A DNA stretch of 64,000 nucleotides from an uncultured Clostridia bacterium (GTDB taxonomy: Bacteria > Bacillota > Clostridia > Christensenellales > Borkfalkiaceae): the NCBI GenBank assembly GCA_944343275.1, contig CALVMH010000008.1, positions 20,335 to 84,334 on the forward strand. The letters are read 5' to 3'. Under the pieces are notes generated by a model. It was given only the letters and a program-made list of their open reading frames with translations, was not told where the DNA came from and ran no database searches. A program made the translations under genes and the position numbers. Below are positions 1 to 64,000 of this stretch, piece by piece; position 1 is the first letter of the stretch, and every line of letters starts with the position of its first letter.

Positions 1-1075
1 GGTGTCCGGGCTCATGGATGAGGGCAAGATCGATTACATCATCTATACGGGCAAGACGGACGTCGATTCCATCAATGACTACATCGAATTGCATCACCAC
101 GCCATTCTTCTGGGGATCACGGTGCTCACGTCGCTCGATACCGCAAACGCCCTTTGCGACATCATTGCGAGCAAGTTTACCGAATACAACACGGAACTTG
201 TGGACATCAACAATCTGCGCACGAAAAAGACGGAACTCAAATTCGTCAAGATGCAGTCGTGCGGCAACGACTATATCTACTTTGAAGATATGGACGGGAA
301 GATCACCTGCCCCGAATCGCTTGCGGTCAATTTTGTAGACAGGCATTACGGCATCGGCGGCGACGGCATCGTGCTCATCGAGCGGTCTGACATTGCCGAC
401 GCAAAGATGCGGATCTTCAATCAGGACGGCAGTGAAGGGCTGATGGCGGGCAATGCGATCCGCTGCGTGGCGAAATATCTGTATGAAAGGAATATCGTCA
501 GAAAGACGGAGATGCGCATCGAGACGATGAGCGGCGTAAGGGACGTCAAGGTATATTCCTTCGGCGGGATCGTCACCTCGGCAAGCGCCGACCTCGGCAG
601 TGTGGAACTGCGCGGGGAGAACATTCCCTCCATCTGGAAGGGGGAGCGCGTCGTCAATCAGCCCATGGAGATCGACGGAACGACATATCAGGCGACGCTC
701 GTCAACCTCGGAAACCCGCACTGCATTCTGTTCTGCGATAAGGTCGACGACGTTCCCGTGGAGACGTTGGGACCGAAGATCGAAAACAGCAGCTATTTCC
801 CCGCCAAGACCAACGTGGAATTTATCCGCGTCGTCAACGAGAGCACGGTGAAGATGCGCGTCTGGGAACGCGGAAACGGCGAAACGTGGGCGTGCGGCAC
901 GGGCGCTGCGGCTGCGGCTGTCGCATGCATCCTCAACGGGCTGTGCAAGGCGGATACCGACATCACCGTCAAGGTGAAGGGCGGAGACCTCTTTGTCCGT
1001 TATGATTCCGCAACCAATCACGTCATCCTGACGGGCAATGTCGAAAAAATTTATGAGGGCACGGTGGAATTCTGA
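1..1075 (+). CDS. carB-dapF: CarB C-terminal domain fused to diaminopimelate epimerase (5' partial)
   Basis: The reading frame is open from the window edge. The first ~75 residues resemble the C-terminal MGS-like allosteric domain of the carbamoyl-phosphate synthase large subunit (LTSLDTANAL segment), followed after a ~10-residue linker by a full DapF (KMQSCGNDY start, GIGGDG, C-terminal WACGTGA motif with one catalytic cysteine). DapF interconverts LL- and meso-diaminopimelate for lysine and peptidoglycan; CarB makes carbamoyl phosphate. In the first DapF motif, normally C-G-N-x-x-R-C, the sequence reads MAGNAIRC, so the usual catalytic cysteine is alanine (codon gcg near 449). I believe CarB-DapF fusions occur in other Clostridia. 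The true start lies upstream of the window. The stop TGA overlaps the ATG of the next gene. Confidence 0.85.
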   Translation, partial: VSGLMDEGKIDYIIYTGKTDVDSINDYIELHHHAILLGITVLTSLDTANALCDIIASKFTEYNTELVDINNLRTKKTELKFVKMQSCGNDYIYFEDMDGKITCPESLAVNFVDRHYGIGGDGIVLIERSDIADAKMRIFNQDGSEGLMAGNAIRCVAKYLYERNIVRKTEMRIETMSGVRDVKVYSFGGIVTSASADLGSVELRGENIPSIWKGERVVNQPMEIDGTTYQATLVNLGNPHCILFCDKVDDVPVETLGPKIENSSYFPAKTNVEFIRVVNESTVKMRVWERGNGETWACGTGAAAAAVACILNGLCKADTDITVKVKGGDLFVRYDSATNHVILTGNVEKIYEGTVEF

Positions 1076-1680
1076 TGGCGCGCTCCGCATTCTACGAAGA
1101 GAGCGCCATATCGTTGAATGAGAAGAAGGAACGGCGCACCTATCAGGTATTTCATATCGCGGGGATCGCGGTGCTCGTTTTCGCGGGCGTGCTCGTACTC
1201 CTGTCCCTGACGACCGTTCCTTCCATTCTCATGAATGAGGAGCTGAGCGCCGCGTCCAAGGCGGTCACCATCGCCTTCTTGCTGCTGCCTATTTTGTCCC
1301 TCATCGGGTTCTTCTTTTTGTTCCGCTACATCAAGCGGCGAAACAACGTCAGCTTCGACTATACCTTCGTTGAGGATGAATTGCGTGTCACGAAGGTGTT
1401 CAATAACCGTTCGCGCAAACACCTTCACACCTTCAAAGCCGAACAAATTATGCAGATCGGCTATGTGGAGAGCACTGCGTTTGACAGGGCGGTCGCGGGG
1501 CTGAACGGCAAAAAAGCCATTCCCCTGACGCCCAACGTTACGCCTGCGGAAGGTAAGGAATTTATTTACCTCATCTGTACGGTGGCGGGCGAAAAACGGG
1601 TATATGTCATTGAATGCAGGCAGGAACTTCTGGAATTTCTCGTCCTTGCGGCGGGAAGAAACAAATTTGAACGCAAATGA
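1075..1680 (+). CDS. Two-TM membrane protein with a C-terminal soluble domain, function unknown
   Basis: A 201-residue protein. Two hydrophobic helices lie at about residues 26-48 and 64-85, followed by a soluble ~110-residue tail (FDYTFVEDELRVTKVF) that looks like the beta-rich, PH-like tail of small Firmicutes membrane proteins of the YcxB/DUF6106 sort; this resemblance is only by eye. Its ATG overlaps the carB-dapF stop (TGATG), and its own stop overlaps the ATG of the cysteine desulfurase (ATGA), so it is translationally coupled on both sides. No catalytic motif was recognised and the context (DAP synthesis upstream, tRNA thiolation downstream) does not define a role. Confidence 0.75.
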   Translation: MARSAFYEESAISLNEKKERRTYQVFHIAGIAVLVFAGVLVLLSLTTVPSILMNEELSAASKAVTIAFLLLPILSLIGFFFLFRYIKRRNNVSFDYTFVEDELRVTKVFNNRSRKHLHTFKAEQIMQIGYVESTAFDRAVAGLNGKKAIPLTPNVTPAEGKEFIYLICTVAGEKRVYVIECRQELLEFLVLAAGRNKFERK

Positions 1681-2792
1681 TCTATCTTGACAATGCAGCG
1701 ACCACGCGCCCCTCGGACGGGGCGCTTGTGCATGCACGGCAATATCTGAGTGAATGCTATTTCAATCCGTCTGCCGGCTATCATGGCGGGGCGGAGGCTG
1801 CGCGCCTTCTGAACAAGGCGCGCGCTTATCTTACGGAATGTATTGCGGACCCTGCACAATTTTCTCTGATTTTTACTTCCTGTGGTAGCGAAGCGGACAA
1901 TCAGGCGATTTTTTCCACCGCAAGGCGGGGCAACGCCGTGACGACGTCCGGGGAACATGCTGCCGTCTTTGAAAGTTTCAGGGAGCTCAAAAACCGCGGC
2001 GTCGAGCCGCGCTTTGCGCCCGTGCGGGCGGACGGCAGCGTGGACGCCGAGGCGCTCCTTCAGATGGTGGACGAGAAGACGTCGCTCGTCTCCGTCATCC
2101 ATGTCAACAATGAAACGGGCGCCGTCAACGACATCGTTTCCATTGCGCGCCGCGTGAAAGAAAAGAACCCGCGCACCGTGTTCATGAGTGACGGCGTGCA
2201 GGCGTTCGGCAAGATCGGAGTGCGGCTGAGCAAAGACATCGATCTGTATTGCATCAGCGCGCACAAGATCGGCGGCTTGAAAGGAACGGGAGCGCTCGTA
2301 AGGCGTAAAGGCTGCGCGGCACTTTTGCCCCGCATCTATGGCGGGGGACAGGAAGGAGGGCTGCGCAGCGGAACGGAGAACGTGTTCGGCATCGCCTGTT
2401 TTTACTACGCCGCACAGGAGAAGTTTGCCTCCCTCGAGGCAGACGCCGCGCGGCTGAAAGGGTATAGGGAGCGCCTCTGGGAGGCGCTCGACAAGGAACT
2501 CTTCGTCCGCATTTCCCCCGCAGACGGCTCTGCGTATATTTTAACGGTCTCTGCGCGCGGAAGAAGGGGAGAGGCATTGCAGCGCATGCTCTGGGATGCG
2601 GGCGTTGCCGTCGGAACGGGAAGCGCCTGCAATTCCAAAAAACCGCACAGCCGCGTTTTACAGGCGTGCGGGTATCCCGCCGATGTGCTGGACGGGGTTC
2701 TGCGCGTAAGCTTTTGTTCTTCCAACACGCGTGAAGAAGTGTTGCAGGCGGCGAAGCTGATGAATGAGGCGGTGCGCCGCTTCGGAGGCTGA
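1677..2792 (+). CDS. Cysteine desulfurase (NifS/IscS family)
   Basis: A 371-residue PLP-dependent class V aminotransferase-fold enzyme that takes sulfur from cysteine as a persulfide. Visible motifs: N-terminal YLDNAATTRP, the SAHKIGGLKG segment carrying the PLP lysine (about residue 196), the GGGQEGGLRSGTEN segment and the catalytic-cysteine loop GTGSACNSKK (about residue 317). It overlaps the preceding gene by ATGA and is followed one base later by thiI. A NifS-like protein directly upstream of a ThiI lacking a rhodanese domain matches the known Bacillus NifZ-ThiI arrangement, so the likely role is sulfur donation for 4-thiouridine in tRNA. A general Fe-S role cannot be excluded. Confidence 0.9.
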   Translation: MIYLDNAATTRPSDGALVHARQYLSECYFNPSAGYHGGAEAARLLNKARAYLTECIADPAQFSLIFTSCGSEADNQAIFSTARRGNAVTTSGEHAAVFESFRELKNRGVEPRFAPVRADGSVDAEALLQMVDEKTSLVSVIHVNNETGAVNDIVSIARRVKEKNPRTVFMSDGVQAFGKIGVRLSKDIDLYCISAHKIGGLKGTGALVRRKGCAALLPRIYGGGQEGGLRSGTENVFGIACFYYAAQEKFASLEADAARLKGYRERLWEALDKELFVRISPADGSAYILTVSARGRRGEALQRMLWDAGVAVGTGSACNSKKPHSRVLQACGYPADVLDGVLRVSFCSSNTREEVLQAAKLMNEAVRRFGG

Positions 2793-2793
2793 T

Positions 2794-3948
2794 ATGGAAA
2801 AAGTCATCATCATCCGCTATGCGGAGATCCATCTGAAAGGAAAAAACCGCGGTTATTTTGAGCGCGTCTTCGGGGTCAATCTGGAAAAGGCGCTGAAAGG
2901 GCTGCGGCATGAGCTGCGCAGAACGAGCGGGCGATATCTCGTGACGGCTTTCCGCGAAGAGGATGCGGAGGAGCTCTGCGCGCGTATCGCGCGCGTCTTC
3001 GGCGTACATTCCTATTCCGTGGGGGTGCGCGTTCCAAACGACCTTGAAAGCATTGCTGCAGCGGCGATGTCGGTGAGCCCGCAAAGCGGCACATTCAAAG
3101 TGGACACGCACCGCGCCGACAAGCGGTATCCCATGACGTCTCCGGAACTCAATGCGGAAGTCGGCGCACGGCTGCTTGCGTCGTTTCCCGCGCTGAAAGT
3201 GGATGTCCGCGCGCCGCAGCATACCGTCTTTCTCGACATCCGCGAAGACGGTTCCGCGCTCGTATTCGGCATGTTTTGCGAGGGTGCAGGCGGAATGCCC
3301 GTCGGCACGTCATCCAAAGGGCTATTGCTCATTTCCGGCGGGATCGATTCGCCCGTCGCGGGGTATATGATGGCAAAGCGCGGCATGGAGGTGAAATATC
3401 TGCATTTCCACAGCTATCCCTATACCAACGAACAGGCGCGGGACAAGGTCATTGTCCTTGCGCGCATCCTGTCGCGCTATACGGGCGGGGACACCGTTGC
3501 GACCGTCAAAGTCACGCACATTCAGGAGGAAATTCACAAAAAGTGCGCTGCGGAACTCAACGTGACGCTTTTGCGCAGGTTCATGTTCCGCATTGCGGAA
3601 CGCGTCGCTGCGCGGCAGGGCGCAAAGTGCCTTATTACGGGCGAGAGCCTCGGGCAGGTGGCGTCGCAGACGATGGAGGGGATCACTTCATCCAATGCAG
3701 TCGTCAGATTGCCCGTGCTGCGTCCGCTCATCGGGTTCGACAAGGAGGAGATCGTTGCCCGCGCCAAAAAAATCGGGACATACGAGACGTCCGTTCTGCC
3801 GTATGAGGACTGCTGTACCGTCTTTCTTCCCGAATTTCCCGCTATCAAACCGAAACTTTCCTATATTGAAGAAGAGGAAAAAAAGCTGGATGTCGAGGCA
3901 CTCGTTGCCGAAGCGCTTGGCACAATGGAAGAGTTCCCGCTGCGCTGA
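2794..3948 (+). CDS. thiI: tRNA 4-thiouridine synthase ThiI
   Basis: A 384-residue protein with an N-terminal ferredoxin-like/THUMP region (RYAEIHLKGKNRGYFE) and a PP-loop ATPase motif SGGIDSPVAGYM near residue 180. It activates uridine-8 of tRNA by adenylation and accepts sulfur from the neighbouring cysteine desulfurase. It lacks the C-terminal rhodanese domain of the E. coli enzyme, as in many Firmicutes. I chose ATG 2794, with GGAGG at 2784-2788, over an upstream in-frame ATG at 2764 that lies inside the desulfurase gene. Its 3' end overlaps the convergent penicillin-binding protein gene by 88 bases. Confidence 0.92.
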   Translation: MEKVIIIRYAEIHLKGKNRGYFERVFGVNLEKALKGLRHELRRTSGRYLVTAFREEDAEELCARIARVFGVHSYSVGVRVPNDLESIAAAAMSVSPQSGTFKVDTHRADKRYPMTSPELNAEVGARLLASFPALKVDVRAPQHTVFLDIREDGSALVFGMFCEGAGGMPVGTSSKGLLLISGGIDSPVAGYMMAKRGMEVKYLHFHSYPYTNEQARDKVIVLARILSRYTGGDTVATVKVTHIQEEIHKKCAAELNVTLLRRFMFRIAERVAARQGAKCLITGESLGQVASQTMEGITSSNAVVRLPVLRPLIGFDKEEIVARAKKIGTYETSVLPYEDCCTVFLPEFPAIKPKLSYIEEEEKKLDVEALVAEALGTMEEFPLR

Positions 3949-6125
3949 ACGCGCCACCAATCCTGCGGGATGCCGTCCGCCTTCGGAACGGTGACGGAGG
4001 GGAGTTTTACGGGTTTGCCGCTGTACTGTTTGTATTTAGGGATCACGGTATAGGTATAGCGTTCGCCCGCCGTTATGGAATTGTCACAGATGATCTGCCG
4101 ATATTTTCCGCTGTAAATCGTGGTAATTTTGCCGCGATTTTCTCTTATTATCTCATAATCATAGTACTCTGTCTGACATAATACTATCTGTACGCTGCCG
4201 TTTTTCAGTGCAATTTCAGGCGTCGGGATGCTCGGCTCGGAAAAGCGCTTGCTTTTTGCCGTCGGCGGAAAGCTTGTGCGGAAATATTCCGTGAGCGTCG
4301 TTGCAGGAGGTGCGGCGGGGTCGGCAAGCAGAACCGCATGGTCGCGTTCGTAACTTTCCTTGTCGAACGCAAGTTTTGCGACGGTGTCGCATGCGGGAAA
4401 CGCAGAGGGTGCGTCCGTTTGATAGAGCGTTTGCAGGATGCGCAGCGTTTCATTGGCGGGAAGTCCGCCGCCCGTCGTCCGAATCGGCGTATAGTCGGCA
4501 TTGCCCATCCAGACGGCGACAACGTGCTTTGGCGTATAACCGATGCAATAGGCGTCGGTATTGCCGCTGTCCGTTCCTGCGGTGCCCGTCTTCGCGCATA
4601 CGGGAAAGGGCAGTGCGCGCAGCCGTTTCGCCGTTCCTTCCGTTGCTGCCGTTTGCAGCATATCGTTCATGAGAAAGCATACGTCCTCTGAAAAGACGCG
4701 TCGGGTGCGTCCGTAATGCTCATACAGGACGTTACCCGTGCCGTCCGTCACGCGGGCGATGACGGAGGACGGCGCAAACGTGCCTCCGCGCGCAAACACC
4801 GCGTAGCCGTCCGCAAGGGCGGGCAGGGAAAATCCGTATTTCATTCCGCCGAGGGCGAGGGCAAGGGAGCGGTCGTCCTCCGGGACATGGAGCTGCATGT
4901 TTGCAAGGTAGCCGGCACCCCGCGCGATGCCGAGTTCGTTGAAGATTTTGACGGCGGGAATGTTGACGCTGTGTGCAAGCGCATGGCGCACGCTCATGTA
5001 GGCGCCGGAAGCGCCGCCGTAATCGTCCGGACAATATCCGCCGAAATCCGTCTGTACATCGGCAACGGGCGTCGCGGGGGAAATGAGATTTTCTTCAAGT
5101 GCGGGGGCGAACACCAGCAGCGGTTTTATCAGGGAGGCGGGAGAACGAAGCGGGGTTCCCGCCGTTGCCGCAAGCGCGACGATGGCGTTGTTATCATTGT
5201 CGCGGACGAGCGCGCAGAAGTCGCTGTCATGCGCGGTGGCGTCCAGCGTCTCCTGCAAACGCGGCTGATAGTAGGTGTACACTTTCAGCTCTCCCCAATC
5301 CCCCGAACGCGCATCGGGAAAGAGGTCGGCAAGTTCTGTCTGCACTTGTGCGAGATAGGCGTTGGGGGTCTTGGCGGGCGCGGGCGATACGGGAAGGGGA
5401 GTCTGCGCGGCGGCAGCTTTTTCCTCTTCGTCCAAAAATCCCTGCTGTTGCATGAGCGATAAAACGAGATCGCGCCGGTCGCGGCAGCGCTGCGCGTCGC
5501 GGAAGGGGGAATAGCGGTTGGGGGAACAGACAATGGCAGCAAGCATGGCGCTCTCTGCAACATCGAGCTCCGCCGCACATTTTCCGAAATAAAATTGCGA
5601 TGCGTTTTCAATGCCGAAGGCACTGTGCCCGAAATAGATGGAATTCAGGTAGTGGGACAGAATGTTCTCCTTGGTGCAGCGTTTTTCGAGCGCGCGGGCA
5701 AGTTTGATCTCTTTTAATTTGCGCTTGATAGTCTTTTCTCCGGAGAGGTGTGTATTTTTGATCAGTTGCTGGGTGATCGTCGATGCACCTTCCTGAAAGG
5801 AAAAGGTAGTAATATTTTTGAAGAGTGCGGCGAACATGCGCCGCGTGTCGATGCCGTGATGGGAGTAAAACCGCTTGTCTTCCACGGCGATGAATGCCTG
5901 CCCCACATGGGCGGGCAGCTCCTTCGAACAGGCATTTACGGCGGCTGCTGCGGAGAGTTCCTCGCCTTCCGCGTCAAAGATGCGGACATAGGCGGGGGGA
6001 GTTGCAAGTTTTTTCATATCGAGGCGAACGTTCGCCGTCACGCCGATATAATAGAGCGTCATGGCAAGCAGCGCCACAAGCGGCAGCCCGAGCGCGGCAG
6101 CGGCAATCGTAAGAACGCGTTTCAT
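3861..6125 (-). CDS. Class A penicillin-binding protein (bifunctional transglycosylase/transpeptidase)
   Basis: About 754 residues. An N-terminal TM anchor (residues ~5-30) is followed by a GT51 glycosyltransferase domain with EDKRFYSHHG and EGASTITQQL, and a transpeptidase domain with the active-site serine in SLIK (about residue 330), SVN and KTGTAG (about residue 512). It polymerises and crosslinks peptidoglycan at the outer face of the membrane. The C-terminal ~130 residues form a fibronectin-like or low-complexity tail ending in a Ser/Ala-rich stretch antisense to thiI. ATG 6125 was preferred over an in-frame TTG at 6131. The gene carries one copy of the dispersed palindrome in its tail (4163-4185). 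It is divergent from the sirtuin gene. Confidence 0.92.
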   Translation of the reverse strand: MKRVLTIAAAALGLPLVALLAMTLYYIGVTANVRLDMKKLATPPAYVRIFDAEGEELSAAAAVNACSKELPAHVGQAFIAVEDKRFYSHHGIDTRRMFAALFKNITTFSFQEGASTITQQLIKNTHLSGEKTIKRKLKEIKLARALEKRCTKENILSHYLNSIYFGHSAFGIENASQFYFGKCAAELDVAESAMLAAIVCSPNRYSPFRDAQRCRDRRDLVLSLMQQQGFLDEEEKAAAAQTPLPVSPAPAKTPNAYLAQVQTELADLFPDARSGDWGELKVYTYYQPRLQETLDATAHDSDFCALVRDNDNNAIVALAATAGTPLRSPASLIKPLLVFAPALEENLISPATPVADVQTDFGGYCPDDYGGASGAYMSVRHALAHSVNIPAVKIFNELGIARGAGYLANMQLHVPEDDRSLALALGGMKYGFSLPALADGYAVFARGGTFAPSSVIARVTDGTGNVLYEHYGRTRRVFSEDVCFLMNDMLQTAATEGTAKRLRALPFPVCAKTGTAGTDSGNTDAYCIGYTPKHVVAVWMGNADYTPIRTTGGGLPANETLRILQTLYQTDAPSAFPACDTVAKLAFDKESYERDHAVLLADPAAPPATTLTEYFRTSFPPTAKSKRFSEPSIPTPEIALKNGSVQIVLCQTEYYDYEIIRENRGKITTIYSGKYRQIICDNSITAGERYTYTVIPKYKQYSGKPVKLPSVTVPKADGIPQDWWRVQRSGNSSIVPSASATSASTSSFFSSSSI
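4163..4185 (-). repeat. Dispersed palindrome, copy 1 (inside PBP gene)
   Basis: On the PBP coding strand the site reads AGTATTATGTC-A-GACAGAGTACT, a 23-base near-perfect dyad with the TGTC-A-GACA centre shared by the other copies. It is translated within the C-terminal extension as V-L-C-Q-T-E-Y, a different frame from copy 2 in miaA, so conservation is at the nucleotide level. The right arm has a G in place of T (GACAGA rather than GACATA). Confidence 0.8.
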
Positions 6126-6179
6126 TTGCAAACAGTATGTGCCGTGCGCGGAAATTTTCGCGCAAAAGCGCCGCTTTTG

Positions 6180-6208
6180 TTGAAAATGCCCGCCGTTTGT
6201 GCTATAAT
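6180..6208 (+). promoter_or_regulatory. Sigma-A promoter of the sirtuin-miaB operon
   Basis: TTGAAA at 6180-6185, a 17-base spacer and TATAAT at 6203-6208. Transcription would start near 6215, leaving a ~24-base leader with a GGAGA ribosome site at 6229-6233. Confidence 0.8.
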
Positions 6209-6238
6209 GTTGTATCGGAATCGACCACGGAGAGCATC

Positions 6239-6970
6239 ATGACGCTTGAACGCATCATAGAGGAGAGTCGCCGCATCGTCTTTTTCGGCGGCGCGGGGGT
6301 CTCCACGGAGAGCGGGATCCCGGACTTTCGAAGTCCCGACGGGCTGTACAGGAAGCAATACGACGTCCCGCCCGAGACCGTCCTGAGTTCTGCATACTTT
6401 TATGCGCATCCCGACAAATTTTTTGCATTTTATCGGGAACGGATGCTTCCGCTGTACGCAAGACCCAATGCGGCGCACCAAAAACTCGCGCAGTGGGAAC
6501 GGGCGGGGAAGCTGCTCGCCGTCGTTACGCAGAACATCGACGGGCTCCATCAGGCTGCGGGCAGCCGGAACGTCTTCGAATTGCACGGAAGCATCCACCG
6601 AAATTACTGTACGGTCTGCAAAAAGGCATTTTCCGCGCAATGGATCGCGCAAAGCCGCGGTATACCGCGCTGTCCGTGCGGTGGGATCGTCAAGCCGGAT
6701 GTCGTCCTGTACGGCGAGCCGCTCGACGGCGAAACGGTGGAAGGTGCCGTCCGCGCCATTGCCGCAGCCGATACGCTCATCGTTGCGGGAACATCGCTCA
6801 CCGTCTATCCTGCCGCATCCTTTGTGGAGTATTTCAACGGCAAACATCTCGTGCTCATCAACCGCGATCCGACCCCGCTCGACGGCGCATGCTCGCTTGT
6901 TTTGCATGAGAGCGTGGGGAAGGTCCTCGGCGGGCTTGCGTCTTATCTTCCGGAAGGGGAGGGTGAATGA
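6239..6970 (+). CDS. cobB: NAD-dependent protein deacylase (sirtuin, SIR2 family)
   Basis: A 243-residue sirtuin. Seen: GAGVSTESGIPDFRS NAD-binding motif (about residue 17), TQNIDGLH, the catalytic histidine in ELHGS (about residue 115), and a four-cysteine zinc site (CTVC and CPC, about residues 124-150). It removes acyl groups from protein lysines using NAD+. ATG 6239 was chosen because it follows a clear promoter and a GGAGA site; the frame is open further upstream, but that would overlap the promoter. Its stop overlaps the miaB ATG (ATGA), so it is coupled to tRNA modification and, further on, mismatch repair. Confidence 0.93.
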   Translation: MTLERIIEESRRIVFFGGAGVSTESGIPDFRSPDGLYRKQYDVPPETVLSSAYFYAHPDKFFAFYRERMLPLYARPNAAHQKLAQWERAGKLLAVVTQNIDGLHQAAGSRNVFELHGSIHRNYCTVCKKAFSAQWIAQSRGIPRCPCGGIVKPDVVLYGEPLDGETVEGAVRAIAAADTLIVAGTSLTVYPAASFVEYFNGKHLVLINRDPTPLDGACSLVLHESVGKVLGGLASYLPEGEGE

Positions 6971-8265
6971 ATTATCATATCGTTACATACGGCTGCCAGA
7001 TGAACGTCCATGAATCGGAAAAGATCGCGGGGCTTCTGCGCAGGTGCGGTTATGAACAAGAAAGCGGCATCGAAGATGCGGACATCGTCGTGTTCAACAC
7101 CTGTTGCATCCGTGAAAATGCAGAAAATCATGCGTTCGGCAATATCGGCGCGCTTAAAAAGTTAAAGCGGCAGCGGCGCGGCATGCTCATCGCCGTGGGC
7201 GGCTGTATGGCACAGGAGGCAGGGAAAGCCGAACTGCTCGTCAAAAAATTTCCCTTCATCGACATCATCTTCGGAACGCACAACGTTTCGGAGCTGCCCG
7301 CGCTCATTGCGCGCAAACAGCAGGAGAAAAAGATCGTCTCGCTGCTTGCAGACCGCGCGGAGACGGAGGACGGCGCCGAAGCGTTCCGGACAAGCTATCC
7401 CAATGCGTGGGTAAACATCACCTACGGCTGCAATAATTTTTGCACCTATTGTATCGTTCCCTATGTCCGCGGCAGGGAAAAGAGCCGTAAAAAGGAGTGT
7501 ATTCTCGAAGAAGTACGCGCGCTCATTGCCGCGGGTTATAAAGAGATCACGCTTTTGGGGCAGAACGTCAATTCCTATCGTGACGGCGAGACGGATTTTC
7601 CTGCCCTTCTTGATGCCGTCGCCTCTGTTGAGGGGAAGTTTCGCGTCCGGTTCATGACGTCGCATCCGAAAGATTTTTCGCGGGAGCTTGTGGCGGTCAT
7701 GAAAAAACACGAAAAAATCTGTAATCTCCTGCATTTGCCCGCGCAGTCGGGTTCCACGCGCATTTTGTCGCTCATGAACAGGCGGTATACTCGGAAGGAG
7801 TATCTGGAAAAAGTTGCGCTCTTCAAGGAGGAGATCGCGGATGGCGAGGTGACGACCGACCTCATCGTCGGGTTTCCGACGGAGACGGACGCAGAGTTCA
7901 AGGAGACGCTCTCTTTGGTGAAGGAGGCGGATTTTTCCTCGGCGTTTACGTTTGTCTATTCTCCGCGCACGGGAACGAAGGCGGCTGCGATGGAGGGACA
8001 GATTCCGGAGGAGGTCTCCAAGGAGCGTATCGCCCGCCTCATCGCGCAGGTCAATGAAAACACGCGCAGAAAGAGCGAAGCATACGTCGGGAAGGTCGTC
8101 GAGGTGCTCTGTGAAGATTACGACTCCAAAAAGGGACTGTATCTCGGCAGGGAGCCGCTCGGCAGAATGGGATATTTTGCTGCCGACCAAAATTGCGTCG
8201 GGGAATTTGTTCAGATGAAGGTGACGCGCGCAAACGGCGTTTCTCTCTACGGGGAACGCGTATAA
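6967..8265 (+). CDS. miaB: tRNA-2-methylthio-N6-dimethylallyladenosine synthase MiaB
   Basis: A 432-residue radical-SAM methylthiotransferase. The N-terminal UPF0004 domain carries conserved cysteines (YGCQMN, NTCCIRENA, VGGCMAQ), the radical-SAM motif CNNFCTYC lies near residue 155, and a C-terminal TRAM domain closes the protein (EVLCEDY to VSLYGERV). It adds a methylthio group to i6A37 of tRNA. The substrate-forming enzyme MiaA is encoded downstream in the same direction, so both steps of ms2i6A synthesis lie in this gene run. It starts within the sirtuin stop; 41 bases separate it from mutS, with no convincing terminator. Confidence 0.95.
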   Translation: MNYHIVTYGCQMNVHESEKIAGLLRRCGYEQESGIEDADIVVFNTCCIRENAENHAFGNIGALKKLKRQRRGMLIAVGGCMAQEAGKAELLVKKFPFIDIIFGTHNVSELPALIARKQQEKKIVSLLADRAETEDGAEAFRTSYPNAWVNITYGCNNFCTYCIVPYVRGREKSRKKECILEEVRALIAAGYKEITLLGQNVNSYRDGETDFPALLDAVASVEGKFRVRFMTSHPKDFSRELVAVMKKHEKICNLLHLPAQSGSTRILSLMNRRYTRKEYLEKVALFKEEIADGEVTTDLIVGFPTETDAEFKETLSLVKEADFSSAFTFVYSPRTGTKAAAMEGQIPEEVSKERIARLIAQVNENTRRKSEAYVGKVVEVLCEDYDSKKGLYLGREPLGRMGYFAADQNCVGEFVQMKVTRANGVSLYGERV

Positions 8266-8306
8266 ACCGTCGCAAGTGCGGCTTTTATTAACGGAGGAAA
8301 AAACGA

Positions 8307-10883
8307 ATGGCGCTTTCGCCGATGATGGAGCACTACCTCTCCATGAAGGAAAAGTACAAGGACTGCGTACTTTTTTACCGTCTCGGTGATTTTTACGAGA
8401 TGTTTTTTGATGACGCCGTGCGCGTTTCAAAATTGCTCGATCTGACGCTGACGGGCAGGGATTGCGGATTGAAGGAACGCGCGCCCATGTGTGGGATCCC
8501 GTTCCACGCTGCCGATGCCTACATTTCAAAGCTCGTTTCCATGGGGGAACGCGTCGCCATCTGCGAACAGCTTACGGAACCGACTGCCGGGAAGGGAATG
8601 GTGGAGCGCGACGTCGTCCGCGTGGTTTCGGCAGGGACGGTCATCGAGGAAAATCAGCTCGACGAACGGCGCAACAATTACATCGCCTGCGCCTGTAAAA
8701 CGGACGCGGGCTATGCGATTGCCTGGGCGGACATCACTACGGGCGAACTGTGTGCCGCCGAAGTGAACGGTGCGGAAGAAGTTCTCTCCGCATTGCTCAA
8801 TCTTGCCGTCGCAGAAGTCATCTGCAACGATGCATTGCTTTTGGAAGTCAAGGACGATGCCGAAGCACAGCGCGGCGCGCTCCCGCCATTTTCCTGTTAT
8901 CTGCCGCAGGCGTTTTTTCCGCCTTCCGCCCAAAAAAATGTGTTGGAGCAATTGAAGGCGGCGTCTTTGGAAGCGCTCGGGCTGGACGGTCGCATGGCTG
9001 CGGTCTGCGCCGTCGGTGCGCTGCTGGAATATCTCAAAGAGACGCAAAAACATGCGCTCGCCAACATCAACCGCCTTCAGCTGGTGGACGGAAAAAAGAG
9101 CATGACGCTTGACGCGACCGCCGTGCGCAATCTGGAGATCCTGAAAAACAATTCGGAAGGCAAGAAATACGGTTCCCTTTTATGGCTTCTTGACAAGACG
9201 CGGACGGGGATGGGGGCAAGAAAACTCGTTTCCATGCTCTCGTCGCCCCTTCTTCAAAAGGAGGAGATCGAGCGCAGATTGGACGCCGTCGAAGAGCTCT
9301 ATAAAGGGACGGTCGTACGGATGGGGATCGCCGATACGCTTGCGGGCGTCAGAGATATCGAACGTCTGACGGGGCGCGTTTCAAACGGCAACATTCAGCC
9401 GCGCGATTGCCTGCTTCTGGCAAATTCGCTTGCCGCTGTTCCCAATCTGAAATTTCAGCTTACGGGATTTTCTTCCGCACTGCTCACCGAGATCGCGGGG
9501 GAACTTGTCGATACCGCACCCGTCTGTAAACTGCTGGAACGTGCCGTCTCTCCCGAAGCGACAACGCTCAAAGAGGGAAGCTATATCCGCCGCGGCTACA
9601 ACCAACAGCTCGATGAATTGCGCGCCGTCAAAGATGACGGAAAATCCCTTGTGCTCGAACTTGAAACGCGGGAGCGTGAACGCACGGGCATCCGCACGCT
9701 GAAAGTAGGGTTCAACCGCGTGTTCGGCTATTATATCGAAGTCAGCAATTCTTTCAAAGATAAGGTCCCGTACTCTTATGTTCCCCGCCAGACGCTTGCG
9801 GGCGGCGTGAGGTATACGACGGAAGAGCTCAAAGAATTGGAGAGCAAGATCCTCGGCAGCAGCGATGCGGCAAGCCGGCTGGAAGAACATCTCTTCGGGG
9901 AGATCGTGGAAATGCTCGCGCGCAATATCCCCGTATTTCAGCGCATCGCGGAAGCGGTTGCCATGCTTGACTGCCTGACGGCGCTTGCGACGGTCGCCAA
10001 GGAGAATAAGTATTGCCGTCCGGAGATCGCTGAGGAGGGGGCGCTTGAGATCGAGGAGGGCAGACATCCCGTGGTGGAAGCCATTTCCCGCGAGCGGTTT
10101 GTTCCCAACGATTGCACGCTCGACAACGGCGACGCGCGCACGATGATCATCACGGGACCAAACATGGCGGGCAAGAGCACGTATCTTCGGCAGGTCGCGC
10201 TCATCACGTTCATGGCGCAGGTCGGGTCCTTCGTGCCTGCAAAGCGTGCGCGCATTCCGCTCACGGACCGCATCTTCACGCGGATCGGCGCGAATGATAA
10301 TCTTATTCTCGACCGAAGCACTTTCATGGTGGAAATGACGGAGGTCGCCAATATCCTGCGCAACGCTACGCCGCGCAGCCTGCTCATCCTCGATGAAGTC
10401 GGCAGGGGAACAAGCACCTTTGACGGGTTATCCATTGCGTGGTCCGTCATTGAGTATCTGACGCAAAAAGTGCGTGCAAAGACGCTGTTTGCCACGCATT
10501 TCCACGAGCTCACCGAGCTGGAGGGCGCATTGGAGGGCGTGAAGAACTATAAGATCGGTGTCAGGGAGATCGGCGGAAGCATCGTCTTTTTGCGGAAAAT
10601 CGTGCGCGGCGGGGCATCACGCTCCTTCGGGGTGGAAGTTGCCGCGCTTGCGGGCGTCCCCGAAGAGGTCACCGCCCGTGCAAAAACGATCCTGAAAGGT
10701 TTGGAGCGCGGAGAAAAGAAGCGCATCCGCGGCGAGGAACAGGCAATTTCGGATCCGGACGACGTTTCGGAAGAGGTCCCCGCCGACAGCTTGCGAACGG
10801 AATTGCAGGAATTGAACGTCGATTTGCTGTCGCCGATGCAGGCGCTTGCGCTGCTTGCGGAGTGGAAGGAGAAATATAAGTGA
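8307..10883 (+). CDS. mutS: DNA mismatch repair protein MutS
   Basis: An 858-residue protein of normal MutS1 length. The mismatch-reading Phe-x-Glu motif is in GDFYEMF (about residue 30). The ATPase has Walker A GPNMAGKST (about residue 616), a DEVGRGTSTFDG Walker B/signature stretch and the ATHFHEL motif. It recognises base mismatches and small loops and recruits MutL. ATG 8307 follows GGAGG. Its stop codon overlaps the mutL GTG start (GTGA), the usual coupled mutSL arrangement. Confidence 0.97.
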   Translation: MALSPMMEHYLSMKEKYKDCVLFYRLGDFYEMFFDDAVRVSKLLDLTLTGRDCGLKERAPMCGIPFHAADAYISKLVSMGERVAICEQLTEPTAGKGMVERDVVRVVSAGTVIEENQLDERRNNYIACACKTDAGYAIAWADITTGELCAAEVNGAEEVLSALLNLAVAEVICNDALLLEVKDDAEAQRGALPPFSCYLPQAFFPPSAQKNVLEQLKAASLEALGLDGRMAAVCAVGALLEYLKETQKHALANINRLQLVDGKKSMTLDATAVRNLEILKNNSEGKKYGSLLWLLDKTRTGMGARKLVSMLSSPLLQKEEIERRLDAVEELYKGTVVRMGIADTLAGVRDIERLTGRVSNGNIQPRDCLLLANSLAAVPNLKFQLTGFSSALLTEIAGELVDTAPVCKLLERAVSPEATTLKEGSYIRRGYNQQLDELRAVKDDGKSLVLELETRERERTGIRTLKVGFNRVFGYYIEVSNSFKDKVPYSYVPRQTLAGGVRYTTEELKELESKILGSSDAASRLEEHLFGEIVEMLARNIPVFQRIAEAVAMLDCLTALATVAKENKYCRPEIAEEGALEIEEGRHPVVEAISRERFVPNDCTLDNGDARTMIITGPNMAGKSTYLRQVALITFMAQVGSFVPAKRARIPLTDRIFTRIGANDNLILDRSTFMVEMTEVANILRNATPRSLLILDEVGRGTSTFDGLSIAWSVIEYLTQKVRAKTLFATHFHELTELEGALEGVKNYKIGVREIGGSIVFLRKIVRGGASRSFGVEVAALAGVPEEVTARAKTILKGLERGEKKRIRGEEQAISDPDDVSEEVPADSLRTELQELNVDLLSPMQALALLAEWKEKYK

Positions 10884-12736
10884 TCAATGTTCTGACGCCG
10901 GATATTTACAATAAGATCGCTGCGGGCGAAGTGGTGGACAGACCGTATTCCGTCGTGAAAGAGCTGGTGGAAAATGCCATCGATGCGGGCGCGACGGAGA
11001 TCGTCGTGGAGACGGAACGCGGCGGAAAGGGCTGTATCCGCGTCACCGACAACGGCTGCGGGATCGCCAAAGAGGAACTTCCGCTTGCCTATGCATCGCA
11101 CGCAACGAGCAAACTTTCCTCGGCAAAAGACCTGTTTGCCATCAGGACGCTCGGGTTCCGCGGGGAAGCGGTCGCATCCGTTGCCGCCGTTTCCCGCATG
11201 CAGATCGTCTCCCGCACGGCGGAGAAAGAGGCGTATTCCCTCGCATGCGAGGGCGGCATCCTCGGCAGCGTGCAGCCTGCGGCGGGAGCCGAGGGCACAT
11301 GCGTTACGGTCAAAGACCTCTTTTACAATGTCCCCGCACGATTGAAGTTTTTGAAGTCCGACGCGCAGGAAGAGGCGGATATCGCCGGCGTGATGGCGCG
11401 CTTTATCCTCTCCCGCCCCGAAATTGCGTTCACCTGCCTTGCAGACGGAAAAATGAAGTATCGTTCGTTCGGGGACGGGCTTTCCGCTGCGCTTGTCGCG
11501 GTTTACGGTGCCGAGACGCTGAAAAATTGCACGGAGATCCGTGCCGAAAAGCATGGCATCCGTCTTTACGGATTTTTGGGCAACCGTAATTTCTACAAGG
11601 CGAACAGGACATATCAGAGTTTATTTGTGAACGGGCGCTATGTCGTCAATCAGACGGTGGGTGCGGCGGTTTCCAATGCCTATGCAAGTTATCTCATGAA
11701 GCGGCAGTATCCCTTCTATGTGCTCTTTCTGGATGTTCCGCCGGAGATCGTGGACGTCAACGTGCACCCCAACAAAGCGGATGTGCGGTTTGCGGACAAT
11801 CAGATTATCTACGGATGCGTGTATTCCATTGTTTCCGCCGTTCTGGACGGCAATTCGCGTGCCCTCGAATATCTGGCAAACGCGCCCGCAGCCGCTCCGT
11901 CTTCCATGCAGGAAGTGCCTGCGGCGGCGCCTGCTGCTGTGGAACGTGAAATGAGCTATGAAACGGCAAAGGCGACGCTCGCGTTCGATGTCCGAATGCC
12001 GCAAGCGCCTCCGAAGCTCTACGATGCGCCGCCTGCGCGTCTGGAAGTGCGTCAGCCCGCTGCCGCGGCGCCTACGCCTGCGTCTTCCGAAGACGTGTTC
12101 GCGGAGAATCAGCGTTTTTTGCGCGAACAGGAGCATCGGGCGCGGCAGGAGCGGGTGGATCCCGCATCCCTTGAATATAAAGGGGAGCTGTTTCAGACCT
12201 ATCTTATCTATCAGGCGGGGGATGACGCCTATTTCATCGACCAGCATGCGGCGCATGAGCGCATTCTCTTCGACCGACTGCGGGAGAAAACGGAGCATCG
12301 TGCCGTCGTTTCGCAGCCCATGCTCGTGCCGTTTGTGCTCTCACTGAATGCGCAGGAGTTCGCCTTTCTCGAAAAGAATTTTTCTGTCCTGAGAGAGCTC
12401 GGGTTTGAAGCGGAGGAGTTCGGCGATACGAGCGTGCGCGTTCTGGCGGTGCCTGCCGACCTCATGGGGATCGACCTTTCGGCGTTTTTTCGGGAAGTGC
12501 TCTTCTCCATGGAGAGTTTGCGCGCCATCCGCCTTGCCGATATCCTCAAAGACCGCCTTGCGACGGCGGCTTGCAAGGCTGCCGTCAAGGGCGGTGAGCG
12601 GCTGACTGCGGAGGAAGCGAAGCAGCTGATCGAGCGGATGGACGGCGATGTCGGGATGAAGTGCCCGCACGGACGTCCCGCCGTCGTGAAGATGAAGAAG
12701 AGCGAGCTTGAAAAGCTCTTCAAACGCATCGTATGA
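10880..12736 (+). CDS. mutL: DNA mismatch repair protein MutL
   Basis: A 618-residue protein starting at GTG 10880. The N-terminal GHKL ATPase has ELVENAIDAG, DNGCGI and GFRGEA. A proline/alanine-rich linker covers about residues 330-430. The C-terminal endonuclease domain shows DQHAAHERILFD (about residue 454), ACKAAVKGG and CPHGRP. In the usual metal motif DQHA-x2-E-x4-E the last glutamate is aspartate here, a conservative change. MutL is activated by MutS and nicks the daughter strand in organisms lacking MutH. The stop overlaps the miaA ATG. Confidence 0.96.
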   Translation: MINVLTPDIYNKIAAGEVVDRPYSVVKELVENAIDAGATEIVVETERGGKGCIRVTDNGCGIAKEELPLAYASHATSKLSSAKDLFAIRTLGFRGEAVASVAAVSRMQIVSRTAEKEAYSLACEGGILGSVQPAAGAEGTCVTVKDLFYNVPARLKFLKSDAQEEADIAGVMARFILSRPEIAFTCLADGKMKYRSFGDGLSAALVAVYGAETLKNCTEIRAEKHGIRLYGFLGNRNFYKANRTYQSLFVNGRYVVNQTVGAAVSNAYASYLMKRQYPFYVLFLDVPPEIVDVNVHPNKADVRFADNQIIYGCVYSIVSAVLDGNSRALEYLANAPAAAPSSMQEVPAAAPAAVEREMSYETAKATLAFDVRMPQAPPKLYDAPPARLEVRQPAAAAPTPASSEDVFAENQRFLREQEHRARQERVDPASLEYKGELFQTYLIYQAGDDAYFIDQHAAHERILFDRLREKTEHRAVVSQPMLVPFVLSLNAQEFAFLEKNFSVLRELGFEAEEFGDTSVRVLAVPADLMGIDLSAFFREVLFSMESLRAIRLADILKDRLATAACKAAVKGGERLTAEEAKQLIERMDGDVGMKCPHGRPAVVKMKKSELEKLFKRIV

Positions 12737-13638
12737 AGGCGCTCGTCATCTGCGGCGCGACCGCATCCGGAAAGACGGCGCTCGCCGTGGCTTGCGCAAA
12801 ACGGTTTGGCGGGGAAGTGGTCTCGTGCGATGCGCTGCTCGTCTACCGCGGGCTGGACATCGGCACGGCAAAGCCTTCCGAGGAGGAGCGGGAAGGGGTC
12901 GTCCATCACCTGATAGACGTTGCCGATCCGCGGGAAAATTTTTCCGTCCATGACTTCGAACGGTTGGCGCTGCCCGTCGTGGAAGATATTTTTGCGCGCG
13001 GCAAAGTGCCCGTTCTGTGCGGAGGAACGGGGTTTTATCTCAACGCCTTGCTATTCCGTAGCGGATTCGGCGGCGTTGCAGCGGACTGCGGCGTCCGTGA
13101 AAAATATCAGGCGTATGCGTGCGAACACGGAAAAGAAGCGCTGCACGCTTTACTCAGAGAGCGGGATGCGGAGAGTGCGGAAAAATTACATCCGAACGAC
13201 GTCAGGCGCGTTGTGCGTGCGTTGGAGATTTATGAGCTGACGGGCAAAAAAAAGTCCGAGCAAACGGACGGCATGACGCCCCGCTTTCCCTATGCGGCAT
13301 TTGCTTTCGATTATCCGAGAGAGGAACTGTATGCGCGCATTGCGCGGCGGACGCAGGCAATGCTGGAGAGGGGGCTTGTTGAGGAAGTCAAGGGTCTGCT
13401 TGCCGCGGGAGTCCCCCAAGATGCACAGTGCATGCAGGGGATCGGCTATAAAGAAGTCATCCAATGCTTGAAAAATGACGATTCACAAAGTACTATGTCA
13501 GACATAATACAAAAAAATACCCGCAATTATGCCAAGCGTCAGCTGACATTTTTCAAAAAACTGCCGCAGCTTCATTGGCTTACGCCGTCCGATATGCGGA
13601 CGGCGCTCAAGGAGATCGAACGAATTTATGACTGTTGA
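12733..13638 (+). CDS. miaA: tRNA dimethylallyltransferase MiaA
   Basis: A 301-residue protein with P-loop GATASGKT (residues ~7-14), the YRGLDIGTAKPS stretch, and the C-terminal YAKRQLTFFKKL motif. It transfers dimethylallyl to A37 of tRNAs reading UNN codons; MiaB upstream then thiomethylates the product. The usual D-S-x-Q motif after the P-loop reads C-D-A-L-L, a departure from the family pattern as I know it. One copy of the dispersed palindrome lies within the gene at 13489-13510 and encodes S-T-M-S-D-I-I, without lengthening the protein relative to the Bacillus homologue as I remember it. Confidence 0.94.
   Translation: MKALVICGATASGKTALAVACAKRFGGEVVSCDALLVYRGLDIGTAKPSEEEREGVVHHLIDVADPRENFSVHDFERLALPVVEDIFARGKVPVLCGGTGFYLNALLFRSGFGGVAADCGVREKYQAYACEHGKEALHALLRERDAESAEKLHPNDVRRVVRALEIYELTGKKKSEQTDGMTPRFPYAAFAFDYPREELYARIARRTQAMLERGLVEEVKGLLAAGVPQDAQCMQGIGYKEVIQCLKNDDSQSTMSDIIQKNTRNYAKRQLTFFKKLPQLHWLTPSDMRTALKEIERIYDC
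13489..13510 (+). repeat. Dispersed palindrome, copy 2 (inside miaA)
   Basis: AGTACTATGTC-A-GACATAATAC in sense orientation, perfect in the 6-base arms TATGTC/GACATA. It is read as Ser-Thr-Met-Ser-Asp-Ile-Ile in MiaA, a different frame from copy 1. Confidence 0.85.
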
Positions 13639-14851
13639 AGAGAGGATCGCCGCCGCGGAAGCGGCGCTGCAAGAAAAATTTCGTCGGATCGATGAGATCG
13701 CATTTGCCAATCAGGAAAAGGTCCTTGCCGCATTCCGGCAGGAAGAAATTGCACTGCGGCATTTTATGCCGTCCACGGGGTACGGGTACGGCGACGAAGG
13801 GCGCGAACGGCTCGGCAACGTCTATGCGCGCGCATTCGGCGCGGAACGCGCCGTCGTGTCGCCCGCCATGCTGAGCGGGACGCATGCGCTGACCGTCGCG
13901 CTGTTCGGCGTTCTTCGCCCCGGCGATCGCGTTCTGTGCATCAGCGGAACGCCCTATGATACCATCCGCAGCGTCATCTATGGGCAAGGAAACGGCTCTT
14001 TGAAGGATTTCGGCATTTCATTCGAAGTGCTTCCGCTTACGCCGCAGGGGAAGATCGACCTTTGCGCCGCGCGTGTACGTCTTCGGTCGGAGCGCTTTCA
14101 GATGGTATATATCCAGCGTTCGCGCGGATATGAACTGCGCGATTCCTTTACGGTGGATGAAATCGGCGCGGCGTGTGCTGCCGTGCGGGAGAGCGGGTTT
14201 ACGGGCTGCATCTTTGTGGACAACTGCTACGGGGAATTTGCCGAGACGCGCGAACCGACCGATGTGGGCGCCGATCTCATCGTGGGGTCACTCATCAAAA
14301 ATCCGGGCGGTGGGCTTGCGCCGACGGGCGGCTATATTGCGGGGAAGGCGCGCTATGTCGGAATGTGCGAAGACCGTCTGACCGCGCCGTCCGTCGGTGG
14401 AGAGATCGGGTCCTATGCCTATGGGTATCAGCTCTTCTTTCAGGGATTCTTTTTGGCTCCGCACGTTGTCGCACAGGCGCTCAAAGGTGCGCTGCTCATC
14501 GGACAGTGCATGGGGGAGCTCGGCTATGAAAACTATCCCGCGCTTGACAGGCTTCCGCCGGATATCACCCGCGCGGTACGCTTTGATACGGAGCGGCAGC
14601 TCACCGATTTCATCCAATCCGTACAGGACGTTTCCCCCGTCGATTCCTTCGTGAAGCTCGAAGCGTGGGATATGCCGGGATATGACTGCAAGGTCATCAT
14701 GGCAGCGGGCACGTTCAATGCGGGTGCAAGCATCGAGCTTTCCGCGGATGCGCCCATCCGGACGCCCTATGTCGCCTATTTCCAGGGCGGGCTGACGTAC
14801 GAGCACTGCAAACTCGCCGTCCGCGGGATCTTAAAAAAGTTGACGGCATAA
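13628..14851 (+). CDS. ynbB: PLP-dependent aluminium-resistance / methionine gamma-lyase family protein (YnbB-like)
   Basis: A 407-residue fold-type I PLP enzyme. It has the GYGYGDEGRERLG motif, a substrate/PLP segment SGTHALTVAL and the Schiff-base lysine in GSLIKNPGGG (about residue 225). The family is annotated methionine gamma-lyase-like or aluminium resistance; the real substrate is unknown. Genes of this family sit next to the miaA region in Bacillus too, which supports the assignment. It overlaps miaA by 11 bases and ends at a strong bidirectional terminator that overlaps its last base. Confidence 0.88.
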   Translation: MTVEERIAAAEAALQEKFRRIDEIAFANQEKVLAAFRQEEIALRHFMPSTGYGYGDEGRERLGNVYARAFGAERAVVSPAMLSGTHALTVALFGVLRPGDRVLCISGTPYDTIRSVIYGQGNGSLKDFGISFEVLPLTPQGKIDLCAARVRLRSERFQMVYIQRSRGYELRDSFTVDEIGAACAAVRESGFTGCIFVDNCYGEFAETREPTDVGADLIVGSLIKNPGGGLAPTGGYIAGKARYVGMCEDRLTAPSVGGEIGSYAYGYQLFFQGFFLAPHVVAQALKGALLIGQCMGELGYENYPALDRLPPDITRAVRFDTERQLTDFIQSVQDVSPVDSFVKLEAWDMPGYDCKVIMAAGTFNAGASIELSADAPIRTPYVAYFQGGLTYEHCKLAVRGILKKLTA

Positions 14852-14879
14852 AAACAGCACCCCGCGGGGTGCTGTTTTT
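14851..14879. terminator. Bidirectional intrinsic terminator
   Basis: A 13-bp perfect stem AAAACAGCACCCC / GGGGTGCTGTTTT with a 2-base loop in the DNA, giving U runs on both strands. It serves the convergent ynbB-like (plus) and membrane-protein (minus) genes, whose stop codons touch it. Confidence 0.9.
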
Positions 14880-15675
14880 ATGCAAGATAGTCGGAGATAT
14901 CCCTCTTGCGTACCCGTTCGGCATTGTTTTCCCTGAGGCGCTCCAAGAAGGTGAGCGGCGTGCTGCGTCTTTTCAGCCGTTCGGTGAATTTTGCCGAGTA
15001 AGCGAGGAAGATGAGATAGATGTACGGCATACCGAGATTGGTTTCCAGAAGGGAATTGGTGACGAGCGTTAACAGTTTATCGTAGAAGTTTTCGAATCCT
15101 GCGCTGCGGATGCCGCCCAACAGCAGCCCCGCTTCCCAGCCGAACTGCACGAGGATACCGATGGCAAGCAGCCAAAAGAGGTTGATGCACAGTGATTTAT
15201 CCTTTTGAAAGAGGTTCCATACGATGATGCCCGCATAGCCGACGAAGAGGATGAGCGCCATCCAGCCGTGATAAGCGCCCGTCGTGCGCTGAATGGTGAT
15301 CGCTTCGCCTGTTCCGAACGTAGCCGCGAGCATGGGAGCGCACAGCCACCAGGTGAGAATGAGCAGGGACCACTCCACCAGATGTTTATCTTTTGCGATC
15401 CACAGCCATATCCATACAAAATTTGTGAAGCCGTAGCTCATGGACATCCACAGCAGCACCCAGAACAGGCTGCCTCCCGTGATCGAACGGGAATGGAATA
15501 CGAGATGGAATAACCCGTAGTCAACGGCGAAGTAGACAAACCCGAAAAAGATACCGACAAGCACCGTCATGTACCGTTTTTTCCATAACAGCGCCCCAGC
15601 GAGGAGGATCAGAAAGGCGATGTCCAGCCAGATATAGAGCGGATCGAACTGCCTTCTTGCGATGATGTCATCCAT
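14878..15675 (-). CDS. Polytopic membrane protein of unknown function
   Basis: A 265-residue protein with about seven to eight hydrophobic helices spread over residues 15-230 and a basic C-terminal tail (KRRSTPLTFLERLREN). Aromatic-rich segments (FWVLLWMSMSYGF, FVWIWLWI) are notable. I do not recognise the family and see no transporter or enzyme motif. It has its own strong promoter (15705-15733), an AAGGTG ribosome site before ATG 15675, and shares the terminator at 14851-14879, so it is a single-gene unit. Confidence 0.75.
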   Translation of the reverse strand: MDDIIARRQFDPLYIWLDIAFLILLAGALLWKKRYMTVLVGIFFGFVYFAVDYGLFHLVFHSRSITGGSLFWVLLWMSMSYGFTNFVWIWLWIAKDKHLVEWSLLILTWWLCAPMLAATFGTGEAITIQRTTGAYHGWMALILFVGYAGIIVWNLFQKDKSLCINLFWLLAIGILVQFGWEAGLLLGGIRSAGFENFYDKLLTLVTNSLLETNLGMPYIYLIFLAYSAKFTERLKRRSTPLTFLERLRENNAERVRKRDISDYLA

Positions 15676-15704
15676 GTTTCACCTTGTCTACATCGTTTTA
15701 TCAC

Positions 15705-15733
15705 AGTATACTATGTTATATTGCATTTGTCAA
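15705..15733 (-). promoter_or_regulatory. Promoter of the polytopic membrane protein
   Basis: On the minus strand TTGACA (15733-15728), a 17-base spacer and TATACT (15710-15705), about 30 bases before the ATG. Confidence 0.8.
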
Positions 15734-15774
15734 GGAAGCGACATGGCTCCTTCTAAAAATTTCATCTGCCACCC

Positions 15775-15803
15775 TTGACGTGGCAGGCAAAACGTGATAA
15801 GAT
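15775..15803 (+). promoter_or_regulatory. Promoter of the SPFH gene
   Basis: TTGACG at 15775-15780, a 17-base spacer and TAAGAT at 15798-15803; GGAGG at 15826-15830 precedes ATG 15836. Confidence 0.65.
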
Positions 15804-15835
15804 AAGATCATAAAAATATCAATTCGGAGGCAAAT

Positions 15836-16759
15836 ATGGAACGGGAAGTGGAAGAGCGGCGCGCAAAGGCGGCAAACGGTTGGGTGATGCTCTTTATCGT
15901 TTTGCTGATCATGTTCGGCGGGATCGCGCTCTTTTGTGTGGCGACGGTGTATTTGGATGAGTATCCCGCGCTGGCGGCCGGAATGGTCATCGGCATGCTG
16001 ATGTTTATCGCAGGGCTCATCATGCTGTGCGGGTTTAAGACATTGCAGCCCAACGAGGCGTATGTCTTTACCCTGTTCGGAAAATATTACGGCTCGTTGA
16101 AACGGGAGGGGTACTTTTGGGTGAATCCTTTCTGCGCCGCCGTCAATCCTGCAAGGACTTCCGCCGCCATGGCCAAGAAACTCTCCTTGAAGGCGATGAC
16201 GCTCAACAACGAAAAGCAGAAAGTCAACGATGAAGAGGGGAATCCCATCGAAATTTCCGTTGTCGTCATCTGGCGCATCACCAATACCGCGCGCGCCGTT
16301 TTCAATGTGGATAACTACATGGCGTACCTCTCCACGCAGTGCGATGCCGCCATCCGTCAGGTCGCGCGGCAGTATCCCTATGACGTTTCCACAAACGGTG
16401 ACGAAAAATCGCTGCGCGGGTCTGCGCAGGAAGTCGCCGATATCCTGCGCGGGGAGATCCAGGAGCGCACTGCAATGGCGGGGATCGAAATTGCCGAAGC
16501 TCGCATTTCTCACCTTGCCTATGCGCCGGAGATTGCGGCGGCGATGTTGCAGCGCCAGCAGGCGTCCGCCATCATTGCGGCGCGGCAGAAGATCGTGGAG
16601 GGCGCCGTCTCCATGGTGAAAATGGCACTCGACAAACTTTCCGATGAACGCATCGTTGAACTCGACGATGAGAAGAAGGCGCAGATGGTGAGCAATTTGC
16701 TGGTGGTGCTGTGCGGCAATAAGGACGCGCAGCCCGTCGTCAACAGCGGAAGCGTCTGA
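15836..16759 (+). CDS. SPFH/band-7 (flotillin-like) membrane protein
   Basis: A 307-residue protein with two N-terminal hydrophobic helices (residues ~16-38 and ~47-65) followed by an SPFH domain beginning [17 protein letters not shown] and a helical region rich in Ala/Glu/Arg ([25 protein letters not shown]) typical of band-7 proteins. Such proteins form membrane-associated ring or cage assemblies involved in membrane organisation or protease control; the specific partner is not indicated. It has its own promoter and is followed by a strong terminator, so it is probably monocistronic. Confidence 0.85.
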
Positions 16760-16768
16760 GCATAAGCA

Positions 16769-16815
16769 AAAAAAGACAGCGGTGCTTGTAAAATGGCACC
16801 GCTGTCTTGCATTTT
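16769..16815. terminator. Bidirectional intrinsic terminator
   Basis: A 13-bp stem AAGACAGCGGTGC / GCACCGCTGTCTT with a 10-base loop, preceded by an A run and followed by T-rich sequence. It lies between the convergent SPFH gene and the P1B-ATPase gene. Confidence 0.85.
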
Positions 16816-16825
16816 ATGATGATCG

Positions 16826-18745
16826 TCATTGATATTTGGAATTGACGCGCATGGCGTTGAGGATGGCGAGCACCGCTACGCCGACGTCTCCGAACACGGC
16901 AAGCCACATGTTGGCGATGCCGACCGCCGAAAGAATGAGGATGGCGACTTTGATGGCGATGGAAAAGACGATGTTTTCAAAGACGATCGCCATTGTCTTT
17001 CGGGCAATGCGTTTGGCAAGGGGGAGCCCGCGTAGGTCGTCCTTCATGAGTACGATGTCGCTTGCTTCGATCGCCGCATCGCTTCCGACGCCTCCCATGG
17101 CAATACCGATGTCCGAGCGCATCAGCACGGGCGCATCGTTGATGCCGTCGCCGACGAAACACAATACATCCTTCGGCTTCTTTTCTGTGAGCATGCGTTC
17201 CGCTTCCGCTACTTTGTCCTGCGGCAAAAGGGAGGCGCGATAGCCCGTCAAGCCCGTTTCCGTTGCCACATTCTTTGCAATCGCTGCATTGTCGCCCGTC
17301 AGCATAAAGGTCTTACAGCCCATCGTATTAAGCGCGCCGGCAACTTCTTTTGCCTCAGGTTTGATTTCATCCGTAATGAGCAGGGAACCGATGAAGGTAC
17401 CGTTTCTTGCCACATAGACGACCGTTCCGACGTCTGTCTCGCGGCAAAAGGGGATGCCGTGTTCCTCCATCAGTTTTTCATTGCCGCAGAGGATGACGTC
17501 TCCGTCTTTTTCTGCGATGATGCCGGCTCCCGCCACATTTGTGAGCGTGTAGCCCTTATCCGTCGGCTTCCCGTAGCGTGCGGCAATGGATTGTGCGATG
17601 GGGTGATTGGAGGCATGTTCCGCAAGGGCGGCAAGCCGCAGTACCTCGTCGGCGTTGTTTGCGGGGGTAATTTTTGTGATGGCAAAGTTTCCCTTGGTGA
17701 GCGTGCCCGTCTTATCGAACACAAAGATGTTTGCCCGATCAAACTTTTCGAGATAGTTGGAACCTTTCACGAGGATGCCGTACTTTGATGCCGCGCCGAT
17801 GCCTGCAAAGAAGGAGAGAGGGATGGAGATGACAAGCGCACACGGGCAGGACACGACGAGGAAGGCGAGGGCACGGTAGACCCATGTGGACCAATCGCCC
17901 GTGATAAGCCCCGGAAGGACGGCGAGCAGCAGCGCCACGCCGCAGACGATCGGGGTATAGAATTTTGCAAATCGTGTGATGAAGTTTTCTGCCTTGGATT
18001 TTTGTCCGGCGGCGTTCTCGACAAGTTCCAAAATTTTGGAGACGGTCGAATCATAAAAGGTTTTTTCGACGCGCACATACAGCTGCGACGTCAGGTTGAC
18101 GCTGCCGCTGATCACTTCACTTCCCGCTTCCGCTTCCTGCGGGAGCGATTCCCCCGTCAAAGCCTTTGTATCGAGCGTCGAAGCCCCTTTGATGACCACG
18201 CCGTCCAGCGGTACCCGCTCCCCCGGATTGATGAGGATGGTATCACCGACGCACACTTCGGCGGGATCGGTCTTTTCATACGAGCCGTCCGCCCGCAGAA
18301 GGTTTGCATAGTCGGGGCGGATATCCATCAGACCCGCGATCGACTTTCTTGATTTTCCCGTAGCATACCCTTGAAACCACTCGCCGACCTGATAGAACAA
18401 CAGCACGGCGCAGGCTTCGTCGAACCCTTCGATGGGCTGCCCCGTTACGCCGCGGTAGATGGCGAGCGCAAAGGCGCCCACGGTGGCAATGCACATCAGG
18501 AAATTTTCATCCAGGACTTGCCCGTGCAGAATGTTGCGCAGTGCTTTCCACAGGACATCGTAGCCGATCAGAAGATAGACGGCGAGATACAGGCAGAAGG
18601 GGAACACCCATGCCGCGCTGCCCTGAAACACACTGCCGAGAACGACGGTTTTATCAATGATAAAGAGGACGAGAAAGAGGAAAAGCGCAACGCAGATGCG
18701 GATGAGCGCGCGTCGTTCCTTTGTGCTCATGGAGGATGGTTTCAT
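16826..18745 (-). CDS. P1B-type heavy-metal ATPase (Zn/Cd/Pb exporter type), without HMA domain
   Basis: About 639 residues. Seen: six or more TM helices, the actuator motif ALTGES, the metal-binding CPC in [10 protein letters not shown] (about residue 299), phosphorylation motif DKTGTLT (about residue 343), the GDGINDAP hinge, and a C-terminal [15 protein letters not shown] helix like that of Zn/Cd/Pb pumps of the CadA/ZntA group. It exports divalent metal at the expense of ATP. There is no N-terminal metal-binding domain; that domain is encoded by the separate gene just upstream. I chose ATG 18745, with AAGGTG before it, over GTG 18754. Confidence 0.93.
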
Positions 18746-18757
18746 GCATTTCACCTT

Positions 18758-18976
18758 TTACAGAAGAATGCGGCAGTCGGGCTCTATTTTGCGGCACGCC
18801 TTGATCGCCTTTTGCAGGACGTCCTCAAAACGGTCGTCCTCCGCCTCCAACGCCATGCGCTGCGTCATAAAACTGATACTGACCGCGCGGACGCCGTCGA
18901 TTTTGGCGATGGCGCGCTCCATCTTTGCGGCGCAGTTGGCGCAATCGAGGTCTTCGAGTTTGTAAGTTTTTTTCAT
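18758..18976 (-). CDS. Stand-alone heavy-metal-associated (HMA) domain protein
   Basis: A 72-residue protein with the HMA fold pattern: KLEDLDCANCAAKMERAI (metal-binding CxxC in a D-C-A-N-C motif, about residues 11-15) and alternating beta/alpha segments. The DCANC form is the version usually fused to the N-terminus of CadA-type pumps, so this is probably the detached metal-sensing or chaperone domain of the pump 12 bases downstream. A GGAGG site precedes the start. A TTGAACA/TGTTCAA operator lies just upstream. Confidence 0.88.
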   Translation of the reverse strand: MKKTYKLEDLDCANCAAKMERAIAKIDGVRAVSISFMTQRMALEAEDDRFEDVLQKAIKACRKIEPDCRILL

Positions 18977-19006
18977 TGCATTCCTCCGAAATGAATATTT
19001 ATTTTG

Positions 19007-19022
19007 TTGAACAACTGTTCAA
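19007..19022. promoter_or_regulatory. ArsR-type operator upstream of the HMA/P1B-ATPase genes
   Basis: Perfect inverted repeat TTGAACA-AC-TGTTCAA. The arms are identical to those of the operator at 19411-19434 in the arsR promoter, so the same repressor probably controls both units. Confidence 0.7.
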
Positions 19023-19033
19023 ATATACACTGT

Positions 19034-19058
19034 TGAAAAACAGGGAAGCTCCCTGTTA
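19034..19058 (-). terminator. Terminator of the arsR gene
   Basis: Stem AACAGGGA/TCCCTGTT with a 3-base loop followed on the minus strand by a run of five T. It overlaps the arsR stop codon and separates the regulator from the pump genes. Confidence 0.7.
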
Positions 19059-19394
19059 TCGTTCTTCGTTGACGTGTGTAAGCCCGTATTCCATGATTTT
19101 TGTGACGTGGTCGTCGTCAAGGGAATAGCGGACCTCCTTGCCTTCTTTTTTGCCTTTGACGAGTTTTGCGCCGCGCAGAACGCGCAGCTGATGGGAAATG
19201 GCAGAGTCGCTCATGCCAAGCGCTTCGGCAAGTTCTCCGACATACATATCCCGCACTTGCAGACAGCTCAAGATTTTTGCGCGCGTCGGGTCGCCGAAGT
19301 TCTTGAAGAGCGCGGCAAGTTCATAGATGGTATCGTCATCCGGCAAAAGGGCGCGGAGCTCGCCGCGGGCGGGCGCGTCGGATCGGTTCGTCAT
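19056..19394 (-). CDS. ArsR/SmtB-family metal-sensing repressor
   Basis: A 112-residue winged-helix protein: an N-terminal Asp/Glu region, FKNFGDPTRAKILSCL, the recognition helix LGMSDSAISHQLRVLR, the wing GKKEGKEVRYSL and a C-terminal DDDHVTKIMEYGLTHV helix whose Asp/His pattern resembles the alpha-5 metal site of CzrA/SmtB. It likely represses the efflux genes until Zn or Cd binds. ATG 19394 has AAGGAG six bases upstream and was preferred over an upstream in-frame ATG at 19418. Its own promoter carries an operator, implying autoregulation. Confidence 0.9.
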   Translation of the reverse strand: MTNRSDAPARGELRALLPDDDTIYELAALFKNFGDPTRAKILSCLQVRDMYVGELAEALGMSDSAISHQLRVLRGAKLVKGKKEGKEVRYSLDDDHVTKIMEYGLTHVNEER

Positions 19395-19410
19395 GACATC
19401 TCCTTTATAA

Positions 19411-19434
19411 TTGAACACATTTTCAAATGTTCAA
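19411..19434. promoter_or_regulatory. ArsR-type operator in the arsR promoter
   Basis: Inverted repeat TTGAACA-N10-TGTTCAA immediately downstream of the arsR -10 box, where a bound repressor would block transcription. The spacing (10) differs from that of the second operator (2). Confidence 0.65.
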
Positions 19435-19438
19435 TTAC

Positions 19439-19467
19439 ATTATACGCTGCAATATGCTGTTTGTCAA
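19439..19467 (-). promoter_or_regulatory. arsR promoter
   Basis: On the minus strand TTGACA (19467-19462), a 17-base spacer and TATAAT (19444-19439), a full consensus promoter. Confidence 0.8.
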
Positions 19468-19524
19468 CTGTTTTTTGAAAATTCAGTTAAAAAATATCAA
19501 GACTTCAAAAGTGACCGTAAATGG

Positions 19525-19552
19525 AAAATGACCGAACGAGTTCGGTCATTAT
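19525..19552 (-). terminator. Probable terminator after metA
   Basis: Stem AATGACCGAA/TTCGGTCATT with a CGAG loop (19527-19550), just after the metA stop; the trailing T run is short. Confidence 0.6.
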
Positions 19553-19553
19553 T

Positions 19554-20465
19554 TCATGGATCAAGTTTGTAAGGTGTTGTCTGATAGACAAAGTTGAGCC
19601 AATTGTTATAAAAGAGGTTGGCGGTCGAAGACCAATTCATATTGACGGCATTGTCCGATTTGTCTGCGAAATAACAGAAAGGACGGCGGATGTCGAGACC
19701 TTTTTGCAGATCGCGTTCATATTCCTTTTTCAGGGTATCGCGGTCGTATTCCATGTGTCCGAGAACGAACACCCGACGGTGGTCCGTGCTGCTGATGACG
19801 GAGACGCCTGCTCGGTGAGAAGTCGCAAGAATTTTCAAGCGGGGGTCCTTGCGCACATCAGCCTCGCGTACCGTCGAATGGCGGGAATGGCACATGTGAA
19901 ATTCGTCGGAAATGCCCCGCATGAGGGGATCGGGCATGTCAAAGTGCTCTTTCCGATGGGAAAATACGCCGAAGAGCTTGTGCGCAAGGGGATGTTTGCG
20001 GATGCCGTAAAAATGATACAGTGCCGCCATGGCGCCCCAGCAGATAAAGATGGTCGACGTGACATTGGTCTGCGTCCAGTCGAACATGCGGACGAGCTCA
20101 TCCCAATAGGCGACGTCGGAAAATGCCATGTCTTCGACGGGTGCACCCGTCACGATCATTCCGTCGAAATGCTTGTTTCGGACGGTTTCGAAGGACTGAT
20201 AGAACCTGCCGAGATATTCCGCTTCGGTATTGCGCGAGCGGTAGCTTTCCGTGTGGATGAGCGTGATGTTGACCTGCAAAGGGGAATTGGACAGCAGGCG
20301 CATGAACTGTGTCTCCGTTTCCTTCTTTGTCGGCATCAGGTTGAGGATGGCGATCTCGATGGGGCGGATGTCCTGCGAGACGGCGCGCTCCTTGTCCATC
20401 ACGAAGATGCGTTCCGATTGCAGAACGGAGTATGCCGGGATGTTGCGGTCAATGACGATGGGCAT
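19554..20465 (-). CDS. metA: Homoserine O-acetyltransferase (MetA family)
   Basis: A 303-residue MetA-family protein with MPTKKETE, the catalytic cysteine in FICWGAMAA and histidine in LGHMEYD. The specificity position in VTGAPVE is glutamate, which in characterised MetA proteins favours acetyl-CoA over succinyl-CoA. It makes O-acetylhomoserine, the substrate of the sulfhydrylase encoded 14 bases upstream. ATG 20465 gives the standard MPIVIDRNIPAY start; the longer open frame overlaps metY and was not used. It is the last gene of the secG-rnr-smpB-metY-metA run. Confidence 0.93.
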   Translation of the reverse strand: MPIVIDRNIPAYSVLQSERIFVMDKERAVSQDIRPIEIAILNLMPTKKETETQFMRLLSNSPLQVNITLIHTESYRSRNTEAEYLGRFYQSFETVRNKHFDGMIVTGAPVEDMAFSDVAYWDELVRMFDWTQTNVTSTIFICWGAMAALYHFYGIRKHPLAHKLFGVFSHRKEHFDMPDPLMRGISDEFHMCHSRHSTVREADVRKDPRLKILATSHRAGVSVISSTDHRRVFVLGHMEYDRDTLKKEYERDLQKGLDIRRPFCYFADKSDNAVNMNWSSTANLFYNNWLNFVYQTTPYKLDP

Positions 20466-20479
20466 GGCATTCTTCCTTT

Positions 20480-21751
20480 TCAGACATGAGAAAGCGCTTG
20501 GGTGAGGTCGGCGATCAGATCGTCGACGTTTTCTATGCCGACGGAGAGCCGCACGAGGTTGGGGGCAATGCCCGCAGCGCTGAGCTGATCTTCGGAGAGC
20601 TGGCGGTGGGTGGTCGAAGCGGGGTGCAGAACGCAGCTTCGGACGTCGGCGACGTGCGTTTCCTGCGTGGCGATGTGCAGATGTTCCATAAAGCGTGCAC
20701 ACGCCCCGACATCTCCGCGGATGCCGAAGCTCATCATTCCGCCCGTTCCCTTGGGCAGATATTTTTTGGCGAGCGCATAATGTCTGTCTCCCTGCAAAGC
20801 GGCATAGCGTACCCATTCTATCTTGGGATGTTTTGCAAGGAAGGCGGCGATCTGTTCGGCATTGCGGCTGTGCCGTTCCATTCTGAGGGCGAGCGTATCA
20901 CTGCCGAGCAGCGTATAGAAGGCGTTCTGCGGGCTCATGACAGCGCCCGTATCGCGCATCATCTGCGCACGGCACTTGACGCCGAAGGGTGCGGCAAGAT
21001 CCGCATAGACAAGTCCGTGATAGCTTTCATCCGGGACATTGAAGGCGGGATAGCGGGGATTGTCTTTATAGAGGAACTTTCCGCCGTCCACGATCATTCC
21101 GCCCAGCGCCGCGGCATGTCCGTCCATGTATTTGCTGGTGGAATGCACAACGATGTCTGCGCCCAATGCAAGCGGACGGCACAGAACGGGCGTTGCAAGC
21201 GTATTGTCCACCACAAACAGAACGCCGTGACGTTTGCAGATCGCAGAGATCTTGTCAAAATCCAGCACGACGATGGCGGGGTTGGCGATCGTTTCCGCAA
21301 AGACAAACTTGGTCTTACCGTCAATGAGTTTTTCGATGTCCTCTGCGGGGGCGTCGGCATCGAAAAAGCGCCCTTCGATGCCGAACTTTTTCAGCGTCGT
21401 CGAAAAGAGGTTAAAGGTGCCGCCGTAAATTTCTCCTGCCGTCACGATATTGTCGCCCGCTTCGCACAGCGTCATTGCCGTCAGTAAAAGGGCGGACATG
21501 CCCGAAGAACAGCCGATGCCGCAGACACCGCCTTCAAGGGCGGCGATCTTTTTTTCCAGCGTATCAACGGTGGGGTTTGCAAGGCGGGAATAGAAGAATC
21601 CTTCCCGTTTCAGATCGAACAGGTCCGCCATTACCTGCGAATCACCGTAAAAAAAGGTGGTGCTTTGCACGATGGGGGGGATGCGGCTTTCGCCCGTTTC
21701 GGGTCGATAGCCCGCTTGTACGCACAGTGTTTCGATGTGTTCTTTCATCAT
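20480..21751 (-). CDS. metY: O-acetylhomoserine sulfhydrylase (Cys/Met-metabolism PLP enzyme)
   Basis: A 423-residue PLP enzyme. Seen: PPIVQSTTF, YSRLANPTVDTLEKKIAALEGG, and the PLP-lysine motif HSTSKYMDGHAAALGG. It makes homocysteine from O-acetylhomoserine and sulfide. Its ATG overlaps the smpB stop (ATGATG/TGA), with GGAGG just upstream, so it is translationally coupled to a translation-quality gene. The pairing with an acetyl-type MetA supports acetylhomoserine as the substrate. Other Cys/Met family activities (cystathionine synthase or lyase) are less likely given the length and context. Confidence 0.92.
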   Translation of the reverse strand: MMKEHIETLCVQAGYRPETGESRIPPIVQSTTFFYGDSQVMADLFDLKREGFFYSRLANPTVDTLEKKIAALEGGVCGIGCSSGMSALLLTAMTLCEAGDNIVTAGEIYGGTFNLFSTTLKKFGIEGRFFDADAPAEDIEKLIDGKTKFVFAETIANPAIVVLDFDKISAICKRHGVLFVVDNTLATPVLCRPLALGADIVVHSTSKYMDGHAAALGGMIVDGGKFLYKDNPRYPAFNVPDESYHGLVYADLAAPFGVKCRAQMMRDTGAVMSPQNAFYTLLGSDTLALRMERHSRNAEQIAAFLAKHPKIEWVRYAALQGDRHYALAKKYLPKGTGGMMSFGIRGDVGACARFMEHLHIATQETHVADVRSCVLHPASTTHRQLSEDQLSAAGIAPNLVRLSVGIENVDDLIADLTQALSHV

Positions 21752-22209
21752 CTTGCCTCCATTTCTTTGACCGCGCGGTCCAATGCGCGCTTTTGTTCGC
21801 GTTCCGCGATCGTCTTACGCTTGTCATAGGCGTGTTTGCCCTTGCACAGTGCGATCTCGGCTTTGACGAGCGCGCCGTGGAAATATAATTTCAGCGGGAC
21901 GAGTGTGTAGCCGCGTTCGTTGACCTTTCCGACGATTTTGGAGATCTCCGCGCGGTTGAGGAGAAGTTTGCGTTCCCTGCGCGAATCGCGCGTGGAGAAC
22001 GCGCCGCTCTTGTCGTAAACGGCGATGTGCATATTTTTGAGAAACACTTCGCCGCCGCGGATCTCGCAAAAACTTTCGCCGAGAGAAGCCCTGCCTGCCC
22101 GCAGCGATTTGACCTCCGCGCCTTCGAGCACGATGCCTGCCTGATAGCGCTCTTCGATGAAGTATTCAAAGGATGCCGATTTATTGACGGCGATGGTCTT
22201 GCCTTGCAT
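21748..22209 (-). CDS. smpB: SsrA-binding protein SmpB
   Basis: A 153-residue OB-fold protein with NKSASFEYFIEERYQAGI, LEGAEVKSLRAGRASL, and the basic C-terminal tail GKHAYDKRKTIAEREQKR. It delivers tmRNA to stalled ribosomes. The start ATG 22209 has GGAGGG seven bases upstream; an in-frame ATG at 22224 inside rnr is less well placed. smpB directly after rnr matches the common Firmicutes secG-rnr-smpB order; no ssrA gene is seen nearby. Confidence 0.95.
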   Translation of the reverse strand: MQGKTIAVNKSASFEYFIEERYQAGIVLEGAEVKSLRAGRASLGESFCEIRGGEVFLKNMHIAVYDKSGAFSTRDSRRERKLLLNRAEISKIVGKVNERGYTLVPLKLYFHGALVKAEIALCKGKHAYDKRKTIAEREQKRALDRAVKEMEAR

Positions 22210-22210
22210 G

Positions 22211-24307
22211 TTATCGCCCTCCATCCTGAAGGAGCAGGCGGAACTGCACGCGCCGTGTTCCCCAATCTACTTCGGCGACCTTGACGCGGACGCATTCGCC
22301 CAGATGGAAGGAGTTGCGCATCCCGCGCAGGAGAAAGCGCTCCTCTACAAATTCATAGCTGTCATCCGGCAATGTTTCGATGGGGATGAGCCCTTCCACG
22401 GTGTTGGCAAGTTCCGCAAAGATGCCGAAGGACGTAACGCCCGAAATGGTCGCGTCGTACTCTTCGCCGATCTTGTCCTGCATGTAGGCAACGGTATACA
22501 GCGCATCTACGTCCCGTTCCGCTTCGGTGGCGTTCCTTTCGCAGGCGGAGGAACGGACGGCGGCTTCCGTTACAAATTTTTTGTATTTTTCCCGCGTCTT
22601 TTCGGGGGAAAGAAAACTTTCCTTGATGATGCGGTGGATACAAAGATCGGGATAGCGGCGGATGGGGGAGGTAAAATGACAGTAACATGCGGAGGCGAGC
22701 CCGAAATGTCCGACATTTTCGGGTGAATACGCCGCCTTCATCATGGAACGCAGCATCACACGGTTGACCAGCGAATAGAGCGGAGAATCTTCCAGAGAAC
22801 GCAACAGGTCCTGATAATCCTTGGGGCTGACATCCGACGGATCGAATTTTGCCCGCACGCCCGCTTCCCGCAGAAATGTGAAAAAGTCCTGCGCCTTTTC
22901 TTCGTTCGGCTGTTCATGCACGCGGTATACGAACGGCATCCCTTTTTGCGTCATGAGTTCCGCGACACTCTCGTTGGCAAGCACCATGAATTGCTCGATC
23001 ATCTCATGCGAAATGGTGCGTTCATAATCGGGAATGGAGATCTTTCCGTTCTCGTAGAGGATCTTCGCTTCCTTGACGTCAAGCGTGATCCCGCCCCTTG
23101 CCGACCGCTTTTTTTGCAGGATACGCGTGAGGCGCACGGCGGTCTCCACAAACCCGATCATGTCCGGATATTTTTCGCGCATCGCTTTGTCGCCCTCGGC
23201 GATCGCCGTGACTTCATGATAGGTCATGCGGTGCGCGGAGCAGATCACGGAGGGCATGACGCGCTTTTCAAGCACCTTGCCGCGCTCATCTACCGTCATG
23301 AAGCATGACAGGGTGAGGCGCGGAACGCCCTCGTTCAGGGAACAGATGTCGTTGGAGAGGGCGGTGGGGAGCATCGGCAGGACGCGGTCGGGAAAATAGA
23401 CGCTCGTCCCGCGGGAAAATGCCTCGTTATCGATGGCGCCGCGCCATTTGACATAGTGTGAAACGTCGGCGATGTGCACGCCGAGATAAAATTTTCCGCC
23501 CTCTTTGCGCACGGAAACGGCGTCGTCGATGTCGCGCGTGTCCTCCCCGTCCACCGTGACGATGAGTTCGTTCCGAAGGTCGATGCGGCCGGAAAGGTCG
23601 TCGAGAGGGGAGCGTTTTGCCTGATGTTCTGCCTCGGCGAGAACTTCTTCCGGGAATTGTTCTTTCAGATCGTGGGCGCGGATGAGCGCGCGTTCCTCAA
23701 CAAAGAAGTCGCCGCTTTCGCCGAGGACTTCCACGATCTCTCCCGTCGGCATGCGGCCTTCGAAGGAGCGGATGCGCGCAACGGCTTTTACGCCGTCTGC
23801 GGCGCCCTTGCACCTGTCGCTCGGAATAAAAACATCGTCGCAGAATTTTCTGTCGTCGGGATGAAGAGTGCCGCCCGTCCGCTCACGGCGGAAGGTGCCG
23901 ACAAGTTCGCGGTTTCCGCGCTGCAACACGGCAAGCACTTCGCCCTCGTCGCTCAATCCGCGGCGGCTTTTGGGGAATGCCAGCACGGTGTCCTTGTTAT
24001 AGGCGCCGCGCAGCGCGCGGTGCGGGATAAACAAATCGCTGAAAGCGGGATCGTCGGGGACGAAAAAACCAAACCCGCGCTCGTTCCCGGAGATGACACC
24101 GCGCATGGCTCCAAACTGCTCGGCGGTGCCCATGCGCCCTTTCAGATCGGAGAGCAGTTCTCCTTCGCGCACGAGAGAAGCGAGAATATTTTCGACGGCG
24201 GCAGCGGCTTTGCCTTTCAGCCGCAGTTTTTTAGCGATCTCATTCGGAGTGAGAAGCGCGAACGAGCCGTCGCGGATTTTTTCCAGCAATGATCGTTTTG
24301 CGTCCAT
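22211..24307 (-). CDS. rnr: Ribonuclease R
   Basis: A 698-residue 3'-5' exoribonuclease. It has an N-terminal helix-turn-helix and cold-shock/OB domains (GFGFFVPDD), the RNB catalytic domain with VDGEDTRDIDDAV (about residues 253-265, catalytic Asp residues), and a C-terminal S1 domain (EEYDATISGVTSFGIFAEL). It degrades structured RNA and helps remove mRNA during trans-translation, consistent with smpB just downstream. Size and domain order are normal for the family. Confidence 0.95.
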   Translation of the reverse strand: MDAKRSLLEKIRDGSFALLTPNEIAKKLRLKGKAAAAVENILASLVREGELLSDLKGRMGTAEQFGAMRGVISGNERGFGFFVPDDPAFSDLFIPHRALRGAYNKDTVLAFPKSRRGLSDEGEVLAVLQRGNRELVGTFRRERTGGTLHPDDRKFCDDVFIPSDRCKGAADGVKAVARIRSFEGRMPTGEIVEVLGESGDFFVEERALIRAHDLKEQFPEEVLAEAEHQAKRSPLDDLSGRIDLRNELIVTVDGEDTRDIDDAVSVRKEGGKFYLGVHIADVSHYVKWRGAIDNEAFSRGTSVYFPDRVLPMLPTALSNDICSLNEGVPRLTLSCFMTVDERGKVLEKRVMPSVICSAHRMTYHEVTAIAEGDKAMREKYPDMIGFVETAVRLTRILQKKRSARGGITLDVKEAKILYENGKISIPDYERTISHEMIEQFMVLANESVAELMTQKGMPFVYRVHEQPNEEKAQDFFTFLREAGVRAKFDPSDVSPKDYQDLLRSLEDSPLYSLVNRVMLRSMMKAAYSPENVGHFGLASACYCHFTSPIRRYPDLCIHRIIKESFLSPEKTREKYKKFVTEAAVRSSACERNATEAERDVDALYTVAYMQDKIGEEYDATISGVTSFGIFAELANTVEGLIPIETLPDDSYEFVEERFLLRGMRNSFHLGECVRVKVAEVDWGTRRVQFRLLLQDGGR

Positions 24308-24335
24308 ATATCAATGAAAATCCTTTCGGTTAGAA

Positions 24336-24366
24336 AAAAACGGACCGCCCAAAGCCGCCCGTTTCA
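24336..24366 (-). terminator. Possible attenuator between secG and rnr
   Basis: On the minus strand AAACGG ... CCGTTT with a GC-rich loop, followed by a T run. The stem is short and partly unpaired, so partial read-through into rnr is expected. Confidence 0.4.
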
Positions 24367-24389
24367 AGATGATCCGCATAGCCGTCCGC

Positions 24390-24707
24390 TTATTCCACGG
24401 GACCCCAGATCGCAGGGATCTGCAGGATGAAGAAGACGATCGCAAGTACGGCGAGCACCGCGAGGCAGATGATCGTCCACATCTTGAGTTTGGATTCGAT
24501 GGAACGGCCCTTGTTTTTGCCGTAGAACGTTTCGCTCGTTCCGCCGAGTGCATCGATACCCTGCGAGTTGCCGGGCTGCAGCATGACAAGGATGACGGCA
24601 GCGAGCGCCGCGACCGCCATGAGGACGACCAGCGTGTAGTTGATCGCATAGTAAACGGATTCCAGACTCTCCGGTTCGAATATGGCGGGAACAAGAAGAT
24701 TCAACAC
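24390..24707 (-). CDS. secG: Preprotein translocase subunit SecG
   Basis: About 105 residues with two TM helices (YTLVVLMAVAALAAVILVML and WTIICLAVLAVLAIVFFIL) flanking the cytoplasmic loop QPGNSQGIDALGGTSETFYGKNKGR, the SecG signature. It is part of the SecYEG channel. The start is uncertain: no ATG is well placed after the promoter at 24745-24773, and I propose GTG 24707, about 10 bases after AAAGGA. Upstream ATGs at 24770 or so fall in the promoter. Confidence 0.85.
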   Translation of the reverse strand: MLNLLVPAIFEPESLESVYYAINYTLVVLMAVAALAAVILVMLQPGNSQGIDALGGTSETFYGKNKGRSIESKLKMWTIICLAVLAVLAIVFFILQIPAIWGPVE

Positions 24708-24744
24708 GATACGATATTCCTTTATCTTGTAAAATACGTTGGAA

Positions 24745-24773
24745 AGTATACCATATCCGCGCAGAAAACACAA
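24745..24773 (-). promoter_or_regulatory. Promoter of the secG-rnr-smpB-metY-metA operon
   Basis: On the minus strand TTGTGT (24773-24768), a 17-base spacer and TATACT (24750-24745). Confidence 0.6.
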
Positions 24774-24856
24774 CTTTTTTTGCGCCTGTTTGCGAAAGAA
24801 GTCTCAATTTTCAAAAAAAAAATTCTTTACAGTATCGTCATGTCTGTCGCAGGGGA

Positions 24857-24885
24857 TTGACATTTGTGCATACGGGGAGTATAAT
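24857..24885 (+). promoter_or_regulatory. Consensus promoter predicting a leaderless mRNA
   Basis: TTGACA at 24857-24862, a 17-base spacer and TATAAT at 24880-24885. The start codon is at 24895, so transcription would begin about 0-3 bases before it; there is no Shine-Dalgarno sequence. Confidence 0.8.
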
Positions 24886-24894
24886 AATTCCGAT

Positions 24895-25401
24895 ATGGAC
24901 AATCTCGTTCTTATCGGGATGCCGTCATCCGGGAAGAGCACGGCGGGCGTCCTGCTTGCGAAAAAAATCGGGTATGGATTTATCGATACCGATCTTATCA
25001 TTCAGGGCGAGCAGGGGGCGCTCCTAGCCGACATCATTGCCCGCGAAGGGGCGGATGGATTCATCGCCATCGAAGAGCGGGTGAACGCGGGGCTTATGGC
25101 GCAGAGATGCGTGATCGCCACCGGCGGGAGCGTCTGCTATTCCGAACGCGCGATGCGGCATCTGAAAACGCTCGGAACGGTCGTCTATCTACAATTGAGT
25201 GAGGAAGAGGTCGCGCGCCGCATTCCCAGCCTTATCCGGCGCGGCGTCGTCATGCGGGGGGATGTTACGACGCTGGAAGCGCTCTATCGTCAGCGCGTGC
25301 CGCTCTATGAGCGGTATGCGGATGTGACCGTCGTTTGCGACGGTCACACGGTCGACGAGACGGTGGGCGAGATCGCGGCGGCTACCGGTTTTACGATATG
25401 A
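24895..25401 (+). CDS. Shikimate-kinase-like P-loop kinase
   Basis: A 168-residue P-loop kinase with Walker A GMPSSGKST (residues ~7-15), the DTDLIIQ motif and YRQRVPLYERYAD near the C-terminus, the shikimate kinase plan. Two substrate features differ: the usual F-R-x-x-E shikimate-binding arginine is replaced (GFIAIEE) and the G-G-G motif reads TGGSVCY. Clostridial proteins of this type are routinely called shikimate kinase, but the arginine loss leaves the substrate open. ATG 24895 is leaderless. Its stop overlaps the panE-like start (ATGA). Confidence 0.75.
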   Translation: MDNLVLIGMPSSGKSTAGVLLAKKIGYGFIDTDLIIQGEQGALLADIIAREGADGFIAIEERVNAGLMAQRCVIATGGSVCYSERAMRHLKTLGTVVYLQLSEEEVARRIPSLIRRGVVMRGDVTTLEALYRQRVPLYERYADVTVVCDGHTVDETVGEIAAATGFTI

Positions 25402-26366
25402 GAATTTGTATTTACGGCGCCGGAGCGATGGGGACGTCGCTTGGCGTTTTGCTCGACGAAATGTCGCTGGATTTTATCTCGCACAATGCGGAACACGTTG
25501 CGGCGATGAATGCTTCCGGAGCGCTCATCGAGGGGGCGCTCACACGCTGCGTCAAGGTACGCGCCAAGCTGCCTTCTCAGATGGATGGGCAGTATGACGT
25601 CGTCATTCTTGCCGTCAAACAGCGGGAAAATCACGCTGCGGCACAGTTTCTGCGTCCGTTTCTAAAAGACGACGGCGCCATCGTGACCATCCAGAACGGA
25701 TTGCCCGAAGAAGGGCTTGCCAAAGTGTTCGGCAAGGATCGCGTCTACGGCTGTACGCTTTCGTGGAGCGCCGAAAAGACGGCGCCCGGCGTCGTCCGCG
25801 TAACGAGTGACACGGGCTTTTGTCTGGCGCTCGGCGCTTACGGAAAAGGGGAGCGCTTAAAGGAGCTCGCGGCGCTTCTTTCGCATGCGGGGACGCTGAC
25901 CGTCGGAAAGCTCGCGGAGATCCGCTATGCGAAACTTGCGGTCAACGCCTCTTTTTCCACGCTTTCCGCACTTTCGGGCATGACGTTTTTACAGCTTGCA
26001 AGGAAAGAGAAAAAACGTGTGCTTGCGCTTATGCGTGAGGTCTTTGCCGTCGCAAAAGTAAACGGCTGCACACGCCTTCCGCAGAACGGGTACGACCTTT
26101 TCAAAGTGTTCGGTGGAAAATTTGCCCCGCTTTTGCTGCCTGTTGCCATGAAAAAATATGCACACACGCGTTCCGGCATGCTGCGGGACATCCTTGCGGG
26201 AAAGCGCTGCGACGTCGACTTTGTGGCGGGCGCCGCCGTCGCCGCAGGGAAAAAGGCAGGGGTCCCGATGCCCATGCTCGAACGCGCCGTCGCCCTCGTT
26301 CACGATGTGGAAAACGGGCTTGCGGAAATCGCGCCCGAAACGCTGAAATTACTTTCCGAGGAATGA
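25398..26366 (+). CDS. 2-dehydropantoate 2-reductase family protein (ApbA/PanE)
   Basis: A 322-residue protein with the N-terminal NADP-binding motif IYGAGAMGTSLG, the family stretch VILAVKQREN and TIQNGLPEE, and a C-terminal all-alpha domain containing KLAVNASFSTLSAL (the N-A-x-F catalytic-domain region). PanE reduces ketopantoate in coenzyme A synthesis; many family members act on other 2-oxoacids, so the exact substrate is not certain. It is coupled to the shikimate-kinase-like gene and followed three bases later by gltX. Confidence 0.85.
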   Translation: MRICIYGAGAMGTSLGVLLDEMSLDFISHNAEHVAAMNASGALIEGALTRCVKVRAKLPSQMDGQYDVVILAVKQRENHAAAQFLRPFLKDDGAIVTIQNGLPEEGLAKVFGKDRVYGCTLSWSAEKTAPGVVRVTSDTGFCLALGAYGKGERLKELAALLSHAGTLTVGKLAEIRYAKLAVNASFSTLSALSGMTFLQLARKEKKRVLALMREVFAVAKVNGCTRLPQNGYDLFKVFGGKFAPLLLPVAMKKYAHTRSGMLRDILAGKRCDVDFVAGAAVAAGKKAGVPMPMLERAVALVHDVENGLAEIAPETLKLLSEE

Positions 26367-26369
26367 TCC

Positions 26370-28004
26370 ATGGACTTCAATGCACTTGCCGAACGGCTGC
26401 TTCCGGGGGAGTATCCCGCACTTGAAACCTTTGAAAAGCGATACCCGCAAAGGGATTTGCCTGCAAAAGCGGAGGTGACGCGCCTTGCACCATCGCCGAC
26501 GGGATTTATCCATTTGGGAAATTTGTTTGTCGCCATTGCCAACGAGCGCATTGCGCATCAGAGCGGCGGCAGGCTTTTTTTGCGCATTGAAGATACCGAC
26601 TTGAAGCGCAAAGTGGACGGAGCGGTCGAGGCGGTCATTTCCGCCCTCGATTATTTCGACATCCGCTTTGACGAAGGCGCGCAGATCGGCGGGGACGAGA
26701 CGTATGGTCCGTGGTATCAGCGGCAGCGCGCCGATATTTACCGTGCCTATGCAAAGGAACTGATCCGCCGCGGCAGGGCATACCCGTGTTTTTGCACGGA
26801 GGAAGAACTGTCCGCCATGCGTGACGTACAGACGGCAAACAAGGAGACAACGGGTTATTACGGAAAATATGCCAAATGCCGCACCCTCTCCGAAGGGGAG
26901 ATCTGCGCGGCGCTCGATGCGGGCAAACCCTATGTCATCCGTTTGAGATCGGCGGGAGATGCGTCGCGCAAATTTGTCTTTCATGATGAGATCAAAGGCG
27001 ACGTCAACGTTTCCGAAAACGATCAGGACGTTGTTATTTTGAAATCGGACGGGATTCCCACCTATCATTTTGCGCACGCGGTGGACGATCATCTCATGCG
27101 CACGACGCTCGTCATCCGTGGAGAGGAATGGCTCGCATCCCTTCCCGTCCATCTGGAACTGTTCTCTGCGCTCGGGTTCCGTCCGCCGAAGTACGGTCAT
27201 AACTGTTCGCTCATGAAGATGGACGGGGCTTCCAAGCGCAAACTTTCCAAGCGTAAGGATCCCGAACTCTCCCTTTCCTTTTACAGGCAGGAGGGGTATC
27301 ATCCGTTTGCGGTCAAAGTGTATATGCTCACGCTGCTCAATTCCGATTTTGAAGAATGGCATGCGAAATTTCCCGACAAACCGCTGGAAGAGTTCCCGTT
27401 CCGCATCGGCAAGATGAGCAAGAGCGGCGCGCTGTTCGATCTTGACAAGCTCAATGATATTTCCCGCACCGAGCTTTCCCGCCTGTCGGAAGGGGAGATG
27501 CTCGCCTTTCTGCGCGGCTGGACGCTGGATTACGGCGGGGAACGGGAACGTGCATATTTTGCGGATGAAGCATACCTGCGCGAAGTGCTGGCGCTTTGCA
27601 TGGGGACCGCGGGCAAAAAGCGCCGCAAAGATTTTGTGACGGCAAAACAGGCTTTGGAGGAGATCGGCTACTTCTTTTCCGATTACAGACAGAGGGATGC
27701 ATACCGCGTCGATCCGCAGACGCGCAATGCCGTCATATCGGCGTTTCTTGCAACCTATTCTCACGAAAACGACGCGCAGGTATGGTTTTCAAAGGTTAAA
27801 GAAGTCGCGGCGTCGCTCGGTTTTGCTGCCGAGATGCGTGACTATAAGGCAAATCCCGATGCCTATCGCGGCAGTGTTTCCGACGTGGCGGAAGTTTTGC
27901 GCATCGCCGTAACGGGCAGGGCGAATTCGCCCGATCTTTGGTCGATCATGCACATTCTCGGCGAGGAACGCACCCGCGCGCGCCTGCAAGCCGCGCTTGC
28001 GTGA
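26370..28004 (+). CDS. gltX: Glutamate-tRNA ligase
   Basis: A 544-residue class I aminoacyl-tRNA synthetase. HIGH-type motif APSPTGFIHLGN (about residue 44), FLRIEDTDLKRK, CFCTEEEL, and KMSKS-type motif KRKLSKRKD (about residue 291). It is somewhat longer than the common 480-500 residues and has a divergent C-terminal anticodon-binding part. Whether it is discriminating or also charges tRNA-Gln cannot be told from the sequence. It sits between panE-like and thyA in one transcriptional direction. Confidence 0.92.
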   Translation: MDFNALAERLLPGEYPALETFEKRYPQRDLPAKAEVTRLAPSPTGFIHLGNLFVAIANERIAHQSGGRLFLRIEDTDLKRKVDGAVEAVISALDYFDIRFDEGAQIGGDETYGPWYQRQRADIYRAYAKELIRRGRAYPCFCTEEELSAMRDVQTANKETTGYYGKYAKCRTLSEGEICAALDAGKPYVIRLRSAGDASRKFVFHDEIKGDVNVSENDQDVVILKSDGIPTYHFAHAVDDHLMRTTLVIRGEEWLASLPVHLELFSALGFRPPKYGHNCSLMKMDGASKRKLSKRKDPELSLSFYRQEGYHPFAVKVYMLTLLNSDFEEWHAKFPDKPLEEFPFRIGKMSKSGALFDLDKLNDISRTELSRLSEGEMLAFLRGWTLDYGGERERAYFADEAYLREVLALCMGTAGKKRRKDFVTAKQALEEIGYFFSDYRQRDAYRVDPQTRNAVISAFLATYSHENDAQVWFSKVKEVAASLGFAAEMRDYKANPDAYRGSVSDVAEVLRIAVTGRANSPDLWSIMHILGEERTRARLQAALA

Positions 28005-28026
28005 TATACACAGGAAGGAGAATGAA

Positions 28027-28857
28027 ATGAGCAGAGCGGACGAGATTTTCATTGCAAACTGCAAGGACATCATGGAGCACGGGGTGTGGGACACCGACGC
28101 CGCCGTGCGACCGCATTGGGAAGACGGCACGCCTGCGCACACCGTCAAAAAATTCGGGATCGTCAATCGCTACAACTTGAAGGAAGAATTTCCCATCCAG
28201 ACCATCCGCCGCTGCGCGTTCAAATCATGCGTTGACGAAATCTTATGGATCTGGCAGAAAAAGAGCAATAACGTTCATGATCTGGATTCGCACATCTGGG
28301 ACAGTTGGGCAGATGAGACGGGTTCCATCGGCAAAGCATATGGCTATCAGCTTGGGAAAAAGGCAAAATATCGGGAAGGGGAGTTTGACCAGGTCGACAG
28401 GGTGCTTTACGACTTAAAACACAACCCCGCCTCCCGCCGCATCCTCACCAACCTCTATAATTTTGAGGACCTGCACGAGATGCATCTCTATCCCTGTGCG
28501 TATTCGATGACGTTCAACGTCTCCGGAGATACCCTGAACGGGATCCTCAACCAACGTTCCAACGATATGCTGACGGCAAACGGCTGGAATGTGACGCAAT
28601 ATGCGGTCTTGCTGACGATGTTCGCGCAGGTAAGCGGACTGAAAGCGGGCGAGCTCGTCCACGTCATTGCGGATGCGCATCTCTATGACAGACATATTCC
28701 CATCGTCAAAGAGGTCATTGCCAATCCCGTAAAGCCCGCTCCGAAGCTGGTTGTCGATCCCGACGTCAAGAACTTCTATGATTTCACGGTGGACAGCTTC
28801 CGCCTGGAGCATTACGAATACACGCCGCTTGCGGCGAAGATTCCGGTGGCGATATGA
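28027..28857 (+). CDS. thyA: Thymidylate synthase ThyA
   Basis: A 276-residue protein with the catalytic cysteine in LYPCAYSM (about residue 157), QRSNDMLTANGWNVTQYA and the HVIADAHLYDRHI segment. It methylates dUMP using methylenetetrahydrofolate, producing dihydrofolate that FolA, encoded immediately downstream, recycles. An AAGGAG site precedes the start. A two-codon frame ATG-AAA-TGA overlaps the region directly before the true ATG at 28027. Confidence 0.95.
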   Translation: MSRADEIFIANCKDIMEHGVWDTDAAVRPHWEDGTPAHTVKKFGIVNRYNLKEEFPIQTIRRCAFKSCVDEILWIWQKKSNNVHDLDSHIWDSWADETGSIGKAYGYQLGKKAKYREGEFDQVDRVLYDLKHNPASRRILTNLYNFEDLHEMHLYPCAYSMTFNVSGDTLNGILNQRSNDMLTANGWNVTQYAVLLTMFAQVSGLKAGELVHVIADAHLYDRHIPIVKEVIANPVKPAPKLVVDPDVKNFYDFTVDSFRLEHYEYTPLAAKIPVAI

Positions 28858-29351
28858 AGGCAATTTTTCACGCAGACAGAAATTGGGGAATCGGCAGGGG
28901 GAACGATCTCATGTTCCGTCTCCCCCTCGATATGAAGTTTTTCCGCGAGACGACAAAGGGGAAGACGGTGGTGATGGGGCTGAATACGCTGCGCTCCTTC
29001 CCGGGCGGAAAACCCCTCAAAAACCGCACGAACATTGTGCTTTGCCCGGAGAACGTGGAGGAGGACGTCATCTGCGTTCATTCCCTCGCAGAACTTTTGG
29101 CGGAAGTGAAGCGTTATCCCGCAGACGATGTTTACGTCATCGGCGGTGCGAGCGTATACAGACTCCTGCTTCCCTATTGTACGGAAGTGCTCGTGACGAA
29201 AGTGGATGCGGACGGCGGGGCGGATACCTTCGTTCCCGATCTGGATGCGGACGAACGCTTTCTTCTGTGCGCCGAGAGTGCGCCGACGGAAGACAACGGG
29301 TATCTCATTCGTTTTTGCACCTATAAAAATTTGTCGCCCGAAGGGGATTGA
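28854..29351 (+). CDS. folA: Dihydrofolate reductase
   Basis: A 165-residue DHFR: ADRNWGIGRGNDLMFRLPLDMKFF, the TVVMGLNTLRSF segment (family pattern G-R-x-T-x-x-S) and VYVIGGASVY. It regenerates tetrahydrofolate for ThyA. Its ATG overlaps the thyA stop (ATGA) and the gene ends in an intrinsic terminator, closing the operon that begins at the leaderless kinase gene. Confidence 0.94.
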   Translation: MKAIFHADRNWGIGRGNDLMFRLPLDMKFFRETTKGKTVVMGLNTLRSFPGGKPLKNRTNIVLCPENVEEDVICVHSLAELLAEVKRYPADDVYVIGGASVYRLLLPYCTEVLVTKVDADGGADTFVPDLDADERFLLCAESAPTEDNGYLIRFCTYKNLSPEGD

Positions 29352-29374
29352 TTGCCCGGCAGGGCAATTTTTTT
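29351..29374 (+). terminator. Intrinsic terminator after folA
   Basis: Stem ATTGCCC/GGGCAAT with a GGCA loop followed by a T run to 29374. Confidence 0.9.
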
Positions 29375-29395
29375 CGTAAAGCCGGGCATTTTTTC

Positions 29396-29424
29396 TTGCT
29401 TAATGCGCCCGAAAGTATTAAAAT
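29396..29424 (+). promoter_or_regulatory. typA promoter
   Basis: TTGCTT at 29396-29401, a 17-base spacer and TAAAAT at 29419-29424; GAGG precedes ATG 29457. Confidence 0.6.
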
Positions 29425-29456
29425 ATGCTTTCGGACGAACATTTACAGAGGTAGAT

Positions 29457-31283
29457 ATGATCAGAGAAGATTTGCGCAACATTGCGATCATCGCGCACGT
29501 CGATCACGGTAAGACGACGCTGGTCGATCAGATGCTCAAACAAGCGGGCACCTTCCGCGAAAATCAGGTGGTGGAGGAGCGCGTGATGGATTCGGGCGCG
29601 CTCGAACGGGAACGCGGCATCACCATTCTTGCAAAAAACACATCCGTTCATTACCACGGCGTCAAGATCAATATCATTGATACGCCCGGACACGCCGACT
29701 TTTCGGGCGAGGTGGAGCGCGTCCTCAAAATGGTCTCGGGCGTGCTTATTCTTGTAGACGCCGCAGAGGGCCCCATGCCGCAGACGCGTTTTGTGACGCA
29801 GAAGGCGCTGGAAATGGGGCTGAAACTCATCATCGTCGTCAACAAAGTCGACCGTCCCGACGCGCGCGTCAAGGAGGTCATCGACGAAGTTCTGGAACTG
29901 CTCATGGACCTTGACGCTTCGGACGATCAGCTCGAAAGCCCGTTCGTCTTCTGTTCCGGCAGGGACGGAACGGCCTCTCTCGATGAGAACGTTAAGGGGG
30001 TCGATCTGACGCCCTTGTTCGACACCGTCCTTTCCCATTTCCCGCCGCTCGATATGGACGATCGGGGCGCTTTGCAGATCTTGGTGTCTTCCATCGACTA
30101 CAACGATTATGTGGGGCGCATCGGCATCGGGCGCGTGGAGCGCGGCGTTGCACGGCAGAACGCGGATGTCACCGTGTGCAATTACAACCATCCGAACGTC
30201 TCTCTGCGCGGGAAGATCGTCAACCTTTATGAGATAGAAGGGCTGAACCGCGTCCCCTGTGAGAGCGCTGCCGCGGGCGACATCGTCTGCTTTTCGGGGC
30301 TGGAAAAAATCAACATCGGCGACACGGTGTGCGCCTCGGAAAAAGTGGAGCCCGTTGCCTTCGTCAAGATCTCCGATCCGACGGTGGAGATGATCTTCTC
30401 CGTCAACGATTCTCCCTTTGCGGGGAAGGAGGGCAAGTTTGTCACGACGCGTCATCTGCGCGACAGGTTATACCGTGAACTGCTGCGTGATGTCTCCCTG
30501 CGCGTGGAGGATACCGATTCGACAGATGCCTTCCGTGTCAGCGGAAGGGGGGAGATGCATCTTTCCATTCTCATTGAGACGATGCGCCGTGAAGGGTATG
30601 AATTTCAGGTGAGCTCGCCGAAGGTTCTCTATCATGAGATCGACGGCGTCCGGTATGAGCCTGTGGAGCGCCTCATCGTGGACGTGCCCGAGGACAACAC
30701 GGGTCCCGTGTTCCAGAGCATGGGGGAGAGAAAGGGCGAACTCGTGCACATGCACGCAATGGGTTCGCGCATGCGCTTGGAGTTTCTCGTTCCTGCCCGC
30801 GGGTTGTTCGGATATAAGAGCGAATTTCTGACGGATACCAAGGGCGAAGGCGTGATGAGTTCCGTGTTTTTTGAATATCAGCCCTATAAAGGGGAGATTT
30901 CGCGGCGCTCGACGGGTTCGCTCGTCGCATTCGAAACGGGCGAGGCAGTCACTTACGGACTGTTCAATGCACAGGGGCGCGGTACGCTGTTTATTGGCGC
31001 GGGGACGCCCGTCTATGAAGGGATGGTCGTCGGATTCTCGCCGAAGGACGAGGATATCAATGTCAATGTCTGCAAGACCAAACACCTCACGAATACGCGT
31101 TCGTCCTCGTCGGATGATGCGCTGCGCCTTATCCCGCCCAAAAGGCTCAGTCTGGAAGAGGCGTTGGAATTTATCGGGGATGATGAATTGCTGGAAGTGA
31201 CGCCCTTGAACGTCCGCATCCGCAAGCGCATTCTTGACAGCGAATTGCGCGCCAAAGCACGTGCAAAAGCCAAATTGCAATGA
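29457..31283 (+). CDS. typA: Ribosome-associated GTPase TypA/BipA
   Basis: A 608-residue translational GTPase. G-motifs [17 protein letters not shown] and NKVDRPDA are visible in the first 130 residues, followed by domain II, EF-G-like domains III and V, and the C-terminal domain ([19 protein letters not shown]) that is specific to BipA. It aids ribosome assembly and stress or low-temperature growth. I took ATG 29457 after the promoter; a longer open frame upstream crosses the terminator. Followed by palindrome copy 3 and a terminator. Confidence 0.95.
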
Positions 31284-31291
31284 ATTTGCAT

Positions 31292-31314
31292 GGTACTATG
31301 TCAGACATAATATT
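31292..31314 (+). repeat. Dispersed palindrome, copy 3 (after typA)
   Basis: GGTACTATGTC-A-GACATAATATT with perfect 6-base arms TATGTC/GACATA, eight bases after the typA stop and directly before its terminator. Confidence 0.85.
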
Positions 31315-31326
31315 ATGATTTTCCGA

Positions 31327-31353
31327 AATCCCGCCTGATTTGCGGGATTTTTT
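31327..31353 (+). terminator. typA terminator
   Basis: Stem AATCCCGC/GCGGGATT (31327-31334 and 31342-31349) followed by a T run. Confidence 0.85.
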
Positions 31354-31365
31354 GATAGCCCAAGG

Positions 31366-31373
31366 CATACAGT
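31366..31373 (+). promoter_or_regulatory. Sigma-E-like -10 element before yabP
   Basis: CATACAGT matches the sporulation sigma-E -10 consensus CATACAnT; a possible -35 GGATTTT lies about 14 bases upstream within the terminator. The yabP ATG is only six bases downstream, so the transcript would be leaderless. Bacillus yabP/yabQ are sigma-E-controlled. Confidence 0.5.
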
Positions 31374-31378
31374 AAAGT

Positions 31379-31630
31379 ATGCAAAACGAAGTCAAGCCGA
31401 GCGTTCTGACACTTGAAAACCAGAGCAGGCTCACGCTTACGGGCGTGGAGCGCGTAGATGCCTTTTCGGAGCGGGAGATCCGCCTGCGGGTAGGCGGGAA
31501 GAAAGTGCGGATAGAGGGCAGCAAACTCAAAGTCCTGTCTTTTTCGGAGGGCAGCGGGAATTTCGCCGCGGCGGGCGTCATCGATTGTATCCGCTTTTTG
31601 CAGGGGGTCAAGGGCGGATTTTTCCGATGA
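31379..31630 (+). CDS. yabP: Sporulation protein YabP family
   Basis: An 83-residue protein with the YabP/YqfC pattern: LTLENQSRLTLTGVERVDAFSE and LKVLSFSEGSGNFAAAGVI. Family members take part in spore assembly in the mother cell. Its stop overlaps the yabQ start, and divIC follows, which is the conserved yabP-yabQ-divIC order of endospore-formers. A sigma-E-type -10 element lies just upstream and no Shine-Dalgarno sequence is visible. Confidence 0.88.
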   Translation: MQNEVKPSVLTLENQSRLTLTGVERVDAFSEREIRLRVGGKKVRIEGSKLKVLSFSEGSGNFAAAGVIDCIRFLQGVKGGFFR

Positions 31631-31992
31631 CCGATCAGTTTTATGTTTTTTTGGTCGGTGTCTGCTGCGGCGCCGCGGGCGGGCTGCTCTACGATGGCGT
31701 CGGGTGGCTTCGTGCGCTGCTTCCGTTCCGTGCAGCGCAGATCGCAACGGATATTTTGTTCAGCCTGCTCTTTGCCGCAGGTTATCTTGCCGTGAACACG
31801 GCGCTCATGTTGCCGGGGCTGCGGCTGTACTCCTTTGTTGCCTGTGCCCTTGGCTTTTTGCTCTATTTGAAAAGTTTGCATAAAATCGTTGCATTTTTCG
31901 GCAAAAAGTTATATAATGGGTTGAAACGAATACAAAGGGGACAAAAAGCATGTCCGGGAAAAGAGGCACAAATCTCACGGAAGAGAAGATGA
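31627..31992 (+). CDS. yabQ: Spore cortex biosynthesis protein YabQ
   Basis: A 121-residue membrane protein with about three to four hydrophobic helices (FYVFLVGVCCGAAGGLLYD, ATDILFSLLFAAGYLAV, LYSFVACALGFLLYL) and a basic tail, matching YabQ, which is needed for cortex synthesis in Bacillus. ATG 31627 lies inside the yabP stop. The 3' end overlaps the divIC gene by 43 bases. Confidence 0.85.
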   Translation: MTDQFYVFLVGVCCGAAGGLLYDGVGWLRALLPFRAAQIATDILFSLLFAAGYLAVNTALMLPGLRLYSFVACALGFLLYLKSLHKIVAFFGKKLYNGLKRIQRGQKACPGKEAQISRKRR

Positions 31993-32231
31993 GAAAGATC
32001 GCCGCAGGCGGAACTGCGGCGGGCGTTTTGCTTGTTCTCTTTCTCGTCGTCATCCTCATCGTACAGTTTGTGCAGATCGGCATTGCCAACCGCCGCAACC
32101 GGGAATATTCTGAGGCGATCGCGCAATATACACAGATGCTCGAGGCGGGCGCCAATCAACAGGAATTGCTGCAGATGGAGGAAACACTGCGCAGGCTTGC
32201 GCTGGAACGCGGCTGGGAATTTTCCAAATGA
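31950..32231 (+). CDS. divIC: Septum formation initiator (DivIC/FtsB family)
   Basis: A 93-residue bitopic protein: a short basic N-terminus, one TM helix (residues ~19-46, GTAAGVLLVLFLVVILIVQF) and a coiled-coil rich in Glu/Gln/Leu (residues ~48-85). Such proteins form the DivIB-FtsL-DivIC complex at the division septum. A GGGGA site precedes ATG 31950. It overlaps yabQ by 43 bases and ends within the ppx-like start. Confidence 0.88.
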   Translation: MSGKRGTNLTEEKMRKIAAGGTAAGVLLVLFLVVILIVQFVQIGIANRRNREYSEAIAQYTQMLEAGANQQELLQMEETLRRLALERGWEFSK

Positions 32232-33088
32232 CCACGAAATATGCCGTCATCGACATCGGTTCCAATTCCGTCCGCCTCATGCTTTGGGCGGGCGGTACTT
32301 TGTATAAAAAGGTGCGCACTACCCGCCTTGCGCAGGGGCTTGCGGACAGCGGAATGCTTTCGGATGCCGCCATGGAGCGCACGGCGGAAGCGGTTTCTGC
32401 CTTTGCGGAAGAGGGAGCGCGCGCCGGCGCGCGCGTGCTTGCCTTTGCGACTGCAGCAGTGCGTTCTTCCGAAAACGGAACGCGGTTTTGCTCCCTCGTA
32501 AAAGATACGTGCGGCATTTTTGTCGACGTCGTCACGGGGGAGGAGGAGGCACGGTTAGGACTGTGCGGCGCACTCGGACGGGAGGACGGCGGGATCATCG
32601 ATATCGGCGGCGCCAGCACGGAAGTCTGTATCCGCTGCGGCGGGGAGATCCGGTATTCTTGCAGTCTGCCCGTCGGTGCCGTGCGCATCTTCGACGCATG
32701 CGGACAAGACCCGTCGCGCATCGAAACATTCGTGCGTGCTTCCGTCGCGCCGCTGGCGGACGTCCGCTGTGCGGCATCCATGCGGGCGATCGGCGGAACG
32801 GCTTCCACGCTTGCAAGTATCCGCCTCGGTTTGCAGGCATACGATGCGGAAAAACTGAACGGTCTTGTTTTGCCGCGTGCATGGCTGGAAGAGATGAGTC
32901 TGCGGCTCTTGTCGCTTTCGCCTGAGGAGAGGAAGGGAGTCCCGGGAATGGACGTCAGCCGTGCGGACGTCATTGCGGGGGCGAGCCGTCTGCTTGTGAA
33001 CGTGATGCGCGCGCTCGGTCTGCCGCAGGTGCGCTTTTCGGATGCAGACAACCTCGAAGGGTATTTGTTTGTCAGGGGGCTTGTATGA
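32228..33088 (+). CDS. Ppx/GppA-family phosphatase
   Basis: A 286-residue actin-fold phosphohydrolase: phosphate-1 motif VIDIGSNSVRLML (residues ~7-19), RLAQGL, FATAAVRSS, VTGEEEARLG and phosphate-2 motif IIDIGGASTEV. It hydrolyses polyphosphate or pppGpp. It is shorter than E. coli Ppx and has only the two actin-like lobes, as in many Firmicutes, so polyphosphatase versus guanosine-pentaphosphatase activity is not decided. It overlaps divIC and the following protease gene by ATGA junctions. Confidence 0.9.
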   Translation: MTTKYAVIDIGSNSVRLMLWAGGTLYKKVRTTRLAQGLADSGMLSDAAMERTAEAVSAFAEEGARAGARVLAFATAAVRSSENGTRFCSLVKDTCGIFVDVVTGEEEARLGLCGALGREDGGIIDIGGASTEVCIRCGGEIRYSCSLPVGAVRIFDACGQDPSRIETFVRASVAPLADVRCAASMRAIGGTASTLASIRLGLQAYDAEKLNGLVLPRAWLEEMSLRLLSLSPEERKGVPGMDVSRADVIAGASRLLVNVMRALGLPQVRFSDADNLEGYLFVRGLV

Positions 33089-33942
33089 ACCGCAACAGGC
33101 AGATGCGCGTTTTCAGATGGATCGTATGGGGCGCCGCCGTCGTCGCAACGGGGTATCTCATTTACTCCGCGATCTCCCTGCTGGTATGTTTGCAGGCGAG
33201 CGGACAGATCGCTTATGGCTGCGCATTCGGCGCGGCGCTGCTGATCCTGATCGTATTGCCGCTTCCGCTTGTCGTGCATGAAGCAGGGCATCTCTTTGTC
33301 GGGCTCTGCTGCGGGATGCGCCCCGTATGCGTGCGTCTTGGTTGGCTGTCCATTGCCCGCGGAAAGTTCGTGCTGTCCCTGCGGAATGCCGCGGATGGGG
33401 AAACGCGCTTTGCGCCGCGTTCCGTGCGCAGTCTGAGAACAAAATTGTTTGCCACGGCGCTCGGCGGTGCTGCGTTCAATTTCCTGTATGCCGCGCTCTG
33501 CATCCTGCTCGTCTGCTTGTTGCCAATGACGCCTGCGCTCTTCTTCTTTGCGTTTTTTGTGCCGCTTTCCCTTGCGGAAGGGGTCTGCGAGCTGCTACCC
33601 GCAGAGCTTCCCGCGGGGAAAACGGATGGGCGAATGATGTCGGAGCTGGTGCGCAGAACGGGCGAAACGGAGATCGCCGTGCGCGTTCTGACGGCACAGT
33701 GCCTGTGCGCTTCCGCCCCCGGTACATGCGACAGGTCGCTGCTTTTCGATGTCCCAATCGTCCGTGAAGACTGCCCCGCGTTCATACAGCTGCTCCGTCT
33801 GCAGGCGGAATATTTGCAGGCGGCGGGGGATGAGACGGGTGCGCAACACGTGCTCGCAAGGCTTGCGGAGATCGAGCGCGAAGAGGCGTCGGGCGGAGCG
33901 GACGGCGAAGAGAAAGAAAAAAACCTGTCAGACGACAGGTAA
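33085..33942 (+). CDS. M50-type membrane metalloprotease-like protein
   Basis: A 285-residue membrane protein. The zinc motif HEAGH starts at residue 65 at the end of a hydrophobic helix, and GKTDGRMM (about residue 177) resembles the N/L-D-G third zinc-ligand motif of site-2 proteases. About four hydrophobic segments are present, followed by a soluble C-terminal helical region. Family members cut membrane-bound substrates, for example anti-sigma factors; no such partner is identified. It is coupled to ppx. A CCTGTC/GACAGG hairpin overlaps its end without a T run. Confidence 0.75.
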   Translation: MNRNRQMRVFRWIVWGAAVVATGYLIYSAISLLVCLQASGQIAYGCAFGAALLILIVLPLPLVVHEAGHLFVGLCCGMRPVCVRLGWLSIARGKFVLSLRNAADGETRFAPRSVRSLRTKLFATALGGAAFNFLYAALCILLVCLLPMTPALFFFAFFVPLSLAEGVCELLPAELPAGKTDGRMMSELVRRTGETEIAVRVLTAQCLCASAPGTCDRSLLFDVPIVREDCPAFIQLLRLQAEYLQAAGDETGAQHVLARLAEIEREEASGGADGEEKEKNLSDDR

Positions 33943-33987
33943 ATGCACTGCAACGGGGCAGTTTGTGGAGTTTGCAAGGGGATTCGC

Positions 33988-34200
33988 CTATTCGGCGCGA
34001 TCGGTAAGTCCGAGCAGGAAGTCCGATGTGACGTTGAAATACCGCGCGACTTTTGCAATATTGCCTGCTGTCGGGTCGCTCTTGTTGGTTTCCCAATAGC
34101 AGATGATGCCAAGGCTGACATTGAGGTCTTTGGCGACGGTCGCTTGTGAAAGACCGCGTTCTTTTCTGAGTTCGATGAGGCGTTCTGCAAAAATTTTCAT
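33988..34200 (-). CDS. Small Xre-type helix-turn-helix regulator
   Basis: A 70-residue Cro/C1-type HTH protein: RLIELRKERGLSQATVAKDL, recognition region VSLGIICYWETNKSDPTAGNIAKVARYF and VTSDFLLGL. It is only the DNA-binding domain. Its promoter (34207-34235) has its -10 box six bases before the ATG, so the mRNA should be leaderless; there is no ribosome-binding site. Its target is unknown; it is convergent with the protease gene and divergent from the phosphatase gene. Confidence 0.88.
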   Translation of the reverse strand: MKIFAERLIELRKERGLSQATVAKDLNVSLGIICYWETNKSDPTAGNIAKVARYFNVTSDFLLGLTDRAE

Positions 34201-34206
34201 GGCATT

Positions 34207-34235
34207 ATTATACCTGATAGCGGAAAATTTTGCAA
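34207..34235 (-). promoter_or_regulatory. Promoter predicting a leaderless xre mRNA
   Basis: On the minus strand TTGCAA (34235-34230), a 17-base spacer and TATAAT (34212-34207), then six bases to the ATG. Confidence 0.75.
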
Positions 34236-34311
34236 CTTATTTTCGACAAAATTCGCCCTGCGCCCGGGGGTTTTTCTTCGGCGGAATATATTGACTTTTT
34301 TCGGGGGTGCC

Positions 34312-34797
34312 ATGAAGCGCATCGGTGTTCTGTTTGTATGTCACGGGAATATTTGTCGTTCGCCGATGGCGGAGAGCGTGTTTTCCGCCGATGTCCGGCG
34401 GCGCGGAATGGCTGCGCGGTTCGACGTTTCGTCCGCTGCCACGCATACGGATGAACTCGGCAATCCGCCGCATCGCGGCACGCAGAGAAAACTTGCCGCA
34501 GAGGGCGTTCCACTCGTTCCGCACAGGGCAAGATTGCTCACACGGGCGGACGGGGAACGGTATGACTATATTCTCGGTATGGACGATGAAAACCTGCGGC
34601 ACATGCGGCGTATTCTGGGGGATTGTTCCGCGCGCACAGCGCTTCTGCTCGATTTCTCCGCACGGCCGCGCGCCATTGCCGATCCTTGGTATACGGGGAA
34701 TTTTGACGAGACGTTTGCAGACATTGCGGAAGGCTGTACGGCATTCTTTGAATATCTCTTGCGGGAACACGCCGAGACATTGAAAAAAATTCCGTAA
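34312..34797 (+). CDS. Low-molecular-weight protein-tyrosine (arginine) phosphatase
   Basis: A 161-residue protein with the C-x5-R loop VCHGNICRSPMAE (Cys10, Arg16) and a C-terminal general-acid motif DPWYTG. It dephosphorylates phosphotyrosine or, as in Bacillus YwlE, phosphoarginine; no McsB-type kinase is in the window, so specificity is unresolved. A G-rich stretch GGGGGTG is the likely ribosome site. Followed by the DtxR-like regulator with its own promoter. Confidence 0.92.
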   Translation: MKRIGVLFVCHGNICRSPMAESVFSADVRRRGMAARFDVSSAATHTDELGNPPHRGTQRKLAAEGVPLVPHRARLLTRADGERYDYILGMDDENLRHMRRILGDCSARTALLLDFSARPRAIADPWYTGNFDETFADIAEGCTAFFEYLLREHAETLKKIP

Positions 34798-34802
34798 ACA
34801 TC

Positions 34803-34831
34803 TTGACAACGCGCAAACATTGATGTATGAT
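34803..34831 (+). promoter_or_regulatory. Promoter of the DtxR-like regulator
   Basis: TTGACA at 34803-34808, a 17-base spacer and TATGAT at 34826-34831, which shows that the upstream in-frame ATG at 34827 is not the start. Confidence 0.75.
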
Positions 34832-34853
34832 CCGAGAAAGGCGGGTGAAACAG

Positions 34854-35219
34854 ATGAAAACACATGAATCACAGGAAATGTATCTGGAAACCATTCTGCT
34901 GCTGCGCAGAAAGCATTCGAGCGTGCGGTCGGTAGACATTGTAGAGGAGCTCGGCTATGCGAAGTCGAGCGTGTCCCGCGCCGTCAATCTGCTGCATGAC
35001 GGAGGGCTGATCGATATTGACGAAAACGGCGAGATCACGCTGACGGCGGAAGGGCGGAACAAGGCAGAGGCCGTCTACGAAAAGCACCGCGTCTTTACGG
35101 ATGCCTTTATGAAAATGGGCGCGTCGCATGCAGTCGCGGAGGAAAATGCCTGCCGCATCGAGCATGTTGTGTCCGACGAACTATTCAGGATCATCAAACG
35201 ATACTTTTCGGAACATTGA
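34854..35219 (+). CDS. DtxR/MntR-family metal-dependent regulator
   Basis: A 121-residue protein: SQEMYLETILLL, HTH segment VRSVDIVEELGYAKSSVSRAVNLL, a wing GEITLTAEGR, and a dimerisation/metal helix pair (AVAEENACRIEHVVSDELF, with Glu/Cys/His in the usual metal-site order). The domain content equals MntR-type, without an SH3 domain. It probably responds to Mn or Fe; no metal-transporter gene lies beside it. It ends at a strong bidirectional terminator shared with aroA. Confidence 0.88.
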   Translation: MKTHESQEMYLETILLLRRKHSSVRSVDIVEELGYAKSSVSRAVNLLHDGGLIDIDENGEITLTAEGRNKAEAVYEKHRVFTDAFMKMGASHAVAEENACRIEHVVSDELFRIIKRYFSEH

Positions 35220-35248
35220 ATGAGGGAGCGCAACGCGCTCCCTCATTT
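35219..35248. terminator. Bidirectional terminator between the DtxR-like gene and aroA
   Basis: A 12-bp perfect stem ATGAGGGAGCGC / GCGCTCCCTCAT with a 3-base loop. It overlaps the last codons of aroA on the minus strand. Confidence 0.75.
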
Positions 35249-36508
35249 CGTCAGGTTATCGAGAATCTCAAAATAATTTGCGAACGTCTTTTTGCAGCAG
35301 GCGGGGTCGTCCAGAGACACAGTTCCTGTTTTCAGCCCGATGAGGGAAAACGCCATTGCCACGCGGTGATCGCCGTATGTCGTGACCGTTCCGCCGGCAA
35401 CGGGGGCGGGATGAATGGTGACGCCGTCCGCATGTTCCTCAACGGGAACGCCGAGGGTGCGGAGATTTTCCGCAATGGCGCGGATTCGGTCGCACTCCTG
35501 TCCGCGCGTATGCGCGATCCCCGTGATGCGGGTCGCGGACGACGCGAAGGGGGCGAGCGCTGCCACGGTGAGCGACTGATCGGAATAGTCGCCCATGTTC
35601 TCCGTAAAACCTTGATACCCGTCAACGCCGCTGCCGTCCGCAAGCAGGCCGTCGGGGGTATCGGTGAACCGCACGCCCCGGTCGGCAAGCAGCTTTAGAA
35701 ATTGCGCATCGCCTTGCAGGGAAGGCAGATGAATGCGCCTGACGCGCACGCGCGCGGAGAGCAGAAGCGCAAGCGCATAAAAATAGCAAGCTCCCGAAAG
35801 ATCGCCCTCCACTTCAAAGCGCGCGGGAGAACGTGGAGAGGGGGAAATGAAGACCGTGTCTTCCCGCCGTTCACATGTCGCGCCGAATGCTTCGAGCATG
35901 CGCAGCGTCATGGCGAGATAGCTGCCGTGCGTGCGGCTCCCCGTAAGGTGCAGCGTAAAGGGACGGCTGAGCGCGGCTGCCAGCAAGATCCCGCTTGCAT
36001 ACTGCGTGCTCAGATCGGTATTGACGGTGAGCTCGTTCCCGCAAATCCCTTCCGAATGCATCCGAAAGGGGAAGTGCCCGTCTTCCGCGGCGCATTCGAT
36101 GGATACGCCGGCTTCCGACAGGACAGACAAGAGCTCCATCGGGCGTCTGCACATCTGCGCCGATGCGTCCATGGTATAATCCCCGCCGAGAAAAGCGAGG
36201 ACCGCCGTAAGAAAGCGAGCTGCCGTGCCCGCCGATTGTACGTTGAGCGAGGCGTGCCGATCGGGAACGTTGCCGCCGCAGCCGAAGACGCGGATGCCGT
36301 CTTGTTCCTCTCGGATATCGATCCTAAGCGCGCGCAGGCATCCGAGCATGGCGCGCGTATCCTCCGCAAACTTTCCGCATGACAAAAACACCTCACCCTT
36401 GCCGAATGCGGCAAGCACAAGTGCGCGGTTCAATATGCTCTTGGAGGCGGGGACATCCGTTTCGATGCAGTCATGAAAGGAAAATTTCCCGATGCGGTAA
36501 ACGCTCAT
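35243..36508 (-). CDS. aroA: 3-phosphoshikimate 1-carboxyvinyltransferase (EPSP synthase)
   Basis: A 421-residue EPSP synthase: PASKSILNRALVLAAF near the N-terminus, LNVQSAGTAARFL, TGSRTHGSYLAMT, and C-terminal YGDHRVAMAFSL and DPACCKKTFANYF. It makes EPSP from shikimate-3-phosphate and PEP. The start ATG 36508 follows the -10 box by six bases, so the mRNA is predicted leaderless; the open frame extends much further upstream but would cross the promoter. It lies near tyrA and divergent from the ygjP-like gene. Confidence 0.92.
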   Translation of the reverse strand: MSVYRIGKFSFHDCIETDVPASKSILNRALVLAAFGKGEVFLSCGKFAEDTRAMLGCLRALRIDIREEQDGIRVFGCGGNVPDRHASLNVQSAGTAARFLTAVLAFLGGDYTMDASAQMCRRPMELLSVLSEAGVSIECAAEDGHFPFRMHSEGICGNELTVNTDLSTQYASGILLAAALSRPFTLHLTGSRTHGSYLAMTLRMLEAFGATCERREDTVFISPSPRSPARFEVEGDLSGACYFYALALLLSARVRVRRIHLPSLQGDAQFLKLLADRGVRFTDTPDGLLADGSGVDGYQGFTENMGDYSDQSLTVAALAPFASSATRITGIAHTRGQECDRIRAIAENLRTLGVPVEEHADGVTIHPAPVAGGTVTTYGDHRVAMAFSLIGLKTGTVSLDDPACCKKTFANYFEILDNLTK

Positions 36509-36514
36509 ATCCCG

Positions 36515-36543
36515 ATTATACCCGCCGACGGAAAAAAAGTCAA
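36515..36543 (-). promoter_or_regulatory. Promoter predicting a leaderless aroA mRNA
   Basis: On the minus strand TTGACT (36543-36538), a 17-base spacer and TATAAT (36520-36515), then six bases to the ATG. Confidence 0.8.
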
Positions 36544-36581
36544 GAAATTGCCGCATTGATAGGCAAACGGCGGTAAAATTG

Positions 36582-36610
36582 TTGAAATGTGCCTCGCAAC
36601 ATGGTATACT
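36582..36610 (+). promoter_or_regulatory. Promoter predicting a leaderless ygjP-like mRNA
   Basis: TTGAAA at 36582-36587, a 17-base spacer and TATACT at 36605-36610, then six bases to ATG 36617. Confidence 0.8.
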
Positions 36611-36616
36611 ATTAGC

Positions 36617-37258
36617 ATGCGGAAACAGGACATCGTCATCATTCGAAGCGCGCGGAGAACGCTCTCCCTTTCCGTGAACGCACAGGGGCAGATTGTTGTG
36701 CGTGCGCCCGAAAAGATGCAAACGCGTGAGATCGAACGGTTTGTTTCGGAGCATGACGCATGGATCGCGCGCCGACGTGCGGAACTTGCACTCACGCGCC
36801 CGGATATGTCCGACGGCGCTCAGCTGCAAATTTGCGGAACAAATTATACGATCGTGCCGGGTGTACGCGCGCGCATCGTCGGGAATACGGTCGTTTTGCC
36901 TGAGGAGAGGCGCAAGGAAGCGCTTGCGGCACTGCTGCGCCGTATGGCACGGGTGCGGATGACGGCGTATCTCGAAGAATATGCGGCGCGCCGTGGATTT
37001 TCCTTTCGGGCGGTCCGCATTACGTCTGCAAAAAGCCGCTGGGGTTCCTGCAGCGCGGAGGGGACGATTTCGTTTTCCTACCGCACGGCGCTGCTCTCCG
37101 AGGAAGAGGCGCGGTATATTGCAGTGCACGAATTGTGCCATACGCGGCACATGGATCACAGTGCCGCATTCTGGAAGGAGGTTGCGGCGATCCTTCCGGG
37201 CTACGCCGCAATTCGGCGTGGATTGCGAAAAAAAAGCGGTGTTATGCTATTTTTCTGA
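36617..37258 (+). CDS. YgjP-like metallopeptidase-domain protein
   Basis: A 213-residue protein of the M48-like YgjP/DUF45 family: an N-terminal beta-rich part, TSAKSRWGSCSAEGTISFSYR and the zinc motif HELCHTRHMDHSAAFW (about residue 171). The family is annotated as metal-dependent hydrolase; E. coli YgjP has been reported as a UTP pyrophosphatase. The start ATG 36617 is leaderless by promoter position; an in-frame ATG at 36587 lies within the promoter. It is divergent from aroA. Confidence 0.87.
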   Translation: MRKQDIVIIRSARRTLSLSVNAQGQIVVRAPEKMQTREIERFVSEHDAWIARRRAELALTRPDMSDGAQLQICGTNYTIVPGVRARIVGNTVVLPEERRKEALAALLRRMARVRMTAYLEEYAARRGFSFRAVRITSAKSRWGSCSAEGTISFSYRTALLSEEEARYIAVHELCHTRHMDHSAAFWKEVAAILPGYAAIRRGLRKKSGVMLFF

Positions 37259-37267
37259 AAATAAAAT

Positions 37268-37289
37268 AGTACTATGCGTGACATAATAC
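37268..37289 (+). repeat. Dispersed palindrome, copy 4 (variant centre)
   Basis: AGTACTATG-CGT-GACATAATAC: same flanks and length as the other copies, but the three bases TCA at the centre are CGT. It lies nine bases after the ygjP-like stop, before tyrA. Confidence 0.75.
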
Positions 37290-37312
37290 AGCAAACAACG
37301 GAGAAACATTAC

Positions 37313-38131
37313 ATGCAGATCATCGTATATGGGCTTGGCATCATCGGCGCATCCGTCGCCGCTTCCCTGAAAGCTGCGGGGCACACGGTGCGCGGAATGA
37401 ACCGCAGCCGTGCGAGCATTGACTATGCACTCGAACACGGGATGATCGACGCGGAAGCGTCTGATTTTTCGGGTGCGGACGTCGTGTTCCTTGCTTTGCC
37501 GCCGCGCGTCACGATGCGCGTTCTCGATGAAGGGGCGTTTCCGGACGGCTGTATTGTTGCGGACATCTGCGGTATCAAGGCGCCTCTTGAAAAAATTGTT
37601 CGCTCCAAGCCGCGCGCATGGCGATATGTCGGAACCCATCCGATGGCGGGCAAGGAGACGTCCGGAATCCGTTCTGCGTCTGCGGATCTGTTCCGCGGCG
37701 CAAATTTCGTGCTTGTGCGTTCCGAAGGCTCCGACGACGATGCGCTTTGTACGGTGCGTGCGCTTGCCGCCGATATGGGATTTTCCCGCATCGTTGAATG
37801 CATTGCCTCCGAGCATGACAGAATGATCGCGCTCACGTCGCAGCTTGCCCATATCGTGGCGAACGCCTATGTCACAAGCCCGCTTGCCGCAAAGTGCACG
37901 GGGTTTACCGGAGGAAGTTTTCAGGATATGACGCGTGTCGCGCCCGTGGACGAAGACATGTGGGCAGAGCTGTTTGCGCTGAACGCGGAACCGCTGGAAA
38001 AAGAGCTTGCGCGCCTTACCGCCCGTCTGGAAGCTTTCCGCGGCGCTCTTTGCCGTGCAGACGAAGGGGAGCTGCGCGCGCTCATGCGCGAAGGAAAAGC
38101 TTGCTATGCGGAATTTTTCCGCGGAAAATAA
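37313..38131 (+). CDS. tyrA: Prephenate dehydrogenase
   Basis: A 272-residue NAD(P)-dependent dehydrogenase: VYGLGIIGASVAASL, the THPMAGKETSG active-site stretch, and LTSQLAHIVANAYV with the family histidine. It converts prephenate to 4-hydroxyphenylpyruvate for tyrosine. ATG 37313 follows CGGAGA; an in-frame ATG at 37274 falls inside palindrome copy 4 and gives a non-homologous extension. It lies two genes from aroA but in the opposite direction. Confidence 0.9.
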   Translation: MQIIVYGLGIIGASVAASLKAAGHTVRGMNRSRASIDYALEHGMIDAEASDFSGADVVFLALPPRVTMRVLDEGAFPDGCIVADICGIKAPLEKIVRSKPRAWRYVGTHPMAGKETSGIRSASADLFRGANFVLVRSEGSDDDALCTVRALAADMGFSRIVECIASEHDRMIALTSQLAHIVANAYVTSPLAAKCTGFTGGSFQDMTRVAPVDEDMWAELFALNAEPLEKELARLTARLEAFRGALCRADEGELRALMREGKACYAEFFRGK

Positions 38132-38161
38132 CGATATTCGTTCAAAATTGCCTTCAATCCA

Positions 38162-38190
38162 TTTACAAATCTTGTTTTTTGTATTATAAT
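38162..38190 (+). promoter_or_regulatory. Promoter predicting a (nearly) leaderless DUF1934 mRNA
   Basis: TTTACA at 38162-38167, a 17-base spacer and TATAAT at 38185-38190, eight bases before ATG 38199; no Shine-Dalgarno. Confidence 0.7.
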
Positions 38191-38198
38191 AGATTATA

Positions 38199-38591
38199 AT
38201 GAAGGCGTGTAAGGTCGAGATCGTCACATCGACGCAGGGCAATCGTTCGCGCTTTGCGGCAAGCGGGGCGATTTCCGAACGGGAAGACGGGTTTCATCTC
38301 ATCTGTACCGATGAAGGCGATGAGCTTTCGCTGGAACTGTGTGGAGCCGCGCTCCTTGTGTCGCGGCACGGCAGCCGGACAATGCACGCCCGTTTTCAGA
38401 ACGGAAAAAACGGCGAAGCGCGCTTAGGTATCGGCGGCGCGGAAGGGAAATTGCCCTTCTGCACCACAAAGCTCCTTCCGCGCAGAACACGGGACGGATG
38501 GCGGATCGCCCTGCAATATACTTTCTTTTCGGAGGACGTGCAGCGGTTTCACCTGTTGATCGCCGTCAATATCATATCGGAGGAACAATGA
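38199..38591 (+). CDS. DUF1934 (YwiB-like) beta-barrel protein
   Basis: A 130-residue predicted lipocalin-like beta-barrel: paired beta segments including ISEREDGFHLICTDE and GWRIALQYTFFSEDVQRFHLLIAVNI. The family (YwiB) has unknown function. It is the first gene of a run with the MBL protein, Rho and a ROK kinase; its stop overlaps the next ATG. The predicted leader is at most two or three bases. Confidence 0.75.
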   Translation: MKACKVEIVTSTQGNRSRFAASGAISEREDGFHLICTDEGDELSLELCGAALLVSRHGSRTMHARFQNGKNGEARLGIGGAEGKLPFCTTKLLPRRTRDGWRIALQYTFFSEDVQRFHLLIAVNIISEEQ

Positions 38592-39244
38592 AAATACGAT
38601 ATTTGGGGCACTCTTGTTTTGTCCTGACAGAGAGTACGGGAACGACCATCGTGACCGACCCCTTCGGTGCCATCGGCTATCCGATGCCGCCCGTGAAAGC
38701 GGATGCGGTGACGATTTCCCACGGGCACTACGATCATAACAACGTCGGCGCCGTTTCCGGGAGGGAGCGGGCACCCGTCGTGTTCCGGGAAGAGGGCACT
38801 TATGAGATCGGCGGAGTGGACATTACGGCGATCAGGAGCTATCACGACAGCGAACACGGCGAACGGCGGGGGGAAAACCTCATCTTCAAATTCCGCATGG
38901 ACGGTTTGGAGATCTGTCACCTCGGCGATCTGGGCGAGGATTGTTCCTCCGCACTCATCGAAACGCTGCTTCCCGTGCACGTTCTGCTCATTCCCGTGGG
39001 CGGAAATTATACCATCGACGCGCAGCAGGCAAAGGAATATGTTGACCGCATCATGCCCGCCATCGTCATTCCCATGCACTACAAGACGAAGGGACTGAAC
39101 GTGGACGTGGATAAGGTGGACGGGTTTGCCGACCTGTTTGATACCGAAGAAGTGGAGGAGCTCGGCGCGTGTGAACTTGAACTGTTCCGTGACGACATCT
39201 CGGAAGAAAGTACGAAAGTGATCATCATGGAACGGGAGAAATAA
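38588..39244 (+). CDS. Metallo-beta-lactamase-fold hydrolase (UPF0173-type)
   Basis: A 218-residue MBL-fold protein: YLGHSCFVL, the zinc motif SHGHYDHNN (about residues 44-52), GDLGEDC and IPMHYKTKG. It has the compact one-domain form of the UPF0173/UlaG-like group, whose substrate is unknown. A GGAGG-like site precedes the ATG, which overlaps the DUF1934 stop. Five bases separate it from rho. Confidence 0.85.
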   Translation: MKIRYLGHSCFVLTESTGTTIVTDPFGAIGYPMPPVKADAVTISHGHYDHNNVGAVSGRERAPVVFREEGTYEIGGVDITAIRSYHDSEHGERRGENLIFKFRMDGLEICHLGDLGEDCSSALIETLLPVHVLLIPVGGNYTIDAQQAKEYVDRIMPAIVIPMHYKTKGLNVDVDKVDGFADLFDTEEVEELGACELELFRDDISEESTKVIIMEREK

Positions 39245-39249
39245 TTTGC

Positions 39250-40713
39250 ATGGAATTAAAAACGGCGGAGCAGCGGTATCGGGAATTTCTCGATACCCTT
39301 CCTTTATCGACACTGCGCATCCTCGGCAGAAAAAAAGGGGTCATGCATGCATCTTCAAGCAATAAAGGCGACCTTATCGACGAGCTGATCGGCGTTCTGA
39401 CGGGTGCGCAGCAGCCCATGCGTCCGTCCAATCGGGGTGCGCCCGCAAAACAGACCTATATCGATCCCGTCATTTTGAAAAAAATTGAAGAGATCGGGCT
39501 GCTGTCCGCGCAGGATGAGCACACCCGCACGCAGATCCTGCGTGTCGCATCGGGGGAACTTGCGCCGACGCCTTCTTTCAACGATCCCGTATATACGGGC
39601 ATCCTGGAGATCACGGTGGGCGGATATGGTTTTGTGCGCGCTCACAATTGCCAGCCGTCCGCGTCGGGGGAAGATGTCTTTATTCCCGCTCCGACGCTGC
39701 ATGCATGGAAGCTGCGGGAGGGGGATTTTATCGGCTGTACCGCCAATCCGCAGCAAAAAAATACGGCAGCGGCAGTGGCGGCGCTGCTCAGCGTCAACGG
39801 CATGCCTGTCGGCGCGTATGAAGGGCGTCCGGAATTCGATAAACTGACGGCGGCGTATCCGCGTGAAAAACTGCCGCTTTCGGATGGCAGCAGCCAACTT
39901 TCCCTGCGCATCCTCGATTTGTTCGCGCCGATCGGAAAGGGGCAGCGTGCGCTCATTGTCGCGCCGCCCAAGGCGGGCAAAACGACGCTCTTGAAGAACA
40001 TCGCGTGCGCGATCGGGGACCGGTATCCTGAAATCGTTCTCGTCGTCCTACTCATCGACGAGCGTCCGGAAGAAGTGACCGACATGCGCGAAAGCGTGCG
40101 TGCCGCTACGATCATCTCTTCCACATTCGACGAGGGCGCCGAGCATCATGTGCGTGCCGCGCGCCTTGCGCTCGAACATGCCAAACGCTATGCAGAACTC
40201 GGCAAGGACGTTGTCGTGCTGCTCGATTCGCTCACCAAACTGACGCGTGCTTACAACTATCTTTCGGACAATACGGGCAAGACGCTCTCGGGCGGGCTGG
40301 ACGCCGGCGCCCTTGCGGAACCGAAACGGTTTTTCGGTGCGGCGCGTAACACGCGGGAGGCGGGAAGCCTCACCGTTCTTGCGACCGTCCTCGTTGACAC
40401 GGGAAGCCGCATGGACGATGTCATCTATGAGGAATTCAAAGGAACGGGAAATGCGGACATCGTACTCTCGCGCGAGCTTGCCGAACGCCGCATTTTTCCC
40501 GCCATTGACATCCGCCGTTCCGGAACGCGGAAAGAAGAACTGCTGCTTTCGAATGGAGAATTGTCTGCTGTTTCCGCATTGCGCGAACGCGGGATCGTCG
40601 ATACCGCAGGCGTCATCGAGATGCTGAAAAAGACGGAAGACAACAAAGAATTCGTCGCGCGCCTTCCCGAATGGCTGCGCGTCTATAAAAATCAAGAAAG
40701 GAAGAATAGCTAA
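39250..40713 (+). CDS. rho: Transcription termination factor Rho
   Basis: A 487-residue Rho. The N-terminal helical part is followed by the RNA-binding cold-shock-like domain ([20 protein letters not shown]), the primary-site residues DVFIPAPTL, Walker [12 protein letters not shown] (about residue 239), [15 protein letters not shown] and the Q/R-loop region [20 protein letters not shown]. It forms the hexameric RNA translocase that ends transcription. An N-terminal insertion (residues ~55-75, Pro/Ala-rich) is modest. Confidence 0.96.
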
Positions 40714-41660
40714 TGGTCATCGGAATCGATCTCGGCGGAATGTCCGCCAAAGCCGCACGGCTCAACGGCGGCAAGCTGGAGGGAAAATCGCGCGTTGCGA
40801 CCTCCGCAAAAGCAACTGCCGAGGAGACGGCGGCGACACTTGCGGAACTTGCCGTGCAGACGGCGGAAAAAGCCGGCGGAAGTATGGACGATATTCAGGC
40901 GATCGGCATTGGCTCGCCCGGCGTTATTGACAGCGCGAACGGCGTCGTCGTCACCTGGACAAACTTCGGATGGAGCAATGTCCGCCTCGGTGCATTGGTG
41001 GAAAAGTATACGGGAAAAAAGACTTTCGTTCTCAACGATGCCAATGCTGCCGCGCTCGGAGAAGCAAAGTTCGGCGCGGGCAAGGAATATTCGGACAGCG
41101 TGCTCATCACACTCGGTACGGGCGTCGGCGGCGGGATCATTATCGGCGGGAAGCTGTTTGAAGGGTACCGCAGCGCGGGCGCCGAGCTGGGGCACATGGT
41201 CATCCGCATGGGCGGCGAACAGTGTACCTGCGGACGCCGCGGCTGTTTTGAACGCTACGCTTCGACGACGGCATTGCTGCGGCTGACGCGTGAAGGAATG
41301 CTCGCGGACCGTTCGAGCGCCATGTGGAAATTCGCGCCTACCCCCGAAGAGGCGGACGGGCGCACGGTCTTCCTTGCCATCCGCGAGGGCGATGCCGCTG
41401 CGCAGCGCGTCCTCGACGAATATATGCAGGGACTCGGGGAAGGCGTTGCCAACGTCATCAATATCTTCCGTCCGCAGGCAGTGATCCTGGGCGGAGGAAT
41501 CTCTGCGGAAGGGGAGACGCTGCTCGAACCGCTCCGCCGCTTTGTGCGTGCTCGCATGTATATTTCGGAGGAATACGCGCCGCTCTCCTTTGTCTGTGCA
41601 TCCCTCGGCAACGATGCGGGGCTGTACGGCGCCGCACAGTTCGCGTTCGAACGCCTGTAA
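40713..41660 (+). CDS. ROK-family sugar kinase (glucokinase-like)
   Basis: A 315-residue ROK protein: phosphate motif IGIDLGGMSAKAA, IGSPGVIDSANG, LNDANAAALGEAKFGA, TLGTGVGGGII, and the ROK zinc motif CTCGRRGCFERYAS. It is predicted to phosphorylate glucose or a related hexose with ATP. No DNA-binding domain is present, so it is a kinase rather than a ROK repressor. The ATG overlaps the rho stop (TAATG), and a strong terminator follows. Confidence 0.9.
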   Translation: MVIGIDLGGMSAKAARLNGGKLEGKSRVATSAKATAEETAATLAELAVQTAEKAGGSMDDIQAIGIGSPGVIDSANGVVVTWTNFGWSNVRLGALVEKYTGKKTFVLNDANAAALGEAKFGAGKEYSDSVLITLGTGVGGGIIIGGKLFEGYRSAGAELGHMVIRMGGEQCTCGRRGCFERYASTTALLRLTREGMLADRSSAMWKFAPTPEEADGRTVFLAIREGDAAAQRVLDEYMQGLGEGVANVINIFRPQAVILGGGISAEGETLLEPLRRFVRARMYISEEYAPLSFVCASLGNDAGLYGAAQFAFERL

Positions 41661-41671
41661 CATTCTGCATG

Positions 41672-41699
41672 AAAAAACCGCGCTTCGGCGCGGTTTTTT
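41672..41699. terminator. Bidirectional intrinsic terminator
   Basis: A 12-bp perfect stem AAAAAACCGCGC / GCGCGGTTTTTT with a TTCG loop, between the ROK kinase and the convergent PadR-like gene. Confidence 0.92.
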
Positions 41700-41700
41700 A

Positions 41701-43458
41701 TCATGACTTCTTATTTTTCGGACGCACTTGCAGATAGTAAACGACACCGAAGAGGATGACGCCGAGATAGGCGATCACGGGGATGGTCACCCAGCAGCTG
41801 ATCTGCACGGGGTCGTTGAGGTCCGCGCGGCAGGAGAGCGCCACAATGAGCGTGACGATGACGAGCAAAAGATATCCGACAACGACGTTCAGGATCACGG
41901 GTCCCGTTCTGCGCAGGGCGCGTTCCCCGTAACGATTGGCATAGGCAAGTCCCGTCACAAGCAGTACCGCAAGCCCGATCCCCCAGATGAGATAGGGGAA
42001 GAATGCGGGAAGGTGCGCGCCGGAGGACAGACCGAGAATAATGCTTCCGAGTGCAACGCAGAACAAAAAGACGGCGATTCCGCTCAAAAAGAGCGCTTTT
42101 CCCTTATGAACAAGGCTTTCCGTGGGCTCTTCCGCATGTGCTTTTACGCTGCCTGCCGTGCGGATGCGGATACCGTCCTGCGCCGCGCGGGCTTCGAGAT
42201 CGGTAAAATCGATGCCGTCGAGCGATGTCGCATTCTCTTCGCGCACGGGTGACGTTTCGCCGGAAACGGCATTGGCGTATAAACGGTGAACGACGGTGCG
42301 GTAATCTTCCGCAGCAGGGGACGGCGTGTCTTCGGGCACGGGCGGCGTGTGATAATCGTAATCGCGCGGTTCTTCCTCAGCGGGGGGCGCATTGACAAGT
42401 TCGAGATAATTGCGGTGCAGGAGCTGCTGTTCCCGCTTGCGGAAGATCTCTTCCTGTTCGGACAGAATGCGTGTTTCCTGCGCTTTCAATTCCTCTGCAT
42501 GCCGCGCTCGCTCCTCTTCCAGCGCTTGCGCCAGCTTTTCGTCATAGGCGCGGCGCTCCGATTCCAACACTTCTTCGGTACGGATGCGGTCGGTCTCTGC
42601 CTGCGCATCGTTCTCTCTGCGCAGTTGTTCGAGAGCGGCTTCACTCTCGCGCAGTTCGTATTCGAGCGAGGCGATGCGGTTTTGCAGCTGCTCCGTCTGT
42701 GCGCCGAGTGCCTGTTCCTGTTCTGCATTTTGGCGGGCGCGCAGCTCGTCCAGCTCGGCGCGGCGCTGTGCAAGCGCCTGTTCGCGCGCGGCGATTTCGC
42801 GTTCGCGCCAGCCGTGCTCCTTTTCCATCGCATCGGTGCGGGTGCGCATGCTCTCCTCAAACGCTTCTTCGCGGCGGGTCAGTTCCTCGCCGCGTTCGTC
42901 CAGCGCCCTGAGCTGTTCGCGGTAGCGGGCTTCGAGCTTGGCAAGTTCTTCCGCATCCTCAAAGGAGGGTTCATAATCGAGATCGTCCTCACCGCCCTCG
43001 CCGCGCGGAACGCGGGATGTCGTCTTTTGCAGCATGCGCATATTGACCGACGTAGGGGCGGGATTGGAGAAATCGAAATCCTTGTCGGAAATCAGACTGT
43101 CGATGACGGTGCGGGAATATTCCCATTCCGATTGATTCTGCTCCGAAACGGCTTTCCCTGCTTCCGTAAGGGAAAAGTATTTTCTCCGTCCGCCGCCGAC
43201 ACTGCCGCCCCAATAGGAGGTGACGTACCCGTCCTTTTCAAGACGTTTGAGAGCGCTATACAGGGAAGGCTGTTTGAGAGAATATTGCCCGTGGCTCTTA
43301 TGCTCGATCTCTGCAATGATCTCATAGCCATACTTATCCCCGTCATACAGGGCGCGCAGGATGATGGTGTTGATGTGCCCGCGGATGAGGTCGGAACTGA
43401 CCGATTTTTGTTCGGGTTCGTCCGTCTTTTCGGCTTCCAGAACGGCGCTGTCTTCCAT
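41701..43458 (-). CDS. Membrane-anchored PadR-family regulator with a long coiled coil
   Basis: A 585-residue protein with three parts. Residues ~22-110 are a PadR winged helix (ILRALYDGDKYGYEIIAEIE, LKQPSLYSALKRLEKDGYV, GGGRRKYFSLTEAG). Residues ~165-350 are an uninterrupted Glu/Arg/Ala/Leu-rich coiled coil. After an acidic linker, four hydrophobic helices occupy residues ~450-580. A typical PadR is 100-180 residues, so this is an unusual one-polypeptide membrane-tethered transcription factor. AAGGAG precedes ATG 43458. Its promoter contains a GACAAA/TTTGTC palindrome, suggesting autoregulation. Confidence 0.85.
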   Translation of the reverse strand: MEDSAVLEAEKTDEPEQKSVSSDLIRGHINTIILRALYDGDKYGYEIIAEIEHKSHGQYSLKQPSLYSALKRLEKDGYVTSYWGGSVGGGRRKYFSLTEAGKAVSEQNQSEWEYSRTVIDSLISDKDFDFSNPAPTSVNMRMLQKTTSRVPRGEGGEDDLDYEPSFEDAEELAKLEARYREQLRALDERGEELTRREEAFEESMRTRTDAMEKEHGWREREIAAREQALAQRRAELDELRARQNAEQEQALGAQTEQLQNRIASLEYELRESEAALEQLRRENDAQAETDRIRTEEVLESERRAYDEKLAQALEEERARHAEELKAQETRILSEQEEIFRKREQQLLHRNYLELVNAPPAEEEPRDYDYHTPPVPEDTPSPAAEDYRTVVHRLYANAVSGETSPVREENATSLDGIDFTDLEARAAQDGIRIRTAGSVKAHAEEPTESLVHKGKALFLSGIAVFLFCVALGSIILGLSSGAHLPAFFPYLIWGIGLAVLLVTGLAYANRYGERALRRTGPVILNVVVGYLLLVIVTLIVALSCRADLNDPVQISCWVTIPVIAYLGVILFGVVYYLQVRPKNKKS

Positions 43459-43481
43459 ACCATGCTCCTTGTTTTTCTTAC

Positions 43482-43510
43482 ATTATACATGAAGCGACAA
43501 AATTTGTCAA
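43482..43510 (-). promoter_or_regulatory. Promoter of the PadR-like gene
   Basis: On the minus strand TTGACA (43510-43505), a 17-base spacer and TATAAT (43487-43482), a full consensus promoter. Confidence 0.85.
43496..43508. promoter_or_regulatory. Possible operator in the PadR-like promoter
   Basis: Perfect palindrome GACAAA-A-TTTGTC lying between and over the -35 and spacer, where a bound regulator would exclude RNA polymerase. Confidence 0.5.
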
Positions 43511-43517
43511 TAGTCAA

Positions 43518-43536
43518 AGTACTATGTCAGACATAA
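43518..43536 (+). repeat. Dispersed palindrome, copy 5
   Basis: AGTACTATGTC-A-GACATAA, perfect 6-base arms, in the divergent region between the PadR-like and YkvI-like genes, just upstream of the PadR -35 box. It is the only copy not downstream of, or within, a gene read in the same direction. Confidence 0.85.
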
Positions 43537-43594
43537 ATTGTCGATTTTTTTAGAAAAACATATTTATTTCGCGGAAAACATATATTGAAGCATC

Positions 43595-44743
43595 ATGTTT
43601 CGCACGGCATTTTTTCTTATCGGGACGACGATCGGAGCAGGCTTTGTAACGGGCGCGGAGCTTGTCCGTTTTTTCGGCGGAGAGGGGTTTCTTGCGGCGC
43701 TTGCGGGATCCTGCGCCTGTTCGTGCTGTCTCAACGCATTCTTTCTTTCCGTCGGAAAGAGCTACGGTGGGTTCGACGGAACGCTGTGCGCGCTCTTTCC
43801 GCGGGCGGCTCCGCTTGCAAAATGGCTGCTGCTCGCCGTCTCCTTTATCCCGTGTGCGGGAATGCTTGCGGCGCTGGATTCGCTTTTTCCTGCTGTAAAG
43901 CCGCTTGCGGCAGTTGCAGGCATGGCGCTCGTCCTGTTCGCCGCATCGCGCGGGATGAAAGGGGTGGAACTCCTGCACGGAATCCTCGTGCCGCTGCTTG
44001 TCGCATTCATTGTATTTTCCGGCAGCAACGGCGGGGCACTGCGCCTTCCGTCGGGCGGGGAATGGGGAAACGGCATGCTCTATGCCTGCATGAACGCGGC
44101 ATTTTCCGCGCCTGCCGTCATGGAGGCGGGAAGGCGTACCGCAGCGCCCGTGCGCGCCGCACTGCTTGCAGGCGGCGTGATTTTTTTGTGTGCGGCGCGC
44201 ATTCTCGGTGCGGTCGCGTCGGCAGACAGTGCCTCGGTGATGCCGTTTCTGGATGCGTCGGGCGGAGGTACTTTGTTTTATGCCGTCTGCACGGCAGCCG
44301 TCCTGACGTCACTTGCTTCCGCGCTCTTTCCGCTTTTATCGGCTTGCGATCGTCTTTCACTCCAATGGAAAAATGCCGCAAAGGGGCTTGTGCTCCTTGC
44401 GGCATTCCTGCTGTCGAGGGTGGGGCTGCGCGGCGTTATAGCGGTGCTCTATCCCGCCGTCGGAGTGCTCGGTATATGCTTTTCAGTGCTGTGTATCCTT
44501 GATGAGTATCTTTTCAAGCAGTACTACCAGCGCGTACATTCCCGCCGCCAGAAGGCAGAGAATAAAGGTGGCGCTCATCACAAGGTCGAGCTTAAAAACC
44601 TGCCCGCCGTACACGATGAGATAGCCGAGCCCCGCGCGCGATACAATGTATTCACCCATGATGGACCCGATCCATGCCATCCCTACATTTACCTTGAGCA
44701 TGGAAATGACGGCGGGATAGGCGGAGGGGAGCACGAGTTTTAA
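43595..44743 (+). CDS. YkvI-like polytopic membrane protein with an antisense-overlapping tail
   Basis: Residues ~1-305 form about ten hydrophobic helices in an APC-like membrane protein resembling YkvI (FLIGTTIGAGFVTGAELVRFF at the start). After DEYLFKQYY (about residue 305) hydrophobicity ends and the last ~75 residues are hydrophilic (HSRRQKAENKGGAHH), read entirely antisense to the convergent ABC permease gene. I infer the original stop codon was lost and the tail is neither conserved nor functional. No good promoter or ribosome site is evident. Transport substrate unknown. Confidence 0.7.
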   Translation: MFRTAFFLIGTTIGAGFVTGAELVRFFGGEGFLAALAGSCACSCCLNAFFLSVGKSYGGFDGTLCALFPRAAPLAKWLLLAVSFIPCAGMLAALDSLFPAVKPLAAVAGMALVLFAASRGMKGVELLHGILVPLLVAFIVFSGSNGGALRLPSGGEWGNGMLYACMNAAFSAPAVMEAGRRTAAPVRAALLAGGVIFLCAARILGAVASADSASVMPFLDASGGGTLFYAVCTAAVLTSLASALFPLLSACDRLSLQWKNAAKGLVLLAAFLLSRVGLRGVIAVLYPAVGVLGICFSVLCILDEYLFKQYYQRVHSRRQKAENKGGAHHKVELKNLPAVHDEIAEPRARYNVFTHDGPDPCHPYIYLEHGNDGGIGGGEHEF

Positions 44744-45292
44744 CAGGACCTGCGGCTTGCTCGCGCCCATCGACTTCAACAACAGGATCTTGTTCGGGTC
44801 GGTGGCGATGAACGCGGAAAGCATGTGCAGGATAGAGACGATGACGCCGACAAGCACCGTCATAAAGACGATCGCCTTGCTTCCCGTTCCGAACCAGATG
44901 ATGATCAGCGGTCCCAATGCGATCTTCGGCAGGGCGTTGATGACAACGATATACGGTTCGAGCACCTTCCGGAGCGTTTCGCTCCACCACAGGAGCAGTG
45001 CGACAAAAAAACCGAGCGCTACGGCAATGGCGAAGCCCGCAAGCGTTTCCCACAATGTCACGCCGATATGATAGAACAGACTGCCGTCCGCATAGAGCGA
45101 AGCGATCGTTTTGGCGATGCGGGAAGGGGAACTCATGATGAACGGGTCCACCCAGCCGCAGAACGTGATGAGTTCCCATAGTCCGAGCAGCAGCATAAGA
45201 AGCCCTATCCTGCATGCCCAGACAAGGGCGGTGTTGCGCCTTCTTCCGCGCAGATAGCGCGCGTGTTCCTTGGAATAATTGTTGTTTTTCAT
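44483..45292 (-). CDS. ABC transporter permease (SsuC/TauC type)
   Basis: A 269-residue permease with six hydrophobic helices and the EAA-type loop MGASKPQVLLKLVLPSAYP for contacting the ATPase. It belongs to the nitrate/sulfonate/taurine/thiamine-precursor group of importers. The ATG overlaps the ATPase stop (ATGA); the in-frame ATG 24 bases further upstream lies inside the ATPase gene. Its 3' end (44483-44743) is overlapped by the YkvI-like frame. The substrate is not defined by the context. Confidence 0.88.
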   Translation of the reverse strand: MKNNNYSKEHARYLRGRRRNTALVWACRIGLLMLLLGLWELITFCGWVDPFIMSSPSRIAKTIASLYADGSLFYHIGVTLWETLAGFAIAVALGFFVALLLWWSETLRKVLEPYIVVINALPKIALGPLIIIWFGTGSKAIVFMTVLVGVIVSILHMLSAFIATDPNKILLLKSMGASKPQVLLKLVLPSAYPAVISMLKVNVGMAWIGSIMGEYIVSRAGLGYLIVYGGQVFKLDLVMSATFILCLLAAGMYALVVLLEKILIKDTQH

Positions 45293-46020
45293 GTGTTGAG
45301 TTCCTTCCAAAGGCATTCAAACCAGCCGGAGAAGCTGCTCTGTTCCCGCCGTTTCAGGGGCGGAACATCGCCGAAATCCAGCGTATGCGCATGTGCGACG
45401 CGCGCGGGTCTTGCCGTCAGAACGAGCACGCGGTCGGCAAGGGAGATCGCTTCCGAGATGTCGTGCGTGATGAGCAGCGCCGTCTTTTTTTCCGTGCGGA
45501 TGATGTTTGCCACGTCTTCGCAGACATTGAGCCGCGTCTGGTAATCGAGGGCGGAAAACGGTTCGTCGAGGAGGAGGATGTCGGGGTCGGTCGCAAGTGT
45601 GCGGATGAGCGCGGCGCGCTGCCGCATGCCGCCCGAAAGCTGCGCGGGATAACTTTTCAGAAAGTCCCCAAGCCCGTATTTTTGCGCCAGCCCGACGGCG
45701 CGCTCCCGATGCCGCGGTTCTTTCAGGTGCCTGATCTCAAGCGGCAGAAAGATGTTTTTCTCAATGGTGCGCCACGGGAACAATTCATCCTTTTGCAGCA
45801 TGTAGCCGAAACTTCCGCGGCTTTCGATGGTGCCCGCCGAGGGTTTCAGAAGTCCTGCGGCAAGGGATAAGAGCGTCGTTTTTCCGCATCCGGACGGACC
45901 GATGATGGCGACAAATTCTCCCTCGTTCACGGAAAAAGTCAGATCTTTTGCGGCAACGACTTCCCCGTGTACGGTGTGATAGGTGTAACTGACGCTTTCA
46001 AATCGCAGAATGTTCTTCAT
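45289..46020 (-). CDS. ABC transporter ATP-binding protein (SsuB/TauB type)
   Basis: A 243-residue ATPase: Walker A GPSGCGKTT (about residue 41), Q-loop GYMLQKDELFPWRT, signature LSGGMRQRAALIRTL, Walker B ILLLDEPFSALD, and the switch histidine LLITHD. The family members energise uptake of sulfonates, nitrate or pyrimidine thiamine precursors. It lies between the binding protein and the permease. Confidence 0.92.
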   Translation of the reverse strand: MKNILRFESVSYTYHTVHGEVVAAKDLTFSVNEGEFVAIIGPSGCGKTTLLSLAAGLLKPSAGTIESRGSFGYMLQKDELFPWRTIEKNIFLPLEIRHLKEPRHRERAVGLAQKYGLGDFLKSYPAQLSGGMRQRAALIRTLATDPDILLLDEPFSALDYQTRLNVCEDVANIIRTEKKTALLITHDISEAISLADRVLVLTARPARVAHAHTLDFGDVPPLKRREQSSFSGWFECLWKELNT

Positions 46021-46041
46021 AAGCAGGTCCTTTGGTGTCTG

Positions 46042-47040
46042 TCAGCCGAGCTGCGCGAATACTTCCTTTACATAAGAATTATCGACAAGGTCGTCAAAGT
46101 CGGCGCGGCGTTCGAGTTCGCCTGCGCTTTCAATGATGTCCTGCAAACGTTCGAAACTTGCTTCGGTCATCGCCATATCGGTGACCCATGCGTCGATCTT
46201 GCGATAGCTTTCCACGCTTGTCGCAAGCGATGCGGCGGAAGTGGAGGGGAAGTGCTCTGTGAGCTGTTCGCCGATGACGGAAAATTCTTCCGACTGCGCA
46301 TAGGCGACGCCGCGCAGCAGTGCGCGCAAAAATCCCTTTGCGGTTTCTTCGTTGTTTTCCAGCCATGATCGCTTTGCGATGTAACTTGTGTAAGGCACTT
46401 CGCCGCCCGCTTCTCCGACGGCAGCGACGATATATCCCTTACCCGCCGCCTGGTATTCGGAAGCGGTCGGCTCGAACATCGTGCAGTAATCGGCGGTCCC
46501 CGCCTCGAACGCGCCCGTCATCAGGTTGAAGGCGACATCAAAGTTGAGGTCGATGTCCGCCGCCGTAAACCCGTGTTCTTTTAAAATATACTCGAAAGTC
46601 ATGGCGGGAACGCCGCCCTTTCTGCCCGCAAGGATCTCCTTTCCTTTGAGGTCTTCCCATTGAAAATCGGGCTCATCGTTGCGGGAGACAAGGAAGGAGC
46701 CGTCCCGCTTTGTCAGCTGACCGAATACGGTCGGGACGTCCTGCGAGCCGCCCAGCAGCACATAGATCGCCGCTTCCGGTCCGCAGAAACCGACGTCCGC
46801 GTCTCCCGAAAGAACTGCCGCCATCACTGCGTCTGCGCCGCCGCCGTTCGTCAGTTCGATGCGGATGCCTTCTTCTTCAAAATAACCGAGCGTATCGGCA
46901 AGATACATGGGGGCATAGAAGACGGAATGGGTCACTTCATTGACTTTCACCGTCGTCAGCCCGTCGTCGTTTCCCGCGCAAGCAGAAAGGGGAAGGAGGG
47001 CAAAGACTGCCGCTCCGAGAGTTGCCAAGAGTTTTTTCAT
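46042..47040 (-). CDS. SsuA/THI5-like substrate-binding lipoprotein
   Basis: A 332-residue protein with a lipoprotein signal peptide (MKKLLATLGAAVFALLPLSAC, lipobox LSAC with Cys at about residue 21) and an NMT1/SsuA-like periplasmic-binding fold: SVFYAPMYLADTLGYFEEEGI, then DADVGFCGPEAAIYV. It delivers substrate to the permease/ATPase encoded downstream. GGAG lies six bases before ATG 47040; the longer open frame reaching 47220 is antisense to valS. No TPP or SAM riboswitch is visible in the short leader. Confidence 0.88.
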   Translation of the reverse strand: MKKLLATLGAAVFALLPLSACAGNDDGLTTVKVNEVTHSVFYAPMYLADTLGYFEEEGIRIELTNGGGADAVMAAVLSGDADVGFCGPEAAIYVLLGGSQDVPTVFGQLTKRDGSFLVSRNDEPDFQWEDLKGKEILAGRKGGVPAMTFEYILKEHGFTAADIDLNFDVAFNLMTGAFEAGTADYCTMFEPTASEYQAAGKGYIVAAVGEAGGEVPYTSYIAKRSWLENNEETAKGFLRALLRGVAYAQSEEFSVIGEQLTEHFPSTSAASLATSVESYRKIDAWVTDMAMTEASFERLQDIIESAGELERRADFDDLVDNSYVKEVFAQLG

Positions 47041-47094
47041 ATTGCACTCCGTAAAATAAAAGGAATAATATATCCTATGTCCGCGGCGGAATAA

Positions 47095-47123
47095 TTGACA
47101 ATGCCGTAAAAATGTTCTATAAT
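47095..47123 (+). promoter_or_regulatory. valS promoter
   Basis: TTGACA at 47095-47100, a 17-base spacer and TATAAT at 47118-47123. The leader of ~59 bases is too short for a T-box. Confidence 0.8.
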
Positions 47124-47188
47124 GTTTTTCTGTATATGACTGCGCCCGTGGCGTGCAGATGAAAGTCAAGGAACAGGAAAAGACCGAC

Positions 47189-49816
47189 ATGGAAGAGATG
47201 CAAACGACGTATGCCCCCAAAGCATTCGAGGAAAAAATTTACCGCGAATGGATGGAGAACGGCTGTTTCCGCGCGGAGATCGACAAAAATAAGGTCCCGT
47301 TCACCGTCATGATGCCTCCGCCCAACGTGACGGGGCAGCTTCACATGGGGCATGCGATGGATGAAACGATGCAGGATATCCTCATCCGTTTCAAGCGCAT
47401 GCAGGGATACTGCGCGCTTTGGCTGCCCGGCACCGACCACGCCTCCATTGCGACGGAAGTCAAGATCGTCGAACAGATGAAGAAGGAGGGGCTCACGAAA
47501 CAGCAGCTCGGACGCGATGAATTTTTGCGCCGCGCCTGGGCATGGAAGGAAAAATACGGCGGCAGGATCGTCGAACAGCTCAAAAAGCTCGGCTGCTCCT
47601 GTGATTGGTCCCGCCTTGCCTTCACCATGGACGAGAAGTGCTCCAAAGCCGTGCGGGAGGCGTTTTTCCGCCTCTATCGGAAGGGGCTTATCTATCGTGG
47701 CAGCCGTATCATCAATTGGTGCCCGAGCTGCAAGACGGCGCTCTCCGATGCCGAAGTGGAATATGCGGAGGAGCAGGGGCATTTCTGGTACTTTGCCTAT
47801 CCCGTTGAAGGCAGTGACGAAAAGATCGTCATTGCGACGACGCGCCCGGAGACGATGCTCGGCGACACGGCGGTTGCCGTTCACCCCACGGACAAGCGCT
47901 ACGCGCACCTCGTCGGAAAGACGCTCCTGCTTCCCTTGACAGACAGAAAGATCCCGCTCGTTGCGGACGAATACGTCGATCCCGCATTCGGAACGGGCGC
48001 CGTGAAGATTACGCCCGCACACGATCCGAACGACTTTGAAGTGGGCATGCGCCATCGGCTCCCCGTGATACGCGTCATGAATGACGACGGCACGATGAAC
48101 GATCTTGCGGGAGAGTATGCGGGACTTGACAGATACGAAGCGCGCAAACGCATCGTTGCGGCGATGGAACAGTGCGGTCTGTTGGTAAAAATCGAACCGC
48201 ACGTCCACAATGTCGGGCACTGCTACCGCTGCCATTCCACCGTCGAGCCCATCGTTTCCAAGCAGTGGTTCGTCAGGATGAAGCCGCTTGCAAAGCCCGC
48301 CATCGATGCGGTCGTCAAAAAGAATACGAAATTCACGCCCGACCGCTTTTCCAAGATCTATTATAATTGGTTGGAAAATATCCGCGATTGGTGCATTTCC
48401 CGTCAACTCTGGTGGGGACACCGCATCCCCGTCTGGTATTGCGAGGACTGCGGCGAGGTCATCTGTGTGCAGGAGGGAACGCCCGATGTGTGCCCGAAGT
48501 GCGGCGGTGCGCACCTGACGCAGGACGAAGACGTCCTCGACACATGGTTCTCCTCGGCGCTGTGGCCCTTCTCAACGCTGGGCTGGCCGGACGAGACGGC
48601 GGATCTCAGCTATTTTTATCCGACGGACGTGCTTGTCACGGGCTACGACATTATTCCCTTCTGGGTGATGCGCATGATGTTCTCCGGGCTGGAACATACC
48701 GAACGGGTCCCGTTCCGTGACGTTCTCATTCACGGATTGGTGCGCGACGAACAGGGCAGAAAGATGTCCAAGTCCCTCGGAAACGGCATTGACCCCCTTG
48801 AGATCATTGAAAAATACGGCGCCGATTCTTTGCGGCTCTCCCTTGTTACGGGTGTCGCGCCCGGAAACGACACCCGCTTTACGGATGCCAAGGTGGAGGC
48901 GTCGCGCAATTTCATCAATAAGCTGTGGAACGCCTCCCGCTTTGTTCTAATGAACGCGAAGGATGCCGCGCTCCCGTCCGTGAGCGATATCCGGCTTCAG
49001 CCCGCCGACCGCTGGATCATCTCCCGTTTGCAGACCTGCATCCGCGAAGTGACTGCCGCACTCGGAAAATTCGATCTTGGCATCGCGGCGGACAAGCTCG
49101 TCGATTTTGTCTGGAACGATTTCTGCGATTGGTATATCGAACTCTCCAAGCCTGCGCTGTACGGGGAAGATGCCGAACGCAAAAAGGGCACCCTTGCCGT
49201 TCTGCTGTATGTGTTGGAAAGCGCGCTGAAACTGCTGCATCCCTTTATTCCGTATGTGACGGAGGAAATTTATTCCTACCTTCCCACCACAAAGGGGCTC
49301 ATCATCCGCGCGGAATATCCCCGCTACAATGCCCGCCTTGCCTATAAAAAGGAAGCCAAGGCGTTTGAGGGCGTCATCAGCCTCATCAAAACGGTGCGCG
49401 CCGTCCGCACGGAAGTCAATTGCCCGCCGGCACGCAAAGTGCATGCCTATCTCATGACGGATGCAAAACGGCTGATCTGCCTCAACAAGAGCGCCATCAT
49501 GCGGCTTGCGGGATTGAGCGATGTGAGCTTCACGGAAAACGGTGAGGAAGCGGGGGAGAAGGCGGTCACGCGCATGTGTGAAGCAGGGCAGCTCTTTATC
49601 CCGCTCGGCGAACTTGTCGATCTTGCGGCGGAACGTGCCAGGCTGGAAAAAGAGCTCGACCGTCTGACGGGGGAGATCGCCCGCGCGAGCGGCAAACTCG
49701 CCAACCAGAATTTTATCGCAAAGGCACCCAAGAAACTTGTGGACGACGAGCGTACAAAGCTCGAAAAACTGCTTGACGCACGGCAAAAGACCGAGGAACG
49801 CCTCAAAGATTTTTGA
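47189..49816 (+). CDS. valS: Valine-tRNA ligase
   Basis: An 875-residue class I synthetase: HIGH-type motif [26 protein letters not shown], the editing (CP1) domain with [17 protein letters not shown], the zinc-ribbon cysteines near CEDCGE/CPKC, KMSKS motif [14 protein letters not shown] (about residue 525) and a C-terminal coiled coil ([23 protein letters not shown]). ATG 47189 follows an AGGAA site; an ATG at 47159 has none. Ends in a strong terminator. Confidence 0.95.
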
Positions 49817-49830
49817 AATGTATCTTACTG

Positions 49831-49860
49831 CGGACGCACCTGACGGGTGCGTCCGTTTTT
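49831..49860 (+). terminator. valS terminator
   Basis: Stem CGGACGCACC/GGTGCGTCCG with a 5-base loop, followed by a T run. Confidence 0.92.
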
Positions 49861-49908
49861 CATGCGGAAAGAATTTTTATAAGGAGCCAAAAAAGTGCTT
49901 TCAAACAG

Positions 49909-49937
49909 TTGACATCTGCGTCCCGTTCTGCTAAAAT
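49909..49937 (+). promoter_or_regulatory. rex promoter
   Basis: TTGACA at 49909-49914, a 17-base spacer and TAAAAT at 49932-49937. Confidence 0.8.
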
Positions 49938-49940
49938 AAT

Positions 49941-49962
49941 AATCGATAAAAATTTATCGATT
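49941..49962. promoter_or_regulatory. Putative Rex operator
   Basis: A perfect palindrome, AATCGATAA-AAAT-TTATCGATT, begins four bases after the -10 box of rex. It has the Rex layout (two arms, 4-base A/T centre, TAA/TTA next to the centre) but ATCGA in place of the usual TTGTT. Confidence 0.6.
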
Positions 49963-49987
49963 GAAAGCATTGCGACGGGAGAGGGGT

Positions 49988-50617
49988 ATGGGCAACACGG
50001 AAAACGTATCCAAGGCGACGGTGTCGCGCATGCCTGCCTATCTTCGGTATCTGAAAGGCGAGGAGGGAAAGGGGATCGGATATGTTTCCTCGGCCGCCAT
50101 CGCTGCGGCGCTCGGCGTCTCTGCGGTCGGTGTGAGGAAAGATCTTGCGCTCGTCTCCTCTCTTCCCGGAAAACCGCGTTTCGGGTTCGAGATCCATCGT
50201 CTCATTGCCGATATTGAAAAATTTTTGGGGTATCACCGCTGGACAAATGCCGTCATCGTCGGCGCGGGCGGGCTCGGAAGGGCGATCCTCGCCTATGAAG
50301 GCTTTGAAAATTACGGGATCCACGTCATCGCGGCGTTCGATGCGTCGCCCGCCAAAGTGGGTGCGGTGGGCGGAAAGCCCGTCTATCCCATGGAGCGCCT
50401 CGGCGACATTGCCAAGCGCAGCGGCGTCAGGGTCGCCATCCTCACCGTTCCGCGCAGCGCTGCGCAGGCGGCGTGCGATGAGATCGTCAGGGCGGGGATT
50501 CCCGCCATCCTCAATTTTGCACCCGTCTATCTGCATGTTCCGGACGGTGTGACGGTCAGATACGAAGATTTGGCGGTATCGCTTGCCGCATTGTGCGGCG
50601 GCTCCGCAGATCGATAA
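49988..50617 (+). CDS. rex: Redox-sensing transcriptional repressor Rex
   Basis: A 209-residue Rex: N-terminal winged helix (SKATVSRMPAYLRYLKGE, SAAIAAALGVSAVGVRKDLALV), Rossmann NADH-binding motif VGAGGLGRAIL (about residue 91), FDASPAKVG, and a C-terminal swapped helix. It senses the NADH/NAD+ ratio and releases DNA when NADH is high, de-repressing fermentation genes. The start ATG 49988 has a purine-rich GGAGAGGGG site. adhE directly downstream and the hydrogenase after it are typical Rex targets. Confidence 0.93.
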   Translation: MGNTENVSKATVSRMPAYLRYLKGEEGKGIGYVSSAAIAAALGVSAVGVRKDLALVSSLPGKPRFGFEIHRLIADIEKFLGYHRWTNAVIVGAGGLGRAILAYEGFENYGIHVIAAFDASPAKVGAVGGKPVYPMERLGDIAKRSGVRVAILTVPRSAAQAACDEIVRAGIPAILNFAPVYLHVPDGVTVRYEDLAVSLAALCGGSADR

Positions 50618-50630
50618 AACAAATATCAAT
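50610..50630. promoter_or_regulatory. Weak second Rex-like site before adhE
   Basis: ATCGATAA (overlapping the rex stop) with a degenerate second arm ATATCAAT five bases on; 6 of 8 positions match the opposite arm. Confidence 0.3.
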
Positions 50631-50649
50631 TGGGAAACGGAGGTAGCAC

Positions 50650-53277
50650 ATGAAGGATTTCATCGTCAATGATGAGGAATCTCTCGAGAAAATGCTTGCG
50701 CGCGTGAGAGCGGCGCAGGCGAAGTTCGCAACCTATACGCAGGAACAGGTCGACAAGATCTTCTTTGCGGCAGCGGTCGCGGCGAACAAGATGCGGATCC
50801 CGCTTGCAAAAATGGCGGTCGAAGAGACCGGCATGGGGGTCGTTGAAGACAAAGTCATCAAGAACCACTATGCGGCGGAGTATATCTACAACGCCTATAA
50901 GGACACCAAGACCTGCGGCGTTATTGAACGCGACGAAGGCTTCGGCTATACGCGCATCGCGGAGCCCATCGGCGTCCTTGCTGCCGTCATCCCGACGACG
51001 AACCCCACCTCCACGGCGATCTTCAAATGCCTGATCTGCCTGAAAACGCGCAACGGGCTCATCATCTCGCCTCACCCGCGCGCCAAGCAGTGCACCATCG
51101 AGGCGGCAAAGATCGTTCTTGAAGCAGCCGTTGCGGCGGGTGCGCCCGAAGACATCATCGGCTGGATCGATCAGCCCACCGTTCCGCTCTCCGGCATGAT
51201 CATGCGCGAAGCGGATATGATCCTTGCAACAGGCGGTCCCGGCATGGTCAAGGCGGCATATTCCTCCGGGAAGCCCGCTCTCGGCGTCGGCGCCGGAAAC
51301 ACGCCCGCCATCATCGATTCCTCGGCGGACATCAAACTTGCCGCGTCGTCCATCCTGCACTCCAAGACGTTCGACAACGGTATGATCTGCGCTTCCGAAC
51401 AGTCCACCATCGTCCTTGCAGACGTCTATGACGAGTTCAAGAAGGAGATGCAGCTGCGCGGCGCGTATTTCCTGACGCCCGAAGAGACCGACAAGGTCAG
51501 AAAGACCATTATCATCAACGGTGCCCTGAACGCCAAGATCGTCGGACAGAGCGCCTGCAAGATCGCAGAACTTTCCGGGTTCAAAGCCCCTGAGGGAAGC
51601 AAAGTCCTTGTCGGCGAAGTGGAATCCGTCGAGCTCTCCGAAGAATTCGCGCACGAAAAACTTTCTCCCGTGCTTGCCATGTACAAGGCGCAGACCTTTG
51701 AGGAAGCCGTCTCCAAGGCGGACCGGCTCATCAAAGACGGCGGCATGGGGCACACCTCTTCCCTGTATATCAATGTCGAAACGGGTGCGGACAAAATCGC
51801 TTATTTCCGCTCGGTCATGAAGACCTGCCGTATCGTCATCAACACGCCTTCTTCGCACGGCGGTATCGGCGATCTGTATAACTTCAAGATGGCTCCGTCG
51901 CTGACGCTCGGCTGCGGTTCGTGGGGCGGGAACTCCGTCTCGGAGAATGTCGGCGTCAAGCACCTCATCAATATCAAAACCGTTGCGGAAAGGAAGGAAA
52001 ATATGTTGTGGTTCAGAGCCCCCGAAAAGGTCTATTTCAAGCGCGGTTGCCTCGGCGTCGCCCTCAAAGAGCTCGGCAAGCAGGTCTACAATAAAAAGAA
52101 GGCGTTCGTCGTCACGGACGGATTCCTCTATCAGAGCGGCTTCACGAAGAAGATCACCGACATTCTCGATCAGGAAGGCATCACGCATGCGACCTTCTTC
52201 AACGTCACGCCCGATCCCACGCTCGCGTGTGCGAACGAGGGCGTCAAGCAGATGCGCGACTTTGCGCCGGACGTGATCATCGCCGTCGGCGGCGGTTCGC
52301 CCATGGATGCAGCCAAGATCATGTGGGTGATGTATGAACATCCCGAAGTGGACTTCCAGGATATGGCGATGCGCTTTGTGGATATCCGTAAGCGTGTCTA
52401 TACCTTCCCGCACATGGGGGAGAAGGCGCTCTTCGTTGCCATTCCGACGACGGCAGGTACGGGTTCCGAAGTGACGCCCTTCGCCGTCATCACCGACGAA
52501 AAGACGGGAACCAAGTACCCGCTCGCCGACTACGAGCTCATGCCCGATATGGCGATCGTTGATGCAGACCTCATGATGAGCATCCCGAAGGGGCTCACTT
52601 CCTGCTCCGGTATCGACGCCATGAGCCACGCGCTCGAAGCCATTGCTTCCGTGATGGCGACGGACTTCACCAACGGCATCGCAAAAGAAGCGGCGAAGCT
52701 CATCTTTGAATACCTGCCCGACGCGTATGCGAAGGGTGCGCACGATGCGCTTGCGCGCGAGAAGATGGCAAATGCCTCCACGATGGCGGGTATGGCGTTC
52801 GCCAACGCCTTCCTCGGTGTCTGCCACTCCATGGCGCATAAGCTGGGTTCCTATTGGCACATCCCGCACGGCATGGCGAACTCTTTGATGCTCGAAGAGG
52901 TCATCCGCTTCAACAGCTCGGAAAAACCTGCCAAGATGGGTACGTTCCCGCAGTATGCATATCCTCAGTGCAAGGCGCGCTATGCCGATGTCGCCCGTTA
53001 CATCGGGCTCAAAGGTAAGAACGACGACGAGCTTGTCGAAGCTCTCATCAAAAAGCTCAAAGAATTGCAGGAGGCGATCGGTCAGCCCAAGACCATCAAG
53101 GACGCGCTCGGCGACAAAGTGACGGAAGAACAGTTCCTTGCCCGCCTCGATCAGATGACGGAGGACGCGTTCGACGACCAGTGCACAGGCGCCAATCCTC
53201 GCTATCCGCTTATGAGTGAGATCAAGGAAATGTACCTGAACGCGTATTACGGACGCGATAACCGCAAGAAGAAGTAA
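50650..53277 (+). CDS. adhE: Bifunctional aldehyde/alcohol dehydrogenase AdhE
   Basis: An 875-residue fusion of a CoA-acylating aldehyde dehydrogenase (N-terminal ~440 residues; PTTNPTSTAIFK, catalytic cysteine in NGMICASEQS, about residue 246) and an iron-dependent alcohol dehydrogenase (C-terminal; GGGSPMDAAKIMW, HSMAHKLGSYWHIPHGMAN with metal histidines). It reduces acetyl-CoA to ethanol, using two NADH. GGAGG precedes ATG 50650. Position after rex indicates redox control. Confidence 0.96.
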   Translation: MKDFIVNDEESLEKMLARVRAAQAKFATYTQEQVDKIFFAAAVAANKMRIPLAKMAVEETGMGVVEDKVIKNHYAAEYIYNAYKDTKTCGVIERDEGFGYTRIAEPIGVLAAVIPTTNPTSTAIFKCLICLKTRNGLIISPHPRAKQCTIEAAKIVLEAAVAAGAPEDIIGWIDQPTVPLSGMIMREADMILATGGPGMVKAAYSSGKPALGVGAGNTPAIIDSSADIKLAASSILHSKTFDNGMICASEQSTIVLADVYDEFKKEMQLRGAYFLTPEETDKVRKTIIINGALNAKIVGQSACKIAELSGFKAPEGSKVLVGEVESVELSEEFAHEKLSPVLAMYKAQTFEEAVSKADRLIKDGGMGHTSSLYINVETGADKIAYFRSVMKTCRIVINTPSSHGGIGDLYNFKMAPSLTLGCGSWGGNSVSENVGVKHLINIKTVAERKENMLWFRAPEKVYFKRGCLGVALKELGKQVYNKKKAFVVTDGFLYQSGFTKKITDILDQEGITHATFFNVTPDPTLACANEGVKQMRDFAPDVIIAVGGGSPMDAAKIMWVMYEHPEVDFQDMAMRFVDIRKRVYTFPHMGEKALFVAIPTTAGTGSEVTPFAVITDEKTGTKYPLADYELMPDMAIVDADLMMSIPKGLTSCSGIDAMSHALEAIASVMATDFTNGIAKEAAKLIFEYLPDAYAKGAHDALAREKMANASTMAGMAFANAFLGVCHSMAHKLGSYWHIPHGMANSLMLEEVIRFNSSEKPAKMGTFPQYAYPQCKARYADVARYIGLKGKNDDELVEALIKKLKELQEAIGQPKTIKDALGDKVTEEQFLARLDQMTEDAFDDQCTGANPRYPLMSEIKEMYLNAYYGRDNRKKK

Positions 53278-53287
53278 ACAGCGCGGA

Positions 53288-53319
53288 CGAGGGCGGGGGA
53301 GATTCCCTTGCCCTCGTTT
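53288..53319 (+). terminator. Possible weak terminator between adhE and the hydrogenase gene
   Basis: Stem CGAGGGC/GCCCTCG with a 15-base loop (53288-53316) then only three T; likely partial read-through. Confidence 0.4.
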
Positions 53320-53349
53320 GCAAAAAACAATACCGGAGGAATGAAAGAC

Positions 53350-54858
53350 ATGCGAGGTTTGGAAACTTCCGTCAAAAAACTCAGGCGGCAGGTATTCGTG
53401 GAAGTTGCGAAGACCGCGTTTGAATCGGAGAACGTTGCCAGCGATATCGAAGGGATCCCCTATAAGATCACGCCGACCGAAACGCCGCAGTACCGTGAAA
53501 GCATTTACCGCGAGCGCGCGATCGCCGCAGAGCGCGTGCGTCTCGCCATGGGGATGTCCCTGAATCCGCAGGACAGACCCGCCCACATCACGAACGGACT
53601 GAATGCGAGCGACATTTCGGACAGTTATTATGAACCGCCGCTCATGCAGGTCATCCCGTCTGCCTGCGACAGGTGTGAAGAAAACGCCTATGAAGTCAGC
53701 GACCAATGCCGCGGCTGCGTGGCGCGTTACTGTATCACCGTCTGTCCGAAAGGGGCGATCTCGGTCGATCCCAAGACGCTCAAAGCGGTGATCGACCGTT
53801 CCAAATGCATCAAATGCGGAAAATGCAAGGCGGCTTGCCCGTATGACGCGATCGCGCATAAGACGCGTCCCTGCGCGCAGGCATGCGGAGTGAAGGCGAT
53901 TTCCAGCGATGGTCTCGGACGCGCACAGATCGATCCCGCCAAATGCGTCGGCTGCGGGCAGTGCATGGTCAGCTGTCCTTTCGGCGCCATTGCCGATAAA
54001 TCGCAGATATTCCAGCTCATCCGCGCGATCCGGAAGGGGGACGAGGTGGTCGCCGAAGTTGCGCCCGCCATCATCGGACAGTTCGGTCCGGGCGTCACGC
54101 TCTGGAAGATCAAGGCGGCGCTCAAGGAGATCGGCTTCAAGGAAGTGTACGAAGTCGCGCACGGCGCCGACGTCGGAGCATCCACGGAGGCGCATCACTA
54201 CGCGACGGAAGTGGCGACGGGCGAGCTGCCGTTCCTGCTGACGTCTTGCTGCCCGGCATGGAGCATGCTTGCCAAGACGCAGTTCCCCGACATGGTAGAC
54301 AAAGTTTCGAGCGCACTCACGCCCATGGTCGCAACGGCGCGTACCATCAAGCAAAACCGACCGGATGCGCGTGTCGTCTTTATCGGACCGTGCGCCGCGA
54401 AAAAGCTGGAAGCGCGTCGCCGCACGGTGCGCAGCGATGTGGACTTCGTCATTACGTTCGAAGAACTTGCCGCCATCTTTGAGGCAAAAGGGATCGATTT
54501 TTCCACATACGACAAAGAGGAACCCATCCACGATGCTACCGCCGCGGGAAGAGGATACGGCGTTGCGGGCGGCGTGGCGGCTGCCGTTGAGGGCTGCATC
54601 CGCGCTTACTATCCCGATGTGGAAGTGAAGATCGAACATGCGGAAGGGCTGGAAGAGTGTAAAAAAATGCTGCTTCTTGCCAAACTCGGCAAAAAGAACG
54701 GGTGCTTGATCGAGGGGATGGGGTGTCCCGGTGGCTGCGTGGCAGGCGCAGGCGTCAATTTGCCCGTGGAAAAGGGCGCGGCGGAACTGAAAAAGTTTGT
54801 AGACGGTTCCACCAAAAAACTTCCCGAAAAAGAGCTCTACGAGATCGAACTTCCATAA
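53350..54858 (+). CDS. [FeFe] hydrogenase, group-B-like, with ferredoxin-type domains
   Basis: A 502-residue protein. Cysteine clusters around residues 100-215 (CDRC, CRGC, CxxCGKCKAAC, CVGCGQCMVSC) supply several 4Fe-4S sites. The H-cluster motifs are L1 TSCCPAWSML, L2 IGPCAAKKLE (GPC instead of the MPC of group A) and L3 EGMGCPGGCVAGAG. Group B enzymes are common in anaerobic Firmicutes and are little characterised; the reaction is presumably proton reduction with ferredoxin, but a sensory role is possible. ATG 53350 has GGAGG ten bases upstream; ATG 53341 is too close to it. Confidence 0.9.
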   Translation: MRGLETSVKKLRRQVFVEVAKTAFESENVASDIEGIPYKITPTETPQYRESIYRERAIAAERVRLAMGMSLNPQDRPAHITNGLNASDISDSYYEPPLMQVIPSACDRCEENAYEVSDQCRGCVARYCITVCPKGAISVDPKTLKAVIDRSKCIKCGKCKAACPYDAIAHKTRPCAQACGVKAISSDGLGRAQIDPAKCVGCGQCMVSCPFGAIADKSQIFQLIRAIRKGDEVVAEVAPAIIGQFGPGVTLWKIKAALKEIGFKEVYEVAHGADVGASTEAHHYATEVATGELPFLLTSCCPAWSMLAKTQFPDMVDKVSSALTPMVATARTIKQNRPDARVVFIGPCAAKKLEARRRTVRSDVDFVITFEELAAIFEAKGIDFSTYDKEEPIHDATAAGRGYGVAGGVAAAVEGCIRAYYPDVEVKIEHAEGLEECKKMLLLAKLGKKNGCLIEGMGCPGGCVAGAGVNLPVEKGAAELKKFVDGSTKKLPEKELYEIELP

Positions 54859-54873
54859 AATTTCTATTTGAAC

Positions 54874-54895
54874 AGTATTATGTCAGACATAATAA
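54874..54895 (+). repeat. Dispersed palindrome, copy 6 (most symmetric)
   Basis: AGTATTATGTC-A-GACATAATAA: arms TATTATGTC/GACATAATA are perfect over nine bases. It lies 15 bases after the hydrogenase stop and abuts the terminator. Confidence 0.88.
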
Positions 54896-54924
54896 AAGGA
54901 GCTGCATGTTTTGCAGCTCCTTTT
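54894..54924 (+). terminator. Terminator after the hydrogenase gene
   Basis: A 13-bp stem AAAAGGAGCTGCA / TGCAGCTCCTTTT with a 5-base loop, ending in T4. Confidence 0.85.
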
Positions 54925-54957
54925 ATGTCCCCCTGCTTCAAATATCCGAATAAATGT

Positions 54958-54986
54958 TTGACATTTTTAGCGTTATGGATTATACT
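54958..54986 (+). promoter_or_regulatory. Promoter of the small-protein-dinB unit
   Basis: TTGACA at 54958-54963, a 17-base spacer and TATACT at 54981-54986. No LexA-like box was recognised next to it. Confidence 0.75.
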
Positions 54987-55021
54987 GATAACAACGTTCA
55001 AGCAGGCACAAACTTTTTTGT

Positions 55022-55273
55022 ATGGGATACAGAAAGGTTTATATCGAAGTTTCGGCGCGGTTTGCTGCGGAGGGCGGCGTGCGGCCCGTGGAGCTTGTCT
55101 GGTCGGACGGCAGAAAATATGCCGTGGATCGGGTGCGGTTTGCGGAACGCGCTCCTGCGCATGTCCCGTCCGTGCTTCCCGTCAGGTTCACCTGCATGAT
55201 CGGCGGCAAGGAAAAATTTCTTTATTTTGAACCGGACAGACTGCGCTGGTTCGTGGAGGTTTGTTCCTCGTGA
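55022..55273 (+). CDS. Small protein upstream of dinB, function unknown
   Basis: An 83-residue beta-rich protein (GYRKVYIEVSARFAAEGG, ELVWSDGRKYAVDRV, FTCMIGGKEKFLYFEPDRLRWFVEV). I recall similar small proteins encoded directly before DNA polymerase IV in other Clostridia, but no function is known to me. The stop overlaps the dinB GTG (GTGA), so the two are translationally coupled, which suggests a partner role in translesion synthesis; that is inference. The ribosome site is weak. Confidence 0.7.
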   Translation: MGYRKVYIEVSARFAAEGGVRPVELVWSDGRKYAVDRVRFAERAPAHVPSVLPVRFTCMIGGKEKFLYFEPDRLRWFVEVCSS

Positions 55274-56520
55274 AGGAGCGTTGTATTCTGCACAGCGATC
55301 TGAATAACTTTTACGCCTCCGTCGAGTGCCTGCGCCGTCCGGAGCTGCGCGACGTTCCCGTTGCGGTCTGCGGAAGTTTTGAGGACAGACACGGCGTCGT
55401 GCTCGCAAAAAACATGCCTGCAAAGCGGATGGGCGTCAGAACGGGAGAAGTATTCTGGCAGGCGCGCAAAAAATGCCCCGATCTTGTCAGCGTTCCCGCC
55501 GATTTTCCCGCCTATGTTCAAATTTCCAAGGCGGTGCGCGCCATTTATGCGCGCTACACCGACCGCATCGAGCCGTTCGGCATCGACGAATGCTGGCTGG
55601 ACGTGACGGAGAGCAGGCTGTTATTCGGGGACGGGGCGGCGATCGCACACCAAATCCGCGAATCGGTCAAGCAGGAGATCGGCGTAACGGTCAGCGTCGG
55701 CGTGAGCTGGAACAAAATTTTCGCCAAGCTGGCTTCCGATATGAAAAAACCGGATGCGGTGACGCAGATCGACCGTGAAAATTATCGCACGCTCGTCTGG
55801 CGGCTGCCCGCTTCCGAACTGCTCTATGTCGGCAAGGCGACGGCACAAAAACTTGCCTGCATGGGGATCGCCACCATCGGAGACCTTGCCTGTGCCGATG
55901 AACAAAAACTTACGGAACAGCTCGGAAAATGGGGGAGCGTTCTGCGGGCGTTCGCCAATGGCGAAGATGCTGCGCCCGTCGCCATGGAAACGGCATCCCG
56001 CGATATCAAGAGCGTCGGCAACAGCCTGACAAGCTACCGCGACCTCACCACGGAAGAAGATGTACGGCTGCTTTTTTACCTGCTTGCGGAAAGCGTTGCG
56101 GCGCGCGTTGCGGAAAAGCGGCTCGGCAAAGCGGAAACGGTCAAAATCAGCGTGGTGGACAATGCATTGAAGCATTACGGAAAACAGGGAAAACCTCCCG
56201 TTCCGACGCGCAGCGCAAAAGGGATCGCCGAGTTTGCCTTTACACTGTTTGCTTCACTCTATCCTTGGAAAAAGCCTGTGCGCGCGCTCGGGGTGACCGT
56301 CTGTGATTTTCTCGGAGAAAACGAACAGTTTTCCCTATTTGAAGAAGATAAACGGGAAGAAAAGGAGGAGCGGCTGGACGCTGCCGTCACCAAACTGCGG
56401 GAAAAGTACGGAAGCGGTTCCTTGAAGCGCGCTGCCGTCATGCAGGATGCGCGGTTCAGCGCCATGGACATCCGCGGCGAACATATCGTCCGTCCTGCCG
56501 ATCCGGGAGGAAAATTGTAA
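55270..56520 (+). CDS. dinB: DNA polymerase IV (Y family)
   Basis: A 416-residue Y-family polymerase: HSDLNNFYASVE (first catalytic Asp), GIDECWLDVTE (second acidic pair), SVGVSWNKIFAKLASDMKKP and helix-hairpin-helix GKATAQKLACMGIATIGDLA. The QFSLFEEDK sequence near the C-terminus resembles a beta-clamp-binding motif (Q-x-x-L-F). The start GTG 55270 lies ten bases after GGAGG; the TTG at 55261 is too close. It performs error-prone lesion bypass. Confidence 0.93.
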   Translation: MKERCILHSDLNNFYASVECLRRPELRDVPVAVCGSFEDRHGVVLAKNMPAKRMGVRTGEVFWQARKKCPDLVSVPADFPAYVQISKAVRAIYARYTDRIEPFGIDECWLDVTESRLLFGDGAAIAHQIRESVKQEIGVTVSVGVSWNKIFAKLASDMKKPDAVTQIDRENYRTLVWRLPASELLYVGKATAQKLACMGIATIGDLACADEQKLTEQLGKWGSVLRAFANGEDAAPVAMETASRDIKSVGNSLTSYRDLTTEEDVRLLFYLLAESVAARVAEKRLGKAETVKISVVDNALKHYGKQGKPPVPTRSAKGIAEFAFTLFASLYPWKKPVRALGVTVCDFLGENEQFSLFEEDKREEKEERLDAAVTKLREKYGSGSLKRAAVMQDARFSAMDIRGEHIVRPADPGGKL

Positions 56521-56561
56521 CAATGCCCGCGGATCGCTTTTACGGAGGCGTGGGGACGCAG

Positions 56562-57656
56562 TCATACAGGGCGTTTTGCGGCACGCCATGCTTGCATTTT
56601 TTCGTTCTTCGTTTCTGTCGGACCGTCGGTGATATCAAACAAAAAAACGGAGCTTGAAGCTCCGTTTTTTTGTTTTGGTGCCGAGTGCCGGAATTTATTT
56701 GAACACAGGGAAAAAGAAGAAGCAGATCGAGTCGCCTCCTCGACCTGCTTTTCCAATTCCTCGACGTGTGCTTTTGAAAACCGCTCGTTTACTACATATT
56801 CTTGGAAGTTGTATGTAATGACCATGTGGTCGCCGTACCACAGAATTTCACGGATGAATGTATTTACGAGCAGCTTTCTTACCTTGATGTCGTCGGGGTC
56901 TCTCAATACTTTGGAGAGCAAATATTTTTCCACGTCTTCCACGGTGAGATGCGCATAGGTCTTCTGCGTTTCCTTGTTGATCTCAATTTCCAACATATTC
57001 AGTTCGTCCTGCAATGCGGCGAGCCTGTCTTTGGTAAAGTCCATGATGATGCCACGCTCGATGGCCTTTATGATATTATCTGCGGCGCGTTTCGCTTCGT
57101 CTCTCTTTTTGATGAGGATCTGCAACCCGGAATTGTCACGCATGATTTTTTCATGTTCTCTGACGATCGTCTCTGCGATTCGCATGATAACGCTGTTCCT
57201 TTGTAACATGGAAACGGTCGCGTCGATAACGGCGTCTTCCAATTCCTGTTTCCTGACGGCCTTGCAATCGCAATCCGCTTTCCCGCGCCGTTTGGAGAGA
57301 CAGACATAGTAGTAATGAATTTCTCCGTTCCGTGAAGTGCCGCTTTCTCCGCTCATGCGATGCTTACAATTTCCGCAGATGAGCTTCCCCGAAAGGATGT
57401 AGTCAAAAATTTCCTTTTTGCGGCTGGGCGATATTTTATTCTCCTGATTGATGGCGTCCACTTGGTTCCAGACCTCCTTTGTGATAATGGGCGGAAAGAT
57501 ATTGTAATAGACCGTTCCCTGATGCGTGACTTCTCCTATGTAACGTTTGTCATGCAGGATGACATAGACGTACTTATGGTCGATATACTTCCCGCATTTG
57601 CGGCGGATGTCTTTTTCTTTCAGTTCCTCCGCAATGGCGACGGCTTTGTATACGAA
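56562..57656 (-). pseudogene. Large serine recombinase, 5'-truncated remnant
   Basis: The frame covers the recombinase domain (AIAEELKEKDIRRKCGKYI, HDKRYIGEV), the zinc ribbon (LICGNCKHRMSG, CDCK), a long coiled coil and the C-terminal part (LLVNTFIREILWYGDHMVI). The ~150-residue N-terminal resolvase domain with the catalytic serine is missing: homology stops at about 57650, where the sequence continues as a BspA-like fragment on the opposite strand. An intrinsic terminator at 56641-56671 lies inside the last codons of the frame. It is a decayed integrase of a lost mobile element. Confidence 0.82.
56641..56671 (-). terminator. Terminator inside the remnant recombinase frame
   Basis: Perfect 15-base arms AAAAAAACGGAGCTT / AAGCTCCGTTTTTTT with a single central base; works on either strand. 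TGGTGCC lies just to the right (56676-56682). Confidence 0.85.
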
Positions 57657-59231
57657 TCGCCCTTGGATGATGAAACCTATGAGTCTACGGCGGAAGTATA
57701 TGTACAGCCGGGCGTGGAACGCGTTTGCACCGGAGGTTTGTATCCGGGGCATGGCTCTTGTTTTGCCGTATGCCAGCTACCTTCTACCTGTAAAGTATTG
57801 GAAAAAGGCGCGCTCTATACGTCGGATCTGCGCGCGGGCACAGGGCTTGCGGTGATCAAAGAAGATAATCATATCGCCTTTGCAGGTCCCGTATGTTTTC
57901 CCGATTCGCTGGAATATTGCGCAGCTTCTCTGACAGCATATACAGACACGGAAAAGGCGACGATAGAAGAGGACGGCGTGAATTACGTGGGCAATCCCAA
58001 CAACCCGCACATGATCGCTTTCTCCTATGAACTCGGGAAAAGAGGGGCGAACGTGGTGTTGAACGAGAACTGTAAGATCGTGCAGTCGGAACTCTTCAAA
58101 GGATACACAAAGTCAATTGCTCTTCCCGAGAATCTTACGCACATCGGTGCGAGCGCTTTCCGCAATACGGGCATCACTGTCCTCGATATTCCCGATTCGG
58201 TCAAATACATAGAAAATTATGCCTTTGGCGAATGTAGCCTTACGCAAGTGAGTCTACCCGACTCCGCCGTGTACATTGCGACCGACGCCTTCGGCGACGC
58301 GTCGCAGACGCTCCCCGGCACTGAATACGGCAGGTGCATCTATCTGGGTACTTCTTCCAACCCGTATTATTATCTGCTGCGTGCGAAGGCGTATGAGGAT
58401 CTCGACCCGACGACAGACACAACGGGTTACATTATCCACGAAAACACTAAAATCATCGCGGAAAATGCCTTCATTAACGCTTCGCTCGTCTGGAGCTACG
58501 ATAACAGCCAATACAACTATGATGAGATGATCTATGAGGCACTGTCCGTGACCGTGCCCGACGGTGTCATAGCGATCGGCGAAAAAGCGCTTAACAGCAC
58601 AGATCATTACTTGGTCAGCATATCTATGCCCGGCAACTGGCCGTACCTACATGACGATATTAAAGTCGAAGCAGACAGTGCAAAGCCCCTTTCCTACTTC
58701 ACGGGTGTACTCTGTACGATGAAAGATGACGGCAAAGGCGAAACGTCCGTCACCATACGCGACGGCTATACGACCGTCGAACAATATGCCTTCGGCGGAC
58801 TTGGCTACCTGGACGAACTTATCCTGCCCTCGAGCGTTACGGCAATTGCGGACGGCGCATTCAGCCAAAGTTCGGTAGGCTCCACTCACTATGACACGAC
58901 CGTTTATACCCTCACTGCGCCCTATGTCCCGGCCGCACGGGCGAACAGTCCCTGTGCCACGGCCACGCTCTTAAACGATTGCGGGGCAAAACACCTCATA
59001 CTCGCAGGCGACGTTACGGAGATCGGCGTAAATGCGTTCCGCTATTGCGAAAATCTCGAATCGATAACCTTCCCCGAGAGCCTGACTTTGATCGGAAACA
59101 CTGCGTTCATGGACAGCACCAAAGTCACAAATGTTACCTTCCTCGGCACGCAGGAGCAGTGGGAAGTTGTCGAAAAAGGCAGTTACTGGCTTCCTTCTTC
59201 AGCCGAATATGAAATGGTATATGGAAAGTAA
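57650..59231 (+). pseudogene. BspA-like leucine-rich-repeat protein, 5'-truncated
   Basis: The open frame continues upstream only as the antisense of the recombinase. From about 57660 it encodes an extracellular-type protein with several LRR_5/BspA repeats (LPENLTHIGASAFRNTGITVLDIPDSVKYIENYAF; LILPSSVTAIADGAF; VTEIGVNAFRYCENLESITFPESLTLIGNTAF). No signal peptide or start is left. The intact protein was presumably a surface adhesin-like protein. It ends with a normal stop and a terminator at 59291-59319. Confidence 0.75.
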
Positions 59232-59290
59232 AGTATTGCAGTAGATTGTCGATAGTAGTAATCTAATGGATCTGTTTTTGTCGAAAAAGG

Positions 59291-59319
59291 CAGGCATCTT
59301 TTATGATGCCTGTCTTTTT
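59291..59319. terminator. Terminator between the LRR fragment and the sigma-like gene
   Basis: Stem CAGGCATC/GATGCCTG with a 6-base loop, A run before and T run after. Confidence 0.8.
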
Positions 59320-59343
59320 GTTTCTATGAAATTGCAATGTACA

Positions 59344-60003
59344 TCAATACATGCCGTAAAGAGAGTAGTACCTCAGTCGAATACTCGCTTTTCTATGGTT
59401 TATTGTACCTCTGCCGATGTTAAGCTCGGCACAGACTTCCGATTGTCTCATGCCGTTCATATAGCAGTTCAGGATGGCAAGTTCCAATTCGGTAATATGT
59501 AAAGCATCCAGAAGCTCATCGTATTTACTGTAATCTGTCTGCTCGTGTTCGAAGCAATTTACGGGATCCATGGGGAGTGCCTTATAGCTCGTAAAATCGA
59601 TGTAAGAGGTTTTCTCCATCTTTCTGCGGTAACGCATCAGTTCATTGTCTACTTCTCGATAGCAGGCAAGTTTGATAGAGATTTCTTTGCCTTTGCGGTC
59701 TTTACCATAAATCTCTGATACTTTTCTGCCTGCGAATTGATAAAGGAAGCAGATAGCGGTCTGGGCTACGTCATAGCCGTCCGATACGATATAGTCTATC
59801 TCGCTCATATGATGCAGATCTTTGATGAGACCGATATACAATCTGTCTGCGACTTTCATATCGTACTTCTTTACGGTACGCAATGCCTGCAAAGCGATCA
59901 TTTCGCCCATGAGTTTGACGTTTTGGGAAGAGATAGGCTCGTTGAACAAATCGCCTTCGTTACGATACTTTCCGTGTGAAAACTTTGTTACCAACATTTC
60001 CAT
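59344..60003 (-). CDS. Sigma-factor-like/HTH regulator associated with mobile DNA
   Basis: A 219-residue protein. The N-terminal helical region (VKLMGEMIALQALRTV, DYIVSDGYDVAQTAICFLYQFAG) resembles region 2 of sigma-70-like factors, and the C-terminus has a region 4/LuxR-type HTH (ITELELAILNCYMNGMRQSEVCAELNIGRGTINHRKASIRLR). Such proteins are common on Clostridial conjugative and integrative elements. A GAGGTG site precedes ATG 60003. It may be cargo of the element whose recombinase follows, or of the older, decayed one. Confidence 0.7.
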   Translation of the reverse strand: MEMLVTKFSHGKYRNEGDLFNEPISSQNVKLMGEMIALQALRTVKKYDMKVADRLYIGLIKDLHHMSEIDYIVSDGYDVAQTAICFLYQFAGRKVSEIYGKDRKGKEISIKLACYREVDNELMRYRRKMEKTSYIDFTSYKALPMDPVNCFEHEQTDYSKYDELLDALHITELELAILNCYMNGMRQSEVCAELNIGRGTINHRKASIRLRYYSLYGMY

Positions 60004-60161
60004 TTTGAGTTACACCTCCGAATTGATTTGCCTTTTTCGGCAAGAGGCGAAGGTGCATAGGACGGTAAATATCAGTGCACTAAATAGCGAGCCTGCGGAA
60101 GTCAACGGGACAAAGCCAAAATCGTTGCGTACAGGTCGGGAAACGCATCATAGATAGCAAA

Positions 60162-60199
60162 AGAGCCGAGCGAGGAATAGAGATTCCTTACTCGGCTCT
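60162..60199 (-). terminator. Strong hairpin/terminator downstream of the recombinase
   Basis: Outer stem AGAGCCGAG/CTCGGCTCT and inner stem AGGAAT/ATTCCT, followed by four T on the minus strand. Confidence 0.75.
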
Positions 60200-60274
60200 A
60201 AAAGTCTGTCAATGGGTATTTTCAGCGACGATTTTGCGACCGTTGACATCCGCGAGGAACTATGCAAAACTAAG

Positions 60275-60298
60275 CCTCCGAAAAAGCAAATTCGGAGG
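60275..60298. repeat. Inverted repeat at the recombinase 3' end
   Basis: CCTCCGAA/TTCGGAGG, 8-base perfect arms with an 8-base centre, directly beyond the recombinase stop. Confidence 0.6.
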
Positions 60299-60299
60299 G

Positions 60300-61844
60300 C
60301 TACTTCAATCGGACAATTATCCCGAAGAAATCTCTTGCAAAAAAAAATACGAACCTCGACTCATTGCCTTGGTTCGTATTATTCTGGTCTGGTGCCCCGC
60401 GTGAAAACAAAGTTGAACTTTCGAGTTCTGCAAGGCTTATGGTTTCTTCTTTACCATTTGCGTTGTATATAATCTTTAAGTGGTCATCGTAAAGATAAAT
60501 GGCATTGATAAAAGTATCTATTATCTTGCGCTTACCTTCCTGCGTGGTTATGTCTATCTTGCGAAAGTTGGAGAGAGCCATTTTAAAATGGTCTTGCGAG
60601 AATATCGGAGCTTTTAGCTGTTCTTTGGCAATCGCGTCGCTTATCTCGCGCTTCTCCTTTTCCAGCCCGTCAAGTCGTTTCAATAGCGTTTCCGTCGCGT
60701 AACCCTTCTGCACGGCGTTGACGATATTTTCTATCTCTTTTTCCTTTTGTTTCAACTGCTCCCGCAACTTCGGGAGAATAGTACTCTCTGTGTACTGCAA
60801 CTCGTACAGCTTTGCCGAAAGCCTTTCAATAATGTCGTCGTCTTTTAGGAATTCCATAGTCTTATAGACAATGAAATCTTCCAGCTTGGTCTTGCTGACA
60901 GGCTTCTTTTCGCATTGGTGCTTCTTCTGCCGCACACAGGCATAATAGCGATAGACAACGCCTTTCGTGCCGCTTGTTCCTGCCTGCGCAACCATCATTG
61001 CGCCACATCTTCCACAGAAAAGTTTTGTGGTAAGCAGATAATCTTCATCTGCCGTATGCCTTGCAGGTGCCTTTGAGTTCTTGGTAAGTTCCAACTGCAC
61101 AGCATTGAATAGTTCTTCCGAAACAAGCGGTGGCACGCTGTTTTCTATCACCACGCCCATATGGTGATACTCTCCGATATAAACTCTGTTAGAAAGCATA
61201 TAGCGAATCGCATTGTATCTCAATGCCTTGCCGTTCGAGCGCGTTACCTTGCGCTCGTTCATTATGCGATAGATCTCTTTTACCGTCTTTCCGTCGTTGC
61301 ATAACTTGAAAATCTCTTGGACAACTGGCGCGGCTTGCGGGTCAACATCGAGCTTGCGCTCATTATTTATAACATAACCGAACGGAACGTTGCCTCCATT
61401 CCACAATCCTTTTAAGGCGTTCTCCTTCATGCCACGCGTTACCTTTTCGGCAAGCTCGGCTGAATAGTATTCTGCCATACCTTCGAGGACGCTTTCCAGT
61501 AATATTCCCTCGGAGCCTTCGGCAATTGTCTCCTTTGCAGAGATGACCTTTACTCCATTTTTGCGCAACAGTGCTTTATAGTGCGCGCTATCATAGCGGT
61601 TACGGGAGAACCTGTCCAACTTCCAGACGATAATACAGTCGAAAGCGTGTTTGTAACTGTCCTTAATCATTCGCTGAAATTCTGGGCGGTGGTCTGTCTT
61701 TGCCGAAAACGCGCGGTCTATGTAGTTGCCGATGACCTGAATATCGTTATAGGTCGCATACTCCATACATTCGCGTATCTGACCTTCTATCGAAGCTTCG
61801 GTCTGGTTATCACTCGAATACCGAGCGTAAATAACTGCTCTCAT
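60300..61844 (-). CDS. Large serine recombinase (site-specific integrase)
   Basis: A 514-residue recombinase. N-terminal resolvase domain: IYARYSSDNQTEASIEGQI with catalytic Ser at residue 10, WKLDRFSRNRYD, and EGMAEYYSAELAEKVTRGM. Then the recombinase domain (GYVINNERKLDVDPQAAPVVQEIF), zinc ribbon (FCGRCGAMM, CVRQKKHQCE) and coiled coil. It should integrate and excise the element to its right. ATG 61844 with AAGGAT upstream replaces a longer frame. The last ~30 codons run through a terminator (60339-60380), so the C-terminal end is probably not original. Confidence 0.92.
   Translation of the reverse strand: MRAVIYARYSSDNQTEASIEGQIRECMEYATYNDIQVIGNYIDRAFSAKTDHRPEFQRMIKDSYKHAFDCIIVWKLDRFSRNRYDSAHYKALLRKNGVKVISAKETIAEGSEGILLESVLEGMAEYYSAELAEKVTRGMKENALKGLWNGGNVPFGYVINNERKLDVDPQAAPVVQEIFKLCNDGKTVKEIYRIMNERKVTRSNGKALRYNAIRYMLSNRVYIGEYHHMGVVIENSVPPLVSEELFNAVQLELTKNSKAPARHTADEDYLLTTKLFCGRCGAMMVAQAGTSGTKGVVYRYYACVRQKKHQCEKKPVSKTKLEDFIVYKTMEFLKDDDIIERLSAKLYELQYTESTILPKLREQLKQKEKEIENIVNAVQKGYATETLLKRLDGLEKEKREISDAIAKEQLKAPIFSQDHFKMALSNFRKIDITTQEGKRKIIDTFINAIYLYDDHLKIIYNANGKEETISLAELESSTLFSRGAPDQNNTNQGNESRFVFFFARDFFGIIVRLK
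60339..60380 (-). terminator. Intrinsic terminator inside the recombinase frame; possible att site beside it
   Basis: On the minus strand AATACGAACC, a 15-base loop, GGTTCGTATT and a T run of seven or more. TGGTGCC lies at 60390-60396, ten bases from the stem, the same geometry as in the remnant recombinase. Confidence 0.8.
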
Positions 61845-61857
61845 GGTTCTATCCTTA

Positions 61858-62403
61858 TTACTGTTTAATTTTTGTTTCGTCAAGAATAAGCAAGCTTGGA
61901 TCACATGTGCCTGAGCTTAAATTATCTTTGTTGACTTCTCCGCAATTTATAATTTGTATGGTTTTACCCTTGATTTTACCGCCAAAAGTAAATTCACATC
62001 TAAATTCTGAATGACAATGAGAGCATAAGAACCGATAAGCTGAACCGTCCTGCTTTACATATAATTCCTGCGGTTTGCCGCAAAACACGCAATTCGGAGT
62101 AGCTTTGCGCAATATATCTATATATACCGAATTTAGTCCTGAATTTTTATAACCCTTGGGCGGAAAGCTTTGGTTGTAGAAATCTTTATCAGCCACATCT
62201 CCGTCATACTCGTGCGAAAACCCACATTTAGCACATTGATAAGTAGTCTTTTGCTTACCGGAAAAGCCTGCGGCTAAGCCAATGCCACCCAATAGCACGC
62301 CGCCAATTATAGCATGCTTTGAATTAAATCCTTTCTTAGATGTGTCTATCAATTTCCAACCGTCTCTTTCTCCACACATAGGACAACAATCTGGCGCTTT
62401 CAT
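61858..62403 (-). CDS. Zinc-ribbon protein with a glycine-rich membrane-like segment, function unknown
   Basis: A 181-residue protein with two pairs of zinc-ribbon cysteines in the N-terminal part (CPMC, CAKC) flanking a hydrophobic glycine-rich helix (AIIGGVLLGGIGLAAGF), and a second ribbon (CVFC, CSHC) near residues 110-135. I do not recognise the family. It starts four bases after the preceding gene and ends 13 bases before the recombinase, so the four genes look like one operon. AT-rich composition differs from the chromosome to the left. Confidence 0.7.
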   Translation of the reverse strand: MKAPDCCPMCGERDGWKLIDTSKKGFNSKHAIIGGVLLGGIGLAAGFSGKQKTTYQCAKCGFSHEYDGDVADKDFYNQSFPPKGYKNSGLNSVYIDILRKATPNCVFCGKPQELYVKQDGSAYRFLCSHCHSEFRCEFTFGGKIKGKTIQIINCGEVNKDNLSSGTCDPSLLILDETKIKQ

Positions 62404-62406
62404 AAA

Positions 62407-62850
62407 TCAACCCTCACACATATATTCTTGTTTTACAGTAAGATAACCACCCCAATGATTGGTTACGAACCCTGCCCAATCAAGAATGGCAGCATAGTAA
62501 GTAGAACGTCTTGTGGTCTTTTCCCCGACCGTCTTACCATAAAACTCAATTGCAACAAAGGCATCTATTGTATCGACAGGAAACTCGTTGCTTCCTATTT
62601 TAAGACCTTTCTGTGCTGCACTTGCTCCAAAGTACATTTTACCGCCAAGAGAAATTGCCATTTCATAAATCGCGTACAAAGCTTCAAATGTGCAATTAAT
62701 TGGAAAACGGTCGTTTATAATTCCATCACAATTTTCTGACAGCCAAAGGTTCATTATTCCGCCTTTAAGCATTTTATATTGTGACTTACCGCCATTGCGT
62801 TCTAATTTTTCAATCATCGTCTTCTTAAAATCCAAGTAACTTATTTTCAT
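62407..62850 (-). CDS. Hypothetical protein of the mobile-element operon
   Basis: A 147-residue protein starting at ATG 62850, with GAGG seven bases upstream (an in-frame TTG at 62856 is less likely). No motif is recognised; YYAAILDWAGFVTNHWGGYLTVKQ at the C-terminus and DAFVAIEFYGKTVGEKTTRRS are conspicuous. It overlaps nothing but is tightly packed between the DUF7662-like gene and the zinc-ribbon gene. Function unknown; a role as cargo of the integrated element is inferred from position only. Confidence 0.65.
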   Translation of the reverse strand: MKISYLDFKKTMIEKLERNGGKSQYKMLKGGIMNLWLSENCDGIINDRFPINCTFEALYAIYEMAISLGGKMYFGASAAQKGLKIGSNEFPVDTIDAFVAIEFYGKTVGEKTTRRSTYYAAILDWAGFVTNHWGGYLTVKQEYMCEG

Positions 62851-62852
62851 AT

Positions 62853-63239
62853 TCAAACCTCTGTTAAATTCCTGATAAAGGTTACACTGTTACTATCGGC
62901 GTTAACGCGCGTTTTATAACCCACAGCCAGCCAGCTCGATGCGTAAGAATGAGTTTCAGTGTTAGCCCAATATGATTGTTTGAATTTTCTCGCAGTTTCA
63001 GGTAAGGGAAACCCCAATATATCTTCAAGCTGCGAATATGAGAGTGTAACTCTTGTTTGGTTTGACTGTAATAAATATTCCGTCAACCCTCTGTACTTTG
63101 CGCTGACTTTGTCAAGTTGCATATCATCCTTGGACTGTGGCGAGGCCGTATTATCCATTTTAGCCTCCAATATCTTGACTTTATTTTCAAGCACTTTAAT
63201 ACGCTCCAACATTTCCAATATTACCTGGCTGTATTCCAT
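62853..63239 (-). CDS. DUF7662-like protein with an N-terminal coiled coil
   Basis: A 128-residue protein. Residues ~5-30 form a leucine-rich coiled coil (MLERIKVLENKVKILEAKM). The C-terminal ~80 residues (KYRGLTEYLLQSNQTRVTLSY, QLEDILGFPLPETARKF, SYASSWLAVGYKT) follow a pattern I associate with DUF7662 domains, which have no established function. AAAGGAG precedes ATG 63239 and a consensus promoter drives it, so it is the first gene of the four-gene unit ending in the recombinase. Confidence 0.68.
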   Translation of the reverse strand: MEYSQVILEMLERIKVLENKVKILEAKMDNTASPQSKDDMQLDKVSAKYRGLTEYLLQSNQTRVTLSYSQLEDILGFPLPETARKFKQSYWANTETHSYASSWLAVGYKTRVNADSNSVTFIRNLTEV

Positions 63240-63270
63240 AGCATTGCACTCCTTTACTATTAGTAATTAT

Positions 63271-63299
63271 ATATTACATAACCTCAATATAAATGTCAA
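63271..63299 (-). promoter_or_regulatory. Promoter of the four-gene recombinase operon
   Basis: On the minus strand TTGACA (63299-63294), a 17-base spacer and TAATAT (63276-63271). Confidence 0.75.
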
Positions 63300-63422
63300 A
63301 CAATTTACTATAAGTAGCTAAAAGTTTTTATTACAATTATAAATAATATATATCCTAAATTTATTCTAAAACTGATTGCTGAAATAGTTATAACCATTTA
63401 ACCCGATAAAACGACAAAATTC
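63300..63422. other. AT-rich spacer
   Basis: About 120 very AT-rich bases between the recombinase-operon promoter and the palindrome at 63423; no gene or clear element seen. Confidence 0.5.
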
Positions 63423-63440
63423 TACAAACAAATGTTTGTA
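63423..63440. promoter_or_regulatory. Operator-like palindrome upstream of the RNA promoter
   Basis: Perfect TACAAACA-AA-TGTTTGTA, ending six bases before the -35 box at 63447. Confidence 0.6.
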
Positions 63441-63446
63441 TTTCTA

Positions 63447-63475
63447 TTGACAGTGGTAACTTTATATGATATAAT
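63447..63475 (+). promoter_or_regulatory. Consensus promoter of the candidate structured RNA
   Basis: TTGACA at 63447-63452, a 17-base spacer and TATAAT at 63470-63475. The first perfect hairpin begins within three to five bases of the -10 box, at the expected transcription start. Confidence 0.82.
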
Positions 63476-63725
63476 GCAAGAGTACAGGCGAAAGCGCTGC
63501 CTGTACTCTTTTGCCGTACAATTAAGATTGTACAGGTACTCCTCTTCTACGAGAGAGTTTAGCGCAGATATGACTGCGCCGCAGAGCGCATTGCTCTGCA
63601 AGGATTTCAGCGCAAAAACGCGCTGCACCCGAGCCGTCTGAAAGACGCGCCATAATGGAGCTTTATAGTGTTTTGTTTATTTGAGAAAGCTCCGTTAAAT
63701 GGCTGTCTTTCTTCGAGCGAAGACA

Positions 63726-63762
63726 GGCTTATTTTGTGTTACAGTTTTTTAGGAAATAAGTC
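63726..63762 (+). repeat. U-rich-loop hairpin repeat, unit A
   Basis: 37 bases, aligning without gaps with unit B at about 27 of 37 positions. The ends GGCTTATTT/AAATAAGTC pair (with one G-U), enclosing GTTACAGTTTTTTAG. Confidence 0.6.
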
Positions 63763-63798
63763 GTTATCACCTTCGTTAGGAAAAGATGTACGATGAAA

Positions 63799-63835
63799 GG
63801 CTTTTATTGTTGTACAATTTTTTAGCGAACAAGCC
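63799..63835 (+). repeat. U-rich-loop hairpin repeat, unit B
   Basis: 37 bases; ends GGCTT/AAGCC pair, enclosing TGTACAATTTTTTAG. It starts 73 bases after unit A. Confidence 0.6.
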
Positions 63836-63860
63836 TAAAATATCTCGCATTTTTGGACGC

Positions 63861-63906
63861 GCCTTGATGGGTTTTTTTAGCGTACAAATTTTCAGATAAC
63901 CGAGGC
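63861..63906 (+). repeat. U-rich-loop hairpin repeat, unit C (diverged)
   Basis: 46 bases; GCCT/AGGC ends enclose a U7 run and CGTACAAATTTTCAG, related to the loop sequence of units A and B. Confidence 0.45.
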
Positions 63907-64000
63907 GTAAACAAAAGCAAATCAACCGAAAATTACATAGAATGGCTAACCACCATAGAGCTTACAGCTAAACAAGGTTTTAAGTCGGTGATCGCGTTAC

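Follow-up and report, generated by a model that had tools for sequence, protein, structure and literature searches.

Attenuators place a promoter, a structured leader, an intrinsic terminator and a short, stall-prone leader ORF ahead of the genes they regulate, and mobilization modules of the pMV158 type join a MobV relaxase to an oriT inverted repeat. RNA also serves transfer itself, since the island SGI1 encodes sgm-sRNA, which is required for SGI1 mobilization (PMC9299015). The functions of large ornate RNAs are described as still poorly understood (PMC12286853). The locus reported here encodes a real, conserved, structured RNA that is absent from Rfam and is carried on mobilizable elements, and it resembles each of these systems in part. 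With leader-peptide attenuators it shares a promoter, structured leader, intrinsic terminator, short ORF and downstream genes, but the leader is 250-800 nt long, the micro-ORF follows the terminator and the first gene apparently starts at AUH (AUA, AUU or AUC). As in pMV158-type MobV modules, an oriT-like inverted repeat lies directly upstream of a MobV relaxase, whereas GTG starts two of four plasmid MobV genes and ATG the other two (one annotated, one inferred). Like ROOL and GOLLD, large ornate RNAs of phages and prophages, the RNA is large, structured and found on mobile elements; it differs in being mostly shorter and in preceding a micro-ORF, an oriT-like repeat and a relaxase operon, and it matches neither in sequence or structure. 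Compared by description, sgm-sRNA is likewise encoded next to oriT, on a mobilizable island whose transfer requires it (PMC9299015), but SGI1 uses the tyrosine-recombinase-like MpsA and MpsB, its RNA is processed and small, and the abstract mentions no SOS box.

The window, by which we mean the whole 64,000-nucleotide stretch that was analysed, comprises bases 20335-84334 of contig C8 in the genome of an uncultured Clostridia bacterium (1.98 Mb, 92 contigs). Its last base is also the last base of the contig (G000:C8:84334), which cuts the structured RNA; the 3' half of the terminator, the micro-ORF, oriT and relaxase are therefore absent here, and we infer them from relatives. The features of the window are collected in Table 1. 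The element probably extends from the large serine recombinase to beyond the contig end, so that the recombinase, which is CcrB-like by NCBIfam with a score below the cut-off, and the structured RNA would belong to one element. In the intervening region, the 181-aa and 149-aa ORFs matched no family at cut-off. We lean towards the view that the RNA of the window is the 5' part of a leader on an integrative mobilizable element. A second, partial large serine recombinase with Recombinase and zinc-ribbon domains (56562-57752, reverse strand) lies beside a forward ORF (55261-56520) that, judged from its N-terminus, we take to resemble DNA polymerase IV; this pair is probably a remnant or the end of another element.

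Table 1. Location of the structured RNA, its promoter region and neighbouring genes, in positions of the window
Feature	Position	Strand	Basis or detail
Large serine recombinase, probable integrase	60300..61904	-	Pfam Resolvase, Recombinase, Zn_ribbon_recom
Three small ORFs (181, 149, 128 aa), probably element genes	61858..63239	-	128-aa ORF with DUF7662
LexA/SOS-box-like operator CAAACAAATGTTTG	63425..63438	+	Match to CRAACANNTGTTYG; directly upstream of the -35 box
Sigma-70 promoter TTGACA-N17-TATAAT	63447..63475	+	Read directly in the sequence
5' hairpin H1 (12 bp) and U run	63478..63512	+	Covariation, alignment A4 helix 1
5' domain, further hairpins including GUACAAUUAAGAUUGUAC, CAGCGC/GCGCUG and GCCGUCUGAAAGACGCGC	63513..63650	+	Fold energy; A4 helices 2-4
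Variable region, U-rich-loop hairpin modules	63651..63910	+	Repeated motif; module number differs among relatives
Conserved H-type pseudoknot	63940..63979	+	Covariation across 79 distinct relatives
Intrinsic terminator, 5' arm and part of loop, cut at contig end	63982..64000	+	Continuation in relatives

The promoter has exact consensus elements (-35 TTGACA at 63447-63452, a 17-nt spacer and -10 TATAAT at 63470-63475). The box beside it, CAAACAAATGTTTG, is the sole exact match to CRAACANNTGTTYG in the whole window, where 0.01 would be expected. We take this pattern to be the Bacillota-type LexA box consensus and checked it against the lexA promoter of the same genome, where the box preceding the lexA gene, AGAACAAATGTTTG, is equal at 12 of 14 bases; on the strength of this sequence match, CAAACAAATGTTTG is probably a LexA operator. 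Across 68 distinct relatives a LexA-type box was recognised in 46, compared with rates of 4.2% in shuffles and 3 of 63 in control segments, and the promoters of box-bearing copies are themselves sigma-70-like, 45 of 50 scoring 10-12 of 12. The box abuts or overlaps the promoter, as in an SOS regulon, so that DNA damage should derepress transcription. A recognisable box was not found in the other 22 of the 68 distinct loci, which counts against reading the RNA as an SOS leader. Neither L044 nor L054 yielded a LexA-type box; L044 has a different inverted repeat (TTCACCG...CGGTGAA) near its promoter, perhaps the operator of a different repressor.

The perfect stem of H1 (63478-63489 with 63499-63510) and its short U run stand at the expected transcription start. 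The fold of the RNA is more stable than that of shuffled sequences, both for 63482-63760 (z = -6.1; 0 of 200 shuffles as stable) and for 63482-64000 (z = -5.6; 0 of 100). Inverted repeats fold on either strand, and the opposite one is accordingly stable too (z = -4.6); the strand was therefore assigned not from energy but from the promoter, the terminator and the LexA-type box. In the alignment of 5' domains (A4; 27 sequences including the window), 98.5% of cells are paired, helices 2-4 are 97-100% paired and nine pairs carry double changes. The covariation score, for a structure derived from the alignment on which it was scored, is 0.297 against 0.197 in shuffles and was reached by 0 of 500, while the count of further pair types is unexceptional (93 of 500 shuffles). 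From 31 distinct 5' domains, L180, L130 and L138 were excluded because they have no clean start or are of another type, and L163 is also absent.

Downstream of the 5' domain the RNA is variable. In relatives its U-rich modules share the repeated form CUUUUAUAAG-N-GUACNNUUUUU; in the window, a motif script places two at about 63732 and 63801, and a third was recognised by eye at about 63868-63893, the script's own third match being a chance spacing. The length of this middle part varies, and the distance from the LexA-type box to the 3' motif is 252-809 nt in the loci surveyed. The longest copy, L021 (the same stretch as L111), owes its length to a 130-codon ORF inserted in this part of the RNA gene. 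Relative to the window, L028, L179, L146 and L107 carry 86-88 nt extra at one point; in these copies and, judged by eye, in L045, a structured insert resembling a small mobile repeat lies inside a U-rich module.

The longest sense ORF in 63482-64000 has 42 codons, and a 69-codon frame (63432-63641) begins before the -35 box. Among six close copies (85-90% identity), aligned in 15 pairs, none of the 63 gaps has a length that is a multiple of three; these frameshifting indels exclude a protein reading of the region. The initial annotation of this DNA had described a consensus promoter, a perfect 12-bp hairpin right after it, a dense run of hairpins downstream, three related U-rich-loop hairpins and no convincing protein, and each of these is present as described, two of the U-rich hairpins by motif and one by eye.

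Conservation of the RNA is highest in the 3' domain. Columns 6 and 17 of its alignment (A3) change together (GC 61, UA 7, AU 6), which identifies a hairpin whose loop pairs with a downstream GGU, that is, an H-type pseudoknot. Its helices in the window are P1 (63942-63945 with 63953-63956), P2 (63948-63951 with 63976-63979) and P3 (63959-63962 with 63966-63969). The terminator begins immediately afterwards, and its bases in the window continue as AUCAGCGRCUUUUUU in the relatives L028 and L189. In 79 distinct sequences 97.9% of the cells of pseudoknot and terminator are paired, and sliding the partners by 1-3 columns lowers this to 16-44%. Nine pairs have changed on both sides, a number equalled by 2 of 500 shuffles, and none of the 500 attained the covariation score of 0.225 (shuffles, 0.113), in an alignment fitted to a model without pseudoknot helix 1, where the fit favours the remaining helices; in helix 1, one of four pairs varies enough to assess covariation. 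The chance pattern matches L021:1533 and L032:340, together with the truncated L030, were excluded from A2. Paired bases thus covary and no frame is conserved, as is characteristic of structured non-coding RNA. Covariation was the check proposed in the initial annotation; it is significant against shuffles in both the 3' and the 5' domain and, with the absence of a protein, supports the large structured RNA on an integrated element that had been suggested there.

No gathering-level match was obtained in an Rfam scan of the window, and when 24,837 bases with the four copies of this genome (the window's being cut) were scanned at E <=10, only tRNAs passed the gathering score. Membership of ROOL, GOLLD, OLE, HEARO or any other Rfam family is therefore excluded, there being no covariance-model match, and the kinship with ROOL, GOLLD, HEARO or OLE first suggested for the RNA is not supported. 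Nor is there support for a link to a reverse-transcriptase or nuclease system, also suggested at first, the usual neighbour in relatives being a relaxase. A search of titles and abstracts, mostly in the open literature and excluding preprints, found no description of the RNA, of the micro-ORF ending Ile-Arg-Pro-Pro-stop (IRPP-stop) or of AUH-started relaxases.

Three further copies lie in the same genome, on contigs C27, C2 and C20, with 69-85% identity over the matched parts. DNA matches were found in 37 of 251 genomes of the family. The covariance model R1, built on the 3' domain, matched in 17 of 297 genomes sampled from the order, including that of the window and several family members; among 391 genomes sampled from the class it gave no credible match outside the order, the four class-level matches (L071-L074, 31-35 bits) being ordinary terminators. 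No DNA match to the C2 copy was found in plasmid and phage collections. A pattern scan returned 115 stretches in named genomes, Pumilibacter and Anaerocaecibacter among the carriers, and four in viral contigs; 90 of these 119 loci reach 50 bits. The 29 below 50 bits do not enter the relaxase counts, for which at least 50 bits and 1.2 kb of downstream sequence were needed; ten of them still precede MobV (L086, L087, L097, L153, L170, L172, L173, L175, L184 and L194) and are probably divergent members, and the others are mostly unrelated terminators or coding matches. The carriers are mobilizable elements of Borkfalkia-like Clostridia (the NCBI taxonomy places Borkfalkia under Christensenellales and Pumilibacter under Eubacteriales), and the assignment of a few matching contigs to Scatousia, Traorella or Alphaproteobacteria may reflect binning errors. 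Of the other copies in the genome of the window (L009, L010 and L011), that on C27 has a type II restriction-modification pair beside it, that on C20 a restriction enzyme-like protein and that on C2 an ATPase matching PDC-S01 of PADLOC; the restriction-modification genes and the PDC-S01-like ATPase would be cargo of the elements.

What follows the RNA can be read in L189, which is 88% identical to the window over 579 nt and continues with the terminator, a micro-ORF encoding MNKQTTIRPP-stop, an oriT-like repeat and a MobV gene read from ATA. At 56 of the 67 loci with enough sequence, a relaxase lies downstream on the same strand (47 MobV and 9 MOBP; counting distinct loci only, 44 MobV, 8 MOBP and 10 without), and at none of the 67 was one found reversed or up to 3 kb upstream of the RNA. 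Relaxase families were checked on representatives with PF01076, PF03432 and the NCBIfam MobV model, one protein matching NF041497 (MobV) with 165 bits at a cut-off of 100. The relaxase search identified neither MobV nor MOBP at the remaining 11 loci, which include L127, with a MobL relaxase (PF18555), and L100, with a short MobV-like fragment. There are also RNAs with a whole 3' domain and no relaxase found behind them, for example L114 and L084, and in L198, an IMG/VR contig of 14,518 bases, the 3' domain precedes phage packaging genes (a lambda-type portal and a Clp-like protease). When, conversely, 30 MobV loci were taken as the best per family genome with the domain, 20 had a 3'-domain match, always upstream and on the same strand.

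An oriT-like repeat of MobV type lies between RNA and relaxase at 47 of 47 MobV loci (42 of one type, five of a second), a figure that is partly fitted because the definition was widened after a narrower form had given 24 of 47 and the misses had been inspected; with the final definitions neither type occurred in its control windows (0 of 535 and 0 of 768). Relatives thus carry a MobV relaxase adjoining an oriT inverted repeat, the makings of a MobV module, and in the window the contig ends first. Between terminator and relaxase, the best sigma-70-like scores at 49 MobV loci are no better than those of shuffles. L142 and L193 have TTGACA-N18-TATAGA after the terminator, scoring 10 of 12, as do four shuffles. 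As in an attenuator, an intrinsic terminator stands between promoter and gene in the relatives with no other promoter, save for the 10-of-12 site at 2 of 49 loci; inspection by eye revealed no convincing mutually exclusive anti-terminator. With no promoter above chance in this interval, the simplest reading is that the SOS promoter transcribes the relaxase through the RNA, which would then be its leader.

A micro-ORF that is led by a Shine-Dalgarno sequence and ends in Pro-Pro-stop lies within 220 nt of the terminator at 58 of the 74 distinct loci, whereas 4489 control windows contained none. It has six to ten codons and starts 66-82 nt past the U run in 57 of the 58 loci and 161 nt past it in one. 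The end is IRPP-stop in 46 of the 58, and the others keep Pro-Pro after another residue; because Pro-Pro-stop was part of the search pattern and Ile and Arg were not, only the frequency, the Ile-Arg and the position of the micro-ORF are informative. Synonymous codons are used for Ile (ATC, ATA, ATT) and Arg (AGA, CGC, CGA, AGG), and all three stops occur, which is a coding signature. Three of the 16 misses (L116, L163 and L136) carry the micro-ORF with a Shine-Dalgarno sequence outside the search expression, and the misses L100 and L165 have IRPH-stop and IRPL-stop. In L127 and L198, Met-Arg-stop replaces IRPP-stop and the next gene starts with AUG. At the micro-ORF position, L101 and L123 have MDTS-stop and MNNF-stop ORFs with strong Shine-Dalgarno sequences. 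Micro-ORFs ending YRPP-, HPP- or YPP-stop were seen in more divergent MobV elements (L200, L202, L215, L219, L220 and L222).

From its sequence, the first transfer gene appears to start at AUA, AUU or AUC. Initiator codons could be placed at 52 of 66 distinct loci (AUA 41, AUU 6, AUC 3, UUG 1, ACG 1 and AUG 0), giving AUH at the predicted start of 50 of 52 assigned MobV genes, with some uncertainty in the exact start where AUH codons are adjacent. Placement relied on the conserved N-terminus (SYLVCH and similar), on Shine-Dalgarno spacing and on several loci that lack a nearby AUG (such as L089, L101 and L109); the 14 unassigned loci comprise MOBP cases, genes that are degenerate or out of frame, and loci that could not be placed. 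In all nine MOBP operons a Shine-Dalgarno sequence precedes AUC or AUU at the predicted start of the first gene, and in the one tested, L091, that gene is NikA/MobC-like; where it could be placed, the MOBP relaxase behind the first gene has its own Shine-Dalgarno sequence and ATG (five loci) or GTG (one). Several of the ten MobV loci without a 3'-domain match also have AUH starts, L213 has ATG, and two loci with weak 3'-domain matches have ATG (L200) and ACG (L202). AUH starts are therefore a habit of these relaxases, one shared by loci with a detected RNA and loci without. The RNA model found no match in the stretches of the four plasmid MobV genes, among which only L233 has sufficient upstream sequence.

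We propose, with a probability of roughly 60%, that this is a long, non-coding, structured leader RNA which controls a mobilization operon, is SOS-inducible and gates expression at the promoter, the terminator and translation. Its anatomy, conservation, orientation and coding signature come from sequence comparison; SOS induction, read-through control, stalling, low initiation and their joint action would operate as follows. DNA damage would derepress the LexA-boxed promoter of a transcription unit of about 250-800 nt, made up of the 5' hairpin domain, variable U-rich modules, conserved pseudoknot and intrinsic terminator, and most transcripts would end at the pseudoknot-terminator. Read-through would yield an mRNA carrying the micro-ORF, at whose Pro-Pro-stop ribosomes would probably pause, and the AUH start would keep relaxase synthesis low unless initiation conditions favour it. 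Ribosomes are slowed by Pro-Pro ahead of a stop codon, and IF3 discriminates against AUH starts, so two translational brakes would follow. Transfer of the element would then require three things at once: DNA damage, read-through and a permissive state of translation. The position of the micro-ORF after the terminator, not before it as in classical attenuators, speaks against the leader reading, as do the lack of a convincing anti-terminator, the RNAs with a whole 3' domain and no relaxase found behind them, the phage-like contig L198, the Met-Arg-stop and AUG start of L127 and L198, the promoter-like site of L142 and L193 and the AUH starts of MobV genes with no detected RNA. The initial annotation had named as refuting a large RNA the finding of a short leader that terminates early before an ORF; a terminator and then a transfer operon do follow, but the RNA is not short (252-809 nt) and is itself conserved.

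A discrete terminator and a very conserved 3' pseudoknot would also suit an SOS-induced non-coding RNA that ends at its own terminator and acts in trans on transfer, on helper conjugation machinery or on host translation, as would the retention of the RNA with different relaxase types (MobV, MOBP and MobL) and on one phage-like contig. The sgm-sRNA of SGI1 provides a precedent (PMC9299015). We regard such a trans-acting role as possible but tentative, given that the RNA is upstream of and co-directional with the relaxase in 56 of 56 cases found, that no separate relaxase promoter rises above chance and that the micro-ORF and AUH start would share the read-through transcript. AUA, AUU or AUC starts are predicted for the first genes of two unrelated relaxase systems, MobV and MOBP; it is conceivable, albeit unlikely, that the RNA and the IRPP-stop micro-ORF license non-AUG initiation, on their own transcript or on ribosomes generally, the first transfer gene being translated only under SOS. 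We doubt strongly that the hairpin stack and terminator merely insulate the mobilization genes from read-through, as folds without specific function: the hairpin U runs and final terminator would indeed halt transcription, but a dedicated promoter directs transcription into the RNA, the pseudoknot covaries and unpaired bases are near-invariant. MobV plasmids carry single-strand origins near mob, and strand-specific hairpins beside oriT would fit a single-strand DNA structure used after transfer, but the LexA-type box and promoter, the U-run terminator and the G-U alternations in helices fit RNA and make this highly improbable.

If the reading as an SOS-inducible leader is true, DNA damage would be tied to horizontal transfer through an RNA in common gut bacteria, on elements linked to restriction-modification genes nearby. 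Rfam lacks this RNA family, and the locus adds a conserved gene that encodes a peptide in six to ten codons, along with AUH starts before relaxases that look selected. The layered layout, with its Pro-Pro-stop micro-ORF and AUH-started first transfer genes, would surprise a specialist, and large ornate RNAs may gain a placement next to a defined process.
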